Origin: Spiribacter sp. 2438 | Lineage (GTDB): Bacteria > Pseudomonadota > Gammaproteobacteria > Nitrococcales > Nitrococcaceae | Length of the DNA stretch: 64,000 nt | Direction: 5' to 3' | Assembly (NCBI RefSeq): GCF_009676705.1 | Contig: NZ_CP046046.1 | Coordinates: forward strand, 1 to 64,000 | Shown: positions 1 through 64,000 of the stretch, piece after piece | Position numbering within the stretch: position 1 is the first letter of the stretch | Layout of the letters: every line of letters begins with the position of its first letter | Made by a program: the position numbers and the translations under genes | The notes under the pieces: generated by a model | The model's input: the letters and a program-made list of their open reading frames with translations, nothing else | What the model was told of the DNA's origin: nothing | The model's database searches: none

Positions 1-1335
1 TTGGTCGATCGATTCTGGAAAGGCTGTTTGCAACGCCTGGAACGGGAAATGCCGGACCAGCAGCTCAACACCTGGATTCGGCCCCTGCAGGCTGAAGAAT
101 CGGATCATCAGCTGCGGCTCTATGCCCCCAACCGCTTTGTTTGCGACTGGGTCCGCGAACATTTTTACGACCGCATTCAGGAACTGCTGGCAACCCAGCA
201 TCCCGACGGCCCGCCAACACTGGCCCTGGAAGTGGGCGGTAGCGGCCCCGCGCCGGTGGCACCGGATACGCCCACGGCGACCGTGGTCAGCGGCACACCC
301 GCCGCCACGCCAAACCGCAGCAACCTCAACCGCGACTTCACCTTCGAAACCTTTGTGGAAGGCAAGTCCAATCAACTGGCAAGGGCGGCCAGCCTCCAGG
401 TGGTCGAAAACCCGGGGACCGCTTACAACCCGCTGTTCATCTATGGAGGCGTCGGCCTGGGCAAGACCCACTTGATGCACGCCATCGGCAATGACCTGCT
501 GGCCCGCCGGCCGGACGCCCGGGTGCTCTATCTGCACTCAGAGCGGTTCGTCGCGGACATGATTCGGGCGTTGCAACACAACGCCATCAACGAGTTCAAG
601 CGTCATTACCGGGGCGTAGACGCGCTGCTGATCGATGACATCCAGTTTTTCGCCCGCAAGGAACGCTCCCAGGAAGAATTCTTCCACACCTTCAACGCGT
701 TGCTGGAGGGCCACCAGCAGGTGGTGATGAGTTGTGACCGTTATCCGAAGGAGGTCAACGGCCTGGAAGAGCGGCTGAAATCCCGTTTCGGCTGGGGGCT
801 GACCATTGCCATTGAACCGCCGGAGCTGGAAACCCGGGTCGCCATCCTGATGAGCAAGGCCGAGCAGGCGGGCACGCCGCTGCCGCCGGAAGTGGCATTT
901 TTCATCGCCAAGCGGATCCGCTCCAATATCCGCGAGCTGGAAGGGGCCCTCAAGCGGGTGGTGGCCAACGCCCATTTCACCGGTTCGGCCATCACCGTGG
1001 ATTTTGCCAAGGGGGCGCTGCGTGACCTGCTGGCACTGCAGGACAAGCTGGTGACGGTGGAAAACATTCAGAAGACCGTGGCGGAGTACTACAAAATCCG
1101 TCTGTCCGATCTGCTCTCCAAGCGCCGCAGCCGTTCCATTGCCCGTCCCCGGCAATTGGCCATGGCGCTTGCCAAAGAGCTCACCAGCCACAGCCTGCCG
1201 GAGATCGGTGAAGCTTTTGGTGGTCGAGACCACACCACCGTCATGCACGCCTGTCGCAAAGTTCGGGAATTACGGGAGGCGGACGGCCGGCTGGACGAGG
1301 ATTATCACAACCTGTCCAGAACCCTGTCATCATGA
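1..1335 (+). CDS. dnaA: Chromosomal replication initiator DnaA
   Basis: DnaA binds DnaA boxes at oriC, oligomerises with ATP and opens the duplex. All four domains are visible in 444 residues: the N-terminal DnaB-contact domain (about 1-75, with the family motif TWIRPLQAE), a Pro/Ala/Thr-rich linker (about 80-108), the AAA+ core with Walker A GGVGLGKT at 149-156 and Walker B LLIDDIQ at 209-215, and the C-terminal helix-turn-helix with the signature [12 protein letters not shown] near 407-418. The start is TTG at base 1; the protein aligns with DnaA from its first residues, so nothing is missing, but the ribosome site lies outside the window. dnaN, recF and gyrB follow in the usual order. Confidence 0.98.
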
Positions 1336-1344
1336 TGTGGATAA
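1336..1344 (-). other. DnaA box (perfect consensus)
   Basis: TGTGGATAA on the plus strand is TTATCCACA on the minus strand, identical to the high-affinity DnaA box. It begins on the base directly after the dnaA stop codon. It may serve origin function or autoregulation of the dnaA-dnaN region. Confidence 0.65.
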
Positions 1345-1550
1345 CCCGTGCACAAAATCTGTCCCCGATTCCATCCACAGGTTGTCCCCGGTTGATACCC
1401 AGAAAAAGGGCGCTCTAATCACAGGTTGCAAGCGATGGAAAACCTCATTGAATCAGTTAGTTAAATGACTTGTCCCGCGTTGAAGGGCTGCCTTACTACT
1501 ATCACAAGTCTTAATATGTACTCCTAACAGAAGAAAGATCGGATATCGCC
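1336..1550. other. dnaA-dnaN intergenic region, candidate origin segment
   Basis: This 215-base gap is one of the longest in the window and is poorer in GC than its surroundings, especially at 1440-1550. It begins with a perfect DnaA box on the minus strand (1336-1344) and contains a relaxed match CCATCCACA at 1371-1379 on the plus strand. In pseudomonads, origin activity has been mapped both upstream of dnaA and between dnaA and dnaN. Only the second of those regions is visible here, so origin function is an inference. The dnaN promoter must also lie here, but I could not place convincing -35 and -10 boxes. Confidence 0.4.
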
Positions 1551-2651
1551 ATGCAGTTCCAAATCGATCGGGATGAGCTCCTCCGTCCACTCCAGTCAGT
1601 GATTGGCGTGGTTGAGCGCCGCCAGACCCTGCCCGTGCTCTCCAATGTTCTGTTAAGCCTGGAAGACGGCAAGCTGTCCCTGACCGCTACCGATCTGGAA
1701 GTCGAGCTCCGGGCAGAGGTTGAACTGGATTCCGAGGAAACGGGCAGCGTCACCGTACCGGCGCGGAAATTGATGGACATTATCCGAAATCTTCCCGAAG
1801 ACAGTCGGGTCGCCATCGCGCGGGAAGCCGAGCGAGTTTCCGTCAAGGCCGGCCGGAGCCGTTTTACACTGACCACCCTCCCGCCGGATGATTTCCCGAC
1901 CGTTGACGCGGTTGAAGCCAGCCATCGGGTCTCGCTGCCCCAGGCACAATTGCGCTGGCTTATCGAAAAGAGTCATTTCGCCATGGCGCTGCAGGACGTC
2001 CGCTATTATCTCAATGGCCTCCTGCTGGAACTGGACCCTCAGCGGTTGCGAGCAGTGGCCACCGACGGTCACCGCCTGGCCATGAGCGAACTTGTTCCCA
2101 CCCTGGATATTGAAGCCCCGACCCAAGTGATTGTCCCCCGTAAGGGTGTCCAGGAAATGCTCCGGCTGCTCGACAACAGCGAGAGCGAGGTGGAGCTGGT
2201 GCTCGGCGCGGGCCATGTCCAGCTGTCTCTCCCGGATATCCGCTTCACCTCCAAGCTGATCGACGGCCGTTTCCCGGATTACCAGCGGGTTATTCCTGCC
2301 GAGGACGGCCCCTGCGCGGTGATTGATCGGGAAACCCTGCGGAAGGCGCTGGTCCGGGCGTCCATCCTTTCCAATGAAAAATACCGGGGGGTTCGTTTCG
2401 GATTTGACGCCGATCAGCTTCAGATTCAGTCCAACAACCCGGAACAGGAAGAGGCCGTTGAGGAAGTCCCGGCGGCCTTTGATGGTGAGTCTGTCGAAAT
2501 TGGCTTCAATGCCAGTTACATGATGGATGCCCTGGCCGCTATCGATGACGCGACGGTCCACATTTATGTCCGGGATGGCAGCAGTAGCGCGCTGGTGTTG
2601 GGTGAAAAGAGTCGCGACGCCCGCTATGTCGTGATGCCGATGCGGCTGTAG
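1551..2651 (+). CDS. dnaN: DNA polymerase III beta sliding clamp
   Basis: The beta clamp forms a ring around DNA that tethers polymerase III and other replication and repair proteins. The 366-residue product has the family length, starts MQFQIDRDELLRPLQSVIGVVERR and ends in the conserved VMPMRL that lines the peptide-binding pocket. Three repeated clamp domains of about 120 residues are expected and the length fits. The ATG at 1551 gives the standard N-terminus; only a weak purine-rich stretch (AGAAAGATCGG) lies upstream. recF starts 2 bases after the stop, so the two are probably cotranscribed. Confidence 0.98.
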   Translation: MQFQIDRDELLRPLQSVIGVVERRQTLPVLSNVLLSLEDGKLSLTATDLEVELRAEVELDSEETGSVTVPARKLMDIIRNLPEDSRVAIAREAERVSVKAGRSRFTLTTLPPDDFPTVDAVEASHRVSLPQAQLRWLIEKSHFAMALQDVRYYLNGLLLELDPQRLRAVATDGHRLAMSELVPTLDIEAPTQVIVPRKGVQEMLRLLDNSESEVELVLGAGHVQLSLPDIRFTSKLIDGRFPDYQRVIPAEDGPCAVIDRETLRKALVRASILSNEKYRGVRFGFDADQLQIQSNNPEQEEAVEEVPAAFDGESVEIGFNASYMMDALAAIDDATVHIYVRDGSSSALVLGEKSRDARYVVMPMRL

Positions 2652-2653
2652 CC

Positions 2654-3739
2654 ATGAACCCCTGCCACGAGGAGGACGGGCTTCACCGCCTGTCGTTGCA
2701 GGGATTTCGGCATCTCCAGGACGACACCCTCGATCTGGATCCGCGTGCCAACGTCATACAGGGGGCCAACGCCGCCGGGAAGACCAGTTTTCTGGAAAGC
2801 ATTCATTTCCTGGCCCGCGCCCGTAGCTTCATCACCCACCGCACGGCGCGAATGGTGGCCAAGGGCGCTGAGCGGGTCCTTGTTCATGGGCAGATTCGTG
2901 CTGCGAGGACTGAGCACCGGTTGGGGGTGCAATACCAACAGGGCCAGACTCGGGCGCGCCTGGATGGACGCGACGTGCAGGCGTTATCGGAATCCGCGGG
3001 CCTGTTGCCCATTCAGGTCATCAACACCGAGGGGCAACGACTGCTGACCGATGGCCCGGCTGGGCGCCGGGCTTTTCTCAATTGGGGTGTGTTCCACGTG
3101 GAACACACCTATCGGGATGACTGGCGGCGTTATCAAAAAGCATTGCGGCAACGGAACGCCGCCCTTCGGGCCGGGGACCGGCGATTGGTTGCGGCCTGGG
3201 AGCCGGACATGGTGGCGGCCGCCGAAGCCGTGGATCGACGTCGCCAGGCGTTTCTCGAGACGCTTATGCCCCGTGCCATGGCTATCGCCCTCGAATGGTT
3301 ACCGGCGAGTCAGCCGGGGTGGCAATTCCGGCGGGGCTGGAAAGCCGACCACCCTTTGGCTGAAGTGCTTGCGCAGGGTCGTGAGCAGGAGTTGGCTCAG
3401 GGTTTTGCGTTGTACGGCCCTCAGCGTGCGGATCTGCGGCTCACGGCAAATGGAACCGAAGCGGAGGCCAGGCTGAGCCGCGGTCAGCAGAAGCTGTTGG
3501 TGGCAGCTTTGCGCATTGCGCTGGTGGAGCAATGGGCAGCCCGCGGGACTTACCGTCCCCTGGTGCTGGTAGATGACTTGCCAGCCGAGCTTGATGCCGA
3601 GCATCGTCAGTTCCTGTTGAACTCGTTGCTGGCCTCCGGGGCCCAGGTGTTTCTGACGACCATTGAGTCCGAGCAGTTGCCTGGGGTGGGATCAGCCCGT
3701 TGGTTCCACGTGGAACATGGGTGTGTCCGGCGAGACTGA
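2654..3739 (+). CDS. recF: DNA replication and repair protein RecF
   Basis: RecF is an SMC-like ATPase that, with RecO and RecR, loads RecA at single-strand gaps. The 361-residue product has Walker A GANAAGKT at 37-44, the ABC signature region LSRGQQKLL in the C-terminal third and the Walker B VLVDDLPAELD after it. The start follows the dnaN stop by 2 bases. The gene carries two parS-like palindromes; both are read in the same phase and encode the same peptide, FHVEH, at about residues 147-151 and 351-355. Confidence 0.97.
   Translation: MNPCHEEDGLHRLSLQGFRHLQDDTLDLDPRANVIQGANAAGKTSFLESIHFLARARSFITHRTARMVAKGAERVLVHGQIRAARTEHRLGVQYQQGQTRARLDGRDVQALSESAGLLPIQVINTEGQRLLTDGPAGRRAFLNWGVFHVEHTYRDDWRRYQKALRQRNAALRAGDRRLVAAWEPDMVAAAEAVDRRRQAFLETLMPRAMAIALEWLPASQPGWQFRRGWKADHPLAEVLAQGREQELAQGFALYGPQRADLRLTANGTEAEARLSRGQQKLLVAALRIALVEQWAARGTYRPLVLVDDLPAELDAEHRQFLLNSLLASGAQVFLTTIESEQLPGVGSARWFHVEHGCVRRD
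3086..3109. other. parS-type centromere site 1 (inside recF)
   Basis: A perfect 24-base palindrome centred between 3097 and 3098. Its 16-base core at 3090-3105, TGTTCCACGTGGAACA, matches the chromosomal parS site bound by ParB/Spo0J in pseudomonads and related bacteria. Its position about 3 kb from dnaA is where parS sites cluster. ParB, ParA and CTP-dependent clamp loading are known for the family; binding here is inferred. Confidence 0.85.
3702..3717. other. parS-type centromere site 2 (end of recF)
   Basis: GGTTCCACGTGGAACA differs from the first site's core only in the first base. It lies 612 bases downstream of site 1, just before the recF stop and about 60 bases ahead of the gyrB -10 box. 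Single-base changes at the outer position are common among functional parS sites. Confidence 0.75.
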
Positions 3740-3779
3740 GGGTAGAACCGGTGGGGCAGCGCCACGGGTGGAAATCGGC

Positions 3780-3785
3780 TATAAT
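3780..3785 (+). promoter_or_regulatory. gyrB -10 box
   Basis: TATAAT, an exact sigma-70 -10 hexamer, sits 28 bases before the gyrB ATG within the 73-base recF-gyrB gap. The position 17 bases upstream has no good -35 match, so the promoter may depend on other contacts or on supercoiling, as gyrase promoters do in other bacteria. Confidence 0.5.
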
Positions 3786-3803
3786 TAGGGGCTTAGGCGA
3801 TAA

Positions 3804-6994
<3,191 letters not shown>

Positions 6995-7019
6995 CTGTGC
7001 TCCAGAATTCGTCGTCCGA

Positions 7020-9106
7020 TCAGGCGCTTTCCGGCAGCGCCGATACGTCGGCGATGGCCAGAAAAAGCCCCTGCAATCGATGCAGCAGTGCCAGCCGGTT
7101 AGCTCGCAGGGCCGGGTCATCGGTCATGACCATGACCTCATCAAAGAACCGGTCTACGGGTCCCCGCAGCTCGGCCAGCAAGGCCAGTGCCGCGCTGTAT
7201 TCCCCGCCCTCGATCCGCTGCTGCACCTCGCCGGCTCGAGCTTCGATGGCATCGTGCAGGGATCGTTCCGCTTCGTCCTCGAGGCGGTGAACGTCCACCT
7301 CGGCGGGGGTCCAGTCCTCGGCCCGTCGGAGGATATTGCGGATACGCTTGTTGGCCCCCGCCAGACTGCCGGCGGCCGGCAGCCTGGCAAAGTCCTGGCA
7401 TGCCCGCAGCCGACGGTCGAAGTCCAGTGGTTCGAAATCGGTGGGAGACAGAGCGGAGCGCACCGCTTCGAAAAGCTCCGCTCCGAATCCGGCTTCCTGA
7501 TAGATGGCTCGCAGACGCTCCAGACAGAATTCTACCAGAGGCTCCACCTGGGCGGCTGCGTTGACCCCCTCCGGTTGCCGCGCCGCCGCCTCACTGAACA
7601 GCTGATGGACGTTAATGGCATGCTCGCCCTCGATCAGGGATCTGAGCAAACCCACCGCGGCTCGACGAAGGGCGAAAGGATCCTTGGCGCCGCTGGGTGC
7701 CTTGCCGATGGCAAAAATGCCGATGAGGGTGTCGGCGCGATCCATGACTGCGAGGAGTCGTCCCAAGGGCGTGCCAGCCACGGCATCGCCGGCATGACGG
7801 GGCTGGTAGACCTCGTCCAGTGCCGTGGCGACCGCCGGGGACTCGCCATCCTCGAGGGCATAGTAGCGGCCCATGACCCCTTGCAGGTCCGGAAATTCGC
7901 CCACCATTTCGGTGAGCAGATCTGCCTTGCAGAGCCGTGCCGCTTTCACCGCATCGTCGGTGGAGGTCTCGAATCGCGACGCATACTCTCCCGCCAGTGC
8001 GGCGACCCGCTCGGCCTTGTCCTGCAGGCTGCCCAGGGATTTCTGAAACACCACGGAGCGCAGGCCGGATTCCCGCTCGCCGAGGGGTCGGGCACGATCC
8101 TGGTCCCAGAAGAACGCGGCATCCGCCAGTCGGGGGCGTATCACCCGTTCATTGCCGGCGATGACCCGTTGGGGCTCGCGGCTTTCCAGGTTGGCCACCG
8201 TAATGAACCGTGGCAGCAGCGCGCCGTTGGCGTCCCGCACCGGGAAATAGCGCTGGTGGCCTTCCATGCTGGAGACCAGCGCTTCGGGTGGCACCCGCAG
8301 GAAATCGGCGTCGAAGGTGCCGGAAAGCACCGCGGGCCACTCCACCAGGGCATTCACCTCGTCCACCAGCGCCGGATCCATGACGGCGTGGCCGCCAACC
8401 CGCTCACCCTCGGCGCGAACTCCTTCAACGATGTGATCGCGCCGCTCCTGGAGATCGACGAGGACGTAAGCCCCCCGCAGGACGTCGGCGTAGTGGTCAG
8501 CGTGGCTGATCTCTACCGGTTCCGGGTGGTGAAACCGGTGACCGCGGCTCTGGCGACCACTGTCCACGCCAAAAAAGCGGGCGGGGACTACGGTTTCACC
8601 CAACAACAGCACCACCCAGTGAACCGGCCGCACGAATTCCGTGGTCTGGGCACCCCAGCGCATGCGCTTGGGGATCGGCAGCTGGGTCAGTGCCTGATCA
8701 ATGATGCCGGGGATCAGGTCGGCGGTGGGCTTTCCCGACTCGACCCCGCTGTGAACCAGCCAGGCCCCGCTGTCGTTCTCGAGTCGATCCAGCTCAGCGA
8801 CTTCAACGCCACAGGATCGGGCAAAGCCGAGGGCGGCCCGGGTGGGTTCGCCGTCGGCGTCGTAGGCCGCGGCCAGCGCGGGGCCGCGACGCTCGAAGGG
8901 CCGATCCGGCTGATGCCGGGCCAGATCCCGGACTTCAACGGCGAGCCGACGGGGCGCCCCATAGGCCCTGATTCCCCCATAAGGGATCTCCGCCCGGGTC
9001 AACCCTTGCTCCACCTGATCCCCCAGGGATCGGGTGAGTGAGGACAGGGCGCCCGGGGGCAATTCTTCCATGCCCAGTTCGAACAGCAGGGTGTCGGTGT
9101 GCTGCG

Positions 9107-9110
<4 letters not shown>
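7020..9110 (-). CDS. glyS: Glycine--tRNA ligase beta subunit
   Basis: The beta chain of the bacterial alpha2-beta2 glycyl-tRNA synthetase, which contributes tRNA binding and an HD-like region. The 696-residue length matches the family. It begins with the typical [15 protein letters not shown] and carries the conserved stretches RRYFPVRD-like (GHQRYFPV), [23 protein letters not shown] and the C-terminal anticodon-binding region ending in [12 protein letters not shown]. The ATG overlaps the glyQ stop in ATGA, consistent with coupled translation of equal subunits. Confidence 0.97.
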
Positions 9111-10012
<902 letters not shown>

Positions 10013-10044
10013 TGATTCTCCGGCGAATCCGCGAAATGCACCGC

Positions 10045-10074
10045 AGTATAGCCCGCCGGGCGGCTGGCTGTCAG
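10045..10074 (-). promoter_or_regulatory. glyQS promoter (sigma-70 type)
   Basis: On the minus strand CTGACA (10069-10074; five of six bases of the -35 consensus) is followed after 18 bases by TATACT (10045-10050; five of six of the -10). Transcription would begin near 10038 and leave a leader of about 26 bases before glyQ. Confidence 0.6.
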
Positions 10075-10093
10075 GCGGCGACCCGTTGGTGGA

Positions 10094-10110
10094 TGCACCA
10101 AAAAAGTGCC
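10094..10110 (+). promoter_or_regulatory. NtrC binding site 1 upstream of glnA
   Basis: TGCACCAAAAAAGTGCC matches the 17-base NtrC dyad TGCACCA-N4-GGTGCA closely, with a perfect left half. It is centred about 115 bases before the sigma-54 -12 element, the usual enhancer distance, and one of a tandem pair with the site at 10125. Confidence 0.75.
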
Positions 10111-10124
10111 TCCGCGATTGAAAA

Positions 10125-10141
10125 CGCACACAAACGGTGCA
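10125..10141 (+). promoter_or_regulatory. NtrC binding site 2 upstream of glnA
   Basis: CGCACACAAACGGTGCA has a perfect right half-site. Its start lies 31 bases (about three helical turns) from site 1, so two NtrC dimers could sit on one DNA face and oligomerise, as at the enterobacterial glnA enhancer. Confidence 0.7.
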
Positions 10142-10171
10142 TAGTGGCGGCCATTGCTCACTTTGAGATAA

Positions 10172-10192
10172 AAAACGGCCCGTTTTGGTGCG
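10172..10192 (+). promoter_or_regulatory. Palindrome and weak NtrC half-site
   Basis: AAAACGGCCCGTTTT (10172-10186) is a perfect palindrome with 7-base arms around a single base. The overlapping GGTGCG ending at 10192 resembles an NtrC half-site, so this may be a low-affinity 'governor' site between enhancer and promoter. Its role is unproven. Confidence 0.3.
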
Positions 10193-10203
10193 TTTTTCGA
10201 CGC

Positions 10204-10220
10204 TGGCACGGATCGTGCTT
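10204..10220 (+). promoter_or_regulatory. Sigma-54 promoter of glnA
   Basis: TGGCACGGATCGTGCT holds the invariant GG (10205-10206) and GC (10217-10218) separated by exactly 10 bases, the defining -24/-12 spacing for RpoN. Transcription would start near 10230, about 40 bases before the glnA ATG. With the two NtrC sites upstream this is a standard nitrogen-responsive promoter. Confidence 0.8.
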
Positions 10221-10270
10221 ACTCTCGGACGGCATAAACAATTGGTATGACAAAGACTGGAGGCCAAACG

Positions 10271-11686
10271 ATGGCAAAGTCCGCCGACGACGTTCTCAAG
10301 ATGATCGAGGACAACGAGGTCCGCTTCGTGGACCTGCGTTTCACCGACCCCAAGGGCAAGTCCCAGCACGTGACCCTGCCGGCCCACGCCGTGGACGCCG
10401 ACTTCTTCGCCGAGGGCAAGATGTTCGACGGCTCCTCCATCGAAGGCTGGAAGGGCATTAACGAGTCCGACATGATCCTGATGCCGGATCCGGACACCGC
10501 TGTCCTCGACCCCTTCTTCGATGACGCCACCCTGATTCTGGTGTGCAACATCATCGAACCCAACACCATGCAGGGTTACGGCCGGGATCCGCGTTCCATC
10601 GCCGAGCGCGCCGAGGCCTACCTGCAGTCCACCGGCATTGGCGATGTCGCCTACTTCGGGCCGGAAAACGAGTTCTTCGTATTCGACGATGTCCGCTGGG
10701 GCACGGACATGAGCGGCTCGTTCTACAAGATCGATTCCGCCGAAGCGGAGTGGAACACCGAAAAGGTTTACCCGGACGGCAACATGGGCCATCGCCCGGG
10801 CGTCAAGGGTGGCTACTTCCCGGTGCCGCCGGTGGACAGCCTCCACGACATGCGTTCGGCGATGCTCGAGTGCCTGACGGACATGGGCATGACTACTGAG
10901 GTGCACCACCACGAAGTGGCCACCGCCGGTCAGTGTGAGCTGGGCGTCGGCTTCAACACCCTGGTGAAAAAGGCCGATGAGGTTCAGACCCTGAAGTACG
11001 TGGTGCATAACGTGGCTGCGGCCTACGGCAAGACCGCGACCTTCATGCCCAAGCCGGTGGTTGGCGACAACGGCAGTGGCATGCATGTCCATCAGTCCAT
11101 CGGCAAGACCGGCGAGATGCTGTTTGCCGGCGACCAGTACGGCGGCCTGTCGGAGACGGCGCTGTATTACATCGGTGGCATCATCAAGCATGCCAAGGCG
11201 ATCAACGCTTTTGCCAATGCATCCACCAACAGCTACAAGCGTCTGGTTCCGGGTTTCGAGGCGCCGGTGCTGCTGGCCTACTCGGCCCGTAACCGCTCGG
11301 CATCGGTCCGGATTCCGTGGGTGTCCAATCCCAAGGCGCGGCGCATCGAGGTGCGCTTCCCGGACAGCACCGCCAACCCGTACCTGTGCTTCGCCGCCAT
11401 GCTCATGGCGGGCCTCGACGGCATCCAGAACAAGATCCATCCGGGCGACGCCATGGACAAGGATCTCTACGACCTGCCCCCCGAGGAAGAAGCCGAGATC
11501 GATAAGGTGGCGTTCTCCCTCGAAGAGGCGCTGGATTCACTGGACAACGACCGTGAGTTCCTCAAGGTCGGCGGCGTGTTCACCGATGACGCCATTGATG
11601 GCTATCTTGAGGTGAAGCGCGAGGAAGTGCTGCAGCTGCGCATGACCACGCACCCGGTGGAGTTCGACCTCTACTACAGCGTGTAA
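10271..11686 (+). CDS. glnA: Glutamine synthetase type I
   Basis: Makes glutamine from glutamate, ammonia and ATP as a cytoplasmic dodecamer; the main ammonia-assimilating enzyme when nitrogen is scarce. The 471-residue product has the N-terminal beta-grasp part with [12 protein letters not shown], catalytic motifs [20 protein letters not shown] and the ATP-site [12 protein letters not shown]. Tyr400 within [10 protein letters not shown] is the expected adenylylation site for GlnE. I chose the ATG at 10271, with GGAGG seven bases ahead, over an in-frame ATG eight codons earlier. The gene is followed by a strong terminator. Confidence 0.98.
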
Positions 11687-11706
11687 GCGGCTTCTCAAGG
11701 CGTGTG

Positions 11707-11734
11707 AACCCCCGCTTCGGCGGGGGTTTTTTTT
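11707..11734 (+). terminator. Rho-independent terminator after glnA
   Basis: CCCCCGC and GCGGGGG form a seven-pair GC stem closed by a TTCG tetraloop (11709-11726), extended by two A-T pairs, and followed by eight T residues at 11727-11734. It begins 20 bases after the glnA stop and separates glnA from ntrBC. This is the only clear intrinsic terminator in the window. Confidence 0.92.
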
Positions 11735-11810
11735 GCCTGGACATCGCGCTTTGCGGTCCCTCCGAATCCGGTGCGGCCTGGTGTCAGGTCACCGAGTTGC
11801 TGATGGCGCT

Positions 11811-11827
11811 CGCACCATAATGGTGCA
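11811..11827 (+). promoter_or_regulatory. NtrC site at the ntrBC promoter
   Basis: CGCACCATAATGGTGCA is a nearly perfect NtrC dyad (one base off the symmetrical TGCACCA-N4/3-TGGTGCA form) and the best match in the window. It overlaps the -35 box of the promoter at 11824-11852, so bound NtrC should block transcription of its own operon, as at the enterobacterial glnL promoter. Confidence 0.8.
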
Positions 11828-11852
11828 CAGTCATCGGCCTTCCCCCTATACT
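11824..11852 (+). promoter_or_regulatory. ntrBC promoter (sigma-70 type)
   Basis: TGCACA (11824-11829, four of six) and TATACT (11847-11852, five of six) are spaced by exactly 17 bases. Transcription would begin near 11859, about 50 bases before the ntrB start. The -35 shares bases with the NtrC dyad. Confidence 0.6.
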
Positions 11853-11909
11853 GACCCCACCAGTGACCACCATCGCAATGTGGCCCGCTTCTTGCTTCAT
11901 CGGGGTGCA

Positions 11910-12971
11910 ATGATGAATCAGTCTCGCGACGCCACCATGACCGAAGTCCTCGACAACCTCACCCGCGCGGTGGTGGTGCTCGATGCGGACCGGCGGGTGA
12001 CACTGCTGAACAGCGCCGCGGAGGGGATGCTGCAAATCAGTGCCCGGCAGATCGAGGGCGAGGCGCTCACCCAGATTTTTCCCGGTGTCACGGTGCTGGA
12101 TGGGGCCATCAGTCAGGCTCTGGATGAGGGGGCCAGTTACGCGGAGCGCGAGATTCGCCTCAGTCTGGGTGCCGATCGGGTGATTACCGTGGATTGCGCC
12201 ATCACGCCGTTGCCGGCGCAGCGACTGTTGCTGGAATTCGAGCCGCTGGATCGGCATTTGAGGATTTCCCGGGAGAATCAGTTGATTGCTCAGAACCAGG
12301 CCATTCGGGAGCTGATTCGGGGCCTGGCCCACGAGATCAAGAATCCGCTGGGGGGGCTGCGCGGGGCGGCGCAGTTGCTGGAGGCGGAGCTGGGCGACGA
12401 GGAGCAGCGGGAATATACCCGCGTGATCATTAACGAGGCGGATCGCCTCCGCACACTGGTCAACGGTTTGCTGGGTCCGGAAACCAAGCCGGATATCCAG
12501 CCCACCAACCTGCATGAGGTGCTTGAGCGAGTGCGTCATCTGGCAGTGGCCGAAGCGCCGGCGGCCATCCGCATCACCCGTGACTATGATCCCAGCATTC
12601 CGGCCATTCCGGCGTCCGCCGATCAGCTGATCCAGGCCCTGCTCAACCTGGTGCGCAATGCCATGCAGGCGCTGGGCCGCGAGGGAGAGATCACCCTGCG
12701 CAGCCGCACCCAGCGGCGGCTGACCATTGGCGGGGCGCAGCATCGCCTGGTGGCACGGGTGGACATTATTGACGACGGCCCCGGCATTCCACCGGCGCTG
12801 CAGAACCAGATTTTCTATCCGATGGTGACCGGGCGGGCGGAGGGCAGTGGCATCGGCCTGCCCATCGCGCAGACCCTGGTCAATCAGCACGGCGGCCTGA
12901 TCGAGTGCAGCAGCGAGCCGGGTTGCACGATGTTTACGGTGTGGCTGCCCCTGGAGGAACACGATGGCTAA
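11910..12971 (+). CDS. ntrB: Nitrogen regulation sensor kinase/phosphatase NtrB
   Basis: NtrB (GlnL) phosphorylates and dephosphorylates NtrC under control of the PII protein. The 353-residue cytoplasmic protein has an N-terminal PAS domain (about 12-110), the dimerisation/phosphotransfer helix with His141 in GLAHEIKNPLGGL, and a GHKL ATPase domain with LLNLVRNAMQA, IIDDGPGIPP and GRAEGSGIGLPIAQ. No membrane segment is present. The start is taken at the first of two adjacent ATGs (11910 or 11913) behind GGGG; the frame is open further upstream, but that would run through the promoter and terminator. It overlaps ntrC by 8 bases. Confidence 0.95.
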   Translation: MMNQSRDATMTEVLDNLTRAVVVLDADRRVTLLNSAAEGMLQISARQIEGEALTQIFPGVTVLDGAISQALDEGASYAEREIRLSLGADRVITVDCAITPLPAQRLLLEFEPLDRHLRISRENQLIAQNQAIRELIRGLAHEIKNPLGGLRGAAQLLEAELGDEEQREYTRVIINEADRLRTLVNGLLGPETKPDIQPTNLHEVLERVRHLAVAEAPAAIRITRDYDPSIPAIPASADQLIQALLNLVRNAMQALGREGEITLRSRTQRRLTIGGAQHRLVARVDIIDDGPGIPPALQNQIFYPMVTGRAEGSGIGLPIAQTLVNQHGGLIECSSEPGCTMFTVWLPLEEHDG

Positions 12972-14358
12972 TACGACGAGCGTCTGGATCGTTGACGACG
13001 ACCGGTCCATCCGCTGGGTACTTCGCAAGGCGCTGGAGCGGGCCGACATGCAGGCCCGGGACTTTGAAACCGGTGAGGAAGCCATTGCCGCCCTGGAGCG
13101 GGAATCACCGGACGTGCTGGTGACGGATATCCGCATGCCGCGCCTCGACGGGTTGACCCTCATGCAGCGGTTTCATGAGCACGACGAATCGCTGCCGGTG
13201 ATTGTTATCACCGCCCATTCCGATCTGGATGCGGCGGTGTCTGCCTATGAAGGGGGCGCTTTCGAGTATCTGCCAAAGCCCTTTGACGTGGGCGAGGCGG
13301 TGGATCTGGTGCGGCGGGCGGCCGCCGCGGCGGAATCCGCGACACCCCCGGAGGCCCGGCGTGAAAACCTGCCGGAGATCATCGGTGAAGCGCCGGCCAT
13401 GCAGGAAGTCTTTCGGGCCATCGGGCGTCTGTCCCGTTCCAACATCACCGTGCTGATCAATGGCGAGTCGGGCACCGGCAAGGAGCTGGTGGCCGGGTCG
13501 CTGCATCGGCACAGCCCGCGGGCGTCAAAGCCGTTCATTGCCCTGAACATGGCGGCCATTCCCCGGGACCTGATGGAGTCGGAGCTCTTCGGTCACGAAA
13601 AGGGCGCTTTTACCGGCGCTCATCAGGTGCGCCGGGGGCGTTTCGAGCAGGCGGACGGCGGCACCCTGTTCCTGGATGAAATCGGTGACATGCCCGCTGA
13701 GCTGCAGACCCGGCTTCTGCGGGTTTTAGCGGACGGGGAGTTTTACCGGGTGGGGGCGCACACGCCCATGCGGGTGGATGTCCGCATCATTGCCGCCACC
13801 CATCAAAACCTGGAGCAGCTGGTTCATGAAGGGCGGTTCCGGGAAGATCTGTTCCATCGCCTCAACGTGATTCGCGTTCACTGTCCGGCGCTTCGGGAGC
13901 GGGCCGCGGATGTACCGGCCCTGGCCGAGCATTTCCTGCTGCGCGCGGCCAGAGAGCTGAACGTCGAGCCCAAGCAGCTGACCCCCGCCGTGGAGCAGTG
14001 CTTTCAGAGTCTGTCCTGGCCGGGCAATGTCCGCGAGCTGGAAAACACCTGCCGCTGGCTGACGGTAATGGCCAGCGGCCGGGAGGTGCAGATGGACGAT
14101 CTGCCCCAGGATTTGGTGGGCGATGAAGCGCGCACCGAGCCCGCCATGGATTGGGAGAGCGCACTGGCTCGGTGGGCCGAGAGCCAGTCGGAGCACGGGG
14201 CGGGTGCGCTGGGGGAGGCGCAGACGCGGCTGGAGCGGATTCTTATTGAAGCGGCTTTGCGCCGGACCGGCGGCCGCCGCCAGGACGCCGCCCGTTTGCT
14301 CGGCTGGGGCCGCAACACCCTCACCCGCAAAATACGGGATCTGCAGCTGCAGGTATGA
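12964..14358 (+). CDS. ntrC: Nitrogen response regulator NtrC
   Basis: NtrC~P activates sigma-54 promoters such as glnA. The 464-residue protein has a receiver domain with the acidic pocket DDD near 11-13, phospho-acceptor Asp55 and Lys105; a central AAA+ domain with Walker A GESGTGKE (167-174) and the sigma-54 contact loop GAFTGA (214-219); and a C-terminal Fis-type helix-turn-helix ([22 protein letters not shown]). All functional residues are intact. Cotranscribed with ntrB. Confidence 0.97.
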
Positions 14359-14365
14359 TGGCGGC

Positions 14366-14833
14366 ATGCCGCTGCATGTCGTCCTGCAAAGCCCGGAAAT
14401 TCCGCCGAATACCGGCAATGTCATCCGGCTCTGCGCCAACAGCGGGGCTCATCTGCATCTGATTCGGCCGCTGGGGTTTACTCTGGACGACCGGCGCATG
14501 CGTCGCGCCGGCCTGGATTATCACGAACTCTCCCGAGTCAGTGTGCACGACCATCTGGCGGGGTTCATGGCGGCGGTGCAGCCGGCTCGCCTGTGGGCCT
14601 TTACCACCCGCGCCCGGCGGCGCTTCGATGAACCGGTCTATGGCCGCGACGACGCCCTGCTATTTGGCAGCGAAACGGCGGGACTGCCCGGGCCCGTGCT
14701 GGAGAGTGTGCCCGCGGAGCAGCGGCTCCGGCTGCCCATGCGACCCGGCAACCGCAGTCTGAACCTGTCCAACAGTGTTGCCGTGGCGGTCTATGAGGCC
14801 TGGCGCCAGATGGGATACGCCGGTGGCGCGTGA
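14366..14833 (+). CDS. trmL: tRNA (cytidine(34)-2'-O)-methyltransferase
   Basis: TrmL methylates the 2'-OH of the wobble base of certain leucine tRNAs using S-adenosylmethionine. The 155-residue SPOUT-fold protein has the family start [21 protein letters not shown], the knot motif [11 protein letters not shown] and the C-terminal [16 protein letters not shown]. The ATG at 14366 lies 8 bases after the ntrC stop. It converges on gpsA with a 21-base gap. Confidence 0.94.
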
Positions 14834-14854
14834 GCGGGGATCAGTGGACGCCGG

Positions 14855-15856
14855 TCAAGGATTGGAGAATTCCCAGCGGGGCGCTCGCTGCATAAGCGAT
14901 TCCGCGGCCTGGCGCGGCGATTGGCCGTCAACCACGACTGAGTGGACCGCTTCACAAATGGGCATTTCCACCGCCACCCGCGCCGCCAGCTGACGCAGCT
15001 CCGCGGCGGTACGCACGCCCTCCACCACCTGGCCGATGGCCGCCTCGGCGTCAGTGAGGGATTCACCGCGACCCAGGGCCAGCCCCATGCGACGGTTGCG
15101 GGACTGGTCATCGGTGCAGGTCAGAATCAGATCACCCATGCCGGCGAGCCCGGTCAGGGTCTCGTCCCGGGCGCCCATGGCCACTCCCAGACGGCGGACT
15201 TCGGTCAGGCCGCGGGTTATCAGCCCGGCCCGGGCGTTGGCCCCGAAGCCGAGTCCATCGGCCATGCCGGTGGCAATCGCCAGCACGTTCTTCACTGCAC
15301 CGCCCAGTTCCACCCCGATCAGATCGTCGCTGGCATAGACCCGGAAACGGGGGTCGTGGAAGGCGCTGGCCAGTTGCTCAAGGCAGGTCCGGTCGGTGCT
15401 GGCCAGGGCCACGGCGGTGGGCAGACCGGCGGCGACCTCGGCGGCAAAACTCGGCCCCGACAGCACCGCGAGTGGGTGGCCGGGCAGCTCCCGGCCGGCG
15501 CGTTCGTGCAGCAGCCCGCCACCGGCGGCCTCCAGCCCCTTGGTGGCCCAGGCCACGGGAATCCCGGCCGCCAGGACATCGCCCAGCCGTTGCATCACTT
15601 CTGCGAAGGCGGCGCTGGGCACCACCACCAGAACCGCGTCAGTGCCCGCCACCGCCTGTTCCAGGCTGGCTTCGGGGTGGATGGCTTCCGGCAGCGGAAA
15701 GTCCGGGAGATAGCGGTCATTGACCCGGTCCCGGGCCATGGCCGCTATGGTGTCGGGGTTGTGACCCCAGAGCCGGACGCGGTGGCCGTTGCGGGCCAGC
15801 ACCAGGGCCAGAGCGGTGCCCCAGGAGCCGGCGCCGAGTACGGCCAGGGATCGCAT
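14855..15856 (-). CDS. gpsA: Glycerol-3-phosphate dehydrogenase [NAD(P)+]
   Basis: Reduces dihydroxyacetone phosphate to sn-glycerol-3-phosphate, the backbone for phospholipids. The 333-residue cytoplasmic enzyme has the Rossmann motif GAGSWGTALA at 8-17, the substrate-site block SGPSFAAEVAAGLPTA, the catalytic Lys in GAVKNVLAIATG and the GLAGMGDLILTC signature. It starts 4 bases after the secB stop, with no strong ribosome site, suggesting coupling to secB. Third gene of rhodanese-secB-gpsA. Confidence 0.97.
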   Translation of the reverse strand: MRSLAVLGAGSWGTALALVLARNGHRVRLWGHNPDTIAAMARDRVNDRYLPDFPLPEAIHPEASLEQAVAGTDAVLVVVPSAAFAEVMQRLGDVLAAGIPVAWATKGLEAAGGGLLHERAGRELPGHPLAVLSGPSFAAEVAAGLPTAVALASTDRTCLEQLASAFHDPRFRVYASDDLIGVELGGAVKNVLAIATGMADGLGFGANARAGLITRGLTEVRRLGVAMGARDETLTGLAGMGDLILTCTDDQSRNRRMGLALGRGESLTDAEAAIGQVVEGVRTAAELRQLAARVAVEMPICEAVHSVVVDGQSPRQAAESLMQRAPRWEFSNP

Positions 15857-15860
15857 TGAT

Positions 15861-16376
15861 TTACTGGGTGGTCTCGGGGGCGTCCGCCGCCGCGGCTTCC
15901 TGCTGGCGACGACGGGCGTAGAGCGCCTCGAAATTCACCGGTGCCAGGGTCATGGGCGGAAAGCCTGCCTTGGCGGTGAGATCGGTGACGGCTTCACGCG
16001 CGTAGGGGAACAGCACCCCCGGGCAGTAGGCCCCCAGCAGCTGAGCCTGGGCCGTCTCGCTGAAGCCGGAGACCGCAAAAACTCCGGCCTGATGGATTTC
16101 GCAGAGATAGATGGTCTGGTCATCTTTCTGCGCGGTGACCGTCACCGTCACCACCACCTCGTGGAGGTTTTCGTCCATGGGCTGGTGGCGGGTATTGAGT
16201 TCCACCCGGGCTTCGGGTTTCCAGGTTTCCCGGAACACCTCTGGAGTGGCCGGCGTTTCCAGGGAGCAGTCCTTGAGATAGACCTTCTGGATGGCGAACT
16301 GCTGCTGCGGCGCCTCGTTGCTGGCGCCGGCACCCTGACCGGCAGTGGTGTCGGTTCCGTTGGGCGTTTCAGCCAT
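15861..16376 (-). CDS. secB: Protein-export chaperone SecB
   Basis: SecB tetramers hold precursor proteins unfolded and deliver them to SecA. The 171-residue product has a low-complexity N-terminus of about 25 residues, then the conserved core FAIQKVYLKDCSLETP, YLCEIHQAGVF and LLGAYCPGVLFPYARE, and an Ala/Glu-rich tail. GGAG lies 8 bases before the ATG. In enterobacteria grxC separates secB from the rhodanese gene; here only 41 bases do. Confidence 0.96.
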   Translation of the reverse strand: MAETPNGTDTTAGQGAGASNEAPQQQFAIQKVYLKDCSLETPATPEVFRETWKPEARVELNTRHQPMDENLHEVVVTVTVTAQKDDQTIYLCEIHQAGVFAVSGFSETAQAQLLGAYCPGVLFPYAREAVTDLTAKAGFPPMTLAPVNFEALYARRRQQEAAAADAPETTQ

Positions 16377-16417
16377 GGGATTCTCCTGTCTGGGGTTAAC
16401 CGATCAAATAGCGCGGA

Positions 16418-16846
16418 TCAGCCGCGACCTTCCGTGGGCATGCTGGCGTCCCGCCAGGCATCGAGTCCACCCTTGAGCTGGTAGACCTCGGGCCATCCCA
16501 GCTCGCGAAGGGCATTGACGGCCTTGAGCGTTGTCTGACCGTTGTCACAATAGACAATGATCGAGCGGCCCTTGAACCGCTTGAGCTTATCCTGACGCTT
16601 CTCGAGATGAGTCATGGGGATATTGATGGCCCCCGGCAGGTGACTGGTCTGGAAGGCGTTCTCGCCACGAATATCCACGAACACCGCCTCGTCCCGATTG
16701 TAGAGCTGGGTGGCGTCGGTGGTGTCGATGGCGTGTTTGCCACGGCGCCAGGCCAGGAACTCGTTCGCCACGATGGCGATAAGCACGACCAGCAGGGCGG
16801 CGATGAGAATCGGATTGTTGAGACTGAACTCTATGACTCTGTCCAT
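16418..16846 (-). CDS. Membrane-anchored rhodanese-like protein (YibN type)
   Basis: A single-domain sulfurtransferase-like protein. Residues 10-29 form a membrane anchor; a rhodanese domain follows (about 38-138) with the VFVDIRGENAF motif and the active-site Cys100 in YCDNGQT, so the persulfide-carrying cysteine is present. The substrate is not known for this family. It starts the operon with secB and gpsA; the same neighbourhood occurs in E. coli as yibN. Confidence 0.88.
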   Translation of the reverse strand: MDRVIEFSLNNPILIAALLVVLIAIVANEFLAWRRGKHAIDTTDATQLYNRDEAVFVDIRGENAFQTSHLPGAINIPMTHLEKRQDKLKRFKGRSIIVYCDNGQTTLKAVNALRELGWPEVYQLKGGLDAWRDASMPTEGRG

Positions 16847-16871
16847 GACCTGGCGCTGTTAGCATTGAAAG

Positions 16872-18062
16872 ATGGCGCGCCAGTATAGCAGTCGAAAACC
16901 GCAGCGGATCATGACCGGGGTCTTATCGACTCTGGCGCTGCTGTGGGGCGGGGTTGCCGCGGATGAACGCGCCCAACTGGCGGAGCGTGAACAGCGTCTC
17001 CAGGCCCTTCAGCAGGACATTGCCCGGATCACCGATCAGCTGGAGGCCGAGCGGGAGCGAGCGGGCGGGGTGGAGCTGGAACTGGCCCGGCTGGAGCAGC
17101 GGATTGGCGCCGAGCGCACGGCACTGGCCGAGTTGGATGAGCGTATTCGGGACAACGCCGCCGGCATCCAGAATCTCACCGGCGCCCTGGAGGCCGCCGA
17201 GGAGGAAGCCGAACAGCATCGGGCGTTCCTTGCCGACACCGTCCGGGCGGCCTATCGGCGTGGCGAGGCGGACACGCTGCGCCTGTTGCTGGGCGAGACC
17301 GACCCCGCCCGTCTGCAGCGGCTGCTGGTGTACCGCCAGCATCTGGGCGCCGCCCGGGCGGAGCGTATTGCCAATGCCCGTGAGGCGCTGGAGACCTTCG
17401 CCGCCCAGCGAGGGGAGCTGGAGGCTTTGCAGGCCCGCCACGAATCCGACCGGCGCGATCGGGCCGAGCAGCTGGCCGTGCTGCAGAGCAGTCTGGCGGA
17501 GCGGGAGGACCTGTTAGCCGAGCTGCAGGCGCAGATCGAGGACACCGACACCGCGCTGGCCGAGCGGCGCCGGGAAGCGGACAGCGTCGAGCAGCTGATC
17601 GCCGAGCTTGAGGCCCGGCTGGCGGAGCGTCAGGAGGACCTGGCGGACAGGCCTGAACTCACCGAGGCCCGGGGCGCTCTGGAGTGGCCACTGGAAGGAG
17701 AGCTGCTGGCGAGTTTTGGCAGTCAGCGGGCCGGCGACATGGAGTGGACCGGGCTGCTGATCGGGGCCGAAGCCGGCACGCCGGTGCGGCCCATTGCGCC
17801 GGGCCAGGTGGTTTTTGCCGACTGGTTGCGCGGCCTCGGCCTGCTGCTCATTATTGATCATGGCAATGGTTACCTCAGCCTCTATGGCCGTAACCAGATG
17901 CTTTACTTCGAGGTGGGGGAACAGGTCACCCCCTCGGACGTGATTGCCACGGTGGGACAGACCGGCGGGCGGCCGGAGCCGGCACTCTACTTCGAGTTGC
18001 GGGCTGGCGGTCAGCCGGTGAATCCACTCACCTGGCTGCGGGAAGCGGACGCCCGAACATGA
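16872..18062 (+). CDS. envC: Murein hydrolase activator EnvC
   Basis: EnvC is a periplasmic coiled-coil protein that recruits and activates septal amidases during cell separation. The 396-residue product has a signal peptide (basic stretch RKPQR, hydrophobic TGVLSTLALLWGGVAA), a long coiled coil (about 30-265) and a C-terminal LytM domain. The LytM zinc ligands are replaced (EWTGLLIG and LYFELR where active M23 enzymes have His/Asp and His-x-His), as in E. coli EnvC, so it is an activator and not an enzyme. The start is uncertain: ATG at 16872 has no clear ribosome site and overlaps the divergent promoter; ATG at 16911 would lose the basic n-region. Confidence 0.92.
   Translation: MARQYSSRKPQRIMTGVLSTLALLWGGVAADERAQLAEREQRLQALQQDIARITDQLEAERERAGGVELELARLEQRIGAERTALAELDERIRDNAAGIQNLTGALEAAEEEAEQHRAFLADTVRAAYRRGEADTLRLLLGETDPARLQRLLVYRQHLGAARAERIANAREALETFAAQRGELEALQARHESDRRDRAEQLAVLQSSLAEREDLLAELQAQIEDTDTALAERRREADSVEQLIAELEARLAERQEDLADRPELTEARGALEWPLEGELLASFGSQRAGDMEWTGLLIGAEAGTPVRPIAPGQVVFADWLRGLGLLLIIDHGNGYLSLYGRNQMLYFEVGEQVTPSDVIATVGQTGGRPEPALYFELRAGGQPVNPLTWLREADART
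16882..16890 (-). promoter_or_regulatory. Extended -10 promoter of rhodanese-secB-gpsA
   Basis: On the minus strand TGCTATACT combines the TG extended element with a five-of-six -10 hexamer (plus-strand 16882-16887). It sits 36 bases before the rhodanese ATG and lies within the first codons of the divergent envC as annotated. Confidence 0.5.
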
Positions 18063-18072
18063 GGATGCTGAC

Positions 18073-19278
18073 ATGCGATTTTCCGGATCCCTTTATGCCC
18101 TGACGGCGGCGGTTCTGCTGGGGCTGGCCCTTGGCAACGCGCAATGGGTGGTGGCCCGGCAGGCCACGGAGGGCGACCTGCCGCTGGAGGCGCTGCGCAG
18201 CTTCACCGAGGTTTACGAGCGCATTCAGAGTGATTACGTGGAGTCCGTTGACGATGAGGCCCTCATCCGCAACGCCATTCGCGGCATGCTGGAGAATCTG
18301 GATCCGCACTCGGCCTATCTGGATGCCGAGGCCTATCAGGAACTCCAGGAAGGCACCCGCGGGGAGTTTGGCGGCCTGGGTATCGAGGTGGGCACCCGGG
18401 ATGGGTTCGTGGAGGTCATTGCCCCCATTGACGGCACCCCGGCGGACGCCGCCGGCATGCGCCCGGGAGACCTCATCATTCGCATTGACGGCGAGTCCGT
18501 AAAAGGCATGGAGCTGCGCCAGGCGGTGCGTCTGATGCGCGGTGAGCCGGGCTCAGCAGTGACCCTGAGCGTGATGCGGGAATCCGCCGATCAGCCCCGG
18601 GAAGTCACCATGGAGCGGGCCATCATTCGCGTCGAGAGTGTTCGCACCGAGATGCTGGAACCGGGTCTGGGCTATGTCCGCATCAGTCAGTTCCAGTCCG
18701 GCACCGGCGATGACCTGTTGCGGGCCCTGGAGCGGCTGAACCGCAACGCAGACGGGCTGGATGGTCTGGTGCTGGATTTGCGCAACAACCCCGGCGGGGT
18801 GTTGCAGGCCGCGGTAGAAGTGGCGGATGCCTTTCTGTCCCGGGGCGAAATCGTCTCCACCCGCGGTCGGGTGGCTCGGGCGGAAAGCCGCTTCATTGCC
18901 ACGCCCAACGATGCCATTAGTGGTGCCCCGCTGGTGGTGCTGGTGAATGCGGGCTCGGCCTCGGCCTCAGAGATCGTGGCGGGTGCACTGCAGGATCATC
19001 GCCGGGCGGTGATCCTGGGGGAGTCGACGTTTGGCAAGGGGTCCGTGCAGAGCGTCCTGCCGCTTCGGGATGGCCACGCCGTGAAGCTGACCACGGCGCG
19101 CTATTTCACCCCCGACGGCCGGTCCATTCAGGCGGAGGGCATCGTCCCGGATGTAACGCTGGCCAACGTGGTGGTGCGGGATGAGGGTGACGATGAGAGC
19201 CTGAGCGCCCGGGATTATCCGCTGGCGGAGGCGGTCAATCTGCTCAAGGGGCTGCGAGTGCTCGCCCCTGATCGCTAA
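18073..19278 (+). CDS. ctpA: Carboxy-terminal processing protease (S41)
   Basis: A periplasmic serine protease that trims or degrades proteins from their C-termini. The 401-residue precursor has a signal peptide (about 1-23), a PDZ domain (about 95-175) with GGLGIEV, and the S41 catalytic core with the Ser in GSASASE (294-300) and general-base Lys322 in GKGSVQS. It lies 10 bases after envC; the envC-ctpA pair is common in proteobacteria, and CtpA-type proteases act on cell-wall hydrolases in several species. The target here is not known. Confidence 0.94.
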   Translation: MRFSGSLYALTAAVLLGLALGNAQWVVARQATEGDLPLEALRSFTEVYERIQSDYVESVDDEALIRNAIRGMLENLDPHSAYLDAEAYQELQEGTRGEFGGLGIEVGTRDGFVEVIAPIDGTPADAAGMRPGDLIIRIDGESVKGMELRQAVRLMRGEPGSAVTLSVMRESADQPREVTMERAIIRVESVRTEMLEPGLGYVRISQFQSGTGDDLLRALERLNRNADGLDGLVLDLRNNPGGVLQAAVEVADAFLSRGEIVSTRGRVARAESRFIATPNDAISGAPLVVLVNAGSASASEIVAGALQDHRRAVILGESTFGKGSVQSVLPLRDGHAVKLTTARYFTPDGRSIQAEGIVPDVTLANVVVRDEGDDESLSARDYPLAEAVNLLKGLRVLAPDR

Positions 19279-19289
19279 TTCGAGGCGGA

Positions 19290-20954
19290 TTACCGCCGCG
19301 GCCAGGCCGCCAGCCAGATCAGGACGCCAAGGCCGCCCACCACCCAGCTCACCAGGGGCGCCTGGCCCAGCATGGCCGGCGCACGACCATCCAGGCCGGC
19401 GGTGATGAACGCGGCGATAATGAGCGCGCCGCCAACCGAGGCCGCGAACGTCCGCCGTCCATTCTGGCGAAGCTGACGTTGTAGGGACCGCAGGCTCTCA
19501 TCCTGCCGTTCCAGTCGCTGGCGCGTCTGGCTGAGCTCGTCCAGCGCGCCGTCAATCCGCCGCGGCAGCGATGGCAGGGTCTCGGCCAGATAGGGCAGTT
19601 CCCGTTGCAGGTTGCGGCCCACCGCCCGAATGCCCACCTGATCGCGCATCCATCGCTCCAGATAGGGTTTACCGGTGTCCCAGAGGTCCAGGTCGGGATA
19701 CAACTGACGGCCCAGCCCTTCGATGGCCAGCAGGGTTTTCTGCAGCAGCACCAGCTGGGGCTGAATCTCCATTTTGAAGCGACGGCCGGTCTGGAAGAGG
19801 CGCATCAACAGGGCGCCCAGGGAAATCTCGCCCAGGGGGCGTTCGAAAATGGGTTCGCAGACCGTGCGCATGGCGGCTTCGAACTCATGCACCGGGGTGT
19901 CCGCCGGCACCCAGCCGGACTCCACATGCAGTTCGGCAACGCGGCGGTAGTCGCGGTTGAAGAACGCCATGAAGTTGTCCGCCAGATAGCGGTGATCCAC
20001 CGGGCTGAGGGAGCCCATGATGCCGAAGTCCACCGCCACGTAGCGGGGATCCGCCGGATCGGAGACATCCACGAAAACATTGCCCGGGTGCATGTCGGCG
20101 TGGAAGAAGCTGTCCCGAAAGACCTGGGTGAAGAAGATTTCCGTGCCCCGCTCAGCCAGCACTTTCATGTCGACGCCGGCCGCCTTGAGCCCCTCGATGT
20201 CGCTGATCTGCAGGCCACTGATGCGCTCCATCACCATCACCCGCTGGCGGGTGGCGGGCCAGTAGACCTCGGGGACGTAGAGCAGCCCGGAGTCCCGGAA
20301 GTTGCGTTTCAGCTGGGTGGCGTTGGCGGCCTCGCGCATCAAATCCAGCTCGTCATGGAGGGTGGTGTCGAATTCCTCGATGACTTCCACCGGGCGCAGC
20401 CGGTGACCCTCGCTCCAGTAACGCTCGGCCAGGCGGGCAAAGGTATAGAGCACCTGCAGATCCCGGGCGATGGCTTGCTCAATCCCCGGTCGGACCACCT
20501 TGACGATGACGTCCCGGCCATCGTGCAGGCGGGCGCCGTGGACCTGGGCGATGGAGGCGGATGCCATGGGATCCGCTTCGAAGTGAGCGAACCAGCCATC
20601 CAGCGGCTGGTCGTGCTCGGCTTCGATGATGGCGCGGGCCTGGGCGCTGGGAAAGGGCGGCACCCGGTCCTGCAGGCGGGCCAGCTCCGCCGCGATGTCC
20701 GGTGGCAACAGGTCCCGCCGGGTGGAAATGATCTGCCCGAACTTGACGAAAATCGGGCCCAGGTCTTCCAGGGCCAGCCGGATGCGCACGCCGCGGCTTT
20801 CCCGCTGGCGGCGGACCCAGCTCCAGGGCATGAATATCCGGACAAAGCGGAATGGTCGGAACCAGCGGGTGGCCAGCAGGATTTCATCCAGCCCGTATCG
20901 AATCAGGACCAGGTTGATCTGTGCCAGCCGGAGGAGAATGCGGGGGCTGGGCAT
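19290..20954 (-). CDS. ubiB: Ubiquinone biosynthesis kinase-like protein UbiB
   Basis: An atypical kinase/ATPase of the ABC1/COQ8 family needed for ubiquinone synthesis, acting at the membrane with UbiJ and UbiK. The 554-residue protein has the family KxGQ motif as KFGQ at 71-74, the Ala-loop region ASIAQVHGA, the catalytic [12 protein letters not shown] and metal-binding VDFGIMG, and two C-terminal membrane helices (about 505-550). Its ATG shares one base with the ubiJ stop (TGATG). Confidence 0.97.
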
Positions 20955-21565
20955 CAGGCACCGTCCCGGGGCGGTGTCAGGCGTCGCAGCCTCGCTTCCA
21001 GACGATCGACGGACTCCCGCAGGCTGTCCACGTCGTCAAGGAACTGCTCGACCTCGGGCTGGCTGGGTAGCCAGCGGCGCTCCTCGGTGGCCAGTTCACC
21101 GGCGTTGCGGGCCAGGGTGTCGACGCTCCGCTGCCCCCATTGCCAGCCGGCTCGGGCACTTTCGGTGACCTGCACCGCCAGGGAGTCACCGATGAGCCGG
21201 CCCAACTGGGCCTGCAGGTCCACATCGAGATCGGCGAACAGGCCACGAATCTCCTGAATGGTGCCGATGTCGCCACGAAAGGCCACGTCGCGGCTGCGCT
21301 GGCCACGGGACAGCACCAGGCCGGTGAGCCCGGCGACGGTGGCTTCCAGCACCACGTCGCAGTCGCTCATGTCGGTGTCGTCGTGGATGAGCGTCAGCCC
21401 CTCGGTGTCCATGATGACCCGCAGAGCCATCCCGGCATCGGTCAGGGACAGGCCCAGTTCGCGGCCGGCCAGCGGCGCCAGTCGGTCGGCACTGGCGGGA
21501 TCCAGCGCGAGGATGCGGTTGATCCCCTGCTCGATGGGACCCAGTGGCAGCCACTCAGTAGACAT
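20954..21565 (-). CDS. ubiJ: Ubiquinone biosynthesis accessory factor UbiJ
   Basis: UbiJ carries an SCP2-type lipid-binding domain and, with UbiK, scaffolds the soluble complex of ubiquinone enzymes. The 203-residue product has the SCP2 fold region (about 15-115, [12 protein letters not shown]... [15 protein letters not shown]) and a C-terminal helical segment rich in Arg/Glu ([19 protein letters not shown]) expected for coiled-coil pairing. I used ATG 21565; a TTG at 21583 with GGGGG nearby is an alternative that adds six residues. Located between ubiE and ubiB as in E. coli. Confidence 0.88.
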
Positions 21566-22319
21566 GGCCGTGGTGGAGGGCAACGATCCCCCCGCTCAGG
21601 TTGATGAAACCACAGTCCTCGAACCCGGCATCTTCCATCATGGTCAGCAGCGTCTCCTGGTCGGGGTGCATGCGAATGGACTCGGCCAGATAGCGGTAGC
21701 TGTCGGCATCGTCGGCCACCAGGCGTCCCATCAGCGGCAGCACCTGGAATGAATAGGCGTCATACACCGGCTGCAGGGGCTGGAGATACAGCCGGGAGAA
21801 CTCCAGCACCACCAGTTTTCCGCCGGGGCGCAGTGCCTCCCGCATGGCGGCCAGCGCCCGCGGGATGCGGGTGACATTGCGCAGCCCGAAGGCAATGGTG
21901 ATGCGGTCGAAACTCCGGGGCGCGAATGGCAGCTGCTCGGCGTCGGCCAGGGTGTAGTCGAGATTGTCCGCCAAGCCTTCGTTCAGCAGCCGGTCCCGAC
22001 CCTCGTTCAGCATCGCCTCGTTGATGTCGGACACTACCACCCGCCCGTCCTTGCCGACGGTACGGGACAGACCCACGCTGAGATCACCGGTGCCCGCTGC
22101 CAGGTCCAGCACCCGGTGGCCCGGACGGGCGTTCACCAGTCGGAGCGCCTGCTGTTTCCACAGGCGGTGCAGCCCGGCGGACATAACGTCGTTCATGACG
22201 TCGTAACGGGATGCCACCGAGCTGAACACTTCGCCCACCCGACGGGCCTTGTCGCCGGCGGGCACCCGCTGATAACCGAAATCCGCTTCGTCGGCGGTGC
22301 TGTCCTGATCCCGGCTCAT
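21555..22319 (-). CDS. ubiE: Ubiquinone/menaquinone C-methyltransferase UbiE
   Basis: Transfers a methyl group from S-adenosylmethionine to the quinone ring carbon during ubiquinone (and menaquinone) synthesis. The 254-residue class I methyltransferase has YDVMNDVMSAGLHRLWK, the SAM motif LDLAAGTGDLS, the middle motif ITIAFGLRNVTRIP and the C-terminal YRYLAESIRMHPDQETL. It overlaps the DUF971 gene upstream and ubiJ downstream. Confidence 0.97.
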   Translation of the reverse strand: MSRDQDSTADEADFGYQRVPAGDKARRVGEVFSSVASRYDVMNDVMSAGLHRLWKQQALRLVNARPGHRVLDLAAGTGDLSVGLSRTVGKDGRVVVSDINEAMLNEGRDRLLNEGLADNLDYTLADAEQLPFAPRSFDRITIAFGLRNVTRIPRALAAMREALRPGGKLVVLEFSRLYLQPLQPVYDAYSFQVLPLMGRLVADDADSYRYLAESIRMHPDQETLLTMMEDAGFEDCGFINLSGGIVALHHGHVY

Positions 22320-22708
22320 GCTGTGCCTCCGCCGCGATGGGCATATCCGGCCTTGCTGAGGGCATCCAGATAGGCCTGCCAGTATTCTGCCTGGTTGGCA
22401 CCCAGGTCGTAGAGCAGATCCCAGGAGTACAGGCCGGTGTTGTGGCCGTCATCGAAGAAAATCCGCAGGGCGTAATTGCCCACCGGCTCGAGACTCGAGA
22501 TCCCGACGTTTTCCTTGCCCACCTGCAGCACTGCCTGTCCGGGGCCGTGACCGCGGACTTCCGCCGACGGAGAGTGGACCCGGAGGTATTCGGCACTCAG
22601 ATCGAACTGCTCGCCGTCGTCAAAGGTCAGTGCCAGCACCCCGGACCCGCGATGCAGGCGGATGTCCGTGGGCACGCGGCCGGTGTCCTTGCGCTCGGGG
22701 CGTTTCAT
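22316..22708 (-). CDS. DUF971 (GBBH-like N-terminal domain) protein
   Basis: A 130-residue protein of the DUF971 family, whose fold matches the N-terminal domain of gamma-butyrobetaine hydroxylase. The conserved blocks LALTFDDGEQFDLSAEYLRVHSPSAE and FDDGHNTGLYSWDLLYDLG are present. Its function is not established; some relatives are tied to iron-sulphur metabolism. It sits 7 bases after hslU and overlaps ubiE by 4, a neighbourhood common in gammaproteobacteria. Confidence 0.88.
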   Translation of the reverse strand: MKRPERKDTGRVPTDIRLHRGSGVLALTFDDGEQFDLSAEYLRVHSPSAEVRGHGPGQAVLQVGKENVGISSLEPVGNYALRIFFDDGHNTGLYSWDLLYDLGANQAEYWQAYLDALSKAGYAHRGGGTA

Positions 22709-22715
22709 GTAAACC

Positions 22716-24044
22716 TCACAGGATGTAGCGGCTCAGGTCTTCATCCTGGGCCAGGTCCGCCAACTGCTGGTGGACGTAGTCGGCGTCAATGCGCACGGTC
22801 TGGCCGCTGCGGTCCGGCGCCTGAAAAGCGATTTCCTCAAGCAGGCGCTCCATGACGGTGTGCAGCCGGCGAGCGCCGATGTTTTCGGTGCTTTCGTTCA
22901 CCTGCCAGGCGACCTCGGCCAGGCGGGCCACCCCGTCGTCGGTGAACTGCAGCGTTACTCCCTCGGTGGCCAGCAGCGCCTCGTACTGGCGCACCAGGGA
23001 GGCATCGGTGTCGGTGAGGATGCTGGTGAACTCCCGGACGCCCAGGGAATCCAGTTCCACGCGAATGGGCAGTCGGCCCTGCAGCTCCGGGATCAGGTCC
23101 GAGGGCTTGGACAGATGAAAGGCCCCGGAGGCGATGAAGAGAATGTGATCGGTGTTCACCATGCCATGGCGGGTGGACACCGTGCTGCCCTCCACCAGTG
23201 GCAGCAGGTCGCGCTGCACCCCTTCCCGGGAGACATCGCCCCCCGTGCCCTGTTCGGCACGCCGGGCGACCTTGTCGATTTCATCAATAAACACGATCCC
23301 GCTCTGCTCTACCGCCGCAATGGCCTGCTGCTTGATCTCCTCGTCATTGATCAGCCGCGCTGCTTCTTCCTCGCGCAGAACCCGCCAGGCGTCGGCGATC
23401 CGCAGGCGCTGGCGCTGGCTGCGCTGGCCGCCCAGATTCTGGAACATGCCCTGGAGCTGACTGGTGAGCTGCTCCATTCCCGGTGGCGCCATGATGTCCA
23501 TGCCAGCCTGGGGGCCCTGCACTTCAATGTCGATCTCGCGGTCGTCCAGCTCGCCTTCGCGAAGCTTCTTGCGCATTTTCTGGCGGGTGCTCTGCAGGCT
23601 GTCGTCCGCCTCGCCGCCGCCGCCGCGGGCCTGGGGCAGCAGCGCATCGAGGATGCGATCCTCGGCGGCATCTTCGGCCCGGCCGGCCTGACGGGCCATG
23701 GCCTGCTCGCGCACCATCTTGAGGGCATTGTCCGTCAGGTCCCGGATCACCGATTCCACATCCCGCCCCACATAGCCCACTTCAGTGAACTTGGTGGCCT
23801 CGATCTTGATGAAGGGCGCGTTGGCGAGGCGTGCCAGGCGCCGGGCAATCTCCGTTTTGCCCACGCCGGTGGGACCGATCATGAGGATGTTCTTGGGGGT
23901 GATTTCCGGCCGCAGGGTTTCTTCCACCTGTAGACGCCGCCAGCGGTTGCGCAGGGCGTTGGCGACCGCCCGCTTGGCGTCCGCCTGGCCGACGATGTAC
24001 TTGTCCAGCTCCTGGACGATTTCGCGCGGGGTCATTTCGCTCAT
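22716..24044 (-). CDS. hslU: ATP-dependent protease ATPase subunit HslU
   Basis: HslU is the AAA+ unfoldase that feeds substrates into the HslV peptidase. The 442-residue protein has [17 protein letters not shown], Walker A GPTGVGKT at 57-64, the pore motif GYVGRDVES, an inserted I-domain with a Gln/Arg-rich stretch, Walker [12 protein letters not shown] and the C-terminal tail DEDLSRYIL that docks into HslV. Its start overlaps the hslV stop in ATGA. Confidence 0.98.
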
Positions 24045-24592
24045 GGGCTGCTGTCTTCCCCCAGGGTTTCCACGGTCAGGGTGTGGTTGGTGTAGATGCA
24101 GATGTCGCCGGCAATCCCTAGAGCCCGACGCACCACGGTTTCAGCGTCCAGCGGGGTTTCGTCCACCAGCGCCTGGGCCGCCGCCTGCGCATAGCCGGCT
24201 CCGGAGCCGATGGCCATCAGGTCCCGCTCCGGCTCCACCACATCGCCGTTGCCGGAAATCATCAGCAGGGCCTCACTGTCGGCCACCATCAGCAGCGCTT
24301 CCAGCCGCCGCAGCGCCCGGTCGGAGCGCCAGTCCTTCGCCATCTCTACGGCGGCACGGGTAAGGTTGCCCCGGTGCTTTTCCAGCTGACCCTCGAAGCG
24401 CTCAAATAGCGTGAAGGCGTCGGCGGTGCCGCCGGCAAAACCGGCCAGGACCTGGCCATTGAACAGCCGTCGAACCTTGCGGGCATTGCCCTTCATGATG
24501 GTGTTGCCCAGCGTGACCTGCCCGTCGCCGCCAATGGCAACCTGGCCATGACGACGGACGGCGAGAATGGTGGTGCCCTCAAACTGCTGCAA
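24041..24592 (-). CDS. hslV: ATP-dependent protease peptidase subunit HslV
   Basis: The threonine peptidase of the HslUV protease. I start it at TTG 24592, with GGAG seven bases upstream, giving 183 residues and the N-terminus [16 protein letters not shown]. The catalytic Thr would be Thr7 after removal of a short leader, as in many proteobacterial HslV sequences that carry a few residues before TTI. Gly-rich motifs [24 protein letters not shown] and [18 protein letters not shown] are present. xerC ends 56 bases upstream. Confidence 0.95.
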
Positions 24593-24648
24593 GGCTGCTC
24601 TCCGCAATACTGTGAGCCGCGATTCTAACGCAGCTGACGGGGCGGTCG

Positions 24649-25563
24649 TTACCGGCGCCGGGCCCGCGGATGGGCGCGGTCGTAGACCTCCGCCAGGTGC
24701 TGAAAGTCCAGATGGGTGTAAATCTGGGTGGTACTGATGTCGGCATGCCCCAGGAGTTCCTGGACGGCGCGCAGATCGCCGCTGGACTCGAGTAAATGCG
24801 TAGCGAACGCATGCCGCAGCATGTGGGGGTGGACATGCTGGTCCAGGCCGCGGGCCCGTCCCCGCTGATCGAGCCGGGCCTGAATGGCCCGATGGGACAG
24901 CCGCTGCCCGCGGCGGCTGACAAAAAGCGCGGACTCACTGGCCCGCGCCAGTTGCGGGCGCACCACCAGCCACTGGGCCACGGCCCGGCGTGCCTGTCGC
25001 CCCACCGGGACAATGCGGGTGCGGGCACCCTTGCCGGTAATGCGCAGTTCCCGGGGGTCGCCTGCCAGATCCGTCGCCTCCAGACTGGCCACTTCGGCTA
25101 GTCGCAGCCCGGCGCCATAGACCAGTTCAAACAGCGCCTGATCGCGAATGGCCAACGGGTCATCGGCACCGGGGTTTGTGGGCGCGTCCAGCAATTGGGC
25201 GGCCTGGTCCACATCGAGGGTCTCGGGCAGTCTCCGGCGCTGTTTGGGCGCGCGGAGGTCGGCGGCGGGGTCGAAGTCGGCCCGGCCTTCCCGCTGCAGA
25301 TAGCGGTATAGCCCCCGCACCGCCGCAAGGGTCCGCTGCAGCGAGCGGGGGGCCAGGCCCCGGCGATGTTCCCGGGCGATCCAGTCCCGAACCATGGTCG
25401 CCGTCACCTGACGCCAGTCGGTGAGTCCCCGGGCCGTGAGGGACGCCATCAGTCCATCGAGATCGCGCCGGTAATGGCGACGGGTCAGATCGGCGAGGCG
25501 GCGCTCGTCTCGCAGGTGAGCCAGGTAGTCGGCCACGGCGGCCTCCAGCGGCGCCTGGCTCAA
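24649..25563 (-). CDS. xerC: Tyrosine recombinase XerC
   Basis: With XerD, resolves chromosome dimers at dif. The 304-residue protein has an N-terminal SAM-like core-binding domain (about 1-95) and a catalytic domain with all expected residues: Arg in GAGLRLAEV, Lys in GKGARTR, the HMLRH box, the LGHADIS histidine and nucleophilic Tyr in TTQIYTHLD. Placement after DUF484 and dapF is the classic gammaproteobacterial xerC setting. Overlaps DUF484 by 4 bases. Confidence 0.96.
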
Positions 25564-26270
25564 CGCGCCTCCCCGTGCAGGGAACGGCGCAGAATCCGGG
25601 CCACCAGCGACCCCAGCTGGCTCAGGAACACCGTCCCCTGATGGTGGGTGTAGCGTTCCGGGTCGCGGCTGCCAATGGCGACAAAGCCGCGCAGGGGCGA
25701 CTCATCCAGCGGGATCACGGCCACCGAGCCCGGGGGTTCGATGTCGGCTTCGAACAGCGGCCCGAAGCAACCCGTGTCATAAACCCCCAGCACCGGCTCG
25801 CTGCCCGGAAAGTGCTCCTCGAGCCGCATCGCCTCGGGGTCATCGGGATCAAGCACCGGCACACTGAGCGTCGGCAAATCCCGGCCCACCAGGTGCACGG
25901 ACACCACATCGGCGCGAAAGTCCTGACGGAGGCCGTCCCTTAGGCTGACCAGCACACCTTCCAGGTCGTCAGCGGCCAGCAGCTCCAGCGTGAAGCGGTG
26001 CAGCTGTTCGGCCAGGCGGTCGTTGTCCCGGGCAATCAGCAGCAACTCGTCCAGGCGGGTGGCGAGTTGCCGGGATTCCTGGCGGAGCAGGGCGACCTGG
26101 TACTCGATCAGGGATCGTGCGCCGTCGCCCACCTGATGGGGGATGTCCAGGGCCGCCAGGGTGTCCGGGTGCCGGCGCAGCAGATCCGGGTGTTCGCGAA
26201 GGAATTCCAGCACCTGACCTTCGTCGAGGCTCGCCGGGGTGTCTGCGGGTTCCGAGTGCTGCTGGGTCAT
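25560..26270 (-). CDS. DUF484 family GAF-like protein
   Basis: A 236-residue cytoplasmic protein of the DUF484 family. An N-terminal helical part contains VLEFLREHPDLLRRHPDTLAAL, followed by a coiled-coil region and a GAF-like domain with SVAVIPLDESPLRGFVAIGSRDPERY. The family is found between dapF and xerC across gammaproteobacteria, and its function is unknown. It overlaps both neighbours by 4 bases. Confidence 0.9.
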   Translation of the reverse strand: MTQQHSEPADTPASLDEGQVLEFLREHPDLLRRHPDTLAALDIPHQVGDGARSLIEYQVALLRQESRQLATRLDELLLIARDNDRLAEQLHRFTLELLAADDLEGVLVSLRDGLRQDFRADVVSVHLVGRDLPTLSVPVLDPDDPEAMRLEEHFPGSEPVLGVYDTGCFGPLFEADIEPPGSVAVIPLDESPLRGFVAIGSRDPERYTHHQGTVFLSQLGSLVARILRRSLHGEAR

Positions 26271-27109
26271 GGATGGTCCGTCACTAACCTGCCGTCAAAG
26301 ACCGTTTCGGCCGGGCCGGTCATCCAGACCGGATGGCCCTCGCCACGCCAGTGTATCACCAGCTCACCGCCGGTCAGGGAAACCGAGACTCGGGGGTCCA
26401 GCCAGCCATTGAGCCGGCCGGCCACCACCGCGGCGCAGGCACCGGTGCCGCAGGCCGGGGTCTCGCCGGCGCCCCGCTCGAAGACCCGCAGTCGGATAAG
26501 GTCGGCAGCGACCACTTCCATGAAGCCGACGTTAACGCGATTCGGGAAAGCGGGGTGATTTTCCAGTGCCGGGCCGAGGGTGGTCACGGGAGCATGGCGG
26601 ACCTCGTCCACCCGAATGACCGCGTGGGGATTGCCCATGGACACCACCATGGCCTCCACCGCCTGGTCATTGACCGGCAGGGGGTAGGACAAGGCTCGAT
26701 GATCGGCATGGAAGGGGATGGCAGCGGGCTCCAGAATGGGCGAGCCCATGTCCACCTGCATGGCGCCATCTTCCCCGGGCACCACCCGGGTCAGGCGGCC
26801 GTCCCGGGTTTCCAGGGTCACCGGTCGCTGGTCCACCAGGCCCTGATCCATCAGGAAACGGGCCATGCAACGCACTCCGTTGCCGCAGTGCTCCACTTCG
26901 CTGCCATCGGCGTTCCAGATCCGGTATCCGAAATCCGCTTCAGGCCGGGTGGCGGGCTCGGCCAGCAACACCTGGTCGCAGCCAATGCCCCGACGGCGAT
27001 CAGCAATGGCGCGGACGCGGTCGGAGCCCATGGGGCACGGCTGGCGCACTGCCTCCAGCACCACGAAGTCGTTGCCGAGGCCCTGCATTTTGGTGAACGC
27101 CAGGCTCAT
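26267..27109 (-). CDS. dapF: Diaminopimelate epimerase
   Basis: Converts LL- to meso-diaminopimelate for lysine and peptidoglycan. The 280-residue enzyme begins MSLAFTKMQGLGNDFVVL and holds the two catalytic cysteines, Cys75 in EHCGNGVRC and the second in TPACGTGACA. The ATG overlaps the lysA stop in ATGA; an open frame further upstream belongs to lysA sequence and is not coding in this frame. Confidence 0.97.
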   Translation of the reverse strand: MSLAFTKMQGLGNDFVVLEAVRQPCPMGSDRVRAIADRRRGIGCDQVLLAEPATRPEADFGYRIWNADGSEVEHCGNGVRCMARFLMDQGLVDQRPVTLETRDGRLTRVVPGEDGAMQVDMGSPILEPAAIPFHADHRALSYPLPVNDQAVEAMVVSMGNPHAVIRVDEVRHAPVTTLGPALENHPAFPNRVNVGFMEVVAADLIRLRVFERGAGETPACGTGACAAVVAGRLNGWLDPRVSVSLTGGELVIHWRGEGHPVWMTGPAETVFDGRLVTDHP

Positions 27110-28350
27110 GGCCGGTCCAGAAGATGTTCGCCGCGCCAGAGTTCGGCGATGGTCTCCCGCTCGCGGATCAGATGCGCCTGATCGCCATCCACCAGCACCT
27201 CGGCGGGCCGTGGCCGGGCGTTGTACTGGGAGGCCATCACGAAGCCGTAGGCGCCGGCGCCGTAAATGGCCAGCAGGCTGTCCGGCTGGAGTGCCAGGGC
27301 ACGCTCCCGCCCCAGCACATCGGCGGTCTCGCACACCGGCCCCACCACGTCGTATACCCGGGGTTCGGTGTCCGGCGACGCCACCGGTTCGATGCGCTGC
27401 CAGGCGTCGTAGAGCGCCGGTCGCAGCAGGTCGGTCATGGCGGCGTCGACAATGGCAAAGTCCCGGTGCCCGGGCTTGAGGTATTCCACCCGGGTCACCA
27501 GCAGGCCGGCCTCGCCCACCAGGGCTCGCCCCGGCTCCATGAGCAGGCGCAAGTTGCGGTCCCCGATCAGCGGCGCCAGTGACTCGCCCAGTTCCGCCGG
27601 CGTGGGCGGGTGTTCGTCCTGGTAACGAATGCCCAGCCCCCCGCCGATGTCCAGATGTTCGATCGGTATGCCGCGCTCGTCCAGCCGGTCCACCAGTGCG
27701 AGGCTGCGGGAAAGCGCGTCCGCCAGAGGCTCCAGCTCGGTGAGCTGAGAGCCGATGTGAAAGTCCAGTCCGGTGATCCGGATGCCCGGCAGGCTGGCGG
27801 CCCGCGCGTACACCGCCTCGGCCCGGTGGATGTCGATGCCGAACTTGTTGTCCCGCAGGCCGGTGGAAATATAGGGGTGGGTGCGGGCGTCCACGTCGGG
27901 GTTCACTCGCAGCGACACCGGCGCCTGCACGCCGCGGGCGCAGGCCACGGCGTCAAGCCGCTCCAGCTCCGCTTCGGACTCGACGTTGAACGCCAGAATG
28001 CCGACGTCCAGCGCCCGCTCCATTTCATCGACCCGCTTGCCCACGCCGGAGAAGACCACCCGCTGTGGATCACCGCCGGCCTGAAGGACCCGTTCCAGCT
28101 CGCCTACCGAAACGATGTCGAAGCCGCTGCCCAGCCGTGCCAGCAGTTGCAGAATCGCCAGGCTGCCATTGGCCTTGACGGCGTAGCAGACCAGATGATC
28201 CCGGTCCGGGAAGGCGGCGTCATAGGCCCTGAAGGCGGTTTCGATGGACTGCCGCGAGTACACGTACAGCGGCGTGCCGAACTGCTCGGCCAGGCTTTCC
28301 ACCGAATGATTTTCGACCTGCAGGTGGCCGTTTTGCCGGGTGATGCTCAC
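27106..28350 (-). CDS. lysA: Diaminopimelate decarboxylase
   Basis: PLP enzyme for the last step of lysine synthesis. The 414-residue product has the PLP lysine (Lys59 in CYAVKAN), HIGSQL, the GGGLGIRY glycine loop, MEPGRALVGEAG and the substrate/dimer motif GPVCETADVLG with GAYGFVMASQYN near the end. The start is GTG at 28350 with GGAG seven bases upstream, overlapping the lptM stop as GTGA. Confidence 0.96.
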   Translation of the reverse strand: MSITRQNGHLQVENHSVESLAEQFGTPLYVYSRQSIETAFRAYDAAFPDRDHLVCYAVKANGSLAILQLLARLGSGFDIVSVGELERVLQAGGDPQRVVFSGVGKRVDEMERALDVGILAFNVESEAELERLDAVACARGVQAPVSLRVNPDVDARTHPYISTGLRDNKFGIDIHRAEAVYARAASLPGIRITGLDFHIGSQLTELEPLADALSRSLALVDRLDERGIPIEHLDIGGGLGIRYQDEHPPTPAELGESLAPLIGDRNLRLLMEPGRALVGEAGLLVTRVEYLKPGHRDFAIVDAAMTDLLRPALYDAWQRIEPVASPDTEPRVYDVVGPVCETADVLGRERALALQPDSLLAIYGAGAYGFVMASQYNARPRPAEVLVDGDQAHLIRERETIAELWRGEHLLDRP

Positions 28351-28463
28351 GGGGCCGCTCCGGTGGTCCGGGTCGCGGGCAGCTCCAGATCGCCCTTGAC
28401 GCCACAGCCGGCAAGGCCGATGACAACGGCAATCAGCAGGACTCGGAGTCCGTGGCTGGTCAT
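28347..28463 (-). CDS. lptM: Small LPS-assembly lipoprotein LptM (YifL family)
   Basis: A 38-residue lipoprotein: basic/hydrophobic signal RVLLIAVVIGLAG followed by the lipobox LAGC (Cys20) and the family motif CGVKGDLELP right after it. LptM stabilises the oxidised LptDE translocon in E. coli. AGGAGA precedes the ATG by 6 bases, and the stop overlaps the lysA start. It lies directly before lysA-dapF, as yifL lies before dapF in E. coli. It is too short for many gene finders, but lipobox, ribosome site and context all agree. Confidence 0.88.
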   Translation of the reverse strand: MTSHGLRVLLIAVVIGLAGCGVKGDLELPATRTTGAAP

Positions 28464-28491
28464 GGTCGATCTCCTGCACGCAAGGATCGCC

Positions 28492-28497
28492 AGTATA
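28492..28497 (-). promoter_or_regulatory. Candidate -10 box for the lptM-lysA operon
   Basis: TATACT on the minus strand, 29 bases before the lptM ATG. The -35 region is weak (no good match at 17 bases). It would drive the long minus-strand run from lptM towards ubiB. Confidence 0.35.
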
Positions 28498-28581
28498 GCG
28501 ATTGTGGTCGGCGTTTTCGGCCCCCCGACGCTGCGGTAGGCTGACGCATTGTTCTGACCATCAGCACCGGGAGCATGACCC

Positions 28582-29253
28582 ATGGCGCAGACGTTGCTTG
28601 AGACGGTAGAGACCGGGCCGGAGGACGCTCGCCACACGGTGCTCTGGTTACACGGCCTGGGGGCGAACGGCCACGACTTCGAGCCCATCGTGCCCGAGCT
28701 CGGCCTGCCGCCGTCGGCGTCGGTCCGGTTTGTTTTCCCCCACGCGCCGCAGCAGCCGGTGACCCTGAACGGGGGCATGACCATGCCGGCGTGGTATGAC
28801 GTTTACGGACTGGAAGCGGGCACGCCTCAAGACGAACGGGGGCTTGACCGGGCCGCCGAGTGGGTCAGCGATCTCATTGACCGCGAGGCCCGGCGGGGGG
28901 TGCCGGCGGAGCGGCTGGTGCTGGCGGGGTTTTCCCAGGGCGGTGCGGTGGCGCTCCATGCCGGGCTGCGTTTCAGCGGCGGGCTGGCGGGCATCATGGG
29001 CCTGTCCACTTATCTGCCACTGCGGGATCACCTGGCCCAGGCCCGGGCGGCGGCCAACCGCGACACGCCGATATTCCTCGCCCACGGGCACCAGGATCCG
29101 GTGCTCGGGTTCGACCTGGGCGTGGCCTCCAGGGACGCCCTGCAGGCCCTGGGGCATCCGGTGGAGTGGCACGAGTACCCGATGGCTCACCAGGTCTGTC
29201 TGGAGGAGATTCGGGACATCGGCACCTGGCTGGGGCGGGTCCTGGGCCTCTAG
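28582..29253 (+). CDS. Alpha/beta-hydrolase carboxylesterase (phospholipase/carboxylesterase family)
   Basis: A 223-residue cytoplasmic serine esterase of the family that includes Pseudomonas carboxylesterase II and eukaryotic acyl-protein thioesterase. Motifs: [12 protein letters not shown] oxyanion region, nucleophile Ser118 in [10 protein letters not shown], Asp in HGHQDPVLG and His in [12 protein letters not shown]. The natural substrate cannot be read from sequence. It stands alone on the plus strand; its stop interlocks with that of argH in CTAG. Confidence 0.92.
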
Positions 29254-30662
29254 ACGCTGCCGCCCCGGGCGTCTGTCTTCAGACGGGCGCGGGCCGCAGC
29301 GATCTGTTTCCGAACCTGATCCGGCGCGGTGCCGCCGAAGTGGTCCCGAGCCGCCACCGAACCCTCGACGGTCAGAAATTCGAAGACATCCCCCGTAATC
29401 GCATCGGAAAACTGCTGCAGCTCCGCGAGCTCCATATCCGCCAGGTCACGACCGGTCTGGACCCCCAGTGCCACGGCCTGGCCGACAATCTCGTGGGCAT
29501 CCCGGAACGGCACGCCGCGCCGGACCAGATAATCCGCCAGATCCGTTGCCGTGGAAAAGCCGGTGCGCGCGGCCTCCCGGGTTCGCTCCCGATCGACCAC
29601 CAGTGCCGGCACCATGTCGGCGAAGGCCCGCAGACTGTCCCGCAGCGCGTCGGCGGCGTCGAACAGCGGCTCCTTGTCCTCCTGATTGTCCCGGTTATAG
29701 GCCAGTGGCTGGCCTTTCATCAGGGTCAGCAGGGTGTTCAAAGCGCCATGAACCCGGGCGCTCTTGCCCCGGACCAGCTCCGCCACATCCGGATTTTTCT
29801 TCTGCGGCATGATGGAACTGCCGGTGCAGAAGCGATCCGGCAGATCAATAAAGCCGGTGATCGGCGAGGCCCAGATCACCAGTTCCTCCGCCATGCGTGA
29901 CAGATGAGTCATGGCCAGAGCGGCCGCCGAGACGAACTCGATGGCGAAGTCCCGATCCGAAACCGCATCCAGCGAGTTGCGGGTGGGCGCGTCAAAGCCC
30001 AGCTCGGTGCAGGTCTGATCCCGGTTGATGGGGAAGGTGGTGCCCGCCAGTGCCGCGGATCCCAGCGGCATCTGATTGGTGCGCACCCGGGCATCCAGCA
30101 GGCGGGACTCGTCACGCACCAGCATTTCGTACCAGGCCAGCATGTGATGACCGAAGCTCACCGGCTGGGCCACCTGCAGGTGGGTGAAGCCGGGCATGAT
30201 GGTGTCCGCCTCCTGATCCGCCAGATCCACAAGACCGGCCTGAAACCGCCGCAGCAGGCCGACGCAGGCGTCGATTTCCGCCCGCAGCCAGAGGCGGACA
30301 TCAGTGGCGATCTGGTCGTTGCGGGAACGCCCGGTGTGCAGCCGTTTGCCGGCATCGCCTATTCGCTCGGTGAGCCGGGCCTCGATGTTCATGTGGACGT
30401 CTTCGAGGGCCGGATCCCAGGGGAAGTCCCCCGCCTCGATTTCCACCGCAATGGCGTCCAGCCCTTCGATGATGGCGCGGGCATCCGCCGGGGTCAGGAC
30501 CCCCTGGTCCGCGAGCATGCGGGCGTGGGCTTTCGAGCCGCGGATGTCCTCCCGAAACAGGCGCCGGTCGTAGTGCTCCGAGGCCGTGAACGCCGTCACG
30601 AATTCGTCCGTGGCTTCGCTGAAACGCCCGCTCCAGAGTGCTTTGTTGTCCGCCTTGCTCAT
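29250..30662 (-). CDS. argH: Argininosuccinate lyase
   Basis: Splits argininosuccinate to arginine and fumarate, the last step of arginine synthesis. The 470-residue enzyme shows [27 protein letters not shown], the [14 protein letters not shown] histidine block and the superfamily signature [13 protein letters not shown] start at ATG 30662 (MSKADNK); an ATG three codons upstream is possible. A promoter with an extended -10 lies 34 bases upstream. In pseudomonads argH is followed divergently by algZ-algR; here algR is next and algZ is missing. Confidence 0.96.
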
Positions 30663-30695
30663 GCTGGTCATCCAACGCCGGGGTGAGATCGGCGA

Positions 30696-30704
30696 AGTAT
30701 AGCA
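30696..30704 (-). promoter_or_regulatory. Extended -10 promoter of argH
   Basis: TGCTATACT on the minus strand: extended TG element plus a five-of-six -10 hexamer, ending 34 bases before the argH start. Transcription would begin near 30689. Confidence 0.5.
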
Positions 30705-30787
30705 GCCGCTTTCCATTCGTCGGATCGCGCCGGATGTGAACCGTTTGGCGGCGGCCGCCGCCGGCTTTGCGCATGCTCGGTCAGCCC

Positions 30788-30808
30788 GGTTCCGAAGGAA
30801 TCGGAACC
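30788..30808. repeat. Inverted repeat upstream of the algR-like gene
   Basis: GGTTCCGA and TCGGAACC form perfect 8-base arms around AGGAA. The repeat ends 34 bases before the ATG of the AlgR-like gene, with no T run after it, so it looks more like an operator or a leader hairpin than a terminator. Confidence 0.5.
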
Positions 30809-30842
30809 CGATGTCCTTTCAACTTGATCAAGGAGGTTGTGT

Positions 30843-31580
30843 ATGAAAATCGTAATTGCCTGCGCACAGGATTCGCTTCGCCACCGTCTTGCCCGGTTGA
30901 TTGCCAGTGGGAACACCGGCCGTGTGGCGGCGGCGGTGGCCGATCCCCGGGAGGCCATTGAGCGGCATCGCGCTGATCCGGTGGCGGTGGTGGTAATGGG
31001 CATCGTCGACGCATCGGACCTGCACCCAGCGGTGGCCATCAGCCAGGAGGACCCGGCGCCCGCTCTGGTAGCCGCCACGTCGCTGCAGGCCCCCATGCTG
31101 CCTTTGCTGGAGCAGGCCCGCATCAACCATGTGCTCGAGCACGTTCAGCCGGAGCGCCTGGCCGCCGCGCTTCACCAGGCTGAACCGCTGTCCCGGGCCC
31201 AGATTGAGTCGTTGCAGGCGGAGGACCCGGAGCGCGGTCGCCGCCACATCCTCTGTCGACGCCGGGCCGGCCTGGGCCTGATCCCCGTGGACGACGTCCG
31301 CTGCTTCGTCGCTGATCACAAATACGTGGCGGTCCAGCATGACGATGGCGAGGATCTCATTGAAGATTCCCTGTGCCGGCTGGAAGAGGAGTTCGGGCCG
31401 CGATTTCTGCGGGTCCATCGCAGTGCGCTGGTGGCGCGGAACAGTCTCCGGGGTCTGGAGCGGGACCCGTTTGGCCGGACCCATGCGCTGGTGGATGGCA
31501 GTGATGAGCCGGTGCCGGTGAGTCGCCGGCGGCTGCCCGCGGTGCGGCGCTGGCTGCGGGAGAGCGCCGGCGCCCACTAG
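30843..31580 (+). CDS. AlgR-like LytTR regulator with a degenerate receiver domain
   Basis: The C-terminal half (about 130-245) is a LytTR DNA-binding domain that closely tracks Pseudomonas AlgR (FVADHKYVAVQHDDGE, RFLRVHRSALVAR, VSRRRLPAVRRW). The N-terminal 115 residues keep the receiver-domain length and helices (SLRHRLARLI, PERLAAAL) but lack the phosphorylation residues: the acidic pair at the start of AlgR is ACAQ here, the phospho-acceptor Asp54 position falls at Met52/Gly53 (VVVMGIV), and the conserved Lys of KPV is Glu (VLEHV). It is therefore probably phosphorylation-independent. AAGGAGG lies 7 bases before the ATG. Neighbours argH and hemC-hemD-hemX-hemY match the algR locus. Confidence 0.88.
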   Translation: MKIVIACAQDSLRHRLARLIASGNTGRVAAAVADPREAIERHRADPVAVVVMGIVDASDLHPAVAISQEDPAPALVAATSLQAPMLPLLEQARINHVLEHVQPERLAAALHQAEPLSRAQIESLQAEDPERGRRHILCRRRAGLGLIPVDDVRCFVADHKYVAVQHDDGEDLIEDSLCRLEEEFGPRFLRVHRSALVARNSLRGLERDPFGRTHALVDGSDEPVPVSRRRLPAVRRWLRESAGAH

Positions 31581-31667
31581 CGTTTTGCCCGCCGGCATGG
31601 GCGCGGTATGGTTGCGGCTGACCGATCCCGGCCCGCCGCGGCCGCCGCGAAGAATCATTGTTTGTCC

Positions 31668-32594
31668 ATGCCGATTGAACACCTACGCATTGCCACCCGC
31701 CGCAGCGCGCTGGCGCTCTGGCAGGCCAACCACGTGGCGGACCGCCTGCGGGCGCTGCACCCGGGCCTGTCCGTCGAACTGGTGGGCATGTCCACCCGGG
31801 GCGATGAAATCACGGACCGCCCGCTGATGGCGGTGGGTGGCAAAGCGCTTTTCGTCAAGGCCCTGGAAGAGGGCATGCTGGAGGGCCGGGCGGAAATTGC
31901 CGTGCACTCCATGAAGGATGTGCCCGCGGTGGTGCCCGCGGCTTTTCAGTTGCCGGTCATCCTCGACCGGGAAGATCCCTGTGATGCCTTGGTCTCCAAC
32001 CGCTTCAGCGACGTCGACGAGTTGCCGGAGGGGGCCCGTGTGGGCACCGCCAGTCTGCGCCGCGAGGCCCAGCTGCGGGCCCGGCGGCCGGATCTGGTGG
32101 TGGAATCCCTGCGGGGCAACGTCCAGACCCGTCTGTCGCGACTGGATGCCGATGATTTCCAGGCGATCATTCTCGCGGCCTCCGGCCTGCGCCGGCTGGG
32201 GCTCGGAGAGCGTATTACCCGGGTGATGACACCGGATGAGAGTCTGCCGGCGGTGGGCCAGGGCGCCCTGGGGATTGAGTGCCGCTCCGATGATGACGAG
32301 GTGGCGGCGTTGATCGCCGGACTCGATGACCCGGACACCCATGACCGGGTCGCCGCGGAGCGGGCGGTCAACGCGCGCCTGGAAGGCAGCTGCCACGTGC
32401 CGCTGGCTGCCTATGCCGAGCTGACCGACGATGTAGGAATGTACCTGCGTGCGCTGGTGGCGAGCCGTGACGGCACCCGAGTGATTCGCGCCGAGGGACG
32501 GGCTGGCCGGCGAGAAGGGCCGTCCCTGGGGCATCGACTGGCCGGTGAGATGCTGGATCAGGGGGCCGGCGACATTCTCGCCGAGGTCCGGTGA
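31668..32594 (+). CDS. hemC: Porphobilinogen deaminase (hydroxymethylbilane synthase)
   Basis: Joins four porphobilinogen units into hydroxymethylbilane for heme. The 308-residue product has RIATRRSALALWQA, the catalytic loop MSTRGDEI, AVHSMKDVPA with the catalytic Asp region, and Cys242 in EGSCHVPLAAYA that attaches the dipyrromethane cofactor. The ATG at 31668 gives the canonical start; the ribosome site is weak. It overlaps hemD by GTGA. Confidence 0.96.
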   Translation: MPIEHLRIATRRSALALWQANHVADRLRALHPGLSVELVGMSTRGDEITDRPLMAVGGKALFVKALEEGMLEGRAEIAVHSMKDVPAVVPAAFQLPVILDREDPCDALVSNRFSDVDELPEGARVGTASLRREAQLRARRPDLVVESLRGNVQTRLSRLDADDFQAIILAASGLRRLGLGERITRVMTPDESLPAVGQGALGIECRSDDDEVAALIAGLDDPDTHDRVAAERAVNARLEGSCHVPLAAYAELTDDVGMYLRALVASRDGTRVIRAEGRAGRREGPSLGHRLAGEMLDQGAGDILAEVR

Positions 32595-33361
32595 ACGGGC
32601 CGCTGGCGCAGCGTCGGGTGCTGGTGACCCGTCCGGCGGGCCAGGGCGAGGCCCTGGTGCAGCGGCTCCGGGATGGCGGCGCCCATGTCCTGTACCGCCC
32701 CACCCTCACCATCGAGCCTTTGAAGCCGGACACCGCCGCTCTGGCGGAGCCCCCCGACTGGATTGTTCTCACCAGCCCCAATGCCGTACGCCATGGCCAT
32801 TCGTGGCTGAAGGCCCGGGATGTCGGCGGAGCCGGCGGATCGCCCCGAGTGGCTGCCGTGGGACCCGGCACGGCGGCGGCGGCCCGGGCAGTCGGCCTGT
32901 CTGTCGACGTCGCACCCCGAGGCGGCGGTGGCGCCGACGACCTGCTGGCAGAGTCGGCATTCCGGCCAGCGGCCGATGAGCGGGTACTGATTGTCCGCGG
33001 CGAGGGCGGCCGTCGGCGGCTTCAGGATGAATTGCGTGCCGGCGGCGTGCGGGTGGCCGAGGCGGAGGTCTACCGCCGATGCCCGGTGAGCACGGATCTC
33101 GCGGTGCCCGCCGACTGGCGGCGCCATGATCTGGATGTCACGATCGTGACCAGTCAGGCCGGGCTGACCGCCCTGCTCGGCATGGCAGCCCCGGACGCGC
33201 TAAGGTGGTTACAGGACAGTCGGCTGGTAACCGTCAGCGAGCGGATCGCAGGCGCCGCCCGCGACGCGGGATTCCGGGACACTCGGGTAGCGGCGGGCGC
33301 GGCGGATGCCGAGCTGGAACAGGCCGCCGGCCAGGCGGTACGGAGAGACGCACATGAGTGA
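32591..33361 (+). CDS. hemD: Uroporphyrinogen-III synthase
   Basis: Cyclises hydroxymethylbilane with inversion of ring D. The 256-residue protein has low overall conservation, as usual for HemD, but shows RRVLVTRPAGQGEALVQRL at the N-terminus, DWIVLTSPNAVRH, VAAVGPGTAAAARAVG and ERVLIVRGEGGRRRLQDEL. The start is GTG at 32591 within the hemC stop. Overlaps hemX by 8 bases. Confidence 0.93.
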   Translation: MNGPLAQRRVLVTRPAGQGEALVQRLRDGGAHVLYRPTLTIEPLKPDTAALAEPPDWIVLTSPNAVRHGHSWLKARDVGGAGGSPRVAAVGPGTAAAARAVGLSVDVAPRGGGGADDLLAESAFRPAADERVLIVRGEGGRRRLQDELRAGGVRVAEAEVYRRCPVSTDLAVPADWRRHDLDVTIVTSQAGLTALLGMAAPDALRWLQDSRLVTVSERIAGAARDAGFRDTRVAAGAADAELEQAAGQAVRRDAHE

Positions 33362-34607
33362 CGATAAAAAGCGCGATGCCACCGAGGCGGACAACCAGGC
33401 CGCCGGACCACCCGCCGGGGGTGCCGATGACCCGGTGACCACCGAGTCCAGCGACACGGCGTCTGCCGACGCGCCGGCGGAGGGCGGTCCCCCGGAGGCA
33501 GAGAGCGCCGGCGGCGGTGGCACCGACAAGGGAGCGTCGGCCAAAACCGGCCCGCCGTCACCGCCTTCACCGCCGGTGGCCGGGCGCCGCAGCGTGGCCG
33601 GTGTGCTCGCCCTGGTCGGGGTGCTGCTGGTGGCCATTCTCGGTGGCGGCGGCGGCTGGTACCTCTATCAGGAGGTGGAGGCATTGCAGGAGGCGAGGGA
33701 TCAGTTCGCCCGGCAGTCTGCCCTCCAGTCCCTGGAAGCCCGGCAATCTGAGCAGTTTGGCGAGATGAGCGGACGGCTGGCCCAGTTTGGCGAGACCCTG
33801 GAGGATCGTCTTCAGGCCATGGCCAGGCTCGAAAACCGGCTTGAGGACCAGGCCGACGCCCGGGACACGCTGGCGGACCGGGTGGATCAGCTCTACCGAC
33901 GCATGGAATCCGACGCCGACGACTGGCGAGAGGCCGAGGCGGCCTATCTGGCGAGCATTGCCGTCAACCGGGTGCGTTTCCATGGCGATATCAGCGGTGC
34001 ACTGCGGGCGCTGGAAGGCGCGGATCATTTGCTGGCGGCGCTCGGCGGTGCCGGTATCCGCGGGCGCGAGGCGCTGGCCGAGGCCACCAATCGCTTGCTG
34101 GATGCCTCGCGGGACGACATGCCGGCCATCATGACCGGTCTGAGCCGGGTCGCCGACGGGCTGGATGATCTGCCGCTGGCCGAGGGGATCGAGCGCCGTG
34201 GGGTCACGGCGCCGGAACGGCTCACGGAAGCGCCGAATGGCTGGCAGGAGCGGCTGGAGCGCGCCTGGTCACAGCTTCGCACGGGTCTTGAAGGGCTCGT
34301 CACCGTCAGCCGGGAGCGCCAGGTGGAGCCGTTGCCGGATCCGGAGGCCCGCTTTTTGCTGCAGCAGAACCTGATGTTGCAGCTGGAGGCGGCCCGGCTG
34401 GCAGCGCTGCGAGGCGAACCGGAGTCCTATCAGCAGGCGCTGCAGCGGGTCGATATCTGGATCGAGGCGTATTTTGACTCCGCCGCGGACAGCGTGACCG
34501 CCCTGCGAGGCCGCATCGAGGCGTTGGCCGGACTGCGCGTCGAGACCGATCGGCCGGACATTGCCGATGTCCTGGCGCCGGTGCTGAGCGGGGGGCGGCT
34601 GCAATGA
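33354..34607 (+). CDS. hemX: HemX family membrane protein
   Basis: A 417-residue inner-membrane protein: an acidic, Pro/Ala/Gly-rich cytoplasmic tail of about 75 residues, one membrane helix (about 80-103), then a periplasmic coiled coil and a helical domain with LLAALGGAGIRGREALAEATN and FLLQQNLMLQLEAARLAAL. Often labelled uroporphyrin-III methyltransferase, but no SAM motif is present; its role in heme biosynthesis is not established. GGAG precedes the ATG by 9 bases. Confidence 0.9.
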   Translation: MSDDKKRDATEADNQAAGPPAGGADDPVTTESSDTASADAPAEGGPPEAESAGGGGTDKGASAKTGPPSPPSPPVAGRRSVAGVLALVGVLLVAILGGGGGWYLYQEVEALQEARDQFARQSALQSLEARQSEQFGEMSGRLAQFGETLEDRLQAMARLENRLEDQADARDTLADRVDQLYRRMESDADDWREAEAAYLASIAVNRVRFHGDISGALRALEGADHLLAALGGAGIRGREALAEATNRLLDASRDDMPAIMTGLSRVADGLDDLPLAEGIERRGVTAPERLTEAPNGWQERLERAWSQLRTGLEGLVTVSRERQVEPLPDPEARFLLQQNLMLQLEAARLAALRGEPESYQQALQRVDIWIEAYFDSAADSVTALRGRIEALAGLRVETDRPDIADVLAPVLSGGRLQ

Positions 34608-35797
34608 TGCGGCGTATCCTGGCGCTGCTCGGTCTGCTGGTGGGCAGCGTGGCGGCGGCCATCTGGTTCGAGCGCCAGGGCGGGTTCGTCATGGTGCGGG
34701 TTGGCGAGATCACCGTGCAGAGCAGCCTGTTCGTGGCGCTGGCGGGGGTGGTTCTGATTGTCGCGGCGGCCCTGCTGGGGACCGGCCTGCTGCGACGGAT
34801 TCGGGGGGTGCCCGAAGGCCTCCGGGACCGGCTCGGCAGTCGTCGCCGCCGCCGTGCCGCCAATGATCTGCTGGAAGGCGTGATCGAGCTCGCCGAGGGC
34901 CGTTATGCGCTGGCCGAAAAGCGGCTGGAAAGCAGTGTCCGGGCGGCGCGGCTGCCCATCTTCAACCATCTGCTGGCGGCGGTGGCGGCCCAGCGCCGGG
35001 GTGACTGGACGCGGCGGGACGACTTACTGGCCGAGGCGGATGCCGCCGAGCCCCGAGCCCGCGTAGCGGTCGGCCTGGTGCAGGCACAGTTGCAGCTGGA
35101 CGCGGGGCAGTGGGAGCAGGCCGTGGCCACCCTCGGCTGGCTGCGGGAAAAGGCCCCCCGCAACCACCGGGTGTTGTCTCTGCTGGTGCGAGCAAAGCGG
35201 GCCCTGAACGATCAGTCGGGACTGGAAACCCTGCTGCCGGACCTGCGCCGAGAGGGGGTGCTGCCGGATCAGGAAATGGCAGCCCTTGAAGCCCAGACGC
35301 TGGAGCGTCGCTTTGAGGCGCTGCCCCTGGACGCCACGGCACCCACCCTGGCGAGTGTCTGGAAGACCGTCCCCAGGGGCCGGCAGCGAGATCCGGCGTT
35401 GCGGGTGCTCTATGCGAGAGCACTGATCCGTCGTGGCCACCATGACGCCGCCGAGCGCCTGCTGCGGGGATGGTTGAAGGATCGCTGGTCGCCGGAGTTG
35501 GTGGAGGTTTACGGGGAGCTGGCGGTGGATCCGCCGCAGCGAGCGGCCAAACCGCTTTCGGAGTGGCTTCGGGAGCGGCCGGAGGATCCGACTCTGCTGT
35601 TCGCCGCCGCCCGTCAGGCCATCCGGGCCGAGCTCTGGGGCCAGGCGCGCAGTTACCTGGAAGCGGCCGCCGCCCGCAGTGACCGGGCAGACGTCCACCG
35701 CTGCCTGGCCGAAGTGCACGAGCGGCTCGAGGAGCCCGAGCAGGCGCGACGCGCCTACCGGGCGGCCCTGGGAGTGGACGACTCGCTGGTGGGTTAG
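34604..35797 (+). CDS. hemY: HemY family TPR membrane protein
   Basis: A 397-residue protein with two N-terminal membrane helices (about 4-20 and 42-62) flanking a short periplasmic hairpin with FVMVRVGEITVQSSLF, followed by a cytoplasmic TPR domain (AERLLRGWLKDRWSPELVEVYGEL; YLEAAAARSDRADVHRCLAE). This is the gammaproteobacterial HemY linked to heme genes, unrelated to protoporphyrinogen oxidase HemY of Bacillus. Its ATG overlaps the hemX stop; its stop interlocks with that of qor. Confidence 0.92.
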   Translation: MMRRILALLGLLVGSVAAAIWFERQGGFVMVRVGEITVQSSLFVALAGVVLIVAAALLGTGLLRRIRGVPEGLRDRLGSRRRRRAANDLLEGVIELAEGRYALAEKRLESSVRAARLPIFNHLLAAVAAQRRGDWTRRDDLLAEADAAEPRARVAVGLVQAQLQLDAGQWEQAVATLGWLREKAPRNHRVLSLLVRAKRALNDQSGLETLLPDLRREGVLPDQEMAALEAQTLERRFEALPLDATAPTLASVWKTVPRGRQRDPALRVLYARALIRRGHHDAAERLLRGWLKDRWSPELVEVYGELAVDPPQRAAKPLSEWLRERPEDPTLLFAAARQAIRAELWGQARSYLEAAAARSDRADVHRCLAEVHERLEEPEQARRAYRAALGVDDSLVG

Positions 35798-36777
35798 CCG
35801 GCGGTCAGAATGCTCGACCCCGTGGTTTGCCGCGCCTCCAGCGCCCGATGGGCATCGGCAGCCCTTGAAAGCGGCCAGGTCTGGCCGATGCGAACCCGGA
35901 TCCGGCCTGCCCCGATGTTCTCGAATAGCGCGCGACCGGCCTCCTGCAACTCCTGCGGGGTGTCGATGTAGTCAAACAGGGTGGGTCGGGTCAGGAACAG
36001 CGACCCGCCGGCGGCCAGCTGCCCCACCTCGATGGCTGGCGGCTTACCGGACGACTGCCCGAAGCTCACCAGCATCCCCCGGCGGCGCAGTGCGCCCAGG
36101 GATCCCTCCAGGGTGTCCGCTCCCACGGAATCGTAGACCACGTCTACGCCCCGGCCGTCGGTGAGGGTACGGGCCGCTTCGGCGACATTGGTCTGCCGGT
36201 ACAGCAGCGGGTAGTCGCAGCCATGGGCGCGGGCCAGTTCGGCCTTTTCGTCACTCCCCACGGTGCCGATGACCGTGGCGCCCAGGGCGCTGGCCCACTG
36301 GCAGGCAATCAGGCCGACACCGCCGGCGGCGGCATGAATCAGCACGGTATCGCCGGGCTGCACGGCATAAACCCGCTGCAGCAGCATGTGCGCGGTCATG
36401 CCCTTGAGCATGGCGGCGGCGGCGGTGGCGTTATCGATGGAATCCGGCAGCGGTACCACTTGATCCGCGGCGATCAGTCGCTCTTCGGCGTAGGCCCCCG
36501 GCGGGCGGGCGGCATAGGCCACCCGCTGCCCGGGCTGGAGATCCGTCTCCCCCTCGCCCACTGCGACCACTTCACCGGCGGCTTCCACGCCTGGCGTGAA
36601 AGGCTGGGTGGGCGCCGGGTAAAGCCCGGTGCGGAAGTACACATCAATGTAGTTGACGCCGATGTGGCTGTGTTTCAGCCGCACCTGGCCGGGGCCAGGC
36701 TGCCCCGGGTCGAAGGCTTCCAGCTGCAGGGCCTCCGGGCCGCCGGTCTGGTGGATGCGGATGGCCTGTGGGCTCAC
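35794..36777 (-). CDS. qor: NADPH:quinone oxidoreductase (zinc-independent MDR family)
   Basis: A 327-residue medium-chain dehydrogenase/reductase that reduces quinones with NADPH. It has the GVNYIDVYFRTGLYP start region, the nucleotide motif HAAAGGVGLIACQWASALG and YDSVGADTLEGSL. The zinc ligands of alcohol dehydrogenases are absent, as in Qor. The start is GTG overlapping the maeB stop (GTGA). Last gene of the run from aceE. Confidence 0.93.
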   Translation of the reverse strand: MSPQAIRIHQTGGPEALQLEAFDPGQPGPGQVRLKHSHIGVNYIDVYFRTGLYPAPTQPFTPGVEAAGEVVAVGEGETDLQPGQRVAYAARPPGAYAEERLIAADQVVPLPDSIDNATAAAAMLKGMTAHMLLQRVYAVQPGDTVLIHAAAGGVGLIACQWASALGATVIGTVGSDEKAELARAHGCDYPLLYRQTNVAEAARTLTDGRGVDVVYDSVGADTLEGSLGALRRRGMLVSFGQSSGKPPAIEVGQLAAGGSLFLTRPTLFDYIDTPQELQEAGRALFENIGAGRIRVRIGQTWPLSRAADAHRALEARQTTGSSILTAG

Positions 36778-39086
36778 GACGAAGCCTCCTGGTCGGTGGG
36801 TTTGTCCCCGCGGTCGGCAGCCGCCATGGCCGCTTCGACGCTGGCCAGCGCGGTCAGGTTGACGATGCTGCGCACCGACACCGACGGTGTGAGGATGTGT
36901 GCCGGTTTTGACATGCCCAGCATAATGGGGCCGATGGACACGCCGTCGGTGACGGTTTTGAGAAGATTGAAAGCGATGTTGGCGGCATCCAGCGTCGGCA
37001 TGATCAGCAGGTTGGCCTGACCCTCCAGCCGCGAGTTGGGGAAGATCCGCTGACGGATGTTTTCGTTGATGGCGGCGTCCCCGTGCATTTCGCCCTCCAC
37101 TTCCAGACCCGGATCGCGGTCTTCGATGATCTGCATGGCCTCGCGCATCTTCACGGCCTCCGGGTTATTGGAGGTGCCGAAGTTGCTGTGGGACAGCAAC
37201 GCCACCTTGGGGGTGATGCCGAATCGCCGGATTTCGTCCGCCGCCAGGATAGTCATCTCGGCGATTTGATGGGCGGTGGGGTTCTGATTGACGTAGGTGT
37301 CACACAGAAAGAGCGTGCCCTTGGGGGTGATGATGGCGTTCATGGCTGCCAGGTTGCGCACGCCGGTGCGCCGACCCAGGACCTCGTTCACGTAATCCAG
37401 TTGCCGGTGATACTTGCCCACCGCACCGGAGAGCATGGCATCGGCTTCGCCCCGCCGCACCATCAGCGCCGCGATCACGGTGTTGCGGGTGCGAACGATC
37501 TGCCGGGCCCGATCCGGGGTGACGCCGCGGCGCTCCATGATCGAATGGTAGAGCTGCCAGTACTCGCGGAAGCGGGGGTCGTCTTCGGGGTCCACCAGTT
37601 CGAAGTCCTCGCCGATGCGCAGCCGCAGCCCCAGGCGTTTGAGCCGCATTTCCACCACCCGCCGGCGACCGATGATGGTGGGACGGGCCAGGCCGTCGTC
37701 CACCACCTGCTGAATGCCCTGGAGGATGCGCGGGTCCTCGCCATCGCCATAGACCACCCGCTGGGGATTCTGACTGGCCCGCTCGAAAATGGGCTTCATC
37801 AGCAGGCCGGACTGGAACACGTACTCCGACAGGCGGCGGCGGTAGGCGGTGAAATCGGTGATGGGCCGGGTGGCGACGCCGCTTTCCATGGCGGCCCGGG
37901 CCACCTCCGGGGCAATGCGCGTGATCAACCGCGGGTCGAAGGGCTTGGGGATCAGGTAGTCCTTGCCGAAGGACAGCGGTTTACCGCCATAGGCGGCCAC
38001 TACCACATCCGAGGATTCCATGGTGGCGAGGTCGGCAATGGCGCGCACGCAGGCCTTTTTCATTTCGTCATTGATGGTGGTGGCGCCGACGTCCAGTGCC
38101 CCCCGGAAAATGAACGGAAAGCAGAGCACGTTGTTGACCTGATTCGGATAGTCCGAGCGGCCCGTGGAGATAATGGCATCGGGGCGGGCCTCCAGCGCCT
38201 CCTCCGGCCAGATTTCCGGGGTCGGGTTGGCCAGCGCCATGATCAGGGGCTGATCGGCCATGGTGCGGACCATGTCCGGGGTAAGCACGCCCGGGGCGGA
38301 CAGCCCCAGAAAGATATCCGCATCGACAATGGCCTCGGCCAGCGTGCGGGCACCGGTGTCGGCGGCATAAACCTCCTTGCGGGGGTCCATTGAGCTGGTC
38401 CGGCCCTGATAGACCACACCGTCCCGATCCGTGGCGATGATGTTCTCCCGGCGCAGCCCCATGGACACCAGCAGGTCCAGGCAGGCGATGGCGGAGGCGC
38501 CGGCGCCGGAGGTCACCAGCTTGACGTCTTCGAAGTTCTTGCCGACGAGACGCAGGCCGTTATAGAGAGAGGCCGCCGCGGTGATGGCGGTGCCATGCTG
38601 ATCATCATGGAAGACCGGGATGTTCATGCGCTCGCGCAGGCGGGCTTCCACCTCGAAGCACTCGGGTGCCTTGATGTCTTCGAGATTGATGCCGCCAAAG
38701 GTGGGTTCCAGGCGGGCAATGGTTTCCACCAGCTGATCCGCATCGGTTTCGTCGATCTCGATGTCAAAGACATCAATGCCGGCGAACTTCTTGAACAGCA
38801 CACCCTTGCCTTCCATAACCGGTTTGGAGGCGAGCGGGCCGATGCTGCCGAGCCCCAGCACTGCGGTGCCGTTGGTGACCACCCCCACCAGGTTGCCCCG
38901 GGCCGTCACCTCGGCGGCGGCCCGTTCATCCTCGACAATGGCGTCACAGGCGGCCGCCACCCCCGGGCTGTAAGCCAGTGCCAGGTCCCGCTGGTTGGCC
39001 AGTGGCTTGGTGGGTGCCACCTCGATTTTCCCCGGGGTGGGGTAGCGGTGATAGTCCAGTGCGCTTTGTCGAAAATCCTCTGCCAT
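36774..39086 (-). CDS. maeB: NADP-dependent malic enzyme with C-terminal phosphotransacetylase-like domain
   Basis: Oxidative decarboxylation of malate to pyruvate with NADPH. The 770-residue protein is a two-domain MaeB: malic enzyme part (about 1-430; [38 protein letters not shown]) and a PTA-like part (about 435-770; [34 protein letters not shown]) that in this family senses acetyl-CoA and does not catalyse. The start ATG has AAGGA 7 bases upstream. Its product pyruvate is the substrate of the PDH complex encoded in the same run. Confidence 0.96.
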
Positions 39087-39102
39087 GTCGGTTTCCTTGG
39101 TG

Positions 39103-39897
39103 CTATGTTGATGCTCGCGAATGGAGAAATCGTTCGAGCCGCTCACCGAATGCGGTGGGCGCCTCGGCATGAACCCAGTGGCCCACCCCGTCGATGGACT
39201 CGATGGTGGCCTGGGGGAACTGGTGATTGATGGCGGCGCGGCCGCGGCGGTCCACATAGTCGGACGCCCCGCCATGCAGGAACACCATGGGGGTTGATCG
39301 GGGCGCGGGCTCCCGCAGCGGCCAGTCCTGAATCACTGACAGCTGGTCCGCCAGGATTGCCAGGGGGATCCGCCAGCCCCAGGCGCCCTGCTGACGCTGC
39401 AGATTAGTGAGCAGAAATTGCCGCACCATGGGGTGGGGGACCGCCGCGGCCAGTTGTGCATCGGCATCCTCTCGGTTGCGCAGGCCCTGGGTGTCCAGCG
39501 CCTGCATGGCGGCGATCAGGCGGCCGTGCTCGGCGGAGTGGTCGTAGGCCACCGGCGCGATGTCCACCACCAGGGCGGAGTGAACCCGCTGGGGGTGACC
39601 CAGGGTCAGGGCCATGGCCACCTTGCCGCCCATGCTGTGGCCCACGAGGCGGCCGGCGTCGATGCCCTCGGCATCCATGAGCGCCACCACATCGTCGGCC
39701 ATGACCCGGTAATCCATGTCGGCGGCATGGGGCGACTGACCGTGATTGCGAAGATCCGGCAACAATACCCGGTGGTCGGCTCCCAGCGGGCGGGCCACGG
39801 CGCGCCAGTTACTGCCGGAGCCGTAGAGGCCATGCAGGAAAATCACCGCCGGGCCATCGCCGCTGGTCCGGACATTGAGGGGCACGCTGCGGGTCAC
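39103..39897 (-). CDS. Alpha/beta-fold hydrolase (YbfF-type esterase)
   Basis: A 264-residue soluble hydrolase: oxyanion region FLHGLYGSGSNW, DLRNHGQSPHA, nucleophile Ser88 in GHSMGG (86-91), and a C-terminal His in DGVGHWVHAEAP. This is the pattern of the YbfF acyl-CoA/ester hydrolases, whose physiological substrates are not settled. The start is GTG at 39897, overlapping the gdhB stop as GTGA; the open frame further upstream is antisense-free gdhB sequence and is not used. Confidence 0.9.
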   Translation of the reverse strand: MTRSVPLNVRTSGDGPAVIFLHGLYGSGSNWRAVARPLGADHRVLLPDLRNHGQSPHAADMDYRVMADDVVALMDAEGIDAGRLVGHSMGGKVAMALTLGHPQRVHSALVVDIAPVAYDHSAEHGRLIAAMQALDTQGLRNREDADAQLAAAVPHPMVRQFLLTNLQRQQGAWGWRIPLAILADQLSVIQDWPLREPAPRSTPMVFLHGGASDYVDRRGRAAINHQFPQATIESIDGVGHWVHAEAPTAFGERLERFLHSRAST

Positions 39898-42800
39898 GGG
39901 GCATTCTCCTGATGGGGACGGCTCAACCAGTGCAGTGACTGCATGGCCACACCCAGCATGGCGGTGTCCGGCTGGGCCGCGGCGGTGATCTGCTCCACGG
40001 TCTGCCGGAAATGATCCACCGCTTCCTGGTTGGTCTCGATCCACCGCTGCAGTCGTTGCTCGGTCTCGGCTGCCGGGGTCTCCGCCAGGATGGTCTCGGT
40101 GAGTCGCCGCTGTTCTTCGTGCAAGTTCTCAACAAGGCCGGTCTGGTATCGCGCCTGCCAGTCGTCTGCCGGGTTGAACGCCTGCAGGCAGTGCCGCAGG
40201 TCGTTCGCCCCGGTGAGGTCCGCGGCCCCAAAGTGGATGCGCCCGGCTTCTTCCAGCGTGGTCTGATGGCGCCTGGCGGCGACGTCGATGTCCGGCGCCG
40301 CGTACAGGGTGGGCAGCCGGCTCAGGCGCCCGGCAAGTGCCTCGGGAACACCGGCCGCGACATGCTCGGCGCGGATTGCCTCCAGGCGAGCGCAGTCGCG
40401 CTCGGCCAGCAGGTCGGGCAGCTGCCGATCGAGGCGCTGAACCGCCTCCCGGGTGGAGTGGATATGATCGGCCAGCGCCTGCTCCGGCAGGCCCTGGCGC
40501 AGCATCCGGACCGTGGCCCGCTCCTGCACCCCGCAGAGCCCCTGCAGGATGGCGTGCTGGTGGTCCGTGGTCACCTGGTTGTCCAGGGCATCCACGGCGT
40601 ACCAGAGATCCCGCAGATCGTAGATGTCGCGGGTGGCGACAAAGGCCCGGGCGGCGGTGGGCACGTTATTGCCGGTGATGGCTGCGACCCGCATCAGAAA
40701 AGTGGCGCCCATGCGGTTGAGGACGTGATTGGCGAGGTTGGTGGCAATGATCTCGCGACGCAGCGGATGCTGATCGATGCGGTGGCGAAAGCGCTCGCGC
40801 AGCGGCCCGGGAAAATACGCCACCAGATCATCCAGGAACAGCTCTCCCGCCACCAGATCCGAGTCCAGCAGTTCCTCGAAGGCCAGAATCTTGGCGTAGG
40901 CCAGCAGAATGGACAGCTCCGGCCGGGTCAGGCCCTGTCCCCGCTGGCGGCGTTCATCCAGGGTCTCTTCGTCGGGCAGCTGCTCAACGCCCCGGTCGAG
41001 CCGGCCCATCCGCTCCAGGGCACGCAGACAGCGCGCCTGCTCCTCCAGCTGGCCGGGCGCGCGGTCGGCCATCAGGCTCAGGCCCTGGGTCTGCCGGTAG
41101 TTGTTGGCCAGCACCAGATCGGCCACGGCGTCGGTCATGTCGGCCAGCAACTGGTTGCGCTGCTTGATGGTCAGGTCGCCATCATCCACGACGCCATTCA
41201 GCAACACCTTGATGTTGACCTCGTGGTCGGAGCAGTCGACGCCGCCGGAATTGTCGATGGCATCGCTGTTCACCCGGCCACCGGCCTGGGCAAAAGCCAC
41301 CCGTCCCAGCGGGGTGATACCGAGGTTGCCCCCTTCGCCGATGACCCGGCACCGCAGTGACTCGGCATCGACCCGTACCGGGTCGTTGGCCTTGTCGCCG
41401 ACGTCGGCATGACTTTCGTCAGCGGCTTTGATGTAGGTGCCGATGCCGCCATTCCAGAGCAGATCCACCGGAGCCCGAAGAATGGCGCTGACCAGTTCGG
41501 CGGGGGTCAGCTGCGAGGCCGTGATGCCCAGTGCTGCCCGGGCCGGTTCGGGCAGCGTGATGGCTTTGGCGGTTCGTGGCCAGACGCCGCCGCCCTCGGA
41601 CAGGCAGTCGCGATCGTAGTCGTCCCAGCTGGAATGGGACAGACGAAAAAGCCGCTGGCGCTCGGCGTAGCTCACCGCCGGATCCGGGTCCGGGTCGATG
41701 AACACGTGTCGATGGTCAAAGGCGGCGACGAGCCGGATCTGCGGTGAGCAGAGCATGCCATTGCCGAATACGTCGCCGGACATGTCACCAATGCCGGCGG
41801 CGGTGAAGGGCTGTGCCTGAATGTCCCGTCCCAGCTCGCGAAAATGCCGTTGAACCGCCACCCAGGCGCCGCGGGCGGTGATCCCCATTTTTTTGTGGTC
41901 ATAGCCGGTGGAACCGCCGGAGGCGAAGGCGTCATGCAGCCAGAAGTCATATTCCTCGGCAATGGCATTGGCCTCGTCCGAAAAGGTGGCGGTGCCCTTG
42001 TCCGCCGCCACCACCAGGTAGGGGTCGTCTTCGTCGTGCCGCACCACCGCGGGCGGAGGCTGTATTCGCCCATCGACGATGTTGTCGGTGATGTCCAGCA
42101 AACCGCGGATGAACAGCCGATAACAGGCCAGGACCTCCTCGGCCTGCGCCGCCCGCTCCCGGGGCAGGCATTTGCAGACGAAACCGCCCTTGGCGCCCAC
42201 CGGCACGATCACGGCGTTTTTGACCATCTGCGCCTTCATGAGCCCGAGGACTTCGGTGCGGTAGTCCTCGCGCCGGTCGGACCAGCGCAGCCCGCCACGG
42301 GCCACTTTGCCCCCGCGGAGGTGCACGCCCTCCATGCGGGGGGAGGTGACGAAAATTTCGTAGGCGGGCACCGGCTGAGGGACGCCGGGGATGGATGCCG
42401 GGCTGAGCTTCAGGGCCAGGTAGGGGCGAGGCTGACCGGCGGTGTCACAGCGATAGCGGCTGGTGCGCAGGGTTGCCTGAATAGCCGCCAGCAGGCGTCG
42501 CAGAATGCGGTCCTCGTCCAGGCTCTGAACCTGCTCAAGGTCGGCCTCGATGGCCCGCGCCAGTTGCTCGGCCCGGTCCGGATCGTGACCGGCGGGGTCG
42601 AGCCGTGCACCGAACAGGCTCACCAGGCGTGCCGCTACCGCCGGGCTGGCGGCCAGGGTGTCCTCGATATAGGCCTGGCTGTAGGCACTGCCGGCCTGCC
42701 GCAGGTACTGGGCATAGGCGCGCAACACGGCGATGGACCGCCAGTCCAGACCCGGGTCCAGCAACAGGCGGTTGAACCCGTCGTCGTCGGTTTCGCCTCG

Positions 42801-44723
42801 CCAGATGGCCTTGAAGGCCTCGGCAAACCGGCTCTGCAGTTCGCCGGGGTTGAGGTTCAGAGACGGCTCGTGACGCAGGCCGAAGTCATGGATCCAGCGA
42901 GCCGACCGGGCCGGCGCGTGAATGCCATAGGGCCGCTCATCCACCACCTGCAGGCCCATGTGCTCGAGCACCGGCAGCACCTCGGAGAGATTCAGGGGGT
43001 CGCCGCGCTGATAGAGCCGCAGCCGCAGGGTGCCGGCTTCTGCCTCCAGGGGGCGGTAGAGGCTGATGGCCAGTGGCTCGTTGGCACTCAGGCCATGGAT
43101 TCGTTCGATGTCCTGGGCCGCCGCCCGGGGGCTGGTGTCTTCGCGGTAGGCGGCGCTGACCGCCTCACCGTATAGATGATGCAGCCGCGTGCCCCGGGCT
43201 TCGCCGCAATGCTCTACCAATGCCTGAGCCAGATCGTCGGTCCAGGCGCGGGTGGTGGCGGCCAGTCGGGCCTCGACGGCGTCCTCGTCCACTTTAGGCA
43301 TCGGTCCGTCATCCAGATGGATGATGAACTGAATGCGGGCCAGCACGGCCTCGGAGAGCTGCACCGTGAACTCCGAGTGGGCGCCGCCATAGGCGTCCAT
43401 GAGAATGGACTGCATGCGCTGGCGCACCGCCGTGTCGTAACGATCCCGGGGCGCGTAGACCAGACAGGAGACGTAGCGCCCGAAACGGTCATGGCGGGTG
43501 AAGAGCCGAACCCGCTGGCGCTCCTGGAGCTGCAGAATGCCCACCGCAATGTCGTGCAGGGTGGCGGCATCAATCTGGAACAGCTCGTCCCGGGGATAGG
43601 TCTCGAGGATATGCCCCAGGGCCTTGCCGGCATGGCTGTTCTGACGCAACCCGGCCATCTGCAGCACGGCACGCACCCGCCGCCTCAGCAGCGGGATGCG
43701 GTGGGGGCTCTGACTGTAGGCCGCGGAGGTGAACAACCCCAGGAATCGGTGTTCGCCGATGACCTCACCCTGCCGATCGAAGCGCTTAACGCTGATGCTG
43801 TCCATGTAGCCGCGGCGGTGCACCGTGGAGCGGTGGCTGGATTTGGTCAGAATCAGCGGATCCGGGTCAACCGCCTGCTCCCGCATGGGCGCGGGCAATC
43901 GATCGAAGCGGCTGGACAGATGCCGCTCCTGACTGTCCTGGCGCAGTAACCCCAGGCCGCTGTCCTTGACGGCATTGAGCTCCAGTTCGCGGCCCTGCCG
44001 GCGGAGGTTGTAACGGCGGTACCCCAGAAAGGTGAAATGATCTTCCAGCAGCCATTCCAGAAAGGCGATCACTTCTTCCAGATAGTCATCCTCCATGGCC
44101 GGTCCGTGGCGGCGAAGCCCCTCAATGGCCTTGTGGGCCTGCCGGGCCATGGGCTGCCAGTCACTGACGGCGGCCTCCACGTCGCCGAGTGCGGACCATA
44201 GCGCCTGCTCGATGGCCTCCAGCTGGCGGCCATCGCTCTGGCGATCCACTTCCAGGTGGATCCAGGCCTCGGCCTGGCCATCACTGGCCGGATCGCCGCT
44301 GACCTGTCGGGCATGGCCGTCGCCCGAGCGATCCACTTCCAGCACCGGATGAACGATCAGGTGGATCATCAGGCCGAGTTCGTTGAGCGCCATGGACAAC
44401 GAGTCGACGAGAAACGGGCTGTCATCGGTGACCAGCTGGACCACCGTATGGGTAGACTCCCAGCCGTTGTGCTGCGGGTCGGGGTTATAGACGCTCAGGC
44501 GGGTATGACCCGTCGGACGACGCTCGCCGAGACTCCAGTGGGAAATGGCGGCGCCGTAGAGGTTGGTGATGTCCCGTTCGTTAAGGTCCGGAGTCGGCAG
44601 GGCGGCGGCGTAATGGCGAAGAAAATCCTGGATCAGTGGCAGGCGGTCGGTCTTCCAGCGCTCCTGGGCCCGCTCCAGTAACGCGTCGACCCGGCGTGTA
44701 CGCAAAGCGCTCGCCTGATTCAT
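39894..44723 (-). CDS. gdhB: NAD-specific glutamate dehydrogenase, 180-kDa type
   Basis: Oxidises glutamate to 2-oxoglutarate and ammonia with NAD+. At 1609 residues it belongs to the large L-GDH180 class: long N-terminal regulatory/ACT-like region (about 1-700), catalytic domain with GGLRWSDRREDYRTEVLGLMK (in two blocks), VPVGAKGGFVCK, GDMSGDVFGNGML and GNLGITPLGRVAFAQAGGRVNSDAIDNSGGVDCSDHEVN region, and a long C-terminal extension. It is catabolic in known cases. It follows the KASIII-like gene by 22 bases. Confidence 0.96.
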   Translation of the reverse strand: MNQASALRTRRVDALLERAQERWKTDRLPLIQDFLRHYAAALPTPDLNERDITNLYGAAISHWSLGERRPTGHTRLSVYNPDPQHNGWESTHTVVQLVTDDSPFLVDSLSMALNELGLMIHLIVHPVLEVDRSGDGHARQVSGDPASDGQAEAWIHLEVDRQSDGRQLEAIEQALWSALGDVEAAVSDWQPMARQAHKAIEGLRRHGPAMEDDYLEEVIAFLEWLLEDHFTFLGYRRYNLRRQGRELELNAVKDSGLGLLRQDSQERHLSSRFDRLPAPMREQAVDPDPLILTKSSHRSTVHRRGYMDSISVKRFDRQGEVIGEHRFLGLFTSAAYSQSPHRIPLLRRRVRAVLQMAGLRQNSHAGKALGHILETYPRDELFQIDAATLHDIAVGILQLQERQRVRLFTRHDRFGRYVSCLVYAPRDRYDTAVRQRMQSILMDAYGGAHSEFTVQLSEAVLARIQFIIHLDDGPMPKVDEDAVEARLAATTRAWTDDLAQALVEHCGEARGTRLHHLYGEAVSAAYREDTSPRAAAQDIERIHGLSANEPLAISLYRPLEAEAGTLRLRLYQRGDPLNLSEVLPVLEHMGLQVVDERPYGIHAPARSARWIHDFGLRHEPSLNLNPGELQSRFAEAFKAIWRGETDDDGFNRLLLDPGLDWRSIAVLRAYAQYLRQAGSAYSQAYIEDTLAASPAVAARLVSLFGARLDPAGHDPDRAEQLARAIEADLEQVQSLDEDRILRRLLAAIQATLRTSRYRCDTAGQPRPYLALKLSPASIPGVPQPVPAYEIFVTSPRMEGVHLRGGKVARGGLRWSDRREDYRTEVLGLMKAQMVKNAVIVPVGAKGGFVCKCLPRERAAQAEEVLACYRLFIRGLLDITDNIVDGRIQPPPAVVRHDEDDPYLVVAADKGTATFSDEANAIAEEYDFWLHDAFASGGSTGYDHKKMGITARGAWVAVQRHFRELGRDIQAQPFTAAGIGDMSGDVFGNGMLCSPQIRLVAAFDHRHVFIDPDPDPAVSYAERQRLFRLSHSSWDDYDRDCLSEGGGVWPRTAKAITLPEPARAALGITASQLTPAELVSAILRAPVDLLWNGGIGTYIKAADESHADVGDKANDPVRVDAESLRCRVIGEGGNLGITPLGRVAFAQAGGRVNSDAIDNSGGVDCSDHEVNIKVLLNGVVDDGDLTIKQRNQLLADMTDAVADLVLANNYRQTQGLSLMADRAPGQLEEQARCLRALERMGRLDRGVEQLPDEETLDERRQRGQGLTRPELSILLAYAKILAFEELLDSDLVAGELFLDDLVAYFPGPLRERFRHRIDQHPLRREIIATNLANHVLNRMGATFLMRVAAITGNNVPTAARAFVATRDIYDLRDLWYAVDALDNQVTTDHQHAILQGLCGVQERATVRMLRQGLPEQALADHIHSTREAVQRLDRQLPDLLAERDCARLEAIRAEHVAAGVPEALAGRLSRLPTLYAAPDIDVAARRHQTTLEEAGRIHFGAADLTGANDLRHCLQAFNPADDWQARYQTGLVENLHEEQRRLTETILAETPAAETEQRLQRWIETNQEAVDHFRQTVEQITAAAQPDTAMLGVAMQSLHWLSRPHQENAP

Positions 44724-44745
44724 CTCCGCCTCCTCCCGTAAAAGC

Positions 44746-45741
44746 CTAGAGGGTCAGTGCCACTCCAGCCATGTTGTATCCAACCCCCGACCCCACCAGC
44801 GTGACCCGGTCGTCCGGCCCGGCCTGTCCACTGCGCAACACGTGGTCCAGTGTAATGGGCAGACAGGCGGAACCGGTGTACCCGTATTCCGCCATGAGCC
44901 GGGGCGCCCGCTCCGGCGGCAGGCCCAGTGTCCCGCAGACGGTATCGATGCTGCCGGCGTTCACCTGGGTGAACAGCGCCAGATCCACCGTGGCCGGGTC
45001 AAAGTCGCCGCGCCGGCCCAGCTCCCGCATGACCGCCGGCCACCCCTCCTCGTTAATGGCCGGGGGATAGCGCTCCTGTAGTCGCACCCGGGTGCGACCC
45101 GCCGCCACCGCCTCCTGACTCGCCGGTTCCTGGGTGCCCCCGGCCATAATGCCCCAGTGATCGGCGTATCGGCCATCCGCCATGAACGCGGTGGCGCCGA
45201 TTCCGCGGTTCTCGGCGGGTTCCAACAGGGCCGCTCCCGCCCCATCGCCATAGAAGAACACCGTCGGGTCGTCCGGATCCGCCAATCGCTGCATCAGGTA
45301 GGCGCCCACCACCAGCACCGAGCGCAGAGTGGGGTTGCCGGCCATCAGGCCCGCCGCGGTGGCCAGACCGGTGGGAAAGGAGGCGCAGGCGCAACCAATA
45401 TCGAAAGTACCGGCTCGCCGGGCGCCCAGTTTGGCCTGCAGGATGACGCTGGTGGCGGGGGTCAGGCGATCCGGCGTGTCGGTGCCGAGGATAATGAGAT
45501 CCAGATCATCCGGCTGCCGACCGGCCTGGCTCAGGGCCTGTTGCGACGCCTTCAGGGCCAGATCCGAGGTGGTCTGATCCGGCGCCGCGTAAAAGCGCTG
45601 CAGGATGCCGGAACTGGCTTCAAAGCGATCAATCAGTTCCGCTTTACCGTGAGGCTCGAAACGCTGCCGCAGCTCGTCGTTGGTCACTCGGCGCTCGGGG
45701 ATATAGCGTCCGGTGGCAACGACGGCGGCGGTTTCGGGCAT
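44746..45741 (-). CDS. Ketoacyl-ACP-synthase-III-like protein with altered triad
   Basis: A 331-residue thiolase-fold protein of the FabH superfamily. The nucleophilic cysteine is kept (Cys119 in DIGCACASF), and so are the fold motifs YGDGAGAALLE and VGSGVGYNMAGVAL. Against FabH, however, the catalytic His is Thr258 (LALFTQVN) and the catalytic Asn is Tyr288 (AEYGYTGSACLP). Decarboxylative condensation needs His and Asn, so this is more likely an acyltransferase or other cysteine-dependent enzyme than a true FabH. Substrate unknown. It lies 6 bases after lpd. Confidence 0.82.
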   Translation of the reverse strand: MPETAAVVATGRYIPERRVTNDELRQRFEPHGKAELIDRFEASSGILQRFYAAPDQTTSDLALKASQQALSQAGRQPDDLDLIILGTDTPDRLTPATSVILQAKLGARRAGTFDIGCACASFPTGLATAAGLMAGNPTLRSVLVVGAYLMQRLADPDDPTVFFYGDGAGAALLEPAENRGIGATAFMADGRYADHWGIMAGGTQEPASQEAVAAGRTRVRLQERYPPAINEEGWPAVMRELGRRGDFDPATVDLALFTQVNAGSIDTVCGTLGLPPERAPRLMAEYGYTGSACLPITLDHVLRSGQAGPDDRVTLVGSGVGYNMAGVALTL

Positions 45742-45747
45742 GATCCC

Positions 45748-47547
45748 TCAGCGCTTCTTTTTGGGGATGTACAAATCCGTCAACGTTCCCGCGGCGGCCT
45801 CGGCCGCCATGCCGACGGTCTCGGAGAGCGTCGGGTGCGGATGAATGGTCAGACCAATATCGTGCATGTCGGCACCCATTTCAATGGCGAGTCCGACTTC
45901 GGCGATCAGGTCACCGGCGTTGGTGCCGACAATGCCGGCGCCGATGACCCGCTCCGTGCCCTTCTCGAAGATGAGCTTGGTGATGCCTTCGTCGCGGCCG
46001 TTGGACAGGGACCGGCCATTGGCCGCCCAGGGGAAGTTGCCCACTTCCACGTCCAGGCCTTCGGCTTTGGCCTGCTCCTGGGTAACGCCCACCCAGGCCA
46101 CTTCCGGGTCGGTGTAGGCCACCGATGGAATGACCCGGGCGTCGAAGGCACTTTTTTCGCCGGCGGCCACTTCGGCGGCCACCTTGCCTTCGTGAACCGC
46201 CTTGTGAGCCAGCATGGGCTGCCCGATCAGGTCACCGATGGCAAAGATGTGGGGCACCCGGGTGCGCATCTGCTCATCGGCCTCGATGCAGCCATTGTCC
46301 AGCACGTTGACGCCGGTGGCCTCGATGTTGAGGAGGTCGGTGTTGGGCCGTCGGCCCACCGACACCAGCACGCGATCGAAGCGGTCCTCGGCCGGGGCCT
46401 TGTCGCCTTCGAAGGTGACGCTGACGCCGTCGTCGTCGGCGCTGAGGCTGGACACCCGCGTGTTGAGGAAGATGTTGGCGTAGCGCTTCTCGATGATCTT
46501 GCGGAACGGCTTGACGATGTCCGGATCGGCGCCGGTCATCAGCCGGTCCGCCAGCTCCACCACGGTAATTTCACTGCCCAGGGCGTGGTACACCGAGGCC
46601 ATCTCCAGGCCGATGATGCCACCGCCCACCACCAGCATGCGCCTGGGCACCTCCTCGAGCTTGAGGGCGTCGGTGGAGTCCATGATTCGCGGGTGATCCA
46701 GATCGAAGCCCGGGGGGGCAATGGGACGGGATCCCGCGGCGATGATGACGTTGCGGAAACTGATGTCCCGGGCGCCACCCTCGGTGTCCACCCGAACGTG
46801 GTAGTCATCGACGAACTGCGCGGGTCCGTGGACCACCTCGACCTTGCGCTGCTTGGCGAGGCCCACCAGCCCGCCGGTGAGCTTGCCCACCACGTCGGAC
46901 TTCCAGGACTCGAGTTTCGGCAGGTCGATCTCCGGTTTGCCGAAGCGGATGCCGTGGTCGGCGAAGTATTCCGCTTCGTCGATGACCTTGGCGGCGTGCA
47001 GCAATGCCTTGGAGGGGATGCAGCCGACGTTCAGGCAGACCCCGCCGAGGGTGGGGTAGCGCTCGATCAGGATGGTGCGCAGACCGAGGTCGGCGGCGCG
47101 GAAGGCGGCGCTGTATCCGCCGGGGCCCGCACCCACCACCAGAAGATCACAGTCCGCGTCCGTCGGCGCCTCGGCGTTGGCGCTGGCTGCCGGCGCCGGG
47201 CTGGCGGGCGCTGCCGGCGGTGCCGATGTCGACTCAGTGGCGGCGGGCTCGGCCGCTGGCGCGTCGCCGCTATCCGCTGCGGCCTCGTCGCCGCCTCCAC
47301 TGCCGTCGGCCGGTACGGCCATGCCGATGACATCGCCCTCGGAGACCTTGTCGCCCACATTCACTGACAGTGACTCGATGGTTCCATCGAAGGGGGCGGG
47401 CACTTCCATGGTGGCCTTGTCGCTTTCGAGGGTGATCAGCGAGGCCTCGGCCTCAACCTGGTCACCCGGCGAGACCAGCACTTCGATGATTTCCACGGCA
47501 TCGAAGTCACCAATGTCGGGGACGCGAATTTCCCTGGCTTCTGACAT
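45748..47547 (-). CDS. lpdA: Dihydrolipoamide dehydrogenase (E3) with N-terminal lipoyl domain
   Basis: Reoxidises the dihydrolipoyl group of the pyruvate dehydrogenase complex with NAD+. The 599-residue protein has a lipoyl domain (about 1-80, lipoylated Lys44 in [10 protein letters not shown]), an Ala/Pro/Glu-rich linker (about 82-128), the FAD motif VVGAGPGGYSAAFRAA, redox cysteines 171 and 176 in GGVCLNVGCIPSK, the NAD motif VVGGGIIGLEMA and the C-terminal His/Glu pair in TIHPHPTLSETVG. The extra lipoyl domain on E3 is known in several proteobacteria. Confidence 0.97.
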   Translation of the reverse strand: MSEAREIRVPDIGDFDAVEIIEVLVSPGDQVEAEASLITLESDKATMEVPAPFDGTIESLSVNVGDKVSEGDVIGMAVPADGSGGGDEAAADSGDAPAAEPAATESTSAPPAAPASPAPAASANAEAPTDADCDLLVVGAGPGGYSAAFRAADLGLRTILIERYPTLGGVCLNVGCIPSKALLHAAKVIDEAEYFADHGIRFGKPEIDLPKLESWKSDVVGKLTGGLVGLAKQRKVEVVHGPAQFVDDYHVRVDTEGGARDISFRNVIIAAGSRPIAPPGFDLDHPRIMDSTDALKLEEVPRRMLVVGGGIIGLEMASVYHALGSEITVVELADRLMTGADPDIVKPFRKIIEKRYANIFLNTRVSSLSADDDGVSVTFEGDKAPAEDRFDRVLVSVGRRPNTDLLNIEATGVNVLDNGCIEADEQMRTRVPHIFAIGDLIGQPMLAHKAVHEGKVAAEVAAGEKSAFDARVIPSVAYTDPEVAWVGVTQEQAKAEGLDVEVGNFPWAANGRSLSNGRDEGITKLIFEKGTERVIGAGIVGTNAGDLIAEVGLAIEMGADMHDIGLTIHPHPTLSETVGMAAEAAAGTLTDLYIPKKKR

Positions 47548-47567
47548 GGATCTCGATCCTTTGAACG

Positions 47568-48914
47568 TTAGAGGATGAGCCGGCGGAGATCGCCGAGCAC
47601 ACCGGACAGGTAGGTGGTGAAGCGGGCGGCGGAAGCGCCGTCAATCACCCGATGGTCATAGGACAGGCTCAGCGGCAGCATCAGCCGGGGCGTGAACTCC
47701 GAGCCGTTCCAGATCGGCTTGGTGGCGGATTTCGACACCCCCAGAATGGCCACTTCCGGGGCGTTGACGATGGGAGTGAACGCCGTGCCGCCAAGACCGC
47801 CGAGGCTGGAGATGCTGAACGTCCCGCCCTGCATGTCCGCGGGGCCGAGCTTGCCATCCCGGGCCTTGCCGGAGAGCTCGCCCAGGTCGGCCGCGATTTC
47901 GTAGATGCCTTTTTTGTCGGCATCCCGAATCACCGGCACCACCAGGCCCTGGGGCGTGTCCACCGCCACCCCGACATTGATGTAATGCTTGCGGATCAGC
48001 ACCTCGCCGTCGCTGCGCAGGGAACTGTTGAAGTCCGGGAACTCCGCCAGGGCACGAGCCGACGCCTTGACCAGGAACGCCAGTGGCGTGAGTTTGACGC
48101 CGGCTTTCTCGGCCGCCGCCTTCTCATCCTTGCGGAAGGCTTCGAGCTCGGTGATGTCCGCCTCGTCAAACTGGGTCACATGGGGAATGTTCAGCCAGCT
48201 GCGGTGCAGATGGGGCCCGGAGAGTTTCTTGATGCGCGGCAGCGCCACTTCCTCGACGTCGCCGAACTTGCTGAAGTCGACATCGGGGATCGGCGGGATG
48301 CCGGCACTGCCGGTGGCGGCGGGTGCCGCGGCACTGGTGCCGCCGCCCTCCATCACCGATTTGACGAAGGACTGCACGTCTTCGCGGGTGATCCGGCCCT
48401 TTCGACCGGTGCCGTTGACCTGATCCAGCGGAACGCCCAGTTCCCGGGCGAAGCGGCGTACCGAGGGCCCGGCATGAGCCAGGCGCTGGGTTTCGGCGTC
48501 GAGGGACTCGCCGCCCCCCGTTGCGGGCGCCGGTGCCGCCGCCGTCGGGGCGGCGGGAGCGGCCGGTGCCAAACCCGTATCCGCGGGCTCGGCGGGCGTT
48601 TCGGCCGGGGCCGCAGCGCTTTCTTCCTCGGCGGCGCCGGCGGGTGCCTCGGCGGCGTCGCCACCCGCATCGCCGCTGACTTCCACCTTGGCCAACGGTG
48701 TGCCTTCCGAGACCTTGTCACCCGGCTGGATCAGTATTTCCTTGATGGTGCCGGCCACCGGCGAGGGCACCTCCATGGTGGCCTTGTCGCTCTCCAGCGT
48801 GATGAGTGAGTCCTCGGCCTCGACCGCGTCACCCGGGCCTACCAGGACCTCGATGACCTCCACGGCATCAAAGTCGCCGATATCCGGGACGGCAATTTCC
48901 TGTACCTCTGCCAC
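47568..48914 (-). CDS. aceF: Dihydrolipoamide acetyltransferase (PDH E2)
   Basis: Core of the pyruvate dehydrogenase complex; moves acetyl groups from lipoyl arms to CoA. The 448-residue protein has one lipoyl domain (Lys44 in [10 protein letters not shown]), an Ala/Pro-rich linker, the peripheral-subunit-binding domain (about 140-180; [19 protein letters not shown]) and the catalytic domain with the active-site His421 in [14 protein letters not shown]. coli E2 has three lipoyl domains; here the second sits on E3. Confidence 0.97.
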
Positions 48915-48940
48915 GCAATGTCCTCCTGCGCCGTTGTGCC

Positions 48941-51622
<2,682 letters not shown>

Positions 51623-51859
51623 CGCTCACCTCTTGCGTGGTCGTTTGCGTCGCCAGACTAGCGTCCATGAACTCGCTCAGCCACCCTGGCACGCACGTAA
51701 ATCTTTGTTGCGCTGCGGAAAAATGCCTATCCGAAAAAGCGCAGGGACGCACAACGTACCCAAGAAATCAGCGGATGTCGTCAGATAAGCTTTGCCTTGA
51801 AGGCACAAATAATATGACCGAACCTGTCGGCGGAAAATTCTGTCCGCGCCCGGTGGCGG
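51623..51859. other. aceE upstream region
   Basis: This 237-base gap separates aceE from the end of hemF, both on the minus strand, and must contain the promoter of the PDH run. It is AT-rich near 51700-51830 relative to its surroundings. I see no PdhR-type operator (AATTGGT-N3-ACCAAT), no convincing -35/-10 pair, no terminator for hemF and no small gene. Confidence 0.4.
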
Positions 51860-53462
<1,603 letters not shown>

Positions 53463-53466
<4 letters not shown>

Positions 53467-55832
53467 GGTCGATGGGCTCCCGCGGCCTGTCGCAGCCCCT
53501 CGAGGTGGCGGCGGAGTTTCTGCAAGGACGGTGACAGGATCTTGGTGCTGCCAGCGGCCCGGTCGTAGGTGTGCTGTAGCAGCGCGACCCCTTCGGCAAG
53601 CCGGCCTCGGTCGCGCAGCAAGGCGGCCAGTCGACACAGGCTGTCCACATGGAGGGCGTTGTCGATGCCCATCATCTGCTCGAGTTGCTGAATGGCTCTG
53701 CGTAACAGGGGTTCTGCCTCGTCGACGCGGCCGGCGTCGGCGTACAGGCCGCCCAGCTCGGCGGCGGTCATGGCCGTGTTGGGGTGGTTTTCTCCGTACA
53801 GCCGGGTCCACAGCGCCAGATTTTCCTGATAAAGCGGCTCCGCCTCATCCAGCCGCCCGTTTTCCCTCAGCAGATCAGCGAGGTTGTTGATGCTGGTGGC
53901 CGTGGCGGGATGCTCGCTGCCCACCACCGCTCGCCAGACGTCGACGGCCTCGCGGTAAAGGGCCTCGGCTTCTTCCCGTTCGCCGGTGACGTCCAGTACC
54001 CCGGCCAGATTGTGCAGGCTGGTGGCGGTCTCGGCATGCTCTCGGCCAAGGGCCTCCGAGCGGATGGCCACGGCCTGTCGAAAGCACGGCTTCGCCTCCA
54101 GAAACCGCGAGAGTGCATCCAGCACGGTCCCCAGATTGTGAATCGCGGCGGCGGTGGCGGGGTGGCCCGGACCGAACAGGCGCTGGGTGATCTCCAGGCC
54201 TTCCCGGTAGCGCGCCTCCGCCCCCTGGTGATCACCGCCGGCGTAAAGCAGCCCCGCCAGATTGTCGAGGGCGACGGCCAGCGCGGGGGCGGGTCCGGGC
54301 CGGACGCGCCGCGCGATTTTTACGCACCGCTCAAAGGGACCGCGGGCCTGCTCCAGTTGGTTGGCCGCGCGGTGTGCGGCCCCAAGATTGGCCAATAGAG
54401 GCAGAAGCGCTGGATCTTCCCGTCCCACCTCGGCTTCCCGGGCTGCCACAAGCCTGGTGTATTCCGAAATGGCATCGCTCAGCTCACCGTTGGCTTCCAG
54501 TGCGGCGGCCAGGGCATGACCACTGGACTGGGTCAGTGCGTGGCCGTCTCCCAGCCGTCGCCGGCGATGGTCGACCGCCATGCGTAGCAGGCGGACAGAC
54601 TCGTTCGGGTCGCTCTCGGCCAGATCGGAAACGGCACGGGCGTGGGCCAGCGCGGCCGCCTCGAGGCTGTCGGGCGCGGTTTTCAACACATGGCCATGGC
54701 CGGTCCGGCGAGCAAGGGACGCGGCCTCCGGCTGCTCCAGCGCATCCAGGATACGCCCCGCATTGAGGTGTTGCTCGCTGACGGACGCGCTGTCCGGGGA
54801 TGGCGTGGATCGCCGTTTGTCCAGTTCTGCCAGGAGATGCCGGGTCGCCGTGTCGCGGGCCGGGAGCGCCGCCCACAGGGTTCGCCACGCAAAGGGCTGG
54901 CCCTGCCAGGACTGCAGGACATTGGGCTGGGTCAATTGCTCCATGAGCGCGGGCCAGTCAGCGGCCCGGGCCAGCCAGCCGGCACGGTCCAGTGGGTCAT
55001 CAGCAATGTCCGCCAGCCGTCGGCAGAGGGCGCGATGGTCGGCGCGGCCTGCCAGCAGCGTTTTTCGGACCGCGTTGCGAATCATGGCATGACGGAAACC
55101 AATCCAGCCGTCGCTGAGTTCCACCAGCCCGGCGGGAAAGTCGATCGGATCGATGCCCAGGTCCGCCAGCGCGGCAATCGGTAACCCGGCGGGGGCTGCG
55201 GCCAGATGCTTGAGGGCGATAGCCTGCCGCGGATTCGCTTCTGCCATTGAGAGGGCGTCAGCGGGATCTTCAAGCTGAGTGCCACGGGCGATGTCCATCC
55301 GCTCCCACCCCAGGTCGCGCAGCCCCTCGGCCAGAAGGCCCCGCTCGGCGCTGGCCACCAGAATTAGGCCAGGCGGCAGGTAAGGGGGCAGCCAGTCCGG
55401 GTCGCTGGTCAGGTCGCTGCCGGTGATCCGATCCAGATCATCGATGACGATCACGGCGGGCGAATCCCCGAGCCGTGCCAGCCAGCCCGGCAACGCCTCC
55501 CGGAGTCCGGCCTCATCCAGCGGCAGGGCATCCCGGGCGTCGAGGTGAATTTTCAGTGCGCTCAGCAGGCCGTGGATCACCCGGGCGGGGGTCGCCGCAT
55601 CGGGGTCGGCGCCGCCGCTGAAAACGTAGCGGAACGTGTCGGAGGGCTGCTGATCCAGCCAGGTTCGCAGGGTCGCGGTGCGACCGCTGGCCATTGGCCC
55701 GGTGAGCAGCACACGGCGACCGCCGCGGGCGCCGTGGTCGAGGTGTTCCACGGCATTGGTCGCGGGTTCCAGCGGATCGTGGTCGAAGCCCGATGGCGGT
55801 AATGCTGGACAGACGTAGGGGCGAGACGGCAT
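53463..55832 (-). CDS. STAND-like ATPase with kinesin-light-chain TPR repeats
   Basis: A 789-residue cytoplasmic protein. An N-terminal P-loop domain (about 25-230) has a variant Walker A GPMASGRT at 45-52 (Arg in place of Lys) and an intact Walker B AVIVIDDLD near 126-134; a winged-helix-like stretch follows (ADLGIDPIDFPAGLVELSDGWIGFRH in two parts). From about 400 to 760 there are tandem 42-residue TPRs of kinesin-light-chain type (ATSLHNLAGVLDVTGEREEAEALYREAV pattern). The layout is that of STAND/NLR-like signalling ATPases, but I see no separate effector domain. Ribosome site is weak (TAAGAA). Function unknown; it heads an overlapping run with the ligase-like gene and hemF. Confidence 0.8.
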
Positions 55833-55919
55833 TTTTTCTTAAATTAATTTTGCGCGCAGAATAGGCGCCCTAGTTTGCGACGAATGTCTCGCACCGCCAA
55901 GTGAGGAGAGGTTGGCTGA

Positions 55920-56354
55920 ATGTCCCAGCGTGTCGACAGCGCAGCAATCGAAATCGATCGCCTGCTTGAGGAAACCGAATCGCCGGATGCCGGCGCCGTG
56001 GTCGTGTTTGGAGGCACCGTCCGCCGCCACCACGACGGCAAATCGGTGACGGCCATCGAGTATTCCGCTTACGAGCCATTGGCGGAAAAGGCGCTGGCTG
56101 AGGTTGAGGCGGATGCCATGGCCCGCTTCGACATCCTCTCGTGTGCCATTCGTCACCGCACCGGTAAGCTCGAAGTGGGTGAACTCAGTGTGGTCGTGGT
56201 GGTGCGGGCCGCTCATCGAGCGGATGCCTTCGAAGCGGGGCGCTACGCCATCGATACGCTGAAAAAGACGGCGCCGGTATGGAAACGGGAAGCCTATGGG
56301 GATGGCACGGAGGTCTATCTGCAGGGTGAGACGCTGCCCGGGGCCGGAGAGTAA
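55920..56354 (+). CDS. moaE: Molybdopterin synthase catalytic subunit MoaE
   Basis: With MoaD, inserts the dithiolene sulphurs into precursor Z. The 144-residue product has [53 protein letters not shown] and the catalytic lysine region [23 protein letters not shown] lies upstream of the ATG. Divergent from the TPR gene across 87 AT-rich bases; followed 4 bases later by moaA. Confidence 0.95.
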
Positions 56355-56358
56355 TGTC

Positions 56359-57381
56359 ATGACCAAGCCACTGACGGATCGCATGGACCGGCCGCTGCGG
56401 GATCTGCGAATTTCCCTGACGGATCGCTGCAATTTCCGCTGTTCCTACTGCATGCCAAAGGCGCTGTTCGGCGCCAATCATGCATTCATGCCCCGGGCGG
56501 AGTTGCTCAGCTTCGAGGAAATCACCCGACTCGCGCGGATTTTTTCGACCCTGGGCGTTCGTAAACTGCGGCTCACCGGCGGCGAACCGCTGATCCGCCG
56601 GGACATCGACGCGCTAGTGGGCATGCTGGCGGAAGTCCCGGGCATCGAGGACATCAGTCTGACCACCAATGCGTCTTTGCTGACCCGGGAGAAGGCCAGA
56701 GCTCTGAAGGCGGCCGGCCTCAACCGCATTACCGTGAGTCTGGACGGGATCGACGACCCGACTTTCCGGGCGATGAATGATGTCAATTTCCCGGTGGCCC
56801 GGGTGCTGGAGGGCATCGATCATGCCGAGCAGGCGGGGCTGGCTCCCATCAAAATCAACATGGTGGTCCAGCGCGGGGTGAACGATCACGACATCGTTGC
56901 GATGGCCGGGCACTTCCGGGGGAGTCCGCATATCGTGCGCTTCATTGAGTACATGGATGTTGGCAACAGCAACGGCTGGCGCCTCGACCAGGTGGTGCCC
57001 TCGGCGGAGGTGGTGGAGCGGATTCACGAGCAGTGGCCCCTGGAAGCGGTGGAGCCCAACTATCGCGGTGAGGTGGCCGAGCGCTATCGCTACGCCGATG
57101 GGTCCGGCGAGATTGGCATGATCAGTTCGGTGACCCAGCCATTCTGTGGCGACTGTAGCCGGGCCCGATTATCGGCAGAGGGCAAGCTGTTTACCTGCCT
57201 CTTTGCCAGTAGCGGTCACGAGGTGCGGGATCGTTTGCGGGCCGGTGAAAGTGATGAGGCGCTGCAGCAGTATCTGGCCGGGATCTGGTCCCGCCGTGCC
57301 GACCGATACTCGGAGCTGCGCACCCACGACACCAAACCCATCGACTCACGAAAAATAGAAATGTCCTACATTGGAGGCTGA
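56359..57381 (+). CDS. moaA: GTP 3',8-cyclase MoaA
   Basis: Radical-SAM enzyme that starts molybdenum cofactor synthesis from GTP. The 340-residue protein has the SAM cluster cysteines 24, 28 and 31 in [10 protein letters not shown], the GGEPLIRRD motif, the C-terminal second cluster ligands in [10 protein letters not shown] and TCLF, and the conserved terminal Gly-Gly. The ATG at 56359 sits behind GGAGAG. Confidence 0.97.
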
Positions 57382-57384
57382 GCC

Positions 57385-57591
57385 ATGGACGAAGACACCT
57401 TGAACCTGAGTGTGCGCAAATTCCTGAAAAAGGTGGGTATCACCGCGCAGCGGGAAATCGAGGCCGCGGTCCGTGAGCAAATCGAGAGTGGCCAGATCAC
57501 CGGCGATGAGGTCATGACCGCCCGGGTCACATTAAAAGTGGACGGCCTATCCCTGGAGCATGAAATCGAGGGCCCCATCGAGCTCGAATAG
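57385..57591 (+). CDS. DUF6494 family small protein
   Basis: A 68-residue protein (NLSVRKFLKKVGITAQREIE and TARVTLKVDGLSLEHEIEG) of a small uncharacterised family I recognise as DUF6494. GGAGG within the last moaA codons (the Gly-Gly codons) lies 8 bases before its ATG, so it is probably translated with moaA. Placement among molybdenum-cofactor genes suggests a role there, but no function is known. Confidence 0.78.
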   Translation: MDEDTLNLSVRKFLKKVGITAQREIEAAVREQIESGQITGDEVMTARVTLKVDGLSLEHEIEGPIELE

Positions 57592-57611
57592 CCCAGGGGG
57601 CGACTTCTTTG

Positions 57612-58862
57612 TCAGACGATGGGCCGCCCGAAGGGCTCCACGGTGACCCAGTCCCCGGCGGCAACGTCACCGCTGTCGGCGGGCAGGACGATGAAACAAT
57701 TGGCCTCGCTCATGGAGCTGAGCACACCGGAGCCCTGCCGGCCGATACCCTGCACGGCCATGGAGCCGTCGGCCTGAGGCGCCATGATCCCGCGCTGAAA
57801 CTCCAGTCGTCCCAGTTTTTTTCGCAGATCGCCAAGACACGGCATCCGGAAACGGGGCGTCGGGTCAGCATTTTCGCCGGCCAGTCGACGAAACGCCGGC
57901 GTCACCACTTGGGTGAACGTGGCCATCACCGAAACCGGGTTGCCCGGCAACCCGAAATACCACGCCGTTCCGTAGCGGCCGAAGGTCAATGGTCGGCCGG
58001 GTTTCATGGCGATGCTCCAGAAGTGTGCCTCGCCCTGACTGCGCAGAATGTCGCCCATGTAATCCGCTTCGCCAACGGAAACTCCGCCGGAGGTCAGGAT
58101 GACATCCGCCTGTTCCGCGGCTTCGTCCAGCGCCTGCTGCAGGGCGCCTGGATCGTCGGGCACGACGCCCCCATCGAGACAGTCCACCCCCAGATGCCGC
58201 AGCATGCCGTAAAGGGTGTAGCGGTTGCTGTCATAGATTTCCCCCGCGCCCAGCGGTTGACCCAGGCTGCGGAGCTCGTCACCGGTTGAGAAAAAGGCGA
58301 CGCGAAGCGGGCGCATGACATCAATCTCGGCACGCCCCAGGGAGGCAATGACCCCGAGATCTGCCGCCGTCAGCCGACGTCCGGCATCGAGAATAACCGC
58401 ACCCTCTGCCAGATCCTCGCCGGCTCGACGGATATTCTCGCCGGGCTTTGGCCACGGTGCCACATGAACGGTGTCGTCCTGCGCCCGGGCGTGCTCCTGC
58501 ATGGCGATCGCGCCGGCACCCGCGGGCACCACGCCCCCGGTCATGATTCGGACACACTCGCCCGGATGCAGGGTGCCCGTGTAGGGGTGGCCGGCGAATG
58601 CAGAGCCCACCAGCTGTAATGGCTGGCCATCCTCCGAGCCGCTGGCGATGGCATAGCCGTCCATCGCCGAGTTGTCGTGGGCCGGCACCGGCTCGGTGGC
58701 GGTAATGGTTTCGGCGAGCACCTGGTCGAGGGCGCTGCGCAGGGCAAGCCGCTGGCGGCCGGTGATGGGTCGCAGTTCGGCAAAGATGCGGGCCAGGGCG
58801 TCTTCCAGCGGAAGCGCGGGGCTGTCGTGGCCGCGATCAGGGGGAGTCCGGGCATCAGTCAT
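57612..58862 (-). CDS. moeA: Molybdopterin molybdenumtransferase MoeA
   Basis: Inserts molybdate into adenylylated molybdopterin. The 416-residue protein has the domain order of MoeA with PVPAHDNSAMDGYAI, the RIMTGGVVPAGA motif, the MogA-like domain (FFSTGDELRSLGQPLGAGEIYDSN; ILTSGGVSVGEADY), LPGNPVSVM and a C-terminal beta-barrel domain. It converges on DUF6494 with 20 bases between, and starts 2 bases after mobA. Confidence 0.96.
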   Translation of the reverse strand: MTDARTPPDRGHDSPALPLEDALARIFAELRPITGRQRLALRSALDQVLAETITATEPVPAHDNSAMDGYAIASGSEDGQPLQLVGSAFAGHPYTGTLHPGECVRIMTGGVVPAGAGAIAMQEHARAQDDTVHVAPWPKPGENIRRAGEDLAEGAVILDAGRRLTAADLGVIASLGRAEIDVMRPLRVAFFSTGDELRSLGQPLGAGEIYDSNRYTLYGMLRHLGVDCLDGGVVPDDPGALQQALDEAAEQADVILTSGGVSVGEADYMGDILRSQGEAHFWSIAMKPGRPLTFGRYGTAWYFGLPGNPVSVMATFTQVVTPAFRRLAGENADPTPRFRMPCLGDLRKKLGRLEFQRGIMAPQADGSMAVQGIGRQGSGVLSSMSEANCFIVLPADSGDVAAGDWVTVEPFGRPIV

Positions 58863-58864
58863 GG

Positions 58865-59479
58865 TCAGCGGTGTCCTTCGGGTCCAGTGAGAAGCCGGGC
58901 CTCCATGGCGTCACGCTCCTCCGGGGTGTTGACGTTGGTGAACAGTTCGCGGCGATCCGAAAAATCGGCGGTTCGCGCATCAAGGGTGGCATACCAGCGA
59001 TCAATTTTTCGCCCGCCGTCGCTTAGAAATGCCTGCAGGCCAGACAGGCATCGTCGGTGCAGCAGGGCATGAACCGGCTGCAGCCGCTGGCCGTCGTGGG
59101 CCACGGCGACATCCGCATCGCCGATGACGGCCAGCAGCCTTTCTGTCAGGTCTTCGGGTACCAGCGGGCCGTCACAGGGCAGGATCAGGAGGTAATCCGC
59201 CGGGCACCAGGCCAGGCCGGCGGCCATACCCGCGAGGGGGCCCGGGTAATCGCCGGTGGCATCCGAAAGGACCGGCAGCCCCAGCGCCGCATAGGTGCCA
59301 TGACTGCGGTTGGCATTAATGGCCATCGCCGTGACCTGCGGGCGAACGGCGTCAATCACGTGACTCACCATGGGCCGTCCCGCCAGCGGGATCATGCCCT
59401 TGTCCTGACCCCCCATGCGGGTGGCGCGCCCGCCGGCCAGCACCACCGCCGCCACCGTCGGGGCCACCGGCTCAGCCAC
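58865..59479 (-). CDS. mobA: Molybdenum cofactor guanylyltransferase MobA
   Basis: Attaches GMP to the molybdenum cofactor to form the MGD used by DMSO-reductase-family enzymes such as formate dehydrogenase. The 204-residue protein has the nucleotidyltransferase signature LAGGRATRMGGQDKG (14-28), YPGPLAGMAAGL and LPCDGPLVP. It overlaps moaD by 8 bases. The presence of MobA fits the formate-dehydrogenase-type genes downstream. Confidence 0.95.
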   Translation of the reverse strand: MAEPVAPTVAAVVLAGGRATRMGGQDKGMIPLAGRPMVSHVIDAVRPQVTAMAINANRSHGTYAALGLPVLSDATGDYPGPLAGMAAGLAWCPADYLLILPCDGPLVPEDLTERLLAVIGDADVAVAHDGQRLQPVHALLHRRCLSGLQAFLSDGGRKIDRWYATLDARTADFSDRRELFTNVNTPEERDAMEARLLTGPEGHR

Positions 59480-59750
59480 CGGCCACCGACGCCACGACGA
59501 TCATCCGGCGATAGCCGTTGACCGGGGTGTCCAGGCCGTCCAGGGCGCGGATATCGTCCTCGTCCAGAAAAATGTTGACGTGCTGCCGCAGCGCCCCGCC
59601 GCGGGTGAGGATTCGCTGGCCCACCGCCCTGTATCGCTGCTGCAGGGCGAACAGGACCTCCTGCACGGATTCGCCGGCGAGGTCCATGGTGGCGGTGTTA
59701 TCGGCCAGCGGCTGCAGGGCTGCCGGCAATTCCAGCTGAATGGTTGGCAT
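59472..59750 (-). CDS. moaD: MoaD/ThiS family sulphur carrier
   Basis: A 92-residue beta-grasp sulphur carrier ending in Gly-Gly, the end that is adenylylated and thiocarboxylated. Conserved blocks are MPTIQLELPAALQPLAD, LTRGGALRQHVNIFLDEDDIR and the tail RRMIVVASVAGG. Ten residues longer than E. coli MoaD, and of the type often found beside Asp-box proteins. It starts 4 bases after yqeC. MoaE at 55920 is the likely partner. Confidence 0.88.
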   Translation of the reverse strand: MPTIQLELPAALQPLADNTATMDLAGESVQEVLFALQQRYRAVGQRILTRGGALRQHVNIFLDEDDIRALDGLDTPVNGYRRMIVVASVAGG

Positions 59751-59754
59751 CAAT

Positions 59755-60528
59755 TCAGTTTGCCCTCGAGGCTGTCGATTCGACAATGTCCACAACCGGA
59801 TCCGGGGCGGTCATGGCACCCAGGACCACCCGGCTCGGCGGGCGGTCTCCGGCCATGGCCCGGCGCGCGGCCCGGCGGGCAAGCTCGACACGGGCCGGGT
59901 CATCCACCTGGCTGATCAGGGCGATCAACGTGGCTTCGCCGACCCGGTGAGCGGCGCCCATCGGGTGGCTGAGCAGGTGGCCGACATGGTCAGGCGTTAT
60001 GGGCTCGCCCGGTGCGATATCCAGCCGCCGGGTCAATTCCGGCAGGCGGTGAGCAACGGTCTCATCCAGTCGCTTGCCGATGACGCCGGCGGATACCACG
60101 AAGACCACGGTGCGGCAGCCGGGGGCGACCAGCGGTTCATCGTCGCGGGGTGCCTTGATGCCTCGCATGCGGGCGCCGTCCGCCTTGACCAGCGTGACAT
60201 CGAAGCCCGCGCTGGCGTGGAGGCCGGCGAGGCTGGCCGGTGGCAGGCCCGCCAGACGGCCGGACTTGGGGCTCGGACAGGCGAAGCCGACCCGGCGATG
60301 CATGGCCGCCGCCCGGGGGACGGCCTGGGTCAGTGCATCCGCACTGTCCACCAGCCGGATATCCAGTAGCCGGCGGGGCGGTGGCGTGGTCATGGCGGTC
60401 GCGGTCAGGCCCAGTTTTCCCGGGTGGCTCTCCAGCAGCCGGTACAGCGCCGTTTTTTTACCTCCGGCGCCCACCGCGCAAACGATCCCGGAGCGGGCCT
60501 GTAGCGCGTCGATCAGGCAAGCGGTCAT
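59755..60528 (-). CDS. YqeC-like molybdoenzyme accessory protein
   Basis: A 257-residue protein of the family named selenium-dependent hydroxylase accessory protein YqeC. It has a P-loop-like GAGGKKT at 20-26, TATAMTTPPPRRLLD, VKADGARMRGIKAP and VVFVVSAGVIGKRLDE. Family members accompany selenium- or molybdenum-dependent hydroxylases; the biochemical role is not proven. It overlaps the Asp-box gene by ATGA and precedes moaD by 4 bases. Confidence 0.78.
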   Translation of the reverse strand: MTACLIDALQARSGIVCAVGAGGKKTALYRLLESHPGKLGLTATAMTTPPPRRLLDIRLVDSADALTQAVPRAAAMHRRVGFACPSPKSGRLAGLPPASLAGLHASAGFDVTLVKADGARMRGIKAPRDDEPLVAPGCRTVVFVVSAGVIGKRLDETVAHRLPELTRRLDIAPGEPITPDHVGHLLSHPMGAAHRVGEATLIALISQVDDPARVELARRAARRAMAGDRPPSRVVLGAMTAPDPVVDIVESTASRAN

Positions 60529-61646
60529 GGGCCGTCGCCACCGGTCACCGCCGCCCGCACGCAGAGGATACCCGGGAGAAAGCCCGCCAGTGTCTGCCAC
60601 TGATCGCCTCCGTCCCGGCTGGCAAACAGGTGGCCGCTGGAGGTCCCGAGATAGAGCCCCAGGGGGTCCAGCCCGTCGCTGTCCAGCCCGTCCCGGAGAA
60701 TGGTGACGAAGACATTTTCCTGGGGCAGCCCGTCGGTGAGGGCCTGCCAGTGTTTGCCCGCGTCCGTGCTGCGGTATACCCGCAGGCGTCCCTGCGCGGT
60801 GGCCCGGAACTGGCTGCTGTCCTCCGGAATGCAGTAGATGACATCCGGATCCCGCGGATCAGTGGCGAGGGCGTAGCCGAAGTCACTGGGCAGGCCGGCA
60901 CTGATCTCGCACCAGTGCTCACCCCCGTCGTCGCTGACGTACACACCGTGATGGCTCTGCTGGTAACAGCGACCGGCTCTGGCCGGGTGCACCAGCAGAC
61001 GATGGACACAATGGCCGCAATGGGGTTCGGATTCCGGCAGATAAGGCGCCCGAATGCCGCGGTTCAGGGCCCGCCACGTGGCACCTTCATCGTCGGATCG
61101 ATAGACACCGCCGGCGGACATGGCCACATAGAGCCGCCGGTGGTCATGGGGGTCTGCCTGCACCGAGTGGACCGCGAGGCCCCCCTTCGCCGGGGACCAG
61201 TGGGGCCGGTCCGGATGGTTGTTGAATCCGCCGAATGGCTGCCAGTGCCCACCGCCATCGTTGCTGAAAAAAAACCCCGGCGGCTCGATGCCCGCCAGCA
61301 ACATCCCGGGCTGGTCCGCGGGGCCGGGAGCCAGGCTCCAGATCATGCGCAGGCTGGTCGGATCGTCGTCACTGCGATGACGGGGCACCTCCTCGTGGGG
61401 CTGCCATGTCCGCCCCGCATCCTCGGTGCAATAGATATGCACCCCCCACACCGGATGATGAGCGGCAGCCCAGCCCCGGGTTGGATCCCGCGGGTCCAGC
61501 AGGGCCGACTGAATTTCGTAACCGGCGATGTGAGGCCCCTCGAGAACCCATTTCGAGCGGTCCCTGGGGGCACGGGCGATGAACAACCCCTTCCGGGTGC
61601 CAATGAGGACAGCCACGGCGGCGATGTCGGCGGCGGCCTTGGCCAT
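60525..61646 (-). CDS. Cytoplasmic Asp-box beta-propeller protein
   Basis: A 373-residue protein with six Asp boxes (SxDxGxxW type) at about 73-81, 128-135, 184-191, 238-245, 293-300 and 343-350, giving a sialidase/VPS10-like beta-propeller. It begins directly with VLIGTRKGLFIARA and has no signal peptide, and the Arg triad and Tyr/Glu pair of sialidases are not evident, so it is unlikely to be a secreted sialidase. An HCGHC motif at 209-213 could bind metal. It is the first gene of the yqeC-moaD-mobA-moeA run, suggesting a role with molybdenum cofactor or a molybdoenzyme. Confidence 0.8.
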   Translation of the reverse strand: MAKAAADIAAVAVLIGTRKGLFIARAPRDRSKWVLEGPHIAGYEIQSALLDPRDPTRGWAAAHHPVWGVHIYCTEDAGRTWQPHEEVPRHRSDDDPTSLRMIWSLAPGPADQPGMLLAGIEPPGFFFSNDGGGHWQPFGGFNNHPDRPHWSPAKGGLAVHSVQADPHDHRRLYVAMSAGGVYRSDDEGATWRALNRGIRAPYLPESEPHCGHCVHRLLVHPARAGRCYQQSHHGVYVSDDGGEHWCEISAGLPSDFGYALATDPRDPDVIYCIPEDSSQFRATAQGRLRVYRSTDAGKHWQALTDGLPQENVFVTILRDGLDSDGLDPLGLYLGTSSGHLFASRDGGDQWQTLAGFLPGILCVRAAVTGGDGP

Positions 61647-61729
61647 TGGTGACTCCGACTTCTGTTACAGGTTGGCGTAATATACCGTAAGAAAAAAATG
61701 ACACATTGACCCTAGGGAGGAGAGCCCAC

Positions 61730-62233
61730 GTGCGGTTTCTGCGTGCGTTGCGACTCGATGACAGCGACGACGAAATCTATCCCCGGGCAGCCACAGCCGG
61801 TGAATGGGTGGTGCCCGGGACCTTCGTTTTCACCTTCGGCGAACGCCCCCCGGAGCAGCTGGACAGCGGTGAACAGGCCGCCTTTCGGCATGGCTTTCTC
61901 GGCCTGAGCAGCTTTGGCTGGTCGACGCTGGCGGTGGTGGTGGAGATGCCGGAGGCCGAGCAGCGTCAGGTGCTCGAAAGCCTGGCCCGACACTTCGTCG
62001 AGGCCTACGGTGCGCCGGATATGGAGGCGGCCCTGGTTGAAGCCCGCGGGGAGGTCGCCTTCTGTGAATCCCTGTGTACCCCGGACATCAACACGGTGCT
62101 GTCGGTCCAGCGGGATTTTGTGGACGGCGAGGTTAAAGAGGCCTTTCGTGTTCATCGGCCAAAGAGCGAGAGCGACTGGGAGAGCGCCCCGGTATTTCGC
62201 ATCGTCCCGGAGACAGGAGGTGAGCCCCGATGA
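61730..62233 (+). CDS. DUF6505 family protein
   Basis: A 167-residue protein with RFLRALRLDDSDDEIY, EWVVPGTFVFTFGE, RHGFLGLSSFGWSTLAVVVEM and VQRDFVDGEVKEAFRVHRP. I recognise it as the uncharacterised DUF6505 family that travels with DUF3305/DUF3306 and formate dehydrogenase genes. The start is GTG at 61730 with GGAGGAGA upstream. Divergent from the Asp-box gene across 83 bases. Confidence 0.78.
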   Translation: MRFLRALRLDDSDDEIYPRAATAGEWVVPGTFVFTFGERPPEQLDSGEQAAFRHGFLGLSSFGWSTLAVVVEMPEAEQRQVLESLARHFVEAYGAPDMEAALVEARGEVAFCESLCTPDINTVLSVQRDFVDGEVKEAFRVHRPKSESDWESAPVFRIVPETGGEPR

Positions 62234-62718
62234 CCGGAATGGCGATGGATCCCCCGGAGCGCACCCATTGGCCGGTGAGTGTGACCCTGAGGCGTGCCAT
62301 GCGGGAGCGTCGAGGCTGGACATTTCCGGCCTGGTCACTGGCGGCGGTTGAGCTGGACACGGCTGAACGCGGCGTGGTGGAGACCCGGGTTGAAGAGGGG
62401 GTGCGGGACTTTCGATGGTCCGGCCTGCGGCTCAGCCTGCATCGCTCCAATGCCGAAACCTACTGGTACAACCTCACCAGCCGGCAGCCATCGCTGCTGG
62501 TGATCTGCCAGGAGGACCCGCAATACGGGCTCATGCCCTGGCTGGTCACGCTGGACCAGGACGAATCGGCGCGGCAGCAGGAAAGCGAGGCCGAAATTTT
62601 TTCGACGCCGCTGCCGGCATGGCTGATTGACGAAGTCGAGCGGTTTGTCATGAGCCATTATCGCCCCGAGCCGCGTCGTCGCAAGCGTCGCAAGCCCCGG
62701 GAGGCGTCCGATGAGTAA
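62230..62718 (+). CDS. DUF3305 family protein
   Basis: A 162-residue soluble protein: VSVTLRRAMRERRGWTFPAW, LHRSNAETYWYNLTSRQPSL, VICQEDPQYGLMPWLVTLDQDE and a basic tail (PEPRRRKRRKPRE). DUF3305 is regularly found with DUF3306 and a 4Fe-4S protein next to formate dehydrogenase genes; its function is unknown. It overlaps DUF6505 by ATGA and DUF3306 by 8 bases. Confidence 0.85.
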   Translation: MTGMAMDPPERTHWPVSVTLRRAMRERRGWTFPAWSLAAVELDTAERGVVETRVEEGVRDFRWSGLRLSLHRSNAETYWYNLTSRQPSLLVICQEDPQYGLMPWLVTLDQDESARQQESEAEIFSTPLPAWLIDEVERFVMSHYRPEPRRRKRRKPREASDE

Positions 62719-63400
62719 CGAACACGATCAGCCATCGCCGGATGAGGGTTTCCTCGGGCGATGGGCGCGGCGCAAGGGGGCGGCCCGGGTGGCGGCAGAG
62801 CCGTCCGCGGCGCCGAATCCGCCAGTCGAGGCGGATGGGTCCGAGGATCATTTGCCGGCGGCGCCACGCCCGGAGGGGACGCCCGGCGAGGGCATGGACG
62901 ATGCGCCGTCCACGGAGCCTGCCACCCTCACCGATGCCGATATGCCGGACATCGAGACGTTGCAGCCGGACAGTGATGTGAGCGGTTTTTTCTCGCCCGG
63001 GGTGAGTGATGCCCTGCGGCGCAAGGCGCTGCGCAAGCTTTTCCACAGCAGCCGCTTCAATGTCAAAGATGGGTTGGATGATTACGACGATGATTACACC
63101 CAGCTCCAGCCGCTGGGCAACACCATGACCCACGACCTGCGCCGGCAGAACGAACGACTGGCGGAGCGTCAGAGGGCGAAAGAGGCCGGGGAGGCGGCGG
63201 AGGCCGAAACCGAAGCCGAAACTGAGGCTGAGGCAGAGACCGAAAACGAGATGGGGGAAAAGGCCGAGACCGGGGCCGTGAGCGACGAGGACACCCGGAC
63301 GGCTGCCCGGTCGGAAGTGCCCGCCGGCCCCGACGCGAACCCGCCCACTCGCATTGACAATAACGCCGCCGATGGCGAGGAGGAAGACAGCCTTGCTTGA
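62711..63400 (+). CDS. DUF3306 family protein
   Basis: A 229-residue, strongly acidic protein. The family core is FLGRWARRKGAARV at the N-terminus and FFSPGVSDALRRKALRKLF followed by SRFNVKDGLDDYDDDYTQL; flanking parts are low-complexity, including a run of Ala-Glu-Thr-Glu repeats. Function unknown; part of the DUF3305-DUF3306-ferredoxin set. The next gene starts inside its last codons. Confidence 0.85.
   Translation: MSNEHDQPSPDEGFLGRWARRKGAARVAAEPSAAPNPPVEADGSEDHLPAAPRPEGTPGEGMDDAPSTEPATLTDADMPDIETLQPDSDVSGFFSPGVSDALRRKALRKLFHSSRFNVKDGLDDYDDDYTQLQPLGNTMTHDLRRQNERLAERQRAKEAGEAAEAETEAETEAEAETENEMGEKAETGAVSDEDTRTAARSEVPAGPDANPPTRIDNNAADGEEEDSLA
63198..63250 (+). repeat. Glu/Ala/Thr codon repeat in DUF3306 gene
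   Basis: A tract of degenerate six-base units (GCC-GAA-ACC-GAA type) encoding about 18 residues of Ala, Glu and Thr near residues 163-180 of the DUF3306 protein. Such tracts can change length by replication slippage without a frameshift. Confidence 0.6.
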
Positions 63401-64000
63401 GATTACTCATCCGCCTCTCACGGAGCTGCCGGCCGTGGAAGCCAATGGACGGGCCCGGGCGGCGGCGCTGGCGGTGCTGTCCGAGGCCAACCTTGGAACC
63501 GCCGGTTTCGTCGATTACCAGGCGGGCAGTGCCGTGCTCATTGTCGGACCAGCGGAGCGCGCACTCGGCGCGGCCCGGGTGCTCGGGGACTCGATGCGCT
63601 GTCTGATTGTGGCCGACGACCCGGGCCAGGGGGCGGACTTGGGGCAGTATCTGCTGGCTCGGGGCCGGCCCATGATCACTGGCCACCTGGGGGCGTTCGT
63701 CGCCACCCTCGACACCGATAAGGGCGAGGTCAATCTGGCGTCCCTCGCGCAAGGCAAGTTGACCCACTTTGACCTGGTTCTGGATGTCTCGGATGAGCCG
63801 GTGATTGAGGTGGAAAAGCCACCCATTGGCTACCAGCGCGTCGGGCAGGACCCGCAGGCGCTGGGCGAGGCGCTGGCGCTACTCCCGGAGATGGTGGGGG
63901 ATTTTCAGAAGCCCCGCTTCTTCGCCTACAACGAGAACCTCTGCGCCCATGGCGCCCGCGGCCTGAGCGGCTGCACGCGCTGCCTGGACGCCTGCGCCAC
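63393..64000 (+). CDS. 4Fe-4S ferredoxin-type protein (partial, 3' end outside window)
   Basis: An open frame from TTG at 63393 runs to the window end (202 full codons). GGAGG lies 9 bases upstream, and the start overlaps the DUF3306 stop. The first 170 residues form an alpha/beta region (VLIVGPAERALGAARVLGD, GHLGAFVATLDTDKGEVNLA), followed by FFAYNENLCAHGARGLSGC and CTRCLDAC, the start of a 4Fe-4S cluster domain. This matches the ferredoxin protein that follows DUF3305-DUF3306 near formate dehydrogenase genes. More cluster cysteines and the C-terminus are beyond base 64000. Confidence 0.85.
   Translation, partial: MLEITHPPLTELPAVEANGRARAAALAVLSEANLGTAGFVDYQAGSAVLIVGPAERALGAARVLGDSMRCLIVADDPGQGADLGQYLLARGRPMITGHLGAFVATLDTDKGEVNLASLAQGKLTHFDLVLDVSDEPVIEVEKPPIGYQRVGQDPQALGEALALLPEMVGDFQKPRFFAYNENLCAHGARGLSGCTRCLDACA

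Follow-up and report, generated by a model that had tools for sequence, protein, structure and literature searches.

Two parS-type sites inside recF of Spiribacter sp. 2438 and their conserved position in related recF genes

The recF sites of Spiribacter sp. 2438 and parS of Pseudomonas aeruginosa

Chromosomal parS sites of the Bacillus subtilis type belong to the same 16-bp palindrome class as the sites described here and are bound by Spo0J/ParB, and we know of no concentration of them in recF. The Noc-binding site (NBS) is a related palindrome that is bound by a paralogue of ParB. In P. aeruginosa, two of the sites, parS1 and parS2, are located within recF (PMC5521831; PMC3909081), parS1-4 are bound in vivo (PMC5098823), and both specific binding and spreading of ParB have been reported (PMC5098823; PMC4368675). 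Any single one of parS1-4 is enough for segregation (PMC4368675). An excess of ParB lowers the expression of genes around parS1-4, whereas the same report describes, for parB-null and parS-null mutants, a rise only of genes near the intergenic sites parS3 and parS4 and not beside the intragenic parS1 and parS2 (PMC5521831). A parS site within recF is, through P. aeruginosa parS1 and parS2, a known element. In the literature searched, which was available in part, parS in recF is described only for P. aeruginosa, with no wider report (including PMC7022226; the Livny 2007 survey may cover part of the subject), and neither class-wide conservation nor an imprint on RecF was found there. The conserved recF address and the imprint on RecF look under-described.

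The window analysed here, a stretch of 64,000 nucleotides of Spiribacter sp. 2438, contains the gene order dnaA-dnaN-recF-gyrB around the sites, with all four genes on the + strand: dnaA (1..1335; TIGR00362 604.9 bits, cut-off 343.9), dnaN (1551..2651; TIGR00663 345.4 bits, cut-off 137.65), recF (2654..3739; TIGR00611 314.7 bits, cut-off 172) and gyrB (3813..6248; TIGR01059 1014 bits, cut-off 882.4). The start codon of dnaA is TTG, at window position 1. Both sites, listed without a strand, are hosted by recF. Site 1 (3090..3105), the perfect 16-mer TGTTCCACGTGGAACA, is the middle part of a perfect palindrome of 24 bp (3086-3109) and encodes FHVEH as residues 147-151 of RecF. Site 2 (3702..3717), GGTTCCACGTGGAACA, starts 612 bp after site 1, departs from TGTTCCACGTGGAACA by one outer mismatch and encodes the same peptide as residues 351-355. 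The first-pass annotation had reported these two palindromes and their common peptide, and its coordinates and sequences proved exact; the CCACGTGG octamers that it had noted in the rest of the window, at 31730 and 61074, indeed lack the TT/AA flanks.

Its statement that the core equals the ParB site of pseudomonads also holds, since the core is that of P. aeruginosa parS2 and parS3 (PMC4368675). P. aeruginosa parS1 and parS2 are alike in belonging to the same 16-mer class and in being located in recF about 4 kb from oriC (PMC3909081; PMC5521831), and the positions within recF appear to be the same in both organisms. The ends of the two P. aeruginosa sites differ, parS1 ending in ...AACC, which would encode FHVEP in this frame, and parS2 in ...AACA (PMC4368675); many of the recF genes compared below show these same endings at site 1 and site 2, respectively. 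In Spiribacter sp. 2438 the two recF sites are the full set at up to two mismatches, whereas P. aeruginosa has parS3 and parS4 as further strong sites outside recF, and six weak ones (PMC4368675).

Across the whole genome (one contig of 1,900,931 bases) the two recF sites are the only matches with up to two mismatches, and a reversed control pattern gave 0 matches. No equally good copies are scattered elsewhere, and the placement of the centromere within 4 kb of dnaA in the first-pass annotation agrees with this result: there are two sites in 1.90 Mb, both less than 4 kb from the start of dnaA, by which the origin was placed. A search of the window with up to three mismatches returned 2 matches against 0.15 expected by shuffling, with at least two matches in 3 of 100 shuffles, a figure that is weak on its own because three mismatches were allowed; the strong statistics for the sites are the genome-wide uniqueness and the comparative counts.

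A cognate chromosomal partition system is encoded as well. A single protein of the genome matches the ParB model TIGR00180 (205 bits, cut-off 58.45); its gene (G000:1892768-1893628, G000 being this genome) carries the three Pfam ParB domains ParB_N, HTH_ParB and ParB_C. The adjoining parA-type gene (G000:1893625-1894422) encodes a protein that matches Pfam AAA_31 (PF13614) with 207 bits and scores 123.7 with the NCBIfam ParA model, under its cut-off of 180, so that it is called ParA on the basis of the AAA_31 match and its position beside parB. With rsmG/gidB (TIGR00138) next to them, the order of the neighbourhood is rsmG, parA-type ATPase, parB, a short frame and ATP synthase subunit a. The start of parB is about 7.3 kb short of the end of the contig, which on a circular chromosome would put the gene across dnaA from the sites. 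A 1244-aa frame with two separate matches to SMC_N makes an SMC partner likely. The Noc model TIGR04285 gives this ParB, the sole TIGR00180 protein, 221 bits, under the Noc cut-off of 315, so that no cognate Noc protein was found by this model; the ParB domain model is passed, and the core of the sites is of the ParB type. We are highly confident that the two recF palindromes serve Spiribacter sp. 2438 as its chromosomal parS sites, this being the best explanation of the observations as a whole; they are very probably functional, and all of them lie inside recF.

Conservation of the sites and constraint on the RecF sequence

Each of the 23 genomes of the family has one or two sites with up to one mismatch. 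In 19 of them a single contig carries both sites, at a distance of 612-627 bp; in one (G015) the two sites are on different contigs, and three (G005, G011 and G019) show one site at up to one mismatch. Where recF was read (16 of the 23 genomes, window included), both 14-mers are present in 16/16, and in G005 the second site has the AAA (FHVK) ending. The class was represented by 184 sampled genomes, presumed to be Gammaproteobacteria; recF scored over the cut-off in 151, ParB was found in 176, and an exact KGTTYCACGTGRAACM site, a search pattern picked after seeing an earlier result, in 145. The 161 recF genes that were read comprise those of 146 class-sample genomes, of 14 further family members and of the window itself, while the partial matches in G098, G162 and G166 and one other recF over the cut-off stayed outside this set. 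A homologue search over genome contigs with RecF of the window as query returned no loci.

Both data sets were available for 147 class genomes. Of their 246 exact genome-wide sites, 207 fall within recF and 8 others in the fetched DNA just downstream of it; 74 of these genomes have exactly two exact sites, both in recF. Two 14-mer sites are present in 116 of the 161 recF genes, one in 29 and none in 16, with the 14-mer intact at the homologous position in 134/161 for site 1 and 125/161 for site 2. Of the 121 families read, 99 have an intact 14-mer at site 1, 93 have one at site 2 and 108 have one at either position or at both. In all 116 pairs the distance between the sites is divisible by three; it ranges from 606 to 669 bp, apart from one pair at 465 bp. 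The B. subtilis-type TGTTTCACGTGAAACA form was found in recF of two genomes (G131 and G091). Outside the class, the 20 recF genes obtained from 53 genomes are free of sites, and none encodes FHV[E/K] at site 1. One outgroup RecF (L303) has FHVES at the C-terminal position with the palindrome absent, which indicates that the FHVE peptide can arise without the palindrome.

FHV[E/K] is the only peptide that a site read in this frame can encode, and what is telling is therefore how often that peptide is found with the palindrome broken. Among the rows with FHV[EK], the palindrome TTYCACGTGRAA is kept in 134/138 at site 1 and 126/132 at site 2, against 9.07 and 9.11 expected from the codon usage of each gene. 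The palindrome is broken in the remaining 4/138 and 6/132, all ten of them one base off the 14-mer, and these few single-base departures do not overturn the DNA constraint on RecF that the first-pass annotation had proposed. Codon columns were compared in 122 rows (one per family, plus the window), using the 68 columns with a degenerate amino acid conserved in at least 75%. The H, V and E codons of site 1 and the H and V codons of site 2 occupy ranks 1-5 of the 68, a single codon accounting for 0.92-0.98, compared with 0.71 for the next column and a median of 0.36 for the other columns. The E column of site 2 falls outside the 68, since it is split between E and K. For the F codon, where TTC and TTT both fit the site, the share of one codon is 0.54 (site 1) and 0.53 (site 2). 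The constraint of the sites on the RecF sequence is well supported.

The frame is nearly invariant, 260 of the 261 14-mers in recF being in that of FHV[E/K]. In recF of G135 (L135), a 14-mer from nucleotide 433 onward is read in another frame, as GSTWN; it lies a few codons away from the usual site 1, where the peptide is lost. The TTY and RAA ends are associated in the raw tables (Fisher p 3e-8 for site 1, 5e-4 for site 2) and with one row per family (p 2e-6 and 0.045); the cross-site tables are significant too (p 1e-3 and 1e-5). For the F codon at residue 59, taken as a control, the association is weaker (p 0.08 and 0.14). Palindromic covariation of TTY and RAA within a site was considered and set aside, being unsupported on the RecF tree, with 5 supported independent pairs and no significant sign test.

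Loss of recF or ParB and the weighing of explanations

No recF over the cut-off was found in 33/184 class genomes, a count of genomes and not of independent losses, in which some cases may be assembly gaps. Loci from 15 of these genomes were chosen for holding a site, position between dnaN and gyrB not being a criterion. In the 12 of the 15 in which dnaN and gyrB were both seen, the space separating the two genes holds the one or two sites and measures 58-265 bp between alignments, or 870 bp in one genome; in two of the 15, gyrB alone was seen beside the sites. The last of the 15, G113 (L169:4084-5213), has three parS-type sites inside mnmG (gidA) and rsmG (gidB). G122 (L172:1286-1774), also without recF over the cut-off, has twelve TGTTTCACGTGAAACC sites in a tandem array with a 43-bp period upstream of gyrB. 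By exact patterns, 18 of the 33 recF-less genomes have no site, and ParB was found in 13 of these 18.

Enterobacterales are described as being without chromosomal par genes (PMC3909081). Of 80 recF loci from this order one is partial, leaving 79 scored; site 1 is intact in 0/79 and site 2 in 1/79, while site 1 reads CFHNE in 62/79, with both histidine codons occurring. A ParB search in 19 Enterobacterales genomes found none in 11 and matches in 8 at E 4e-6 to 1e-51, five of them over the cut-off, plasmid and phage genes not being told apart in these counts. At a smaller scale, G177 has no ParB match and broken sites, and its genus-mate G047 has ParB and both sites. Both comparisons point to an evolutionary dependence of the sites on ParB. 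Counter-cases are G135 and G136, which keep the sites with no ParB match found, possibly because the assemblies are 90-95% complete, as well as 8 genomes with ParB and without recF sites.

The retention of F-H-N-E at site 1 of Enterobacterales after loss of the palindrome is what could be expected if FHVEH were a functional motif of RecF and the palindrome a mere by-product of codon choice, and RecF itself may by now have a use for some of these residues. However, this account leaves the frozen synonymous codons (134/138 vs 9.07 expected) unaccounted for, as well as the identical peptide at two unrelated places of RecF, its absence at site 1 from the 20 outgroup proteins, the persistence of sites in the 12 recF-less genomes and the GSTWN-encoding 14-mer of G135, so that we regard it as highly improbable. 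Marginally less improbable, yet still very unlikely, is that the sites serve mainly the control of dnaN-recF-gyrB transcription by ParB and not segregation. The repression of genes around parS1-4 by excess ParB in P. aeruginosa would fit such a role (PMC5521831), but the same report describes no rise beside the intragenic sites in parB-null and parS-null mutants (PMC5521831), and one of parS1-4 suffices for segregation (PMC4368675).

A role of the palindromes in RNA structure, or as target of another CACGTG-binding protein, is more improbable again. As RNA, the 24-bp perfect palindrome of site 1 (3086-3109) forms a strong hairpin that folds better than shuffled sequences (z -3.45, 1/200 shuffles equally good), whereas the folding of site 2 is not unusual (z -0.92, 36/200) and no terminator-like element is located on either site, with one elsewhere vs 1.2 expected; the terminator and RNA-fold checks give no support to an RNA role common to both sites. 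Such a role would also have to accommodate the survival of the sites outside recF in 12 genomes, and their disappearance from Enterobacterales and from G177, in which no ParB was found, when G047 with ParB keeps both. Chance occurrence of the two sites is the least credible explanation, its probability being close to nil: the shuffles of the window that reached two matches at three mismatches (3/100) would allow it, but not the recurrence of the 14-mer in 108 of the 121 families read, in which it occupies one or the other of these codon positions, or both.

The reading as parS sites suggests how they could act in Spiribacter sp. 2438, by analogy with other species and with general knowledge of ParABS systems. 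Each 16-mer would be recognised and bound by a dimer of ParB, whose gene is some 7.3 kb off across dnaA; the dimer would load there as a CTP-dependent clamp and then spread over the flanking DNA. The ParB-parS complex would be moved by ParA and would probably load SMC, so that the origin region may segregate first. As both sites are inside recF, selection for ParB binding would act on codons, fixing those of H, V and E (or K), and hence FHV[E/K], at two unrelated places of RecF. More broadly, it seems likely that recF doubles as an ancestral chromosomal centromere in Gammaproteobacteria, that the FHV[E/K] patches are an imprint of parS and not protein motifs, and that this centromere can outlive recF and decays with the loss of ParB; it may also help to explain the cohesion of dnaN-recF-gyrB at the origin. 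A DNA element would then override codon choice, and in part the choice of amino acid, in a conserved repair protein of about a hundred families, and FHVEH in RecF should not be assumed at once to be a protein motif. For many genomes of the class, reading recF at the two positions would serve as a rule for finding the centromere. The genomes that have lost recF and kept sites, and those that have lost par and show decayed sites, offer natural experiments on what a centromere needs, and the location of both sites in one gene makes a clean two-site silent recoding feasible.

Variants and relocation of the sites

The 16 recF genes (of 161) without an intact 14-mer comprise 7 with one- or two-base variants, one without ParB match (G177) and 8 that have lost both sites in the presence of ParB, which indicates that the location in recF is not obligatory. 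These 8 are the counter-cases mentioned above (G065, G067, G071, G082, G154, G163, G190 and G194), and three of them (G071, G082 and G154) have sites elsewhere in the genome. G067 and G190 (L289 and L290; family f47) encode a divergent ParB (E 2e-35 and 5e-34) and have no site of the searched pattern.

Among the variants, the same altered core is found at both sites in G044 (CACATG), G170 (CACGTA), G184 (CATGTG) and G106 (CATATG, which is still a palindrome and gives FHMK), while in G036, a genus-mate of G170, neither site departs from the standard core. Each site of G025 is the reverse complement of the other, G027 keeps one site only, G051 has different cores at the two sites, and site 1 and site 2 differ in G030 and G072 as well. 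A common variant core at both sites would be expected from a shared binding protein, although the pattern is not universal (G030, G051 and G072). No clear change in specificity emerged from an alignment of ParB helix-turn-helix segments, which came from 27 genomes and covered those with variant sites.

Second sites can also be found close to recF. Another site within 300 bp downstream of the stop codon is present for 7/28 recF genes with one site vs 3/116 with two sites (Fisher p 4e-4; the open-ended row G103 was left out). With one row per family and count, the only correction for kinship applied, the difference is 5/23 vs 1/85 (p 0.0015).
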